From NCBI GenBank assembly GCA_024697825.1, contig JAILEP010000111.1, positions 1 to 35,718 on the forward strand: a stretch of 35,718 nt of DNA, given 5' to 3'. This DNA is from Acholeplasmatales bacterium (lineage in GTDB: Bacteria > Bacillota_I > Bacilli_A > Acholeplasmatales > Anaeroplasmataceae). Of the stretch, positions 1-35,718 are shown piece by piece. Within the stretch, counting starts at the first letter, position 1. The number at the start of each line of letters is the position of its first letter. The notes below the pieces were generated by a model. It did not search any database, was not told the DNA's origin, and worked only from the letters and a program-made list of their open reading frames with translations. The translations under genes were made by a program, and so were the position numbers.

Positions 1-26
1 ACTTATTGATTTTAGGAGGTATGGCT

Positions 27-521
27 ATGAATGAATTAATAAGAGAAAAGGTCTTAAGAAATCTTGAACAGAATAGTAGAATCGATCTTCATGACCTAGC
101 GGTAATGTTAGGAATTAGTGAGGCGGAGCTCGCGAATGAAATTGCCAAGATGGAAGAAGAGCATATCATCTGTGGCTATACAACTTTAATTAACTGGGAT
201 AATACAGATAAGGAAATCGTAACTGCCTTAATTGAGGTTAAGGTTACTCCTCAGCGTGGTATTGGTTTTGATAACCTAGCTGAGAGAATTTCAAAGTTCC
301 CTGAGGTTACATCAGTATATCTAATGAGTGGTGGCTTTGATTTCATGGTTATGATTGAAGGAAAATCAATGAAGGAGATTGCAAGATTCGTCTTCGATAA
401 GCTTTCAACACTAGAGATGGTTAATTCGACATCTACACACTTCGTTTTAAAGAAGTATAAGGATCATGGTATTGACCTTGTTGAAAGTAAGAAGGATGAA
501 AGAATGCTTGTTAGTGCTTAA
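27..521 (+). CDS. Lrp/AsnC-family transcription regulator, AlaR-like
   Basis: A 164-residue Lrp/AsnC-type regulator: an N-terminal winged helix-turn-helix (about residues 4-50, NSRIDLHDLAVMLGISEAEL) followed by a RAM ligand-binding domain (about 65-135). These proteins form dimers or octamers on DNA and respond to amino acids. I chose ATG 27 because AGGAGGT (14-20) lies six bases upstream; the ATG at 21 touches that site and the TTG at 6 precedes it. An aminotransferase gene starts two bases after the stop, so the pair is surely co-transcribed. The same pairing is known in Bacillus subtilis as alaR-alaT, where the regulator activates the alanine transaminase gene; a similar role here is inferred from context. 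The promoter lies left of the window. Confidence 0.9.
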   Translation: MNELIREKVLRNLEQNSRIDLHDLAVMLGISEAELANEIAKMEEEHIICGYTTLINWDNTDKEIVTALIEVKVTPQRGIGFDNLAERISKFPEVTSVYLMSGGFDFMVMIEGKSMKEIARFVFDKLSTLEMVNSTSTHFVLKKYKDHGIDLVESKKDERMLVSA

Positions 522-523
522 TT

Positions 524-1687
524 ATGCGTGATTTTGTAAGTAAAAAGGTAAAGGATATCAAGCCTTCAGGTATTAGAAAGTTTTTCGATATCGCATCAGA
601 AATCGAAGGATGTATTTCACTAGGTGTTGGTGAGCCTGATTTTGATACTCCATGGCATATTAGAGAGGAAGGTATCTATTCCTTAGAAAAGGGTAGAACC
701 TACTATACATCTAATTCAGGTCTTAAGGAATTAAGAGTTGAAATTGCTAATTATAATAAGAGAAAATATAATATTGAATATAATCCACTTAAGCAGATTT
801 TAGTTACTGTTGGTGGTAGTGAGGCTATTGATGTTTGTCTACGTGCTATTATTGAACCAGGTGATGAGATTATTGTAGTAACTCCATGTTACGTATCTTA
901 TGAGCCATGTGTTACTTTAGCAGGTGGTGTAGTAAAGACAATCGAGCTTAAGAATGAAAATGAATTCCGTCTAACTCCTGAGGAGCTAGAGGCTGCAATT
1001 ACACCTAAGTCTAAGGCAGTTATTATTAACTTCCCTAATAACCCTACTGGTGCTATTATGGAGCGTGCTGATTTAGAGAAGGTTGCAAAGGTTTGTATTG
1101 ATCATGATTTATTAGTTATTTCTGATGAAATTTATGCAGAATTATCATATTATAATAATCATGTTTCAATTGCATCAATTCCTGGTATGATTGAGAGAAC
1201 TGTTGTAGTAAATGGTTTTTCTAAGGCATATTCAATGACAGGCTGGAGACTTGGCTATGCAATGGGTCCTGAGGACATCATTAAGCAAATGACTAAGATT
1301 CATCAGTTCTGTATTATGTGTGCCCCTACAACAAGCCAGTATGCAGCTGTTGAGGCTTTAAAGAATGGCGATAAGGATATCGCTATGATGAAGGAAGCCT
1401 ATGATGAAAGAAGACGTTACCTTCTTGATCGTTTCAAGAAAATGGGTATGCCTTGTTTCACTCCAAGAGGTGCGTTCTATGTCTTCCCAGATATTAGAAG
1501 CTTTGGTATGTCTTCAGAGGAATTCTGTTTAAAGCTTTTAGAGGAAGAAAAGGTTGTCGTTGTTCCAGGTGATGCATTCGGTAAATCAGGAGAGGGATTT
1601 GTAAGAATTTCTTATGCATATTCCTTAGAGGATTTAAAGCGTGCACTTGACCGTGTTGAAAATTTCTTAAAGAGACTTAAAAAGTAA
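524..1687 (+). CDS. alaT: Class I/II PLP-dependent aminotransferase, AlaT-like
   Basis: A 387-residue fold-type I aminotransferase of the aspartate/alanine transaminase group. Visible landmarks are the substrate-side GVGEPDFDTP, the NFPNNPTG loop, SDEIYAELSY (PLP-ring Asp), and SKAYSMTGWRLG with the Schiff-base lysine at residue 234; the Arg of FVRISYAYS near the C-terminus would bind the substrate carboxylate. Family members move amino groups between alanine, aspartate or other amino acids and 2-oxo acids in the cytoplasm. The upstream Lrp-type regulator, two bases away, matches the alaR-alaT arrangement of B. subtilis, so alanine transaminase is the best guess. Aspartate or aromatic substrates cannot be excluded from sequence. 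A UUCG-loop terminator follows immediately. Confidence 0.85.
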   Translation: MRDFVSKKVKDIKPSGIRKFFDIASEIEGCISLGVGEPDFDTPWHIREEGIYSLEKGRTYYTSNSGLKELRVEIANYNKRKYNIEYNPLKQILVTVGGSEAIDVCLRAIIEPGDEIIVVTPCYVSYEPCVTLAGGVVKTIELKNENEFRLTPEELEAAITPKSKAVIINFPNNPTGAIMERADLEKVAKVCIDHDLLVISDEIYAELSYYNNHVSIASIPGMIERTVVVNGFSKAYSMTGWRLGYAMGPEDIIKQMTKIHQFCIMCAPTTSQYAAVEALKNGDKDIAMMKEAYDERRRYLLDRFKKMGMPCFTPRGAFYVFPDIRSFGMSSEEFCLKLLEEEKVVVVPGDAFGKSGEGFVRISYAYSLEDLKRALDRVENFLKRLKK

Positions 1688-1690
1688 TAT

Positions 1691-1719
1691 AGAGCCTTCG
1701 GGCTCTTATTTCTTTTTTT
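1691..1719 (+). terminator. Rho-independent terminator after the aminotransferase
   Basis: The hairpin AGAGCC-TTCG-GGCTCT (1691-1706) has a six-pair perfect stem with the very stable UUCG tetraloop, followed by a T-rich run to 1719. It lies four bases after the aminotransferase stop and ends that operon. Confidence 0.95.
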
Positions 1720-1735
1720 CTCAAATAGATTATTT

Positions 1736-1763
1736 TTGAAAATAAAAATAGATGTAGTATAAT
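1736..1763 (+). promoter_or_regulatory. Sigma-A type promoter of prfB operon
   Basis: TTGAAA (1736-1741), 16-base spacer, TATAAT (1758-1763). The predicted start near 1770 leaves a leader of only about 14 bases, which is almost entirely the ribosome binding site GAGG (1772-1775). Confidence 0.75.
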
Positions 1764-1783
1764 GAAATGATGAGGTATTGCTT

Positions 1784-2884
1784 ATGGAAAGATATGAGCT
1801 TAATAAATTTACAGAGGAATATAAAACTAAATTAGAGGACTTATATCAGGCTTTTAATATTGAAGCTAAGAATAAGGAATACGGTGACCTTGATAAGGAA
1901 ATCCAGGGTGAAGGCTTTTGGAATGACCAAAAGACTGCGCAAAGTATTATTGCAAGATTTAATGCAATTAAGGATATCATTGCAAAATATAATGAGGTTA
2001 AGGCTAAATTTGATGATATTATTTCAACTATTGATATGGCCTTAGAGGATGAAGAGGTCATGGCTCTTTTAGAGGCTGAAATCGAAGATTTTAAAAAGAT
2101 GATTGAAAAGGTATCTGAGGATGCCTTACTATCAGGTAAATATGATTTAAATGATTGTATTTTAGAGCTTCATCCAGGTGCTGGTGGTACTGAATCAATG
2201 GACTGGGCTGATATGCTATTTAGAATGTATTCTAGATATGCTCAGCTTAAGGGCTATAAATTCAATGTAATTGATTATCAGGCTGGAAGTGATGCTGGTA
2301 TTAAATCAGTAACAGTTGAAATTAAAGGACCATTTGCCTATGGTAGGCTTAAGGGTGAGCGTGGTGTTCACCGCTTAGTTAGAATTTCACCATTTGATTC
2401 AAATGCTTCACGTCATACATCATTTTGTTCATGTGATGTTTCACCTATGATTGATGATGTAAGTGAAATTGAGATAAAGGATGAGGATATTAAAATTGAT
2501 GTATATCATTCATCTGGTGCAGGTGGTCAGTCAGTTAATACAACTGATTCAGCTGTAAGAATTACACATAAGTCTACAGGTATAGTAGTAACCTGTCAAA
2601 ACGAAAGAAGTCAGCTAAAGAATAAGGAATTTGCAATGAATGTCTTAAAGAGTAAGCTGATGGATTTAGAAATTAAAAAGAGAGATGCTGAGCTTAAGGG
2701 TGAAAAGGGTAACCAAATGGCTATCAATTTCGGCAGTCAGATCAGATCTTATGTATTTACACCATATACTCTTGTAAAGGATCATAGAACTGATTACTCT
2801 GAAACCTCAGTTGAAAGTGTTATGGATGGTCATTTAGATGGCTTTATTGATGCATATTTAAAGAGTATAGCGGGGGAAAAGTAA
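1784..2884 (+). CDS. prfB: Peptide chain release factor 2, without programmed frameshift
   Basis: A 366-residue class I release factor. The stop-codon recognition tripeptide SPF (residues 202-204) identifies RF2, which reads UAA and UGA; the GGQ peptidyl-tRNA hydrolysis motif is at 247-249 (SSGAGGQSVNTT). The usual programmed +1 frameshift site with an in-frame UGA near codon 25 is absent: this region reads straight through as QAFNIEAK, so the usual autoregulation by frameshifting is lost. ATG 1784 is chosen over TTG 1778 because GAGG at 1772-1775 is eight bases upstream of it. The stop overlaps the next start by one base (TAATG). None of the complete genes in this window ends in TGA, so UAA may be its main target here. 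Confidence 0.97.
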   Translation: MERYELNKFTEEYKTKLEDLYQAFNIEAKNKEYGDLDKEIQGEGFWNDQKTAQSIIARFNAIKDIIAKYNEVKAKFDDIISTIDMALEDEEVMALLEAEIEDFKKMIEKVSEDALLSGKYDLNDCILELHPGAGGTESMDWADMLFRMYSRYAQLKGYKFNVIDYQAGSDAGIKSVTVEIKGPFAYGRLKGERGVHRLVRISPFDSNASRHTSFCSCDVSPMIDDVSEIEIKDEDIKIDVYHSSGAGGQSVNTTDSAVRITHKSTGIVVTCQNERSQLKNKEFAMNVLKSKLMDLEIKKRDAELKGEKGNQMAINFGSQIRSYVFTPYTLVKDHRTDYSETSVESVMDGHLDGFIDAYLKSIAGEK

Positions 2885-3843
2885 TGGAAGAAAAGGAAAT
2901 AATTGAAAAGAAGGAAGAAGTAAAAGAGCCTGAATTCAAAAAGCCTAATTTAGCCTGGCTTATTGCGAAGCAATATTTCTTTATTACAGTAGGTGTTATT
3001 TTAGTTGATTTAGGCTTCTATTTTTTCTTAGATCCAGCTAATATTTGTATGGGTGGCGTAACTGGTATTGCGATTATTATTAAGCCTTATGTAGAGGGTA
3101 TTGAATGGTTTACATCATCTGTATTTATTTTCATTGTTAATATGATTTGTCTAGTTTTAGGCTTGATTTTTATTGGTAGGGATTTCTTTGTAAAGACTAT
3201 CTACGCATCAATAATATCGCCTTTAATTCTATTTGTTTTTGAAAAGACAATGGACCCATGCTTTTTCTATGATACCATTCAGGAATCAAAATTATTAATT
3301 TGCTTCCTATGTGGCTCAGCACTATTTGGTATCGGTATAGGTGTTGCAATGAAATATAATGGATCTACAGGCGGAATGGATGTAATCCAAAAAATTATTA
3401 GTAAGTACTTAAGAGTACCTATGTCTGTAACAATGTATGGTACTGATTTAATTATTGTATTATTCTCGGGCTTCGTATTTATTGGTGGCTTTACTTATAA
3501 TATCGAGCTTGTTGTTTATGGTGCTGTTGGTGTTGCTTTAGTCGGCTATTTCTGCGATTTTGTGGCACTTTCATTAAGACCAAGAAGAACAATGTATGTC
3601 ATTACAAAAAAGCCTGATGTAATCAAGGAATTGATTTATCATGAGCTTGACCGTGGTGTTACACTTGCTAGTGTTACAGGTGGTTGGACTGGTGATGATC
3701 AAACAATGGTTATTTGTACAATGGATAAGAATGAATCATATCGTATGACATCAATTGTTGCGAAGGCTGATCCTAAGGCCTTTACCTTCGTTACTTCAAC
3801 AAAAGAGGTACGAGGAGATTATGAAAAGAGAGGTTTATTATAA
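2884..3843 (+). CDS. YitT family membrane protein (DUF161 plus DUF2179)
   Basis: A 319-residue membrane protein with five to six predicted helices in residues about 25-225, starting with a charged cytoplasmic tail (EEKEIIEKKEEVKE), and a soluble C-terminal DUF2179 domain (about 235-319, ending TFVTSTKEVRGDYEKRGL). Landmarks of the YitT/YpjC family are DPANICMGGVTGIAII near the first helices and KYNGSTGGMDVI in the middle. The transported substrate or function of this family is not established. It starts on the last base of the prfB stop and its own stop overlaps recX by one base, so the three genes are translationally coupled. Confidence 0.88.
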   Translation: MEEKEIIEKKEEVKEPEFKKPNLAWLIAKQYFFITVGVILVDLGFYFFLDPANICMGGVTGIAIIIKPYVEGIEWFTSSVFIFIVNMICLVLGLIFIGRDFFVKTIYASIISPLILFVFEKTMDPCFFYDTIQESKLLICFLCGSALFGIGIGVAMKYNGSTGGMDVIQKIISKYLRVPMSVTMYGTDLIIVLFSGFVFIGGFTYNIELVVYGAVGVALVGYFCDFVALSLRPRRTMYVITKKPDVIKELIYHELDRGVTLASVTGGWTGDDQTMVICTMDKNESYRMTSIVAKADPKAFTFVTSTKEVRGDYEKRGLL

Positions 3844-4451
3844 TGCCTCTTATTACATCAGTAAATAAAACTGATAAGCCTCACAAATATAATGTTGTAG
3901 TTGGTACTATTAGCTATATATTTGATGAAGAAATTATAATTGAATACAATATCTATTCTGGTAAGGAAATAGATGATAGTGTACTTGATAAGGCTTTATC
4001 AGAAAATGATGTACAAGACTATTATGATAAAGCATTAAAGTACTCCTTAAAATATGCAAAATCTGCTGGTGAAACATTGAGCTATTTAACTGATAATAAA
4101 GGCTTAGATTACGCCTCGTCAATTAAAATAATTGAAAAGCTTAAGGCCCGTAAAATCTTAAATGATGAGGTTTTAATAAAGCAGGTATTATATTCTCTTA
4201 CTGCAAGCTCTAATGGTAGGCTTATGATAAAAGAGAAGCTAAGAAATAAAAAATTTGAAGCATCTCTTATTGATGATGCTATCAAAAATATTGATTATGA
4301 GCTTTATTATGAAGCTTTAAATAAGCTTTATAATAAGATAAAGCACAAGTACGATAAAAATCCGGATTTTGTAAGAATTAACAAAATAAGAAACTATTTA
4401 TATCAGCATGGATATACCCAAGACGATATAAGTACTTTAAATATTAAGTAA
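3843..4451 (+). CDS. recX: Regulatory protein RecX
   Basis: A 202-residue helical protein with the RecX three-helix repeat pattern: ALKYSLKYAKSAGETLSYLTDNKG, then LKARKILNDEVLIKQVL, then RLMIKEKLRNKKFEASLIDDAI and a final repeat to the C-terminus. RecX binds in the groove of the RecA filament and limits strand exchange. About 60 N-terminal residues form the beta-rich leader typical of Firmicute RecX. recA is not next to it; the gene instead closes the prfB-yitT operon with one-base overlaps. Sequence identity to known RecX looks low, so the call rests on repeat pattern and length. Confidence 0.8.
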   Translation: MPLITSVNKTDKPHKYNVVVGTISYIFDEEIIIEYNIYSGKEIDDSVLDKALSENDVQDYYDKALKYSLKYAKSAGETLSYLTDNKGLDYASSIKIIEKLKARKILNDEVLIKQVLYSLTASSNGRLMIKEKLRNKKFEASLIDDAIKNIDYELYYEALNKLYNKIKHKYDKNPDFVRINKIRNYLYQHGYTQDDISTLNIK

Positions 4452-4465
4452 AAGCACGCTTTTTC

Positions 4466-4494
4466 TTGTTTAATTTGTGCATTTAAGATATAAT
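4466..4494 (+). promoter_or_regulatory. Promoter of glgB-glgP
   Basis: TTGTTT (4466-4471), 17-base spacer, TATAAT (4489-4494); predicted start near 4501. The divergently located glgA promoter has exactly the same two hexamers and spacing. An inverted repeat is centred on this -10 box (separate entry). Confidence 0.75.
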
Positions 4495-4501
4495 TATCTT
4501 A
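4484..4501. promoter_or_regulatory. Inverted repeat over the -10 box of glgB, possible operator
   Basis: TAAGATA-TAAT-TATCTTA is a perfect seven-base dyad around a four-base centre and covers the -10 hexamer and the predicted transcription start. A protein bound here would block the promoter. A very similar palindrome, AAGATA-TTTA-TATCTT, lies at 31293-31308 in the glgA/thioredoxin-fold intergenic region. AT-rich DNA makes such dyads easier to find by chance. Confidence 0.4.
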
Positions 4502-4542
4502 GATGTGATACGATTTAATTGAGAAAGAGGGTGCTTTTTTAT

Positions 4543-6429
4543 ATGATCAGAGATAATATAGATACAAATTTTTTATACTATTTTGACCAGGGACAAAATT
4601 TAGAAGCATATAAAACATTTGGTTCACACCTTGTAAAGAATGATAATGGTGAAAACACATCATGTGAATTTTGCGTATACGCACCTAACGCAAAGAGTGT
4701 TGAGATTATTGGCGAATGGAATAATTTCGCTGAAGGTAAAATTAAAATGGAAAGAATCGACCCTAAGGGTGTTTGGTATATTAATTTAGCAGGCAACTAT
4801 GAGGGCAAAAAATATAAGTATGTAATTATAACTCAAAATGGTAATAAGCTATATAAGGCTGACCCTTATGCATTCTATAGTGCACTTAGACCATTACAGG
4901 ATTCAGTTGTTTATAATATTGGTGGTCATGTTTGGGGTGATCATGATTGGATGTTTACTCATCCTAAGACATATGAAAAGCCAACATTAATTTATGAAAT
5001 GCATTTAGGCTCTTGGAAGAGAAAGGGCGATGGAGAAAATGATTTTTACAACTATGTAGAAATCGCTCATATGCTTGTTGATTATTTAAAGGATTATGGC
5101 TATACCCATGTTGAGGTAATGCCTGTATATGAGCATCCACTAGATGCCTCATGGGGCTATCAGGGTACTGGCTATTATGCAATTACTCCAAGATATGGTA
5201 CACCACATGATTTTATGGAATTTGTCGATATCCTACATCAAGCAGGATATGGTGTTATTCTAGATTGGGTACCTGGTCATATTTGTAAGGATGCCCATGG
5301 TCTATATATGTTTGATGGTACACCTTTATATGAATATCCTAGAGAAGAGGATAGAGAAAATTATAACTGGGGTACTGCAAACCTTGATTTAGGTAAGGGT
5401 ACTACTAGAAGCTTCCTATATTCAAATGCTTTATATTACATGAAGTATTATCATATTGATGGCTTTAGAGTAGATGCAGTTTCTAATTTAATTTATTATC
5501 TTGGTAACTCAGAGCGTGGAGTTAACAATGGTGCCTGTGAATTCATTCAGGGCTTATCTAATATCATCTTTAAGCAGGATGATAGAGTATTATTAATAGC
5601 AGAGGATTCTAGTGCTTATCCAAATGTAACAAAGCCAGCATCAATGGGCTTAGGCTTTAATTACAAGTGGGATATGGGCTGGATGAATGATACACTTAAT
5701 TATTTTAAGAAGGATCCGATTTATAGAAAATATCATCATAATCAGCTTACATTCTCGATGATGTATTATTACAATGAGCAGTTTATGATGCCGCTATCTC
5801 ATGATGAGGTAGTACATATGAAGGGTTCATTATTAAACAAGATGCCAGGCGATATGTGGCAGCAGTTCGCTAATTTCAGAACCTTAATCGGTTATATGAT
5901 GACTCATCCAGGAAAGAAGCTATTATTTATGGGTGATGAGCTTGCAACATATGATGAGTGGCATTTTGAATCAGAATTACCTTGGTCAATACTTAAGTAT
6001 CCAACTCACGATTCTGCAAATAGATTCGTGAAGGAGATTACGACTTTATATAAAAATGAACCAGCTCTATGGGAGATGGATCATAGTATTGATGGCTTCA
6101 AGTGGATTGAAGCTAATAACGCGGATCAGTCTATCTTCATTTATGCAAGATATGCAAAGGATCCAAAGAATCATATTGTTGTAGTTATGAATTGTACTCC
6201 AAATACATATCCAGAATATCGTATTGGTGTACCTGCTAATTACAATTATGAATATGTGGAAATTATTAATTCAGACCGTGATATTTATGGTGGATCTAAT
6301 AAGATTAATCCTAAGAATATCAAGGTTGAAAGAAAGCCACTTCATGGTCAAAAGTATTCTATGAATATTCAAGTGGCACCTCTTTCTATTCAGCTATTTA
6401 AGCCTGTTTTAAGAAAGAAGAAAAAATAA
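4543..6429 (+). CDS. glgB: 1,4-alpha-glucan branching enzyme
   Basis: A 628-residue GH13 enzyme that cuts alpha-1,4 glucan chains and reattaches them as alpha-1,6 branches. An N-terminal CBM48 domain (about 40-115, CVYAPNAKSVEIIGEWNNF) precedes the barrel. Catalytic residues by family comparison: nucleophile D311 in DGFRVDAV, acid/base E354 in AEDSS, and D421 in LSHDEVVH. MGDELATYDEW and the C-terminal beta domain complete it. I use ATG 4543: AAAGAGG (4524-4530) lies 12 bases upstream, slightly far; a GTG at 4531 and a TTG at 4519 are poorer choices because they abut or precede that site. glgP follows after 73 bases with no clear terminator or promoter, so both are likely one transcript. Confidence 0.96.
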   Translation: MIRDNIDTNFLYYFDQGQNLEAYKTFGSHLVKNDNGENTSCEFCVYAPNAKSVEIIGEWNNFAEGKIKMERIDPKGVWYINLAGNYEGKKYKYVIITQNGNKLYKADPYAFYSALRPLQDSVVYNIGGHVWGDHDWMFTHPKTYEKPTLIYEMHLGSWKRKGDGENDFYNYVEIAHMLVDYLKDYGYTHVEVMPVYEHPLDASWGYQGTGYYAITPRYGTPHDFMEFVDILHQAGYGVILDWVPGHICKDAHGLYMFDGTPLYEYPREEDRENYNWGTANLDLGKGTTRSFLYSNALYYMKYYHIDGFRVDAVSNLIYYLGNSERGVNNGACEFIQGLSNIIFKQDDRVLLIAEDSSAYPNVTKPASMGLGFNYKWDMGWMNDTLNYFKKDPIYRKYHHNQLTFSMMYYYNEQFMMPLSHDEVVHMKGSLLNKMPGDMWQQFANFRTLIGYMMTHPGKKLLFMGDELATYDEWHFESELPWSILKYPTHDSANRFVKEITTLYKNEPALWEMDHSIDGFKWIEANNADQSIFIYARYAKDPKNHIVVVMNCTPNTYPEYRIGVPANYNYEYVEIINSDRDIYGGSNKINPKNIKVERKPLHGQKYSMNIQVAPLSIQLFKPVLRKKKK

Positions 6430-6502
6430 AAAACTTAAGGGATAGGTAGTCTTACAAAAGGGAAAAAACTATCACAAATTCCAATAAGGAGGAATACAAA
6501 TT

Positions 6503-8929
6503 ATGAATTACCCGTATTTTAAAGATTCTGAGACTTTCAAGAAGGCATTTATTGAGAAGGTCGAGAATAAATATGCAGTTAACTTTAAGGATTCAACTCC
6601 ATATCAGCAGTATGTAGCTTTAGGTGAAATGATTAGATATGGTGTTGCAGCAGATTGGAATAATACAATCAAGCAGATTGATAAGCAGAAGCTTAAAAAG
6701 GTTTATTATTTCTCAATGGAATTCTTAATGGGAAGAATGATTACTAACAACCTAATGAATGCAGGTGTATACCCAGTTGTTAAGAAGGCATTTACTGAGC
6801 TAGGAATTGATATTAATGAGGTTGAGCATCAGGAGGCAGATGCCGGCTTAGGTAATGGTGGCTTAGGTCGTTTAGCAGCTTGCTTTATGGATTCTGTTGC
6901 ATCACTAGGCTTACCAGTTCATGGTAACTGTATCCGTTATAGATATGGTTTCTTTGAGCAGGGTGTTAAGAATGGCTACCAGGTTGAATATCCTGACCGT
7001 TGGTTAAAGGATGTTAACGTTTGGGAGGTTAGAAAGGATGAAGAGGCAGTTGATGTTCCTTTCTATGGCTGGATTGATATTACAGCTCCTAACGGCAAAC
7101 TAAATGTACAGCATAGAGATGCTGAATATGTAAAGGCTGTTCCATATGATATGCCTATTATTGGTGATAACAATCATGTTGTTAATACATTAAGACTTTG
7201 GTCTGCAGAGCCATCTGATAAGAATTTTGAGGGTGATTCATTTGAATCACATATTAAGGTAAGAGAAATTTCTTCAATGCTTTATCCTAATGATGAAACT
7301 GAAGAAGGTAAGATTTTACGTTTAAAGCAGCAGTATTTCTTCGTATCTGCTGGTGTTACAGATATTTTAAAGAAGCATAAGAAGGTTTATGGTACATTAA
7401 CTAATCTTAGTGATAAGATTGTATTCCATATCAATGATACTCACCCATCTCTAATTGTTGCAGAATTAATGCGTATTTTAGTTGATGTTGAAGGTCTTGA
7501 ATGGTCAGTTGCATGGAATATTACTAAGAATTGCTGTGCATATACTAACCATACAATTTTAGCAGAAGCTCTAGAAAAGTGGCCAATTGGCTTATTCCAG
7601 AGACTTTTACCTAGAATCTATACTATCGTTGAAGAAATCAATAGAAGATTAATTCTTGAAATTGAAGATAAATATGGACAAAATGCACCAGAGGTTTATG
7701 AAATGGCTATTCTTAAGGATGGCGTAGTTCATATGGCTAATCTTGCAATTCATGGCTCATTCTCAGTTAATGGTGTTGCAGCACTTCATACTGAAATTTT
7801 AAAGAATCAGGAAATGAAGGTTTTCTCTGATTATTATCAGGGTAAGTTCAACAATAAGACTAATGGTGTAACTCATAGACGTTGGTTATTACATATCAAC
7901 CCTGAATTAGTTGATATTTTAAATGATAAGTGTCCAGGCTGGGTTAAGGATCCAGGCAAGTGCTTCCCAGAGCTTGAGAAGTATGCAGATGATCCAAATG
8001 TTCAGGCTGCCTATGCTAAGATGAAGGATGCTCGTAAGAGAGAATTAGCTAAGAAGATTGCAGAAACTCAGGGTATTGTTATTGATACAAAATCAATCTT
8101 CGATGTTCAGGTTAAGAGATTACATGAATATAAGAGACAGCTAATGAATGCCCTTCATATTATGTATGTTTATAATAGATTAAAGAATGATCCTGAATTC
8201 AAGGCTAATTATTATCCTCATACATTTATTTTTGGTGCAAAATCAGCTCCATCTTATTATTTCGCTAAGAAGGTAATTAAGCTAATTAATACAATTGCAG
8301 ATAAGGTTAATAATGATTATGAAACTAATTCATTACTTAAGGTAGTATTTGCAGTTAATTATAATGTTACATATGCTGAAACTATCATTCCAGCAGCAAA
8401 CGTAAGTGAGCAGATTTCAACTGCATCTAAGGAAGCATCTGGTACATCTAACATGAAGTTTATGATGAATGGTGCTATTACAATTGGTACCTTAGATGGT
8501 GCAAATGTTGAAATTAAGGATTTCGTTGGTGAGGATAACTGCGTAATCTTTGGTATGAATAGTGAAGAGGTTATTGGCCTTTATGCAAATGGTGGCTATA
8601 ACCCTAGAGAAATTTATGATAATGACCCTAGAGTTCATGAGGTATTAGACCAGCTAACTAATGGCTTCTTTGATAAGGTTTCAATGGATGAATTTAATGT
8701 AATTAGAGATAATTTATTAAATAATGATCATTACTTTATCCTAAAGGATTTTGATTCTTATGTTAAGGCACAGGAAAAGATTAATGAGCTTTATAAGGAT
8801 CAGAAGAAGTGGTTACATATGTCTATCGTAAATACTGCTAAGTCTGGATTCTTTACAACAGATAGAACAATGCGTCAGTACAACGAGGATATTTGGCACA
8901 CTAAGCCTATTGTTATTGAACAAAAGTAA
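6503..8929 (+). CDS. glgP: Glycogen/maltodextrin phosphorylase
   Basis: An 808-residue GT35 phosphorylase, full length for the family. It releases glucose-1-phosphate from glycogen or maltodextrin ends using PLP as a catalytic cofactor. EADAGLGNGGLGRLAACFMDS is the typical N-terminal signature, VKRLHEYKRQLMN and EASGTSNMKFMMNGAITIGTLDGAN surround the PLP site, with the Schiff-base lysine at residue 652. AAGGAGG (6486-6492) sits ten bases before the ATG. Together with glgB upstream and glgA-glgC at 28.4-31.1 kb it completes a glycogen cycle. Its last codons carry the -35 box of the next gene's promoter. No debranching enzyme is seen in the window. Confidence 0.96.
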   Translation: MNYPYFKDSETFKKAFIEKVENKYAVNFKDSTPYQQYVALGEMIRYGVAADWNNTIKQIDKQKLKKVYYFSMEFLMGRMITNNLMNAGVYPVVKKAFTELGIDINEVEHQEADAGLGNGGLGRLAACFMDSVASLGLPVHGNCIRYRYGFFEQGVKNGYQVEYPDRWLKDVNVWEVRKDEEAVDVPFYGWIDITAPNGKLNVQHRDAEYVKAVPYDMPIIGDNNHVVNTLRLWSAEPSDKNFEGDSFESHIKVREISSMLYPNDETEEGKILRLKQQYFFVSAGVTDILKKHKKVYGTLTNLSDKIVFHINDTHPSLIVAELMRILVDVEGLEWSVAWNITKNCCAYTNHTILAEALEKWPIGLFQRLLPRIYTIVEEINRRLILEIEDKYGQNAPEVYEMAILKDGVVHMANLAIHGSFSVNGVAALHTEILKNQEMKVFSDYYQGKFNNKTNGVTHRRWLLHINPELVDILNDKCPGWVKDPGKCFPELEKYADDPNVQAAYAKMKDARKRELAKKIAETQGIVIDTKSIFDVQVKRLHEYKRQLMNALHIMYVYNRLKNDPEFKANYYPHTFIFGAKSAPSYYFAKKVIKLINTIADKVNNDYETNSLLKVVFAVNYNVTYAETIIPAANVSEQISTASKEASGTSNMKFMMNGAITIGTLDGANVEIKDFVGEDNCVIFGMNSEEVIGLYANGGYNPREIYDNDPRVHEVLDQLTNGFFDKVSMDEFNVIRDNLLNNDHYFILKDFDSYVKAQEKINELYKDQKKWLHMSIVNTAKSGFFTTDRTMRQYNEDIWHTKPIVIEQK

Positions 8930-8944
8930 AAAATATTATAAAAT
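8916..8944 (+). promoter_or_regulatory. Promoter of MutS-like gene, starting inside a terminator hairpin
   Basis: TTGAAC (8916-8921, inside glgP codons), 17-base spacer, TAAAAT (8939-8944). The predicted start at about 8951 falls within the 5' arm of the terminator hairpin at 8946-8967, so transcripts from here would lack most of that arm and should not terminate. Confidence 0.55.
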
Positions 8945-8945
8945 A

Positions 8946-8974
8946 AGGGAGAATTTTATTTCTCCCTATTTTTT
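8946..8974 (+). terminator. Rho-independent terminator of glgB-glgP
   Basis: AGGGAGAA (8946-8953) pairs with TTCTCCCT (8960-8967) around a six-base loop, followed by six T (8969-8974). It lies 17 bases after the glgP stop and only 15 bases before the next ATG. Confidence 0.9.
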
Positions 8975-8989
8975 ATATGAGGTTTTGAT

Positions 8990-10696
8990 ATGTTAGAATT
9001 TAAGCTAGAAGATGCTGTTAAAGAGGAAATTAATAAGCTTGAAAAGCAAAGTAAAATAATTTCTTTTATTAGAACAGTAGTTGCAATAGCAGCAATTGTC
9101 TTTATAATTGTTGCCTTATCCGCAACAGATTACATTTATTATATAGTCGCAGGCGTGCTTGTTTTATTATTTATGGCAGTTGTAATATTTACAGCTCCAG
9201 TATATAGAAGGCTTGCTAAAAATAAGGCTAAGATTGCTTGCTATGATAAGCATAGAAAAAGAAGAAACGGTAAATATAATTCCTTTTTAGATAATGGCTA
9301 TGAGCTAATGAATAAGAAGAATTATAAGGAATCTGATTTAGATTTATTTGGTAAGCATTCATTGTTCCAATATTTAAATTCAGGAAGAACTAAGCCAGGT
9401 AGAGAAGCCTTACAGGATGCCCTTGTAAATGGTAGTGATATCAATTACGGAGAGCTTGCTTATAAGCTTGCAGAAAATGAGGAAGCTATCAATTTAGAGG
9501 CTACAATTCAAGGCTTTGATGGTAATGCTAAGAGTCTAGATTATGAGGCTTTAGTTTCTACAATGGGGACAAGGATTCCATTTAAAATTACTTATTTATT
9601 ACCTTTATTATCATTTATTGGAATGATTGTTTATGGAATATTAAGCATTGCTGGTATTGTTAATCCTTATTTATTAATTGTTTTCTTAATTGTTAATTTT
9701 ATGTTCTGTAAGATATTCTTAGGAAATGAGGTATTTAGCCTTAATTCTAATGCCTATTCTGATTTAATGGATAATTATCAGGATATTATTAAAACAGTCG
9801 AGAATACTGATATTGATTCAGAGCTTTATAAAGAAATAAAGAAGGAAATGCTTGATACAATTCCTGCAGTAAAATCAACAAGAGGTATTTTAGGATTATT
9901 AGCATTTAGAAATAATTTTATATTTAATTTATTTTCTAATCTAATTTTAATATTTGATTTTTGGACTATTCTTATTTACAACTTCAAAACTAAGGAGCAG
10001 AAGGAGCTAATTAATTTATTCAAGGCTACTGGTAAGCTTGAGGTTGCTTTATCCTTTGCAAATATTGGAATTGATAATGAAAATTATTGTATCGGTGATG
10101 AAGCAGATAATATTTCTGGTAATCTAATGTATCATCCACTTGTTAAGGATTGTATTGCAAATTCATTTAATTTAGATGGTGGTGTTATTCTAACTGGCTC
10201 TAATATGAGTGGTAAAACCACATTTATGAGAACTATTGGAATTTGTCAAACATTATATAATGCTAAGGCCTTAATTCCAGCTAAAAGCTATAGCTCATGT
10301 AAGTTACCTATCCATACATCGCTTAGAGCTAATGATATGCTATCAGAGGGTGTATCAACATTCTATGCTGAAATCCTTAGAATGCAGGAAATTAATAAGG
10401 CTATTAAGGATGGCAAGTGCTTAATTTTAATTGATGAAATCTTTAAGGGTACTAACGCAACTGAAAGAATTCTTGCCTCAAATAAGGTAATTGATAAGCT
10501 TAATGATTATAATCAGCTATTTATTATTTCTACTCATGATTATGAATTATGTGATGCAAATAACATTACTAATTATCATTTTGAAGAGGGCTATACAGAG
10601 GATAATAAGATTACCTTTGATTACACTATTAAGAGCGGTAAATCACAAACAAAAAATGCCATCTATTTATTAAAGATGGCAAATATTATCGAGTAG
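8990..10696 (+). CDS. Membrane-embedded MutS-family ATPase
   Basis: A 568-residue protein with a C-terminal MutS-type ABC ATPase: Walker A GSNMSGKT at 403-410 (K409), a signature-like segment LSEGVSTFYAEI, Walker B LILIDEIFKG with D482-E483, and the H-loop at H516 (STHD). Unlike mismatch-repair MutS it has no mismatch-binding domain I. It has hydrophobic helices at about 22-43 and 48-69, a longer hydrophobic stretch at 196-245 and another at 308-332, with a basic cytoplasmic segment (KHRKRRNGK) between. Proteins with this layout are usually annotated only as MutS family; their role is not known to me. No Smr nuclease domain follows. The ATG is preceded by GAGG near 8979-8982. Its last 27 bases overlap the convergent HAD gene, whose terminator lies inside this reading frame. 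Confidence 0.8.
   Translation: MLEFKLEDAVKEEINKLEKQSKIISFIRTVVAIAAIVFIIVALSATDYIYYIVAGVLVLLFMAVVIFTAPVYRRLAKNKAKIACYDKHRKRRNGKYNSFLDNGYELMNKKNYKESDLDLFGKHSLFQYLNSGRTKPGREALQDALVNGSDINYGELAYKLAENEEAINLEATIQGFDGNAKSLDYEALVSTMGTRIPFKITYLLPLLSFIGMIVYGILSIAGIVNPYLLIVFLIVNFMFCKIFLGNEVFSLNSNAYSDLMDNYQDIIKTVENTDIDSELYKEIKKEMLDTIPAVKSTRGILGLLAFRNNFIFNLFSNLILIFDFWTILIYNFKTKEQKELINLFKATGKLEVALSFANIGIDNENYCIGDEADNISGNLMYHPLVKDCIANSFNLDGGVILTGSNMSGKTTFMRTIGICQTLYNAKALIPAKSYSSCKLPIHTSLRANDMLSEGVSTFYAEILRMQEINKAIKDGKCLILIDEIFKGTNATERILASNKVIDKLNDYNQLFIISTHDYELCDANNITNYHFEEGYTEDNKITFDYTIKSGKSQTKNAIYLLKMANIIE
10651..10681 (-). terminator. Terminator of the HAD gene, inside the MutS-like coding sequence
   Basis: GCCATCT (10658-10664) pairs with AGATGGC (10674-10680), with one more T-A pair outside; on the minus strand the stem is followed by ATTTTTTG (A run 10651-10656 on plus). 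It thus reads as a terminator for the minus-strand gene and encodes part of the C-terminus of the MutS-like protein. Confidence 0.75.
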
Positions 10697-11434
10697 CTTT
10701 ATTAAGCCTCCCTCGTTATTATCATATTCAGTTACATAATCGGCGGCGTCCTTGATTTCAGGGTCGCCGTTTTTCATTGCGATTTTGATATCACATTTCT
10801 TAAGCATATCTAAATCAACAATTGAATCAGTAGCCCCGATAGTCTTAGTATCGTTATATGCATTTTTCATTAAATAATAAGCATCAGCCTTAGAAGAAGA
10901 ACCACGGTAGATTCTAAATAATGATCTATTAGTATCTCCGCCTAATGGCATAACTAATATTCCGATATCGTTTACAAAATCATGAAATTGATCAGCCTTT
11001 TCCTTAGCTATTGCAATAATAGCAGCTGGGACTTCAATTCCAAATTTATCACAAATTACACGATTAGCCTTTGGATACAATGGGTCTAAGCGCTCCTGAA
11101 AATTATAAATATAGGTATTTTCGTCATCACTTGCCCAAGCAGTATAGATAAATTTATGAAATTCATCATAGATTCTTTCTAATACATAGGCTGGTATTTT
11201 ATTTTGATATATCTTACCATTTACCTCAGCAACTCCTGAGATAATTGATAGGATATCAATATTGATTGAATATTTAATTTTAAATTCTTTTAATCTATCG
11301 AAGGAGGCACTTGATACTATACAAATATGATTTCCTTCTCTAATTAAATCTCTTAATGTAAATAAATCAGATTCTTTAATTGAGCCATTATCTGTTATTA
11401 GTGTTCCTTCAAAGTCACTTAAAATAGAAAACAT
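10670..11434 (-). CDS. HAD-superfamily protein, divergent Cof-like
   Basis: A 254-residue HAD-like hydrolase with the layout of Cof-type sugar or nucleotide phosphatases (motif I, a cap of about 110 residues, then the C-terminal core). Motif I is DFEGTL (D7, E9): the nucleophile Asp is kept, but the second Asp, normally the acid/base, is Glu. Motif IV reads GATDSIVDLDML, with Val in place of the usual Asn of the NDxxML signature. Both changes suggest altered or weak phosphatase activity. A typical HAD gene of the same class is at 24602-25414 for comparison. GGGTGAAG precedes the ATG. The gene runs into the 3' end of the MutS-like gene. Confidence 0.72.
   Translation of the reverse strand: MFSILSDFEGTLITDNGSIKESDLFTLRDLIREGNHICIVSSASFDRLKEFKIKYSINIDILSIISGVAEVNGKIYQNKIPAYVLERIYDEFHKFIYTAWASDDENTYIYNFQERLDPLYPKANRVICDKFGIEVPAAIIAIAKEKADQFHDFVNDIGILVMPLGGDTNRSLFRIYRGSSSKADAYYLMKNAYNDTKTIGATDSIVDLDMLKKCDIKIAMKNGDPEIKDAADYVTEYDNNEGGLIKLLDNICHL
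10741..10774 (+). terminator. Terminator of the MutS-like gene, inside the HAD coding sequence
   Basis: CGGCGGC (10741-10747) pairs with GTCGCCG (10763-10769), with one G-T wobble, followed by five T (10770-10774). It begins 45 bases after the stop of the MutS-like gene. The stem is far richer in GC than its surroundings and coincides with codons for NGDPEIKDAA of the minus-strand HAD protein. Confidence 0.75.
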
Positions 11435-11456
11435 AATACTTCACCCTTACGTGTTT

Positions 11457-11485
11457 ATTATCTCATAAATATAGTAATCTTTCAA
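11457..11485 (-). promoter_or_regulatory. Promoter of the HAD gene
   Basis: On the minus strand TTGAAA (11485-11480), 17-base spacer, GATAAT (11462-11457). It stands back to back with the plus-strand promoter at 11499-11527. Confidence 0.55.
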
Positions 11486-11498
11486 TTTGTAAATAAAC

Positions 11499-11527
11499 TT
11501 TAAATTATGCTTTAATTATTGTATAAT
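11499..11527 (+). promoter_or_regulatory. Promoter of the FtsK-lepB-rnhB operon
   Basis: TTTAAA (11499-11504), 17-base spacer, TATAAT (11522-11527); predicted start near 11534, giving a leader of about 80 bases before the first ATG. The -35 box matches consensus at four of six bases. Confidence 0.5.
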
Positions 11528-11559
11528 ATACAATAAGGTGTTGTATTTTCTATATTTCA

Positions 11560-11614
11560 CTACTTGGGTAGAAAGAGGTGAGTCTGTTAGCCATTTGATG
11601 ACTAGCTATAGCTT
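11560..11614 (+). promoter_or_regulatory. Structured leader with distant ribosome binding site
   Basis: The hairpin CTAC-TTGG-GTAG (11560-11571) comes first, then AGAGGTG (11574-11580), the only good Shine-Dalgarno sequence, which is 34 bases from the ATG at 11615. Between them CTGTTAGC (11584-11591) can pair with GCTATAG (11605-11611) as seven pairs with one bulged T. Folding this hairpin would leave only AGT and CTT between binding site and start codon. No known riboswitch pattern was recognised. Confidence 0.45.
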
Positions 11615-12562
11615 ATGGTACTATTTAAAATTTTAGGAATCATTGAAGTTAATTTTCAGACTGTACTGAGCTTCCTACTTGGTATTGTAATTGGAGCAAT
11701 ACTAGTATTTGTAATTTATTTATTACTAGTAGTATTATCACTTAGAGATAAGAAGTTCTTTGTTAAGACTGATGAGGATACCTTAACAGAGGCAATGGCT
11801 AAGGATATGATTATTGAAGCCCAAAAGGCTTTTAAGGATAAGGAATTAAGAGGTAAGGAAACTAAGTTTAATTATTTTAGACATATTGTTTCTGACTTAA
11901 CATATGGAATTGCGTCAAGCTTTTTTCCAAATAGTAAATATCCACTTTTAGAGCTTTCAGTTGATGAAACAATTGAGCTTTTAGGATATGTTCAAAAAAG
12001 AATCGATGAGATATTAGATAAGGGAGCTCTTAAGGCAATTAGAAGGCTAAAGATTTCAACTATATTTAATGTTTCACAAACGACTGCAACTGCTATGAAT
12101 TCAAAAGCGTTTAAGATTAGTCAAAATGCAGTTAAGAAGGTTACTACAATTGGTAAGATTTGGAGCTATGTAAATCCAGCTAATTTAATTAAGAAGCCTT
12201 TTAGTAAGGCAATTGAGGTAATTATGAATAGGGTTTATTTAGCATCAATTACAATTGTTGGTGAGGAGGCCTTTAAGATTTATAGTAAATCAGTTCTTAA
12301 GGAGGAGGTTTCTATTGAAACAAGCCTTAAGGAGCTTATTGAGCCTGATGAGGAATTAAAGAATGCATTAGCTGAGGATTTTAAAGTTAAGAATGATGAC
12401 ACTAATCAGGTATTAGATGCATCAAGCAATAAGCCTGGTAAATTTAAAACAAGAGCTCTTACAAGCTTTAGTGATGTATCGTATGATAAATCACCAGATA
12501 AAGCACGTAAGATGAAGGAAGTAAATGTTACAGAAAGTGTAGAGGATACGTCAAATGTTTAA
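11615..12562 (+). CDS. Single-pass membrane protein upstream of FtsK motor, unknown family
   Basis: I do not recognise this 315-residue protein. It has one clear transmembrane helix at about residues 17-43 and a long cytoplasmic part: a helical region to about 240 (with amphipathic stretches such as TIGKIWSYVNPANLIKKPFSKAIEVIM) and a hydrophilic, probably disordered tail. The next gene, an FtsK-type motor without membrane helices, starts eight bases before this stop, so the two are translationally coupled; this protein may be its membrane anchor (inference). ATG 11615 is the only usable start that keeps the helix: an in-frame TAG lies at 11609-11611 and no other ATG, GTG or TTG occurs until 11792 or beyond. 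The start lacks a nearby ribosome binding site (see the leader entry). Confidence 0.75.
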   Translation: MVLFKILGIIEVNFQTVLSFLLGIVIGAILVFVIYLLLVVLSLRDKKFFVKTDEDTLTEAMAKDMIIEAQKAFKDKELRGKETKFNYFRHIVSDLTYGIASSFFPNSKYPLLELSVDETIELLGYVQKRIDEILDKGALKAIRRLKISTIFNVSQTTATAMNSKAFKISQNAVKKVTTIGKIWSYVNPANLIKKPFSKAIEVIMNRVYLASITIVGEEAFKIYSKSVLKEEVSIETSLKELIEPDEELKNALAEDFKVKNDDTNQVLDASSNKPGKFKTRALTSFSDVSYDKSPDKARKMKEVNVTESVEDTSNV

Positions 12563-15035
12563 GAAAAAGAAAAAGGTTTTTGAATATGAAGAGGGAAGAT
12601 TTGAAATCTATCAGATGACTTTTCCTAAAAAGCTTAACGCCGATGGCGATGAGTTTTTAAAGACAGATGTTGCCTCTCCTATGTTTGGTTCTAGTATTCC
12701 AGATAGAATATCTTATACTGATAATGCTGGTGAAAGAGATGTTGATTACAATTATGATTATGTAAGAAACGAGGACGAAAAGCATTTAACTAAGGAAGAT
12801 ATTATTGAAAGATTTGGTTCTGAATACCATGAATTTCAAATTACTAATAATGAAAAGATTGCAGAATTTGCAGGAACAACAGTACCTAAGCCAGATCCTA
12901 AGGTAGAAAAGAAGGCTGAGGTCATTATTGATAAAAAGAAAAAGGATGATTCATTTGTTACAGGAATTGACGATTTTATGGCAGAGCCTGTAGTAGAAGA
13001 AACGCCTGTAGAGGAAGAACCAGATATTTATTCTGATATGGCTACATTTAAGATTAATGCAGTTGAGGATAATGGTCAGGATGAATCTATTGGTTATAAT
13101 TCTATGAGCAATAATATGCCAAAGCCAGAAAGCACATCTATTCCTTCATTCTTAAGAAATGCTGATCCTGAGGAGGAAGAGGTTAATAATGAGCCTTTAG
13201 AGGAAGAGGAAATAGTTACTCCAAGCGAGCCAGAATTCAGCTTTGGTACAGATAATGAGGATCCTATCGAATTTAATGATATTCCTACAATGGAGGCTCC
13301 TGAATTTGAATTCACTCCAAGAAATAACGCACCAATCGATAGAAATATTACTATTGAAGAGGCAATGAGAAGAGCGGAAAATAATGAATTCCCTGAGCTT
13401 ATGAGTGGTGGAATTGGTTCTAATAGACCTGGTGAGGCTAAGGTAGGAGGTCCTGCAGTTGCCCCTACAAAGGTAGCACCTAAGCCTACTCCAAAGCCAG
13501 CTCCTGAAAAGAAGGAAAATCCTGTTAAGGCACTTAAGGAGGTTACTATTAAGGGTAATGATTATTCTAAATATTCAATTCCTTATACAGAGCTATTCCC
13601 TAAGAGTAAGGCTGGTAACGATTCTCATCCAGCTTGGCTTGAGCATAAGAAGGAAATTATTAATGAGACATTAAAGGAATTTAATATTGGTGGTGAGGTA
13701 ATCGATTATACAAAGGGTCCTGCCTTCACACTATATGAAATTATGCTTGATGCCGGTGTTAATGTTAAGAAGATTTCACAGATTAAGGATAACCTAGCCA
13801 TGAAGCTAGAGGTTAAATCAATGCGTATTTTAGCCCCTATTCCTGGTAAGGCTACAGTTGGTATTGAAGCTCCAAATGATAAGGCTGATTCAGTACCATT
13901 TGGTGATATTATCACAGAAGAATTTATTCATGATGGCAAGCCACTTAATGTAGCACTTGGTAAGCTAATTGATAACTCACCTTTATATCAAAATATTTAC
14001 AACATGCCACATGCGCTTGTTGCTGGTGCTACACAATCAGGTAAGTCAGTATCACTTAATACAATGCTATGCTCATTAATTATTAAGAACTCACCTGAGC
14101 AGCTAAAGCTAATTATTATTGACCCTAAGATGGTTGAATTTACATTATATGAAAATATTCCACATCTAGCTACACCTATTATTTCTGATTCTACTTTAGC
14201 AACAGAAGCCCTACATTGGTGTGTAGATGAAATGGATAGACGTTATGGTGTATTAAAAAGATTCCGTGTTAAGAATGCTGGTGACTATTTAGAAAAGAGA
14301 AAGTCAGATCCTACAATGCCTCCTTTACCTTATATCGTAGTAGTTGTTGATGAATTTAACGACTTAGTTATGACATCAGGTGCAGAGGTACAGGATTATA
14401 TCGTAAGACTTGCCCAAAAGGCAAGAGCTGCAGGTATGCATGTTATTTTAGCAACACAGCGACCTACAACTAACGTTATCAATGGTACAATTAAGGCTAA
14501 CATTCCATGTCGTATTGCCTTTAGAGTTGCATCTACAGTTGACTCTATGACAATCCTAGACCAGGCAGGTGCTGAAGACCTACTAGGACGTGGTGATATG
14601 CTTATTGTTAACCAGGGAGCACCAGTTCGTGCCCAGGGCGCATATTTATCAGATGATGAAATTGGTGGCTTATGTGATTATTTAACAGCTAAATATGTTC
14701 CTGATTATATCTTTAGTCAGGAGGAGCTATCAAAGAGAATTAAGCAGGGTGGTCCTACAGCCTTTGGTGGTAAGGATGCCCAGGATGAGCCTGAGGACTT
14801 ATTATATCAAATTTCAAGATTCTGTGTTGAATCACAGGCTTGTTCAATCAATGCAATTCAGAATTCATTTGGCTTAGGATTTAATAGGGCATCTAGAATT
14901 GTTTCAATTTTAGAGGATAGAGGTATTGTTTCACCTAAGCAGGGAACTAAGGCAAGAGACATTTTAGTTGATTTAGATGATGTCGATGAAATGTTTGGTA
15001 TGTCTTCAGATGAAGAGGCAGAAGAAGAGTATTAA
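12555..15035 (+). CDS. FtsK/SpoIIIE-type DNA translocase lacking the membrane domain
   Basis: An 826-residue motor protein of chromosome segregation. Residues about 1-340 are hydrophilic, acidic and proline-rich (linker), with none of the N-terminal transmembrane helices that FtsK and SpoIIIE normally carry. The alpha/beta motor follows: Walker A GATQSGKS at 491-498 (K497), Walker B VVVVDEFNDL with D599, and LATQRPTTNVINGTIKANIPCRIAFRV. A gamma winged-helix domain at about 755-815 (LLYQISRFCVESQACSINAIQ, then RASRIVSILEDRGIVSP) would read orienting DNA sequences. Hexamers of this motor pump DNA through the division septum. The gene overlaps the preceding one-helix membrane protein by eight bases. 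lepB, rbgA and rnhB follow at short distances. Confidence 0.93.
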   Translation: MFKKKKKVFEYEEGRFEIYQMTFPKKLNADGDEFLKTDVASPMFGSSIPDRISYTDNAGERDVDYNYDYVRNEDEKHLTKEDIIERFGSEYHEFQITNNEKIAEFAGTTVPKPDPKVEKKAEVIIDKKKKDDSFVTGIDDFMAEPVVEETPVEEEPDIYSDMATFKINAVEDNGQDESIGYNSMSNNMPKPESTSIPSFLRNADPEEEEVNNEPLEEEEIVTPSEPEFSFGTDNEDPIEFNDIPTMEAPEFEFTPRNNAPIDRNITIEEAMRRAENNEFPELMSGGIGSNRPGEAKVGGPAVAPTKVAPKPTPKPAPEKKENPVKALKEVTIKGNDYSKYSIPYTELFPKSKAGNDSHPAWLEHKKEIINETLKEFNIGGEVIDYTKGPAFTLYEIMLDAGVNVKKISQIKDNLAMKLEVKSMRILAPIPGKATVGIEAPNDKADSVPFGDIITEEFIHDGKPLNVALGKLIDNSPLYQNIYNMPHALVAGATQSGKSVSLNTMLCSLIIKNSPEQLKLIIIDPKMVEFTLYENIPHLATPIISDSTLATEALHWCVDEMDRRYGVLKRFRVKNAGDYLEKRKSDPTMPPLPYIVVVVDEFNDLVMTSGAEVQDYIVRLAQKARAAGMHVILATQRPTTNVINGTIKANIPCRIAFRVASTVDSMTILDQAGAEDLLGRGDMLIVNQGAPVRAQGAYLSDDEIGGLCDYLTAKYVPDYIFSQEELSKRIKQGGPTAFGGKDAQDEPEDLLYQISRFCVESQACSINAIQNSFGLGFNRASRIVSILEDRGIVSPKQGTKARDILVDLDDVDEMFGMSSDEEAEEEY

Positions 15036-15046
15036 AAGAGGTTTTT

Positions 15047-15931
15047 ATGAAAGCAGCCTATGTTGATGGCCTAAAGAATGGCACTCTAAGTGGTGATAAT
15101 TTAATAAATGCCAAGAAGATCATATTCCGTACCATTGTCATTTGGTTTGGAATTTCATTATTCCTAATCATTATGACAATAGCAGGAATTCATCGTTTGT
15201 TTATTTTTGCAGAAATTTTTAGCTCAACATCAGGCTTTTTCCAGGTATTTGGTATTCTTATGTATATTCTTGCAATATCTTTATTGTTTGGATATACAAC
15301 AGCGATACTTGCCTATATTATTTACTGTGAAAAGGGAAAAAAGAAAAAGGAATGGGCATTCTTTGTTGGAAAGCTATTTTCTTGGTTTGATATTCCAGCA
15401 TTTATTTTAAAATGCTTTGCAGTATTATTATTTGTGATGATTTATATGTTCAATCCATGTACAGTTGCTGGATCATCAATGTCATCTACATTTGAGGATG
15501 GCGATAAGCTAATCGTATCTGATGTATTCTATACTGACCCAGATATAGATGATGTTATAATCTTTGATGCAACTAATTATGGTGGACAGGAGGCCTTCTA
15601 TATTAAGCGTGTAATCGCTAAGGAAGGTGACACAATTAACTTTGATACAACAACTGGTATTTTTATGGTTAATGGTGAAGAGGAGGCTCGTCAGGGCGTT
15701 TCCTATAATCAATATATGAATTTACAAAATGTAGTAGAAAAGGAAAATGGAGAAACAATAACTGATTCTCCAAGAGAGGTTACTATTCCTAATGATAAGA
15801 TTATTGTCTTTGGAGATAATAGATTAAATTCTAGTGACTCAAGATATTTTACTAAGCTTGTTGATGTAAGTGATGTATATGGTAGGGTAATTATTAGAAT
15901 TTACCCATTAAATAAAATTAGATTTTTCTAA
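15047..15931 (+). CDS. lepB: Signal peptidase I
   Basis: A 294-residue type I signal peptidase (family S26) that removes signal peptides from exported proteins at the outer face of the membrane. The catalytic serine is S144 in AGSSMSSTF and the general-base lysine K187 in FYIKRVIAKEGD; the C-terminal FGDNRLNSSDSRYF is box E of the family. The Pro that usually follows in SMxPT is Ser here. It is longer than Bacillus SipS because of extra N-terminal hydrophobic helices (about 28-50 and 60-92) before the helix at 115-135 that precedes the active site. The order lepB-rbgA-rnhB is common in Firmicutes. Confidence 0.93.
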   Translation: MKAAYVDGLKNGTLSGDNLINAKKIIFRTIVIWFGISLFLIIMTIAGIHRLFIFAEIFSSTSGFFQVFGILMYILAISLLFGYTTAILAYIIYCEKGKKKKEWAFFVGKLFSWFDIPAFILKCFAVLLFVMIYMFNPCTVAGSSMSSTFEDGDKLIVSDVFYTDPDIDDVIIFDATNYGGQEAFYIKRVIAKEGDTINFDTTTGIFMVNGEEEARQGVSYNQYMNLQNVVEKENGETITDSPREVTIPNDKIIVFGDNRLNSSDSRYFTKLVDVSDVYGRVIIRIYPLNKIRFF

Positions 15932-15943
15932 GAGGTTTTAAAA

Positions 15944-16834
15944 ATGCAGATAATTCAATGGTTTCCTGGCCATATGGCAAAGGCCAGAAGAGAAATAACT
16001 GAATCTCTCGCAAAGGTAGATATTATATTTGAGCTATATGACGCAAGAATCCCTCTTTCTAGTAAGAATCCTATGGTTGATGAAATTGTTGGTAAAAAGC
16101 CAAGATTAGTGCTTTTAAATAAAGCATCAATTGCAGACCCTAAGGTTACTAAGGAATGGATTAAGTATTATAAGGATAAGGGAATAGTTGCGTTAGATAT
16201 TGACTCAATAAATGGTTATAATGTAAACAAGATTGTATCCTATGCCTATGAGGTATTAAAGGATGAATTTGCGAAGAAGGAAAAGCGTGGAATCAAATCA
16301 AAGACAATCAAGGCAATGATTATCGGTATTCCAAATGTTGGTAAATCCACACTTATTAATAGACTTGCTAAAAGAAAGGCAGCTACAACAGGAGATAAGC
16401 CAGGTGTTACTAAGGCTCAGTCATGGATTAAGGTAACAGATGATTTATTCTTACTTGATACACCAGGTATTTTGTGGCCTAAGTTTGAGGACCAGATGGT
16501 TGGTGTAAAGCTTGCGATGGCAGGCTCTATTAAGGATGATATTTTAAATCTAGAGCAGATTACTTTAGCATCAATTAAATATATGAAGGATAATTATGCT
16601 AGTAATCTAATGGATAGATATAATATTACAGAGCTTGAGGATGATGAAAAGCTAATTCTTGATCAGATTTGTAAAAAGAGAGGCTGTCTTTTAAAGGGTG
16701 GCTTACTTGATTATGATAGAGCATCTGTAATGTTTATGAATGATTTAAGAAATACAAGGATTGGAGCGATGAGCTATGAAAGACCAGCAGACTTTGAAGC
16801 TGAAAACGAAGAAGGAGCAAGTGAATCTTTATAA
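15944..16834 (+). CDS. rbgA: Ribosome biogenesis GTPase RbgA (YlqF)
   Basis: A 296-residue circularly permuted GTPase needed for late 50S subunit assembly. The N-terminal WFPGHMAKA is the family signature; G4 (LNKAS, usually NKAD) comes before G1 (GIPNVGKST, residues 128-136) and G3 (DTPG), which is the permuted order. A C-terminal helical domain follows. The last 59 bases overlap the start of rnhB in another frame, so the tail ADFEAENEEGASESL is shared coding space. It sits 12 bases after lepB. Confidence 0.95.
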   Translation: MQIIQWFPGHMAKARREITESLAKVDIIFELYDARIPLSSKNPMVDEIVGKKPRLVLLNKASIADPKVTKEWIKYYKDKGIVALDIDSINGYNVNKIVSYAYEVLKDEFAKKEKRGIKSKTIKAMIIGIPNVGKSTLINRLAKRKAATTGDKPGVTKAQSWIKVTDDLFLLDTPGILWPKFEDQMVGVKLAMAGSIKDDILNLEQITLASIKYMKDNYASNLMDRYNITELEDDEKLILDQICKKRGCLLKGGLLDYDRASVMFMNDLRNTRIGAMSYERPADFEAENEEGASESL

Positions 16835-17489
16835 ATATGAAGAGGAGCTTTATGATGAGGGCTACACATATGTGTGTGGCGTAGATGAGGCAGGACGTGG
16901 ACCTCTTGCAGGACCTGTAGTTATAGCTTCATGTATCCTACCTCCTTTTGCTAGAATTGAAGGTATTAATGATTCTAAGCAGCTTTCAGAAAAGAAACGT
17001 GAGGAGCTATATAAGCAAATTAAAAGAACAGCTCTTGATTATTGCGTGGTTTTTATTAAGGAAAAGGATGTAGATGAATTAAATATCTACAATGCAACTA
17101 AAAAGGGAATGCTTCAAGCAATCGAGGGCTTAAATAAGGTTAAGCCTGATTATGTATTAATTGATGCAATGCCACTTACTGAGCTAGAAACAGGAAACAA
17201 ATCAATTGTTCATGGTGATGCTTTATCTGCAAGTATTGCGGCAGCATCTATTTTGGCTAAGGTTGAGCGTGACCATTATATGGAAATGATGGATAAGAAA
17301 TATCCTAATTATGGCTTTGCTAAGCATAAGGGATATGGTACAAAGGCCCATTTTGAGGCATTAGCTAAATATGGCCCTTGTAAGATTCATAGAAAGACTT
17401 TCTATCCAGTATCTAAATATATAGCAGAGGCAAAGCAGATGTCTTTAGATTTATTTGATGATACTGAGGATAGTGAGGACAATCAGTAA
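16776..17489 (+). CDS. rnhB: Ribonuclease HII
   Basis: A 237-residue RNase HII that cleaves RNA in RNA/DNA hybrids and single ribonucleotides in DNA. GVDEAGRGPLAGPVV provides D37 and E38, LIDAMPL provides D130, and SIAAASILAKVERDHYM holds the remaining acidic residue; the active site is complete. The start at 16776 has GGAG (16763-16766) nine bases upstream and makes a 59-base overlap with rbgA. An alternative GTG at 16821 has AAGGAG only three bases before it, which is too tight, so I prefer the long form. The first 30 residues are not conserved, so the start is not certain. Confidence 0.93.
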   Translation: MKDQQTLKLKTKKEQVNLYKYEEELYDEGYTYVCGVDEAGRGPLAGPVVIASCILPPFARIEGINDSKQLSEKKREELYKQIKRTALDYCVVFIKEKDVDELNIYNATKKGMLQAIEGLNKVKPDYVLIDAMPLTELETGNKSIVHGDALSASIAAASILAKVERDHYMEMMDKKYPNYGFAKHKGYGTKAHFEALAKYGPCKIHRKTFYPVSKYIAEAKQMSLDLFDDTEDSEDNQ

Positions 17490-17492
17490 TTC

Positions 17493-17521
17493 TTTACATT
17501 ATTTGGTAAAAGATTTATAAT
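17493..17521 (+). promoter_or_regulatory. Promoter inside a terminator hairpin, for the FakA-domain operon
   Basis: TTTACA (17493-17498), 17-base spacer, TATAAT (17516-17521): a near-consensus promoter. The predicted start near 17528 lies in the 3' arm of the hairpin at 17505-17530, so its transcripts never contain the 5' arm. Confidence 0.8.
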
Positions 17522-17538
17522 AAGATTACCGTTTTTTT
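17505..17538 (+). terminator. Weak terminator of the rnhB operon around the next promoter
   Basis: GGTAA (17505-17509) pairs with TTACC (17526-17530), then G and seven T (17532-17538). The stem has only five pairs and a 16-base loop that contains the -10 box, so termination may be partial. Confidence 0.45.
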
Positions 17539-17550
17539 AGGAGGTTTAAT

Positions 17551-17862
17551 ATGGTAAAGGAACATAAGAGTTTCGTTGAGTACAAGTTTGATACTCAGCT
17601 TTTAATCGACATCGCAGATAAGGATGTTGATGACGCAGAGGATGAATTAAGAGATTTCATTCTTCATGAATTAGTTGGTGATTCATTAGTATTAGCAAGT
17701 GTTGAGGGTGAAGATAAGTATGGTAACCCTGAAAACTTCATCAAGGTACATTTCCACACTAATGAGCCATGGCTAGTATTAGCTAAGGGTCAGGAAATGG
17801 GCGATATCTATGATGTTGTTGTTGAAAACATGCAGCGTCAGGCAGATGGCTTAAAGGGCTAA
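17551..17862 (+). CDS. Stand-alone FakA/YloV-type middle domain protein
   Basis: A 103-residue soluble protein. The stretch GDSLVLASVEGEDK followed by IKVHFHTNEPWLVLAKGQEMGDIYDVVVENMQRQ matches the middle domain of the fatty-acid kinase subunit FakA (YloV) in my memory of that family (LGDSLVVVGD, KVHVHTNxPGxVLxxA, IKIxNMxxQ). The kinase (DAK2) domain and the C-terminal FakB-binding domain are both missing, and the gene is not a fragment: it has a near-consensus promoter, a strong AGGAGGT site (17539-17545) six bases before the ATG and a clean stop. Similar short proteins are sometimes named kinase to dihydroxyacetone kinase. What it does is unknown. It is followed after one base by a deformylase homologue. 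Confidence 0.6.
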   Translation: MVKEHKSFVEYKFDTQLLIDIADKDVDDAEDELRDFILHELVGDSLVLASVEGEDKYGNPENFIKVHFHTNEPWLVLAKGQEMGDIYDVVVENMQRQADGLKG

Positions 17863-17863
17863 A

Positions 17864-18277
17864 ATGATTAAGGAAATTGTCAAGGACATTTCTTTTCTTA
17901 AGGAGCCTTCAGTTTTAGCAACACCTGATGATTTATATATACTAGATGATTTAATAGATACATTAAAATCAAAAATTAAAACATGTGTTGGTATGGCTGC
18001 GAACATGATTGGTTATAAAAAGACAATATTAGTTTATGTTAACGAAAAAGAAGAGATAGACTATATGATCAACCCCGTTATAATCAAAAAGAGCGACCAA
18101 TATGAAACTGAGGAAGGATGTCTATCCTTAGATGGAAAAAGGAAGACTATAAGATACGACAAGATTAAGGTCGAATATTATAATCGTAATTTCCAGAAAA
18201 GATTAAAAACATTTACAGGTTTTCAGGCCGAGATAATTGAGCATGAAATTGACCATTTTAGTGGCATAATAATTTAA
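17864..18277 (+). CDS. Peptide deformylase homologue, GMAANMIG type
   Basis: A 137-residue protein of the peptide deformylase family, shorter than ordinary Def (about 150-190). The three family motifs are present in altered form: motif 1 is GMAANMIG (residues 43-50) with Met48 where Def has the catalytic Gln; motif 2 EEGCLSL holds metal ligand C86; motif 3 is HEIDH with metal ligands H127 and H131 and catalytic E128. This short GMAAN class is widespread in Firmicutes, often beside a normal Def, and its activity is uncertain. Removal of N-formyl groups is therefore possible but not established. AAAGGG (17853-17858) inside the previous gene serves as its binding site, so the two are coupled. 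Confidence 0.82.
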   Translation: MIKEIVKDISFLKEPSVLATPDDLYILDDLIDTLKSKIKTCVGMAANMIGYKKTILVYVNEKEEIDYMINPVIIKKSDQYETEEGCLSLDGKRKTIRYDKIKVEYYNRNFQKRLKTFTGFQAEIIEHEIDHFSGIII

Positions 18278-18291
18278 TTGGAGGGTTCTCT

Positions 18292-19347
18292 ATGAAGGAC
18301 ATAAGCACTATTGAAGTATTTAAGGGAAAAAATGTAGAATATCTTACTGATCCTTTAACAAAGGTTTTGAATAAGGGCGCACTTTATCCATATGTAGAAT
18401 ATTTAATTGGTACTAAGCTAGCGTTTACGTTCTTTTTTATAGATATCGATTATTTTAAGGCAATTAACGATACCTATGGACATCAAAAGGGAGACGAAAT
18501 CCTTGAGCTTGTTGCGAGAAAGCTAAATGAGGTTGTAGGAGACGATGGCCTTGTATTTAGATTTGGTGGCGATGAGTTCGTTATTGTAAAAGAAGATATG
18601 AAGTCATATGATGAGACTTGGGCCTTCTCTAGAAAGGTATGTCTTGCCATTAGTAATATGGAGGTTCCATTAGATGCAGATTCTAAGGTTCAAACTGTTA
18701 CTATAACTATGGGTTCGGCTGCCTTCCCATCAAATGGATTAAATTCTGATGATGTAATAGATAATGCTGATAAGGCATTATATAGAGGTAAGCAGAAGGG
18801 TCGTAATTGTTTCATTATTTTTAATAAATCATTACATGAAAATATTAGAAATAGTGAGGATGCATCAAAGCTTGAAATTTGTAAAATTCAGGAATTTCTA
18901 TTTAAAGAATTTGGTGATACTACAATTGATCTTGAAACAAAGATGAAATCAATTTGTAATTTCATTGGCATTAATTATCATTTAACTGCGATTGTGGCTA
19001 AGGTAATGAATGATAAGATTGAATTATTTAAAAAGGATAAGAATGCCGAATATTTCTTAATACCTGAGCATGTTTATGAAAAGCTTGGCTTTAGATATGA
19101 GCCTGTACTTGCAATTAATTACAGACTTCATTATGAGAATAAGCACCAGGTTTTAGTAGATTTACTAAAGGCTCAAAATATCAATTCTGAAATTGTTGTA
19201 AGAATTGAAACTAAGAATAAGTATTATGGATATTTAAGAGGAGATTACAAGCACGAGCGTGTTTGGACACCAGATATTAAGATTATCCTTCAAACTATTG
19301 CAAGCTTATTTGCAATGGAGCTAGAAAGAGAGCAAAAGAACGCGTAA
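18292..19347 (+). CDS. GGDEF-domain protein, probable diguanylate cyclase
   Basis: A 351-residue cytoplasmic protein with an N-terminal GGDEF domain (about residues 15-178) and a C-terminal region (about 190-350) that looks like a GAF-type sensor domain. DPLTKVLNKGAL, FFIDIDYFKAINDTYGHQKGD and RFGGDEF (GGDEF at 92-96) are all intact, so synthesis of c-di-GMP from two GTP is plausible. The usual inhibitory RxxD site, five residues before GGDEF, is replaced by GDDG, so product inhibition through that site should be absent. Placing the sensor after the cyclase is the less common order; the GAF assignment is weak. No EAL, HD-GYP or PilZ protein is seen in the window. The terminator overlaps its last codons. 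Confidence 0.88.
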   Translation: MKDISTIEVFKGKNVEYLTDPLTKVLNKGALYPYVEYLIGTKLAFTFFFIDIDYFKAINDTYGHQKGDEILELVARKLNEVVGDDGLVFRFGGDEFVIVKEDMKSYDETWAFSRKVCLAISNMEVPLDADSKVQTVTITMGSAAFPSNGLNSDDVIDNADKALYRGKQKGRNCFIIFNKSLHENIRNSEDASKLEICKIQEFLFKEFGDTTIDLETKMKSICNFIGINYHLTAIVAKVMNDKIELFKKDKNAEYFLIPEHVYEKLGFRYEPVLAINYRLHYENKHQVLVDLLKAQNINSEIVVRIETKNKYYGYLRGDYKHERVWTPDIKIILQTIASLFAMELEREQKNA

Positions 19348-19361
19348 AAGCGTTCTTTTTT
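19338..19361 (+). terminator. Terminator overlapping the GGDEF stop codon
   Basis: GAACGC (19338-19343) pairs with GCGTTC (19350-19355), loop of six that contains part of the TAA stop, then TTTTTT to 19361. A-U pairs outside extend the stem. Confidence 0.92.
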
Positions 19362-19425
19362 CTTTATAAAGAAAAGTTGAGAAAAAATTCTTAATTTAAA
19401 TATTAATTGAGAAAATGAATTTGTC

Positions 19426-19454
19426 TTTAAATTGCCTATTATTTATGTTAAAAT
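19426..19454 (+). promoter_or_regulatory. Probable extended -10 promoter of nusB operon
   Basis: TTTAAA (19426-19431), 17-base spacer, TAAAAT (19449-19454) preceded by TGT, the extended -10 pattern TGnTAAAAT. Predicted start near 19461. Confidence 0.5.
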
Positions 19455-19482
19455 AAATCTTGAACAAAAGTGTGGTGTTATT

Positions 19483-19926
19483 ATGGAAGAAACAAAACTA
19501 AATTTAAGATCAATTGCTAGAATTCAGGCAATGAAAATTTTATATATTTCTGATTTTAATGGTGTAAGTGTGGAAATTGGTCTTGCGATGGCAGAAAAGG
19601 GATTATTAGATAATGATGCCTTAAATAACCAAAAGGAAATTAGTGAGGATGCTAAGCATCTATTAAAATTTACTGATGACAATTTAGAAAAGATTGATGA
19701 AATTATTAGTAAGACTTTAGTTAATTATACAATTAATAGACTAAATCTAGTTGATAAGTCAATCATTAGAATTGCAACTGCAGAATTACTTGAGGGTAAG
19801 CTTGATAAGAGAATTATTATTAATGAAGCCTTAGAGATTACTAAGCTTTATACTGATCAGGGCGACCATAAGGCTGTTGCATTCAATAACAGATTATTAG
19901 ATAACATTAGTAAGAATATTAAGTAA
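19483..19926 (+). CDS. nusB: Transcription antitermination factor NusB
   Basis: A 147-residue all-helical protein of the NusB family, the usual length. With NusE (S10) it binds boxA RNA in rRNA leaders and prevents early termination. Conserved pattern: RSIARIQAMKILYISDF at the start, then DKIDEIISK-type helices and LNLVDKSIIRIATAELLEGKLDKRIIINEALEITKLY and the C-terminal FNNRLLDNI. The start is ATG 19483; the reading frame is open further upstream, but that stretch holds the promoter. The ribosome binding site is weak (GTGG near 19472). It heads the nusB-xseA-xseB-tlyA-recN operon. Confidence 0.9.
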   Translation: MEETKLNLRSIARIQAMKILYISDFNGVSVEIGLAMAEKGLLDNDALNNQKEISEDAKHLLKFTDDNLEKIDEIISKTLVNYTINRLNLVDKSIIRIATAELLEGKLDKRIIINEALEITKLYTDQGDHKAVAFNNRLLDNISKNIK

Positions 19927-19937
19927 GAGGTATTAGT

Positions 19938-21152
19938 ATGGCAGAAGAACGTTATTTAACTGTTACCGCCTTAACTAAATATATCAAATATAAATTTGAC
20001 CACGACAGAAACCTTGAGGAGGTCCTTTTAGAAGGCGAAATATCTAACTTCAAGCATAATTCACGTGGGCATTTTTATTTTACGCTAAAGGATGAAAATG
20101 CTCAGATATCTGCGACAATGTTCGTTTCATATGCATCTAAGGTAAAATTTGAGCCTGAGGATGGTATGAAGGTCTTTGTTAAGGGTAAGGTTACTGTTTA
20201 TGAGCCATCAGGAAGCTACCAGATCAATGTAACTGAGCTAAAGAGTGATGGTGTTGGTGATTTATATTTAGCCTATGAAAAGCTTAAAAAGGAGCTTGAG
20301 GAGAAGGGCTTATTTGATATAGCCCATAAAAAGAATCTACCAAGATTCCCTAAGACAATAGGTGTTATTACATCACCTACTGGCGCGGCTATCCGTGATA
20401 TTATTAATACAATAACTAGAAGATATCCTTTATGCCAGGTTATTTTATATCCTGCAATCGTTCAGGGTAATGATGCTAAGGATAATGTAGCTATGCAGAT
20501 AAAGAAGGCTAATTCAGATGGTTTATGTGATGTGCTAATTGTTGGACGTGGTGGTGGTTCAATTGAGGATTTATGGGCATTTAATGAGCCTGTAGTTGCC
20601 TATGCGATTTATGAATCACGTATTCCAATTATTAGTGCAGTAGGCCATGAAATAGATTTTACTATTGCAGATTTTGTTGCAGATAAGCGTGCTGCAACTC
20701 CAACAGCTGCTGCTGAGCTTGCAACACCAGATATTAGAATACTTAGAGAAAACATTGATTATAATGTAAATCAGCTATCGAAAAGAATTAAATATATTCT
20801 AGATGAAAAGAAGCTATATTTAATGCATATTGATAAGCGAATTGATGCTGCAAATCCGACTAATAATTTAAAGCATAAGAAGGAGCTTTTAGCATCCTAT
20901 AAAACTAGATTAAATATGATTATTAGCCAAATAATGTCATCTAAGAAGCATACATATGAAATTATGAAGCAGCGTCTAGAATCTAATAACCCACTTGCGA
21001 TTATGGATAAGGGCTATTCAATTTCAAGTGTAGACGGCAAGATAGTTACAGAGGTTGATAATATTAAGGAAGGCTCAGTACTAGAAACTAAAATGAAAAA
21101 TGGTACTGTTATAAGCTTAGTTCAGGAGGTTAAGAAAAATGGAAGAAAATAA
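19938..21152 (+). CDS. xseA: Exodeoxyribonuclease VII large subunit
   Basis: A 404-residue XseA. The N-terminal OB-fold (about 1-100: LTVTALTKYIKYKFD, GEISNFKHNSRGHFYFTLKD) binds single-stranded DNA; the catalytic domain has IGVITSPTGAAIRDIINTI, GRGGGSIEDLWAFNEP and SAVGHEIDFTIADFVADKRAATPTAAAEL; a coiled-coil follows and binds XseB. The enzyme degrades single-stranded DNA from both ends. It starts 11 bases after nusB, with AGAGG upstream, and overlaps xseB by 14 bases. Confidence 0.96.
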   Translation: MAEERYLTVTALTKYIKYKFDHDRNLEEVLLEGEISNFKHNSRGHFYFTLKDENAQISATMFVSYASKVKFEPEDGMKVFVKGKVTVYEPSGSYQINVTELKSDGVGDLYLAYEKLKKELEEKGLFDIAHKKNLPRFPKTIGVITSPTGAAIRDIINTITRRYPLCQVILYPAIVQGNDAKDNVAMQIKKANSDGLCDVLIVGRGGGSIEDLWAFNEPVVAYAIYESRIPIISAVGHEIDFTIADFVADKRAATPTAAAELATPDIRILRENIDYNVNQLSKRIKYILDEKKLYLMHIDKRIDAANPTNNLKHKKELLASYKTRLNMIISQIMSSKKHTYEIMKQRLESNNPLAIMDKGYSISSVDGKIVTEVDNIKEGSVLETKMKNGTVISLVQEVKKNGRK

Positions 21153-21363
21153 GACATTTGAGGATTACTTAACAGAATTAGAGGGCGTTTTAAAGGCTCT
21201 TGAAAATAGAGAAATATCACTTGAGGATGCTGTAAAGGGCTATACAAGAGGCCTTGAGCTTTCTAAGAAGTGCTATGAAATATTAAATAATAATGAGCAG
21301 CTTGTTGTAACAAAGATGACAGAGGCTGGCTTAGAGCCTTTTAATACTCAGGGTAATAATTAA
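21139..21363 (+). CDS. xseB: Exodeoxyribonuclease VII small subunit
   Basis: A 74-residue acidic helical protein with the XseB pattern TFEDYLTELEGVLKALENREISLEDAVKGYTRGLELSKKC. Several copies wrap the coiled-coil of XseA. AGGAGG in the xseA 3' end (about 21124-21129) serves as its binding site, and the 14-base overlap couples the two subunits. The tail KMTEAGLEPFN is typical. Confidence 0.93.
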   Translation: MEENKTFEDYLTELEGVLKALENREISLEDAVKGYTRGLELSKKCYEILNNNEQLVVTKMTEAGLEPFNTQGNN

Positions 21364-21364
21364 T

Positions 21365-22120
21365 ATGAGACTTGACTTATATCTAACAGAAAAGGGATAT
21401 TTTGAATCAAGAAATAAGGCTAAGGCTGAAATAGAGGCTGGAAATATCAAGGTAAATGACAAGGTCATTACTAAATCATCATTTGATGTATCTGATAATG
21501 ATAAAATTGAGCTATCTGATGATGTTATGCCCTATGTTTCCCGTGGAGGCTATAAGCTTGAAGCTGCAATTAAAACCTTCAATCTTGATTTTAAGGATAA
21601 GGTAGTATTAGATATTGGGGCATCAACAGGAGGATTTACTGATTGTAGCCTTCAAAATGGTGCTAAGCTTGTTTATGCAGTAGATGTTGGTAGTAACCAG
21701 CTTCATGATAAGCTTAAAAATGATAAGAGGGTAATCTCTTATGAGGAAACAAATATATTAGAATTTAATGAGGATTTAAAGCCTGATTTTATTGTAATGG
21801 ATGTTTCATTTGTAAGCATTGAATATTTATTACCAGGTATTCAAAAATTTATTACAGAGGATAATTCCTTTGTATGTCTTATCAAGCCTCAATTTGAGAT
21901 TGGTAAGATGCATGTTAAAAATGGAATTGTTAAAGATAAATCTTTATATGTTCATATATTAGAAAATATTGATAATGCCTTAAGGGAATATAATTTAGGT
22001 ATTGAAAAGTTAATCCTATCTCCAATACTTGGTGGTAGTGGTAACCGTGAATTTATTGCCTTAATTAAAAAGAATGAAAAAACAAAGATTAATTATGTTT
22101 CTTTTGTAGGAAGTGTATAA
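21365..22120 (+). CDS. tlyA: TlyA-family rRNA 2'-O-methyltransferase
   Basis: A 251-residue protein with an N-terminal S4 RNA-binding domain (about 1-60: RLDLYLTEKGYFESRNKAKAEIEAGNIKVN) and an FtsJ-type SAM methyltransferase domain (VVLDIGASTGGFTDCSLQNGA, then FIVMDVSFVSIEYLLP and CLIKPQFE). TlyA methylates riboses in 16S and 23S rRNA; older names call it hemolysin A or YqxC. It begins one base after the xseB stop. In many Firmicutes ispA and dxs stand between xseB and tlyA and argR between tlyA and recN; all three are missing here. Confidence 0.93.
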   Translation: MRLDLYLTEKGYFESRNKAKAEIEAGNIKVNDKVITKSSFDVSDNDKIELSDDVMPYVSRGGYKLEAAIKTFNLDFKDKVVLDIGASTGGFTDCSLQNGAKLVYAVDVGSNQLHDKLKNDKRVISYEETNILEFNEDLKPDFIVMDVSFVSIEYLLPGIQKFITEDNSFVCLIKPQFEIGKMHVKNGIVKDKSLYVHILENIDNALREYNLGIEKLILSPILGGSGNREFIALIKKNEKTKINYVSFVGSV

Positions 22121-22121
22121 A

Positions 22122-23798
22122 ATGATAAATAGGCTTATTGTAAAGAACTTTGCTATAATTGAAGATTTAACAGTAGATTTTAAAAGTGGTATGACTGTTT
22201 TAACTGGTGAAACTGGTGCAGGTAAATCGCTTATTATTGATTCTATTTCACTATTACTTGGAGCTCGTGCTGATTCTGATATGATTAGATATGGTGAGAC
22301 TAAGGCTATAGTAGAGGGTGTTTTCACACATACAGATTTAGTAAATGATTTATTTAAAACTGTTGGTGTAGAAATTAAAGATAAAATCGATATTTATAGA
22401 GAAATAGGTGAATCATCTAGAAATGTTATTAAGGTTAATGGTACTAATGTTACTTTAACATTTTTGAAGCAAATATCAGTAATGCTTGCGGATGTACATA
22501 TTCAAAATGATACATTTAAGCTATTTAATCCAGATGAATATTTAAATTTCTTAGATCCTAAGGAGGACAAGAAATTTGATAATTTATTAGCTAAATATTC
22601 AAAGGCATTATACGATTATAATAATGCTTATGCATCATATGATAAGATTAAGAAGAATCAAAAGAATTCATTAGATAAGCTTGATTTTTTGAAATATGAA
22701 AAGGAAGAAATAGAAGGCTTAAATCTATATGAGGGTATTGATGATGAGCTAAGTGAAACTATCGCAAGGCTATCTAATTTTGATAAGATTTCAAATGCTT
22801 TAAATTCAGCTTATCAATCACTTGATTCAGAGGTTTCTGCGATTGATATGATTTATGATGCAGCTAAATCACTTGAATCTGTATCTGAATATGATGCGGA
22901 AATAAGTGATATGTCATCAAAGCTTATGGATACATATTATATTTCTGATGAAATTAAGGGTAATATTTCTAAAATCATTAATTCACTTGATTATGATGAA
23001 AATGAGCTTAATACATCTGTTGAAATATTAAATGATATTAATAAGGCTAAAGAAAAATATAAGAAGAGTGTTCCCGAATTAATTAAATATTTAGAGGATA
23101 TTACACTTGAAATCGATATGGCTGAAAATTATGATGAGGTTTTAAGTGATGCTAAAAAGAAGGTTGAAGAAAGCTTTACTAAGCTTGTAGGTGCATCAAC
23201 CGCATTAAGTGAATATCGTTATAAGCTAGCTAAGAGCTTAGAAAAGGGTATTATTTCTGAATGTAAGGATTTAGATTTAGATAATACGACATTTGAATGC
23301 TCATTTAATAAGGTAGAATATAATGACCCATTTAGTAAATCAATTTTTACTGAAAATGGTGTTGATACAGTAGATTTCTTAGTTTCATTTAATAAGGGTG
23401 AGCCTGTAAGACCTCTATCTAAGGTTGCATCAGGTGGTGAGGCTTCAAGAATGATGCTAGCATTTAAATCTTACTTTTCTAAATCTAGTGGAGTAGGGCT
23501 TCAGGTATTTGATGAAATTGATACTGGTGTATCCGGTTCAACTGCCTTAAAGATTGCAAATAAGATGCGAGTAATTAGTGAAAATATTCAGGTTTTATGT
23601 ATTACTCACCTTCCTCAGGTTGCCGCATATGGTGATCAGCATATCCATATTTATAAGGTTATGGAAGGTAATAGAACAAAGACAGAAATTGTTAATTTAG
23701 ATGGTGAAAAGCGTGTAGAAGAAATAGCTAGAATGCTTTCAGGAGACAAGATTTCAGTATTTGCACTAGAACATGCAAAAGAATTGCTTGAGAGATAA
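22122..23798 (+). CDS. recN: DNA repair protein RecN
   Basis: A 558-residue SMC-like ATPase of double-strand break repair, full length. Walker A GETGAGKS is at residues 29-36, a long helical coiled-coil region fills about 160-370, and the C-terminal half carries the signature VASGGEASRMMLAFKS and Walker B LQVFDEIDTGVSG, followed by ITHLPQVAAYGD. ATG 22122 is preceded by AGGAAG (22108-22113) at eight bases; an upstream in-frame GTG at 22113 overlaps that site and is unlikely. The start lies one base after the tlyA stop. A hairpin terminator that also overlaps the next gene's promoter follows. Confidence 0.96.
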   Translation: MINRLIVKNFAIIEDLTVDFKSGMTVLTGETGAGKSLIIDSISLLLGARADSDMIRYGETKAIVEGVFTHTDLVNDLFKTVGVEIKDKIDIYREIGESSRNVIKVNGTNVTLTFLKQISVMLADVHIQNDTFKLFNPDEYLNFLDPKEDKKFDNLLAKYSKALYDYNNAYASYDKIKKNQKNSLDKLDFLKYEKEEIEGLNLYEGIDDELSETIARLSNFDKISNALNSAYQSLDSEVSAIDMIYDAAKSLESVSEYDAEISDMSSKLMDTYYISDEIKGNISKIINSLDYDENELNTSVEILNDINKAKEKYKKSVPELIKYLEDITLEIDMAENYDEVLSDAKKKVEESFTKLVGASTALSEYRYKLAKSLEKGIISECKDLDLDNTTFECSFNKVEYNDPFSKSIFTENGVDTVDFLVSFNKGEPVRPLSKVASGGEASRMMLAFKSYFSKSSGVGLQVFDEIDTGVSGSTALKIANKMRVISENIQVLCITHLPQVAAYGDQHIHIYKVMEGNRTKTEIVNLDGEKRVEEIARMLSGDKISVFALEHAKELLER

Positions 23799-23806
23799 AA
23801 AAATAG

Positions 23807-23835
23807 TTTACAAAGTCTAACTAATAATGTAAAAT
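23807..23835 (+). promoter_or_regulatory. Promoter of the FNT channel gene, starting inside a hairpin
   Basis: TTTACA (23807-23812), 17-base spacer, TAAAAT (23830-23835). The predicted start near 23842 lies inside the 5' arm of the hairpin 23839-23861. Confidence 0.7.
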
Positions 23836-23838
23836 ATA

Positions 23839-23871
23839 CCCTGGTTGTAATTTGACCAGGGGTTTTGTTTT
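23839..23871 (+). terminator. Terminator of the recN operon that also covers the next ribosome binding site
   Basis: CCCTGGT (23839-23845) pairs with ACCAGGG (23855-23861), nine-base loop, followed by G and the T-rich run TTTTGTTTT (23863-23871). The 3' arm contains AGGGG (23858-23862), the only ribosome binding site of the gene starting at 23872. Read-through RNA would therefore hide this site. Confidence 0.8.
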
Positions 23872-24576
23872 ATGAGAAGAAAATTGATGGTTTTAGTAAG
23901 CTCATTCCTATCGGGCTTATGTATAGCATTTGGCGCCACAGTCTATCTTATGTGCATGAGTTATGGTTCAGAGTATAGATTTTTAGGAGCATTTTTATTT
24001 GGTATAGGATTATTCACTATTATCCATTTTGGATTTTGGTTATATACAGGAAAAGTTGGTAAATTATTAGATAATAAGCCTAAATATATATTAGATTTAA
24101 TTGTATGCTTAGCAGGTAATTTCTTAGGTGTTGCAACTGTTGCAGGCTTAATGCTATTAACTAGACAGGCAGATACACTTAGAACTATCGCAACTCCAAT
24201 TGTTGAGGCTAAGCAGGACGATGCCCCATATTCATTATTTATTAATGCAATATTTTGTGGTGTTATGATTTATTTAGCAGTAGTAGGACATGATTTCTGT
24301 CCATACCCTCTTGGTAAGGTATTATTTGCTTTCCTTCCAATTATGCTATTTATCATTGTAGGCTTTGAGCACTGTGTTGCTAATTTAGCATATTATATGT
24401 ATGCTGGTTCATATTCATGGCAGGGTGTCTTGAATTTTATAATAATGATATTAGGTAATGCAGTTGGTTCTGTTTCGTTTGATGGTTTAATTAAGCTAGT
24501 TATTAAGCTTGGTATTAATCAAAAGAAGGCTAAGACAGAAGATATTAAGAAAAATGATGAGGATTTAATCCAATAA
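23872..24576 (+). CDS. Formate/nitrite transporter (FNT) family channel
   Basis: A 234-residue membrane protein with six predicted helices. FGATVYLM near the first helix and GFEHCVANLAYYMYAG, with the central histidine H167, are the FNT signature; this histidine lines the pore and is thought to protonate the anion. Members form pentamers carrying formate, nitrite, hydrosulfide, lactate or acetate. It is somewhat shorter than FocA (about 280), mainly at the N-terminus. Formate export would suit a fermentative gut bacterium, but the substrate cannot be read from the sequence. Its binding site AGGGG lies in the hairpin described separately. Confidence 0.87.
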   Translation: MRRKLMVLVSSFLSGLCIAFGATVYLMCMSYGSEYRFLGAFLFGIGLFTIIHFGFWLYTGKVGKLLDNKPKYILDLIVCLAGNFLGVATVAGLMLLTRQADTLRTIATPIVEAKQDDAPYSLFINAIFCGVMIYLAVVGHDFCPYPLGKVLFAFLPIMLFIIVGFEHCVANLAYYMYAGSYSWQGVLNFIIMILGNAVGSVSFDGLIKLVIKLGINQKKAKTEDIKKNDEDLIQ

Positions 24577-24577
24577 T

Positions 24578-24609
24578 AAAAATAGGAATTCACACGAATT
24601 CCTATTTTT
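24578..24609. terminator. Bidirectional terminator between convergent genes
   Basis: A perfect 14-pair palindrome: left arm 24578-24591 (AAAAATAGGAATTC), loop ACAC, right arm 24596-24609. The T run on each strand serves the FNT gene on plus and the HAD gene on minus; the stop codon of the latter lies in the right arm. Confidence 0.95.
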
Positions 24610-25414
24610 CATTTATTATGAATTTTTCTAAAGCTCTTGCAACACCTGATTCTGTATTAGAAGTAGTTACGTAATCAGCTATATCAATAACTTCCTTAAA
24701 GGAATTACCCATCGCAACTCCAATACCAGCTGCCTTAATCATTGGGATATCATTTCCAGCATCACCTATTGCCATTGTATTCTTAATATCAATATTTAAA
24801 TGCTTCGCAAGAGATTTTAAGGCTTCACCCTTATTAGTTTTCTTATCTAAGAATTCTAAGAAGATTTTAGATGATCTTAGCATTGAAAATCTATTTGGAT
24901 AAATTGGATTAACCTCATTCATTATACGAGTGACATTATCCTCATCTCCAACCATCATTGCTTTTAAGAATTCATCATTATCATCAAGTGATACAATATC
25001 ATGAATATGATCCTCTACCTTATTAATTGTTGCTTCAACTTCTGTATAAGGATTATGTCTTGGAGTAATTAATTCTCCATTTTTTCTAAAGGCATGGAAA
25101 TCAACATTTAATCTGCATGCTTCCCTATATAATTCCTTTACATCAGAACCCTTAATAGTAGAAGAATAAATTAATTCATTAGTGCCACAGTTAATGATTT
25201 TTGCCCCATTATAAAGGATTACATAATCATTATTAGTATTTAATCCTAGCTTATCTAAAAGTGGCTTTACGCCAGAAATTGGACGTCCTGTTGCGATTAC
25301 AATGTGAACTCCCATCTCTTGGCATTTTTTAATTGCTTTAATATTATCATCTGAAACATTTTTCACTGGATCGAATAATGTTCCATCTAAATCTATTGTA
25401 ACTATTTTAATCAT
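24602..25414 (-). CDS. Cof-type HAD-IIB phosphatase
   Basis: A 270-residue HAD hydrolase. Motif I DLDGTL (D8, D10), motif II ATGRP, a C2 cap domain, then a conserved Lys region (TNKGEALKSLAKHL) and motif IV AIGDAGNDIPMI are all intact, so a sugar- or nucleotide-phosphate phosphatase is likely; the substrate is not predictable. ATG at 25414 is preceded by GGAGGG on the minus strand; an upstream TTG overlaps that site. A terminator of the preceding small gene ends right before this site, so expression needs read-through or an own start within that hairpin; a TATAAA (25457-25452) could be a -10 box but has no good -35. Confidence 0.88.
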   Translation of the reverse strand: MIKIVTIDLDGTLFDPVKNVSDDNIKAIKKCQEMGVHIVIATGRPISGVKPLLDKLGLNTNNDYVILYNGAKIINCGTNELIYSSTIKGSDVKELYREACRLNVDFHAFRKNGELITPRHNPYTEVEATINKVEDHIHDIVSLDDNDEFLKAMMVGDEDNVTRIMNEVNPIYPNRFSMLRSSKIFLEFLDKKTNKGEALKSLAKHLNIDIKNTMAIGDAGNDIPMIKAAGIGVAMGNSFKEVIDIADYVTTSNTESGVARALEKFIINEK

Positions 25415-25423
25415 TATTCCCTC

Positions 25424-25454
25424 CAAAATAAAAGCGCCACTTAAGTGGTGCTTT
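25424..25454 (-). terminator. Terminator of the small membrane protein gene
   Basis: On the minus strand AAAGCACCAC (25454-25445) pairs with GTGGCGCTTT (25440-25431), ten pairs with one G-T wobble and a TTAA loop, followed by TATTTT. It directly precedes the ribosome binding site of the Cof-type phosphatase. Confidence 0.8.
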
Positions 25455-25458
25455 ATAA

Positions 25459-25674
25459 TTAATGTAGCATGTTATATACGATAGCGTAAACTACTGCAAA
25501 TAATGAACCGAAAACCATTGCTAGAGTAAGAATTAAAATGATAATCTTACCAGGCTTTGTCATTGCTGGGTTTTGATATTTCTTTTTATTCTTAGCATCC
25601 TGTTCATATTTTTCAGAGAAGCTGTTTTTTGCTTTCTTTTTATTCTTGTTATTTTTGTTATCCTTTTTAGACAT
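25459..25674 (-). CDS. Small single-pass membrane protein, unknown
   Basis: A 71-residue protein I cannot assign. The first 42 residues are extremely basic and Asn/Lys-rich (KKDNKNNKNKKKAKN), then KPGKIIILILTLAMVFGSLFAVVYAIVY forms one membrane helix up to the C-terminus; the basic tail should stay in the cytoplasm. AGGTGA precedes the ATG on the minus strand and a strong terminator follows, which supports a real gene. Small proteins of this shape are common in Firmicutes. It is divergent from dinB across an 84-base AT-rich region. Confidence 0.75.
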   Translation of the reverse strand: MSKKDNKNNKNKKKAKNSFSEKYEQDAKNKKKYQNPAMTKPGKIIILILTLAMVFGSLFAVVYAIVYNMLH

Positions 25675-25677
25675 ATC

Positions 25678-25706
25678 TTCACCTGCTCAATAAAAAATGT
25701 TATAAT
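25678..25706 (+). promoter_or_regulatory. Possible extended -10 promoter of dinB
   Basis: TTCACC (25678-25683), 17-base spacer, TATAAT (25701-25706) preceded by TGT. The divergent region is so AT-rich that another TATAAT (25725-25730) and minus-strand -10 candidates also occur, so the choice is uncertain. Confidence 0.4.
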
Positions 25707-25758
25707 TTAAATAATCTTAATTATTATAATATAAATTTTCGTAAAAAGGAAGATATTA

Positions 25759-26955
25759 ATGGAAAAAAGTACTAACAAAGCCAAGATAATATTTCATATA
25801 GACATGAACCAGTTTTTCTGTAGCGTGGCTTGTATTGCCAATCCGCTACTACGTGGCCGTGCTTTTGCCATTGGTAGAGAAAATTCGACAAAGGGTGTTT
25901 TATCAACTGCTTCATATGAGGCTAGAAAATATGGTATTCATAGTGCAATGCCTCAAAATGAAGCCTTAAAAATATTACCATCACTTATTATAGTAAATCC
26001 TAATTTTGAAATGTATAGGGATTACCATAATAAGTTTATTTCTGTAATTAAAAGATATACAGATATCGTAGAGGTTGCATCTATTGATGAGGTTTATGCT
26101 GATATGACAGAAATAGCTAAGCAGAAGCATCCTGTAGTCCTTGCTAAGGAAATTCAGGAGGTATTATTATCTACCTATAAGCTTCCATGCTCAATCGGTA
26201 TTGCACCAACTTTATTTTTGGCTAAAATGGGCTCTGATATGAAAAAGCCATTAGGTGTTACAGTTATTAGAAAAAGAGAAATTAAAGAGATTTTATACCC
26301 ATTAGGGGTTGAGGATATCTTTGGTATAGGAAAGAAAACCTATCCTAGATTAATTAATAATGGAATTAAAACCATTGCAGATTTTATGAATCCAGATAAT
26401 AAGCAGAAGGTTATTGATTTAGTAGGCTTGAATACTTATACCTATGCTTATAATTGCTTAACTGGAAATTCATCAAATAAGGTTGATCCTAATCGCTATG
26501 ATGAATCTAAATCAATATCTGAATCTGAGACTTATGATGTTCATAAAAGTATCATTGAGGAATTAGCTCTTGAATTAAGAAAAATGACTAGATCTGTTTA
26601 TAATAAAATGAAGAAGGGTGATTATTATTGTAAAACAGTTACCCTTACCCTAAGGGATTCATCATTTATTACTATTACAAGACAAAAATCACTTTCAGAA
26701 TATACTGATGATTATTATGTAATAAGTGATATTGCGATGGAGCTTTTAGAGGATAATTTTGAAGAAGGTAAGACCTATAGATTACTTGGAATTGGTGTTT
26801 CTAATTTATGTCTTTCTAAGGATTTACCAAGGGAATATAATTTATTTACAATCAATGATAAGCTTGAAAAGGAAATTGAAATTGAAAAGATGATGAAGGA
26901 GTTTCAAACAAAGTTTGGAACTAAAGCGTTATATTTCAAAAAAAACGAAAAATAG
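25759..26955 (+). CDS. dinB: DNA polymerase IV (Y family)
   Basis: A 398-residue translesion polymerase. The metal-binding residues are D15 in HIDMNQFF and D110-E111 in SIDEVY; the steric gate FF is kept. MNQFFCSVACI is unusual, as most Pol IV have MDAFFASVE, but the changed residues are not the metal ligands. The thumb HhH region (VEDIFGIGKKTYPRLINNGI) and little finger follow. EYNLF (359-363) stands where Pol IV carries its sliding-clamp motif QLxLF and probably serves that role. AAAAGGA lies before the ATG. It ends in TAG and the next promoter starts right after the stop. Confidence 0.94.
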   Translation: MEKSTNKAKIIFHIDMNQFFCSVACIANPLLRGRAFAIGRENSTKGVLSTASYEARKYGIHSAMPQNEALKILPSLIIVNPNFEMYRDYHNKFISVIKRYTDIVEVASIDEVYADMTEIAKQKHPVVLAKEIQEVLLSTYKLPCSIGIAPTLFLAKMGSDMKKPLGVTVIRKREIKEILYPLGVEDIFGIGKKTYPRLINNGIKTIADFMNPDNKQKVIDLVGLNTYTYAYNCLTGNSSNKVDPNRYDESKSISESETYDVHKSIIEELALELRKMTRSVYNKMKKGDYYCKTVTLTLRDSSFITITRQKSLSEYTDDYYVISDIAMELLEDNFEEGKTYRLLGIGVSNLCLSKDLPREYNLFTINDKLEKEIEIEKMMKEFQTKFGTKALYFKKNEK

Positions 26956-26956
26956 T

Positions 26957-26985
26957 TTGAGTTTTGAGGCTTAGTTTGATAGAAT
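26957..26985 (+). promoter_or_regulatory. Promoter of the DEAD-box helicase gene
   Basis: TTGAGT (26957-26962), 17-base spacer, TAGAAT (26980-26985). The predicted start near 26992 gives a leader of about 23 bases with AAGAGGTG (27001-27008). Confidence 0.6.
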
Positions 26986-27014
26986 ATAGTGAATTTGAAA
27001 AAGAGGTGAGGCAG

Positions 27015-28355
27015 ATGAAATTCGATAATTATGAATTAAAGGACTTTATCGTTAAGGCTTTAAAGGATCTTAAGTTTACTGAATTTACTCCTGTTCAAAA
27101 GGGTGTATTTGAAAAATTAACAACAGAGAAGAATATTCTTGCTAAAAGTAAGACTGGTTCTGGTAAGACTCATGCGTTTTTAATTCCTATTTTTAATGAA
27201 TTAAATCCAGATGATTCTAATATCTTCGCAACTATCATTGCCCCAACAAGAGAGCTTGCAAGCCAAATCTATAAGATGGCTCAGCACATTGCATCTTTCT
27301 CAGGTAAGGCTATCAATATTAAGCTTTACACTGCAGGTACAGATAGAGAAAGAGAAATCGCTAAGCTTGAGGGTGCTCAGCCTCATATTGTTATCGGTAC
27401 TCCAGGTAAGATTAAGGATTTAGCTATTACTACAAATGCTTTAAAGGTATATACATCTAAGTATGTAGTAGTAGATGAGGTTGATATGACATTTGAATCA
27501 GGCTTCCTAGATGAGGTTGATTCAATCCTAGGTGTTACAGAAAATGCTAAATTTATGTTCTTTTCTGCGACAATGTCTGAATCAATTTTACCATTCCTTA
27601 AGAAGTATATGACTAATGTTGAAATGATTGATATCAATAATACTAATGATACTAAGATTCAGCATATTTGGTTACCACTTAAGCATAAGGATAGAAATGA
27701 GGTGTTAATTGCTTTAACTAAAGCGATTAATCCATATTTATGTATTGTCTTTGTTAATAAAAAGGAAAGCGTTCAGGGTGTAGCCTCTGCCCTTTCACAG
27801 GAGGGCTATTTAGTTGGTACTATCCATGGTGATTTATCAGCTAGAGAAAGAAAGAGAGTATTAACTGACGCAGCTAATTTAAAGTATCAATATATTGTCG
27901 CAACTGACCTTGCTGCAAGAGGCATTGATATTCCTGGTGTATCCCATATTATCAATTATGAATTACCAAGAGATTATGAATTCTATCTACATAGAAGTGG
28001 TAGAACAGGTAGAATGTATAATGATGGTATTGTATATTCAATTTATGAGGAAGTTGATGATGAATATTTAAATAACCTTAATAAGAAGGGTATTAAGCCT
28101 GAATATTTTGAGGTTAAAAATGGCGAAGTTGTTGAATATAAGGGTAGAAATACTAGAGCCCAAAGAATTAAGCCTAAGACTGATTATCAGAAGCAGGCCG
28201 CAAGATATATTCCAAAAACTGAAAAGAAGCCAGGCTATAAGAAGAAGAGACAGGCTCAAATTGATGAGCTTGCAAAAAGACTTAAGAAGAATGACGTTAA
28301 TGGCAAGAAGAAGCGTCATGCAAGACCAAAGGTAGATAAGAGAACATCTTTATAG
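27015..28355 (+). CDS. DEAD-box RNA helicase
   Basis: A 446-residue ATP-dependent RNA helicase of superfamily 2. Q-motif FTPVQ, motif I KTGSGKT (GSGKT at 48-52), Ia PTRELASQ, motif II DEVD (154-157, a variant of DEAD), motif III SAT, motif V ATDLAARGID and motif VI HRSGRTGR are all present. The C-terminal 60 residues are very basic (KKPGYKKKRQAQ, KKKRHARPKVDKR) and should bind RNA, as in CshA/CsdA relatives that help ribosome assembly or mRNA decay. ATG 27015 has AAGAGGTG six bases upstream; the frame is open further upstream, but that part holds the promoter. The terminator covers the stop codon. Confidence 0.93.
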   Translation: MKFDNYELKDFIVKALKDLKFTEFTPVQKGVFEKLTTEKNILAKSKTGSGKTHAFLIPIFNELNPDDSNIFATIIAPTRELASQIYKMAQHIASFSGKAINIKLYTAGTDREREIAKLEGAQPHIVIGTPGKIKDLAITTNALKVYTSKYVVVDEVDMTFESGFLDEVDSILGVTENAKFMFFSATMSESILPFLKKYMTNVEMIDINNTNDTKIQHIWLPLKHKDRNEVLIALTKAINPYLCIVFVNKKESVQGVASALSQEGYLVGTIHGDLSARERKRVLTDAANLKYQYIVATDLAARGIDIPGVSHIINYELPRDYEFYLHRSGRTGRMYNDGIVYSIYEEVDDEYLNNLNKKGIKPEYFEVKNGEVVEYKGRNTRAQRIKPKTDYQKQAARYIPKTEKKPGYKKKRQAQIDELAKRLKKNDVNGKKKRHARPKVDKRTSL

Positions 28356-28370
28356 GATGTTCTTTTTTTT
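28341..28370 (+). terminator. Terminator of the DEAD-box helicase gene
   Basis: AGAACATC (28341-28348) pairs with GATGTTCT (28356-28363), seven-base loop holding the TAG stop, followed by a T run to 28370. Confidence 0.93.
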
Positions 28371-28373
28371 AAA

Positions 28374-28402
28374 ACTAAAAAAGGATGCCTTTCGACATCC
28401 TT
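28374..28402 (-). terminator. Terminator of glgA-glgC
   Basis: AAGGATG (28381-28387) pairs with CATCCTT (28396-28402) around an eight-base loop; on the minus strand the stem runs into TTTT from the A run at 28377-28380. It lies eight bases after the glgC stop. Confidence 0.9.
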
Positions 28403-28409
28403 CTAAAGC

Positions 28410-29645
28410 TTACTTTAAAGTTTCTCCTGACTTAATATGATTCTTGTCAATTTCAAGATTCTTTGGCTTAGCAGAAGAGAAGATTCTTACGTTTCTTTCA
28501 ACTGTTAATCCATCAGGTAAAATAATCTTCTTACCGATAACATTTAATCCTGAAGATAAAATCTTTGGATTATCCTTGTTAGCTGTATAGTCATCACCAC
28601 AGCCAATCTTAGAATTGTCACCGATAACAGTTTCCTTATCAATAATTGTATCCTCAATTACACAATTCTTACCAATCTTTACATCGTTAAGAATTACTGA
28701 ATGCTTAATTACTGAGCCTTCACCAACGATTACACCTGGAGATAATACTGATTCTTCAACAGTACCATCAATCTTACAACCATTAGAGATTAAAGAAGTA
28801 GTGATATGAGCCTTTTCACCAACCTTAACTGGTGGTAAATCCTCACTCTTAGTATAGATCTTCCATGTTGGATCATATAGATCTAGGGAAGTATCATGGC
28901 ATAATTCAAGATTTGCCTCAAGGTAAGAATCATAAGTTCCTACATCCTTCCAATAATCATAATATTCATAAGCATAAACATTCTTAGTCTTAATCATATC
29001 AGGGATGATATGCATACCGAAGTCTAAGTCAGTAATATCTGGATGAGATTCAATTGCCTCAATTAATGCTTCAGTAGAGAATACATAAATACCCATTGAA
29101 GCCTTATTTGATTTTGGCTCCTTTGGCTTTTCTACGAACTTTTCAATTCTTAAATTAGAATCAGTTTCAAGAATACCAAATCTTGAAGCCTCCTCCATTG
29201 GAACAATCTTGGCAGCAATTGTTAAATCAGCACCAGTCTGCTTATGCTGCTCAATCATCTTTGAATAGTCCATCTTATAAATATGGTCACCTGATAGAAT
29301 TAGAACATACTTAGAAGCGTAACGCTTAACGAATTCTAAGTTCTTTCTGATTGCATCGGCAGTTCCTTCATACCAAGAATTGTTTGGCTGAAGAAGTGTT
29401 ACGAATGAATCACGTCTGTCTAAGTCCCAAGGCTTACCTACACCAATGTGCTCGTTTAGAGATAGTGGTAGGTACTGAGTTAAAATACCAATTTGGTAAA
29501 TACCTGAGTTTGTACAATTTGATAAGGCAAAGTCAATGATTCTAAACTTTCCTGCAAATGGTACAGCTGGCTTACTACGCTTTTCTGATAGAATATCTAA
29601 TCTAGATCCACGACCACCGGCTAAAATTAATGCTAATGTCTCCAT
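28410..29645 (-). CDS. glgC: Glucose-1-phosphate adenylyltransferase
   Basis: A 411-residue ADP-glucose pyrophosphorylase that makes ADP-glucose from glucose-1-phosphate and ATP, the committed step of glycogen synthesis. LALILAGGRGSRLDILSEKRSKPAVPFAGKFR is the nucleotide-binding loop, LSGDHIYKMDY holds the metal-binding Asp, and KFVEKP and the YWKDVGTYDSY stretch bind the sugar phosphate. A C-terminal left-handed beta-helix (about 290-385, hexapeptide repeats such as VIVGEGSVIKHSVIL) allows tetramers. No glgD-type second subunit is next to it. GGGAGG precedes the ATG and the gene starts 19 bases after glgA. Confidence 0.96.
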   Translation of the reverse strand: METLALILAGGRGSRLDILSEKRSKPAVPFAGKFRIIDFALSNCTNSGIYQIGILTQYLPLSLNEHIGVGKPWDLDRRDSFVTLLQPNNSWYEGTADAIRKNLEFVKRYASKYVLILSGDHIYKMDYSKMIEQHKQTGADLTIAAKIVPMEEASRFGILETDSNLRIEKFVEKPKEPKSNKASMGIYVFSTEALIEAIESHPDITDLDFGMHIIPDMIKTKNVYAYEYYDYWKDVGTYDSYLEANLELCHDTSLDLYDPTWKIYTKSEDLPPVKVGEKAHITTSLISNGCKIDGTVEESVLSPGVIVGEGSVIKHSVILNDVKIGKNCVIEDTIIDKETVIGDNSKIGCGDDYTANKDNPKILSSGLNVIGKKIILPDGLTVERNVRIFSSAKPKNLEIDKNHIKSGETLK

Positions 29646-29664
29646 AAAAATATTTTCCTCCCTT

Positions 29665-31086
29665 TTAGCTGTTAACTAGGTTATTGTATAGTTCAAGATA
29701 TACAGAAGCAGAAGCCTTCCAGCTATAATCCTTTTCCATGGCAAATTTTACCATCTTATTGAATGCTTCACGCTCATGGTTGTATAAATAGATTGCAAGA
29801 TACATTACTTCCTTTAAATCATAAGAATTGAAGTTTGTAAATGTGAAGCCTGTACCATATCCAGTATACTGGTTATATGGAGTTACAGTATCTCTTAAGC
29901 CACCTGTTTCCCTAACAACAGGTAATGTACCATATCTCATTGCGATCATCTGACCTAAGCCACATGGCTCGAATTTAGATGGCATTAAGAATAAATCACA
30001 GCCAGCATAGATCTTCTGAGCAATTGGATCTGAATATCCAATATAGCATTTAAATCTATCTGGGTATCTTCCCTCTAGAGAACGGAAGAAGTTTTCATAA
30101 ATTTCATCACCTGAGCCCATAAGAATAAATTTAGCATTGCTATTATAGATTATGTCATCCATAATAGGCATTAATAAATCGATACCCTTCTGGTCAACAA
30201 GTCTAGATACTAATCCAAATACAGGAACATCTTCCTTTGAATCTAAACCGAATTCCTCAAGTAAAGCCTTCTTGTTAGCTGCTTTACCCTTCTTGAAATC
30301 CTTTATACCATAGTTTTTGTATATATGCTTATCAGTTTCAGGATTGTATTTATCTACATCGATACCATTTAAAATACCCATGAAGTTAAAATATCTCATG
30401 CCTAATACACCATTAAGCTTATAACCAAAGTAATCAGTTAATACCTCATCCTTATATGTAGGAGAAACTGTTGTGATAGAATCAGATTCCATAATACCTG
30501 TCTTCATAAAATTGATGCAGCCATCAAATTCTAATGTAGAAGAATAAGGCATATATAGAATAGACATCATATCAAGTGGGAATACACCCTGATACTGGAT
30601 ATTATGAATACTATATACAGTTTTGATTCTACCATATTCAGGATACTGCCAATAATTACATTTCTTAATATATGGAATTAATCCTGTCTGCCAGTCGTTA
30701 CAGTGAATAACATCTGGGAAGAAGCCTACAACCTTTAGTGCCTCTAATACAGCAAAATCGAAGAATGCAAATCTTTCTCCATCATCACCATATCCATATA
30801 ATGATTCTCTGTAGAAATATTTGTCATTATCTATAAAGTAGAAATCTATTCCATCTCTTATTGCATGGAATATACCAACATATTCCATTTTTGTACCTAA
30901 TCTAACATATGCATAGCCCTTGTAATATGCGATGTTCATGTCCTTAATGCGTTTATAATAAGGCATAATTACACGCGCATCACAACCATTATCCTTAAGA
31001 GCCTTAGGTAATGCCCCGATAACATCGGCTAGTCCACCTGTCTTAGCGAAAGGCGCCCCTTCACTAGCGCAAATTAAAACATTCAT
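29665..31086 (-). CDS. glgA: Glycogen synthase, ADP-glucose type
   Basis: A 473-residue GT5 glucosyltransferase that extends alpha-1,4 glucan chains from ADP-glucose. KTGGL at residues 15-19 is the ADP-glucose-binding motif; SKFEPCGLGQMIAMRYGTLPVVRETGGLRDTV carries the catalytic-loop glutamate and the second nucleotide-binding element. Length and both Rossmann domains are normal. AAGAGGTG lies before the ATG on the minus strand. First gene of the glgA-glgC unit, about 20 kb from glgB-glgP. Confidence 0.96.
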   Translation of the reverse strand: MNVLICASEGAPFAKTGGLADVIGALPKALKDNGCDARVIMPYYKRIKDMNIAYYKGYAYVRLGTKMEYVGIFHAIRDGIDFYFIDNDKYFYRESLYGYGDDGERFAFFDFAVLEALKVVGFFPDVIHCNDWQTGLIPYIKKCNYWQYPEYGRIKTVYSIHNIQYQGVFPLDMMSILYMPYSSTLEFDGCINFMKTGIMESDSITTVSPTYKDEVLTDYFGYKLNGVLGMRYFNFMGILNGIDVDKYNPETDKHIYKNYGIKDFKKGKAANKKALLEEFGLDSKEDVPVFGLVSRLVDQKGIDLLMPIMDDIIYNSNAKFILMGSGDEIYENFFRSLEGRYPDRFKCYIGYSDPIAQKIYAGCDLFLMPSKFEPCGLGQMIAMRYGTLPVVRETGGLRDTVTPYNQYTGYGTGFTFTNFNSYDLKEVMYLAIYLYNHEREAFNKMVKFAMEKDYSWKASASVYLELYNNLVNS

Positions 31087-31137
31087 TTTATCACCTCTTA
31101 AAAATCGTAATGAAATTAATCATTTATCTATGTAAAT

Positions 31138-31166
31138 ATTATATAACTTTTCGACATTTTAAACAA
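31138..31166 (-). promoter_or_regulatory. Promoter of glgA-glgC
   Basis: On the minus strand TTGTTT (31166-31161), 17-base spacer, TATAAT (31143-31138); predicted start near 31131, leader about 45 bases. Hexamers and spacing are identical to those of the glgB promoter at 4466-4494. Confidence 0.75.
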
Positions 31167-31246
31167 GACGAAGAGGGAAACTAATTATAAAAAGTTGGAC
31201 AAATTATCTAAAATATGCCGAGAAGACCAAAAAAAATTATTAAGTA

Positions 31247-31275
31247 TTGTATTACATTTTTAAATTTGGTATAAT
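31247..31275 (+). promoter_or_regulatory. Promoter of the thioredoxin-fold gene
   Basis: TTGTAT (31247-31252), 17-base spacer, TATAAT (31270-31275) preceded by TGG, giving an extended -10 element. Predicted start near 31282. Confidence 0.75.
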
Positions 31276-31290
31276 AACATAGAATTTGTT

Positions 31291-31310
31291 CGAAGATATT
31301 TATATCTTTG
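31291..31310 (+). promoter_or_regulatory. Leader hairpin or operator AAGATA-N4-TATCTT
   Basis: CGAAGATA pairs with TATCTTTG (eight pairs, one wobble) around TTTA. It begins about nine bases after the predicted transcription start and ends before the AGGAG site (31322-31326). The core has the same half-sites as the palindrome at 4485-4500. Confidence 0.4.
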
Positions 31311-31335
31311 ATATAGGTATATAGGAGTTTTAAGT

Positions 31336-31998
31336 ATGGCATCTAAAAGAAGAAGAAATAAGGTCAAATTTAAATGGAATAGATATTTAGTTATTCTTAT
31401 TGTTGCAATTGTAGCTTTAATTACAGCGACAATCATCTTATCAATTCCATCTGAGGCTAAGAGAAATTTAAATAAATGGAATGAAGCTATCTCAGCTTAC
31501 AATTCAGAAAATTCAACTTCATATTCAACAATTACTAGTGAAAATGTATTTACTGAAATTGATGAATCTTCATATAAGAAGGAAATTAAGAAGGTTAAGA
31601 GCCTTGCTAAGTCAAGCGGCTATACATATTTCTGGTATGGTTCATTATCAAATGGCGATTACTTAGAGCAGTTATCTGCAATTAATACATTAGCTAAGGA
31701 TTATGAAATTGATCATGTTTACTTATTATATGCAACTTATGTAACTGAGGCTGAGGCTGATGAGGAAACTGATACAGCTGAATATAAAAAGACAGTTGAT
31801 TCATATGAGGATATTCTTAATGCTGATAAGGATGCAGATGTAGAGGATGTAGATTTAACAAGCTATCCTGCATTATTAGTATATAAGGATAGTAAGCTTA
31901 TCTTCAATTCTCAGGGTGGATCTGATGAATATTCATGGCCTATTTATATCCAGAAGGCATTCAGCTTTGAAATGGTTGAAAAGGCAAACGAAAACTAA
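31336..31998 (+). CDS. Membrane-anchored thioredoxin-fold protein without cysteines
   Basis: A 220-residue protein: a basic N-terminus (MASKRRRNKVKFKWNR), one helix at about 17-37 (YLVILIVAIVALITATIIL) and an extracytoplasmic part of about 180 residues. The order YTYFWYGSLSNGDYLEQLSAINTLA (beta strand, active-site-like loop, helix), VYLLYATYVT and SYPALLVYKDSKLIF, with a proline at the cis-Pro position, resembles a thioredoxin fold. The place of CxxC reads SLSNGD, and there is no cysteine anywhere in the protein, so it cannot be a redox enzyme. An acidic insertion (EAEADEETDTAEYKK) precedes the last strands. Similar lipid- or membrane-anchored proteins are annotated as thioredoxin-like without known function. 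The fold assignment is by eye. Confidence 0.55.
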   Translation: MASKRRRNKVKFKWNRYLVILIVAIVALITATIILSIPSEAKRNLNKWNEAISAYNSENSTSYSTITSENVFTEIDESSYKKEIKKVKSLAKSSGYTYFWYGSLSNGDYLEQLSAINTLAKDYEIDHVYLLYATYVTEAEADEETDTAEYKKTVDSYEDILNADKDADVEDVDLTSYPALLVYKDSKLIFNSQGGSDEYSWPIYIQKAFSFEMVEKANEN

Positions 31999-32012
31999 TT
32001 TACGATTATTAT

Positions 32013-32044
32013 AGCTGAGAAATTAAAAGTTCTCAGCTTTTGTT
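32013..32044 (+). terminator. Terminator of the thioredoxin-fold gene
   Basis: AGCTGAGAA (32013-32021) pairs perfectly with TTCTCAGCT (32030-32038) around an eight-base loop, then TTTTGTTT. It ends close to the binding site of argS; I found no convincing separate promoter for argS. Confidence 0.9.
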
Positions 32045-32061
32045 TCGAAAGGGTGAATTTT

Positions 32062-33759
32062 ATGATAGAGAAAATAAAAGCAGATATTAAAACATTATTA
32101 GAAAATTATTATGCAAAGAACGGTAACGAGATTTCAGTTGTAGTTGAAACTCCAAAGGATCCAAAGCTTGGTGATATTTCAGTTCCTATGTTTGCGGTAG
32201 TTAAGGTATTAAGAAAGCCTATGCCCCAGATTGTAGCTGAGGCAGTAGAGGTTATCAATGGTGCTGCTTTACCTATTAAGGAGGTAAAGACTATGGGTGC
32301 TTATGTCAACCTATTTGTTGATAAGGATAAGCTTGCTGTGGCTATTCTTAATGAGGTATTAAGCCAGGATTCAAATTATGGTGCATCTGAAATTGGTAAG
32401 GGTAAGAATGTTACACTTGATTACTCAAGCCCAAATATTGCAAAAAGCTTCTCTATCGGTCATTTAAGATCAACTATGATTGGTAATTCAATTAAGTTAA
32501 TTTTAAATAAGTGTGGCTATAACACATATTCAATTAATTACCTAGGTGACTGGGGTACTCAGTTCGGTAAGATGATTGTTGCTTATAAGAAGTGGGGAGA
32601 TAAGGCTGTTATTATGGCAGACCCTATTTCTGAATTAACAAAGCTTTATGTTAAGTTCCATGTTGAGGCTGAAACACAGCCTGAGCTTGAGGATGAGGCA
32701 CGTGAAGCATTCCGTCAGATGGAATTAAATAATCCTGAATATTTAGAATTATGGAAGTGGATTAGAGAGAAATCATTAAAGGAATCTGCTCAGATTTATG
32801 ATTTACTTGAAATTAGCTTCGATTCATATAATGGTGAGGCATTCTATAATGATAAGATGGACCCGGTTGTAGATGAGCTTGAAAGCAAGGGCTTATTAGT
32901 TGAGGACCAGGGTGCTAAGATTGTTGATTTAGGTGATGATATCCCACCTGCATTAATTAAGAGATCTGATGGTGGATCTTTATATATTACAAGAGATTTA
33001 GCAGCTGTATTCTATAGAAAGAATGAATACAAGTTTGATAAGATTTTATATGTTGTAGGAAATGAGCAGAAGCTACATTTCGAGCAGCTTAAGAGATTAG
33101 TTACTAAGATGGGCTATGACTTCGCCGATCAGATTGAGCATGTAAACTTCGGTTTATATTTAACTAATGGTAAGAAGGGCTCTACTAGAAAGGGTAACGT
33201 AATTAAGCTATATGATGTATTACAAACTGCAATCAATTTAGCTTATGATTTAATTAATGAAAAGAATCCTGATCTTAAGGATAAGGAAACAATTGCTAAG
33301 TATGTTGGTATTGCAGCAATTGTATTTGCGGATTTAAAGAACTTCCGTGGCTCTGATATTGAATTCAATATTGAAAATGCTGTAAAGTTTGAGGGTCAGA
33401 CTGGTCCTTATTTACAGTATACTTCAGTAAGAATTGCATCTATTTTAAAGAACAATGAATTTGATGCTAATAATATTGATGCGTCTCTATTTGAGCGTGA
33501 GCATTATTTTGAATTAGTAAGAGCTGTATCTGAATTCAAGGGTACTATTGAAAAGGCTGCCTTAGAATCTTCACCTTCAGTTGTTGCTAAGTACTTATTA
33601 AATTTAGCTGCATCATTCAATCATTTCTATTCATTAGAAAAGATTAATGCTGCTGACCCAGTTGTTAGAAATACTAATTTAGCACTTGCTAAGTCAGTAA
33701 GAATTGTATTAAATGAGGGCTTAAGATTATTAGGTATTCATTATCTAGATGAAATGTAA
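32062..33759 (+). CDS. argS: Arginyl-tRNA synthetase
   Basis: A 565-residue class I aminoacyl-tRNA synthetase, full length. An N-terminal Add-1 domain (about 1-90) recognises the tRNA elbow; the Rossmann fold has SSPNIAKSFSIGHLRSTMIGN with the HIGH-like motif around H134; STRKGN (374-379) replaces KMSKS, as is usual in ArgRS; the C-terminal DALR domain binds the anticodon. ATG 32062 has AAAGGGTG (about 32048-32055) six bases upstream; the GTG inside that site (32053) is unlikely to be used. A flippase-like gene follows after three bases. Confidence 0.97.
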   Translation: MIEKIKADIKTLLENYYAKNGNEISVVVETPKDPKLGDISVPMFAVVKVLRKPMPQIVAEAVEVINGAALPIKEVKTMGAYVNLFVDKDKLAVAILNEVLSQDSNYGASEIGKGKNVTLDYSSPNIAKSFSIGHLRSTMIGNSIKLILNKCGYNTYSINYLGDWGTQFGKMIVAYKKWGDKAVIMADPISELTKLYVKFHVEAETQPELEDEAREAFRQMELNNPEYLELWKWIREKSLKESAQIYDLLEISFDSYNGEAFYNDKMDPVVDELESKGLLVEDQGAKIVDLGDDIPPALIKRSDGGSLYITRDLAAVFYRKNEYKFDKILYVVGNEQKLHFEQLKRLVTKMGYDFADQIEHVNFGLYLTNGKKGSTRKGNVIKLYDVLQTAINLAYDLINEKNPDLKDKETIAKYVGIAAIVFADLKNFRGSDIEFNIENAVKFEGQTGPYLQYTSVRIASILKNNEFDANNIDASLFEREHYFELVRAVSEFKGTIEKAALESSPSVVAKYLLNLAASFNHFYSLEKINAADPVVRNTNLALAKSVRIVLNEGLRLLGIHYLDEM

Positions 33760-33762
33760 AAT

Positions 33763-34893
33763 ATGTCTAAGAAGAAGATTGTAAGAAATCTGATTTTTGT
33801 AGCTGCAATATTAATTTTATTAGTTGTTTTATTAATAAATTTAGGCGATATAAAAGAAATTTGGTCAGTATTAACTAATTCTAAAATTGGTTATATCTTC
33901 CTAGCTATTGGAGCTGTTCTTTTATATGCATTTACATATCAGCTTTCATTAATGATTTTAACTAAATATAGATTTAAGGAAATAAAGTTTATAGATCTAT
34001 TTGCAATATCTGGTACTGAATTTTTCTTTAATGCTATTACACCATTTTCAAGTGGTGGACAGCCTTTTCAGGCTTATGCACTAAAGAGAAAGAAAATGAA
34101 GCTTGCAGATTCAACATCTGCACTATTAATTAATTTTATTGCTTATCAGGTATGCTTAAATATTATTGCGGTAGTATTTTTAATTATTTATTACAATAAG
34201 GTATATAATCAAATTGATGCCTTTATTGCCTTTTTAATTGTAGGCTTTACAATTAATATGCTTATTATGGTAGGCTTAGTATTAATTGGTACAGTAAAGC
34301 CTTTAGGAAAAATCTTTTTAAAGTTATTCCATTTAATCACTAGAATTAAGTTTTTAAGAAGATTTGAATCAGGAGAGGCAGCATTTGCAGAATACATTAA
34401 CAACATGCAAATTGCATTTAAAGAGATATCAAAAAAGCCTCTATTATGGTTCTTAATATTAATTACTAAGATTATTTCATTTGGCTTTTATTATGCAATT
34501 CCATATATTGCTTTATACGCAATTGGAGTACATATTAAGGCTATTGATTTACCTTATACACTTGCTTTAACAGCATTTACATTAACTATTGCTATTTGGG
34601 TACCTACTCCAGGTGGATCTGGTGGTGTAGAATATGCATTTAAGGAATTATATTCACCATTCCTAGAAACATATGGCTATGATTCATCTACTAGTGTATC
34701 TATGGCATTCGCAGTAATGATGATTTGGAGACTATTAACTTATTATTTTTTGATGTTCTATGGATTTGTATTATATTTAATCTTTGAAAAAAGATGTAAA
34801 ACTAATGATAAATTGATAGATACTACTGATAATGATGAAACTCAAAATAATATTGTACAGGAAACTGAAATTAATGATATAATAGAGGAGTAA
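33763..34893 (+). CDS. Flippase-like integral membrane protein (UPF0104/AglD family)
   Basis: A 376-residue membrane protein with about eight hydrophobic helices, related to the transmembrane half of lysyl-phosphatidylglycerol synthase (MprF). ITPFSSGGQPFQAYAL and PTPGGSGGVEYAF are the paired loops typical of this family. The cytoplasmic aminoacyl-transfer domain of MprF is absent, so it cannot make lysyl-lipids alone; movement of a lipid or glycolipid across the membrane is the usual proposal. The hydrophilic tail (residues about 346-376) is acidic and Asn-rich. The next gene, 21 bases on, is a GT4 glycosyltransferase, which fits glycolipid synthesis (inference). Confidence 0.83.
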   Translation: MSKKKIVRNLIFVAAILILLVVLLINLGDIKEIWSVLTNSKIGYIFLAIGAVLLYAFTYQLSLMILTKYRFKEIKFIDLFAISGTEFFFNAITPFSSGGQPFQAYALKRKKMKLADSTSALLINFIAYQVCLNIIAVVFLIIYYNKVYNQIDAFIAFLIVGFTINMLIMVGLVLIGTVKPLGKIFLKLFHLITRIKFLRRFESGEAAFAEYINNMQIAFKEISKKPLLWFLILITKIISFGFYYAIPYIALYAIGVHIKAIDLPYTLALTAFTLTIAIWVPTPGGSGGVEYAFKELYSPFLETYGYDSSTSVSMAFAVMMIWRLLTYYFLMFYGFVLYLIFEKRCKTNDKLIDTTDNDETQNNIVQETEINDIIEE

Positions 34894-34914
34894 AAATTCT
34901 TGGAGGAGTAGAGC

Positions 34915-35718
34915 ATGAAGATTGGTTTATTCACAGACCAGTATTATCCAATAATATCTGGTGTTGTAACATCAATAAAAATGCTATATGAAGGTTTAGA
35001 GGCAATGGGGCACGAGGTTTATATCGTTACATTCCATGTTGCTGATAAAGGCCTTAATGAACAACAGCGCAAAGAACTAGAAGCTAAGAAGATTATTCAC
35101 GTAAAAGGTATTAGATATCCTTTTAAGGCTATAAGTGATTATCGCTTTGCCTTAAGCTATCGTAAGGCGCTAAAGGAAATTAAAGCATTAAACCTTGATA
35201 TAATGCATGTTCAAACAGAGTTCTCTATTGCAAAGCTTGCAATGAAGGCTTCTGCTAAATTTAATATTCCTATTATCCATACATTACATACATCTTATAA
35301 GGATTATATCCAGTATTTATTCCCACATTTAGATAAGAGATATCATAAGCAAATTATGCATCTTGAAAAGAAGTGGTTTACTGGACCTATAAGTGAGGCT
35401 TCAGAATGTGAGATTGTGCCTACAAAGAAGGTAATCCAAGATTTTGAGCTATATGGAGTTGCAGATCAGAAGGTTGAAATTATTCCGACTGGTATTGAAA
35501 TTCAGCGTTTCCAGGCAAAAAATGCCAATTTAGAGATGATTAATGATATTAAGAGAAAATATCATATTCTTGATACTGATTTTGTTTTTGCATATGTTGG
35601 AAGAACTTCTAAGGAAAAGAACATTGAAACACTTATTGAAGGCTTCTCATTAGCGTTTGCAGGTATGCATGGAGTTAAGTTCCTACTTGTAGGAGGAGGC
35701 CCTGAATTAGATGGTATA
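34915..35718 (+). CDS. GT4 glycosyltransferase, cut by the window edge
   Basis: The first 268 codons of a GT-B glycosyltransferase; no stop is reached. MKIGLFTDQYYPIISGVVTSIKMLYEGLEAMGHEVYIVT is the N-terminal Rossmann fold with the glycine loop, IMHVQTEFSIAKLAM and IIHTLHTSYKDYIQY follow, and FAYVGRTSKEKNIETLIEGF starts the nucleotide-sugar-binding half with LLVGGGPELDG at the edge. The N-terminal part resembles diacylglycerol glucosyltransferases (alMGS, CpoA/LafA) of Firmicutes and Mollicutes, which put the first sugar on membrane diacylglycerol. GGAGGAG (34902-34908) lies six bases before the ATG. Next to the flippase-like gene it suggests glycolipid assembly; the exact donor and acceptor are open. 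Confidence 0.88.
   Translation, partial: MKIGLFTDQYYPIISGVVTSIKMLYEGLEAMGHEVYIVTFHVADKGLNEQQRKELEAKKIIHVKGIRYPFKAISDYRFALSYRKALKEIKALNLDIMHVQTEFSIAKLAMKASAKFNIPIIHTLHTSYKDYIQYLFPHLDKRYHKQIMHLEKKWFTGPISEASECEIVPTKKVIQDFELYGVADQKVEIIPTGIEIQRFQAKNANLEMINDIKRKYHILDTDFVFAYVGRTSKEKNIETLIEGFSLAFAGMHGVKFLLVGGGPELDGI

Follow-up and report, generated by a model that had tools for sequence, protein, structure and literature searches.

The closest described system to the locus analysed here is SftA (YtpS) of Bacillus subtilis, an FtsK homologue without membrane helices that is recruited by the Z-ring (PMC5357621), a recruitment to which SepF and FtsA have been added (PMC11790237). In the passages of these papers that deal with it, SftA has an FtsK-type motor with a gamma domain and a long N-terminal region, and these passages describe no co-encoded membrane protein. 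By contrast, translocases of the SpoIIIE/FtsK type have four N-terminal membrane helices in addition to their alpha, beta and gamma domains. How a soluble translocase stays at the septum is an open question in the field, as is how division and DNA segregation work in wall-less, FtsZ-less mollicutes such as phytoplasmas.

The window, i.e. the whole stretch of 35,718 nucleotides that was analysed, comes from an Acholeplasmatales bacterium and holds an ftsK gene that overlaps the gene before it. The features that concern us are:

10670 to 11434, minus strand: HAD-type hydrolase gene, divergent; left edge of the conserved block, in the same position in other families
11615 to 12562, plus strand: uncharacterised single-pass membrane protein, 315 aa (the upstream protein), with an N-terminal helix, a predicted all-helical cytoplasmic domain at about residues 59-265 and a low-confidence tail
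12555 to 12562, plus strand: 8-nt stop/start overlap of the upstream gene and ftsK, ATGTTTAA
12555 to 15035, plus strand: probable SftA-type (membrane-helix-free) FtsK DNA translocase, 826 aa, the sole FtsK of the genome
12555 to 12914, plus strand: conserved N-terminal module of SftA-type FtsK, residues 1-120, F-x-(I/V)-x-Q ... SP-x-(F/Y)-G ... D ... YD-x-x-R
12915 to 13574, plus strand: acidic, hydrophilic, poorly conserved linker, about residues 121-340
15047 to 15931, plus strand: signal peptidase I (lepB), the next gene of the block after ftsK
15944 to 16834, plus strand: RbgA/YlqF-like GTPase; in phytoplasmas, which have lost ftsK, its gene comes immediately after the upstream gene

Both open reading frames and the 8-nt overlap were found as the original prediction had described them. 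A domain search placed FtsK alpha, FtsK_SpoIIIE and FtsK gamma matches at motor residues 343-805, and the alpha, beta and gamma domains of SpoIIIE/FtsK are thus also present in this motor. Residues 1-340 are acidic and hydrophilic. Because the Kyte-Doolittle mean over 19-residue windows reaches only 0.43 in these residues and 1.08 in the entire protein, the motor has no membrane helix, and the four N-terminal helices of the FtsK/SpoIIIE type are absent from it. In this respect, the original prediction of an FtsK motor with about 340 hydrophilic residues and no transmembrane helix is borne out by domain matches and hydropathy. However, its premise that FtsK and SpoIIIE normally have four helices overlooks the membrane-free class that SftA represents, as described in the parts of PMC5357621 concerned with SftA.

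The genome of the window (1.91 Mb, 98% complete) encodes one copy of FtsK, and the second, membrane-spanning FtsK that the original prediction had proposed to look for was not found in it. Two further weak PF01580 matches lie together on contig C74, and the one of the two that was read through (L002) looks like a VirB4-type conjugation ATPase. Thus, while Bacillus keeps the four-helix SpoIIIE besides SftA, this genome has the SftA type only. FtsZ and SepF are both encoded. Besides FtsZ on contig C62, the genome also has a second tubulin-superfamily gene (G000:C120:3928-4389; 336-aa frame).

To place the motor among its relatives, we used a tree of 62 motors together with the families from the genome search, labelled f1 to f24; all membrane-helix calls were made by hydropathy alone and, for these families, on family representatives. 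Membrane-free FtsKs lie on one side of the tree and four-helix FtsKs on the other, with the exception of a copy from f15 and of f8. Family f15 has one membrane-free and one four-helix FtsK, the same combination as in Bacillus, and the branch that places its membrane-free copy is weak (89/51). The FtsKs of f8 (Mycoplasmatales-like) were at first taken for membrane-free, an artefact of translation table 11: with TGA read as Trp, the membrane helices return (L257 and L261; four helices in one and three called in the other) and f8 is therefore removed as a counterexample. All membrane-free FtsKs sampled from the main clade carry an N-terminal "F-x-SP-x-x-G" module, whether the upstream gene accompanies them or not; in the membrane-free copy of f15 the module is reduced to its core motif, and four-helix FtsKs lack it. 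The model of this module included one partial four-helix sequence (L276), which left the contrast unchanged. The membrane-free ftsK of f12 and f15 is part of a block of genes for an M42 peptidase, a DUF84 NTPase, thioredoxin, FtsK and a Mur ligase. This block resembles the sftA locus of B. subtilis, in which a thioredoxin-like gene precedes sftA and murC follows it. The pair in the window, on the other hand, is flanked by HAD, lepB and rbgA genes and not by thioredoxin or Mur ligase genes. Our assignment of the motor to the SftA type is a likely one, in which the tie to B. subtilis SftA comes from the tree pattern and the literature. Membrane helices are absent from the SftA-like lineage regardless of whether the upstream gene is present, and the motor belongs to this separate lineage. 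Thus, the idea in the original prediction that an FtsK was split into a motor and an anchor is not supported. As a separate observation, one genome (G031) has, in addition to a full-length FtsK, a short FtsK of 361 aa (L119:977-2059) that matches the beta and gamma region and lacks the N-terminal region.

The upstream protein had been described as an unrecognised protein of 315 residues with one N-terminal helix, and we arrive at the same description. It has one strong membrane helix at about residues 15-43 (hydropathy peak 3.18). The positive charge is greater after this helix than before it, which suggests that the large part of the protein is cytoplasmic. A second hydrophobic stretch at about residues 200-218 is marginal in many relatives, and a two-helix topology is therefore conceivable. 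The helix contains an invariant G23-x3-G27, and in a class-wide alignment of 76 sequences (A3) this G-x3-G is invariant in the family, which also shares a "FYPxSKYPxLEL" loop and a C-terminal "NPxYW ... GEETYKIYSK" region. AlphaFold predicts an all-helical cytoplasmic domain. The protein has no match above the cut-off in Pfam or NCBIfam and no relative in sequence searches of the PDB, PHROGs, phages and plasmids, and a PDB fold search with two AlphaFold models (mean pLDDT 74.6 and 78.7), a kind of search that serves helical models poorly, gave nothing above background. The upstream protein is a member of an apparently new, undescribed membrane-protein family. SepF, the membrane tether of the Z-ring, offers a conceptual parallel, being a small adaptor at the membrane that serves a soluble division protein; however, the upstream protein lacks a SepF domain and has a true membrane helix, and SepF is encoded separately in the genome. 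Two candidate relationships were rejected: a likeness to SPX domains, which recurred in weak fold-search rows with an rmsd of about 11, was discarded, and a relationship to DUF697, hinted at by a neighbouring gene in f9, was unsupported when checked.

The two genes are widely kept together. Among 60 relatives, the upstream family is present in 53 and the motor in 59, and the two are adjacent wherever both were found in those loci, which argues that the pairing is not due to chance. In the named relatives, i.e. Anaeroplasma, Acholeplasma (including A. laidlawii), Peloplasma and Paracholeplasma, together with many uncultured Acholeplasmatales, FtsK is encoded directly downstream of the upstream gene in 78 of the 79 named loci with FtsK, and the FtsKs are without membrane helices in all 79. 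Acholeplasmatales have 94 distinct adjacent pairs, of which 76 overlap and 18 are spaced by 0-12 nt. Of 296 genomes sampled from the class, 123 have the upstream family, and the pair is adjacent in 90 genomes that have both this family and a listed FtsK; an apparent break of the pair in G277 is a contig end. The order is identical in about ten families of the class. The 8-nt overlap in the window is consistent with translational coupling of the pair. Such an overlap could also allow frameshifting into a single anchor-motor polypeptide, which we regard as highly improbable because 18 of the 94 pairs do not overlap, the length of the overlap varies, and a search for a natural anchor-motor fusion in loci with long open frames gave none.

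These data bear on the two-component translocase that the original prediction had proposed, with the anchor as a separate protein. In such a translocase, the motor would have the upstream protein as its dedicated membrane anchor or receptor in place of the four helices of FtsK. Several observations argue for this arrangement: the motor is the only FtsK of its genome, the two genes are neighbours at 94 distinct loci in the order and in 90 of the genomes sampled from the class, and, apart from f21, the upstream gene is missing from families whose FtsKs are all of the four-helix kind. So does a weak residual co-divergence: once motor divergence is removed, the distances for the upstream protein and those for the N-terminal module of the motor have a partial r of 0.28, and 0 of 2000 permutations were as high. 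This signal could reflect contact or shared rate shifts.

However, each gene is also found without the other. In all five genomes of phytoplasmas, which infect plants, the upstream gene is kept, conserved and in its old place, directly beside rbgA as would result from an excision of ftsK and lepB, while these five genomes have no PF01580 match, no FtsZ above the cut-off and no SepF; the lack of FtsZ agrees with PMC4164004. The upstream protein is 71-78% identical among three phytoplasmas, a level similar to that of the products of the neighbouring housekeeping genes miaA and rbgA. In f21, the upstream gene is unlinked to FtsK, which is of the four-helix kind; the two genes are also apart in f12, where the FtsK is membrane-free. 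Conversely, profile search combined with locus inspection identified membrane-free FtsKs with the N-terminal module and no upstream gene at the locus in G063, G066, G023, G083, G085/G283 and G036/G040, the first three of which are near-complete genomes, and at several of these motor-only loci the HAD gene directly adjoins ftsK. Constant co-occurrence, which the original prediction had proposed to survey, is therefore not what we observe, and the upstream gene without the motor, a case that the original prediction had named as refuting it, does occur; because of the phytoplasmas, the unlinked cases in f21 and f12 and the motor-only genomes, neither gene requires the other. Because it is retained in phytoplasmas, which have no pump, the upstream protein cannot be only the anchor of the pump. 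With FtsK absent from all five phytoplasmas, a four-helix FtsK in f21, an unlinked gene in f12 and a module-bearing motor on its own in several near-complete genomes, the two-component translocase is unlikely: the sole FtsK and the widely conserved, often overlapping pair stand, while the division of an FtsK into motor and anchor is not supported.

The opposite possibility is that the two are housekeeping genes that share a frozen block but are unrelated and have no functional tie. Conservation indeed covers the entire block, in the order HAD, upstream gene, ftsK, lepB or a 3-helix protein, rbgA and rnhB, and phytoplasmas keep the upstream gene without the motor. Against this, about ten families keep the pair, frequently with overlaps, while the gene that comes next after ftsK differs from family to family, and the upstream gene is strongly associated with the membrane-free type of motor, an association that is confounded by ancestry. 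We consider this possibility doubtful, although some weight has to be given to it.

Based on these data, we favor as the probable explanation an SftA-type motor that is encoded with a new membrane-protein family having a role of its own and acting at most as an accessory tether. In this model, the motor is a chromosome translocase of the SftA type and the last remaining FtsK of a lineage in which the four-helix SpoIIIE-type paralogue is absent. By analogy to Bacillus SftA, its N-terminal module would most likely bind the Z-ring, i.e. FtsZ together with SepF or FtsA, and thereby bring the motor to the division site, where it would pump DNA out of the closing septum. The upstream gene is usually encoded, and probably co-transcribed, with the motor gene; its product is probably also co-translated with the motor, and may help to hold it at the membrane through physical contact. 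In addition, since some lineages without the motor retain the upstream protein and others with the motor do not have it, this protein would have its own function, one that in phytoplasmas outlasted both FtsK and FtsZ. How strongly the two genes are paired across many families, often with an overlap, suggests a closer functional tie than the word "accessory" implies.

The upstream protein, which most relatives encode next to the motor and which stays in place after the loss of the motor and FtsZ, is a concrete candidate for both questions raised at the outset, and a cultivable relative, A. laidlawii, has the same upstream gene and ftsK pair. The most far-reaching version, namely that the family is the true membrane receptor for SftA-type translocases in a two-component DNA pump and that in phytoplasmas the same protein still works in division or segregation after the loss of FtsZ, SepF and FtsK, is a tentative proposal that we hold to be improbable.

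The upstream family also occurs in other arrangements. In four f12 loci (L230, L232, L233 and L305), two neighbours recur next to the unlinked gene, encoding proteins of about 560 and 415 aa, which in L230 are an ankyrin-repeat protein and an HI0933-like flavoprotein. Second copies lie near the ftsK-linked copy at L067:5696-6442, L068:6504-7250 and L083:4247-4966, and L242 and L243 each have two tandem copies distant from ftsK, those in L242 downstream of a DUF697 gene. In the window itself, positions 8990-10696 encode a MutS domain V ATPase whose N-terminal part has about four to five hydrophobic helices; the product is a membrane MutS-like protein and not a typical mismatch-repair MutS.
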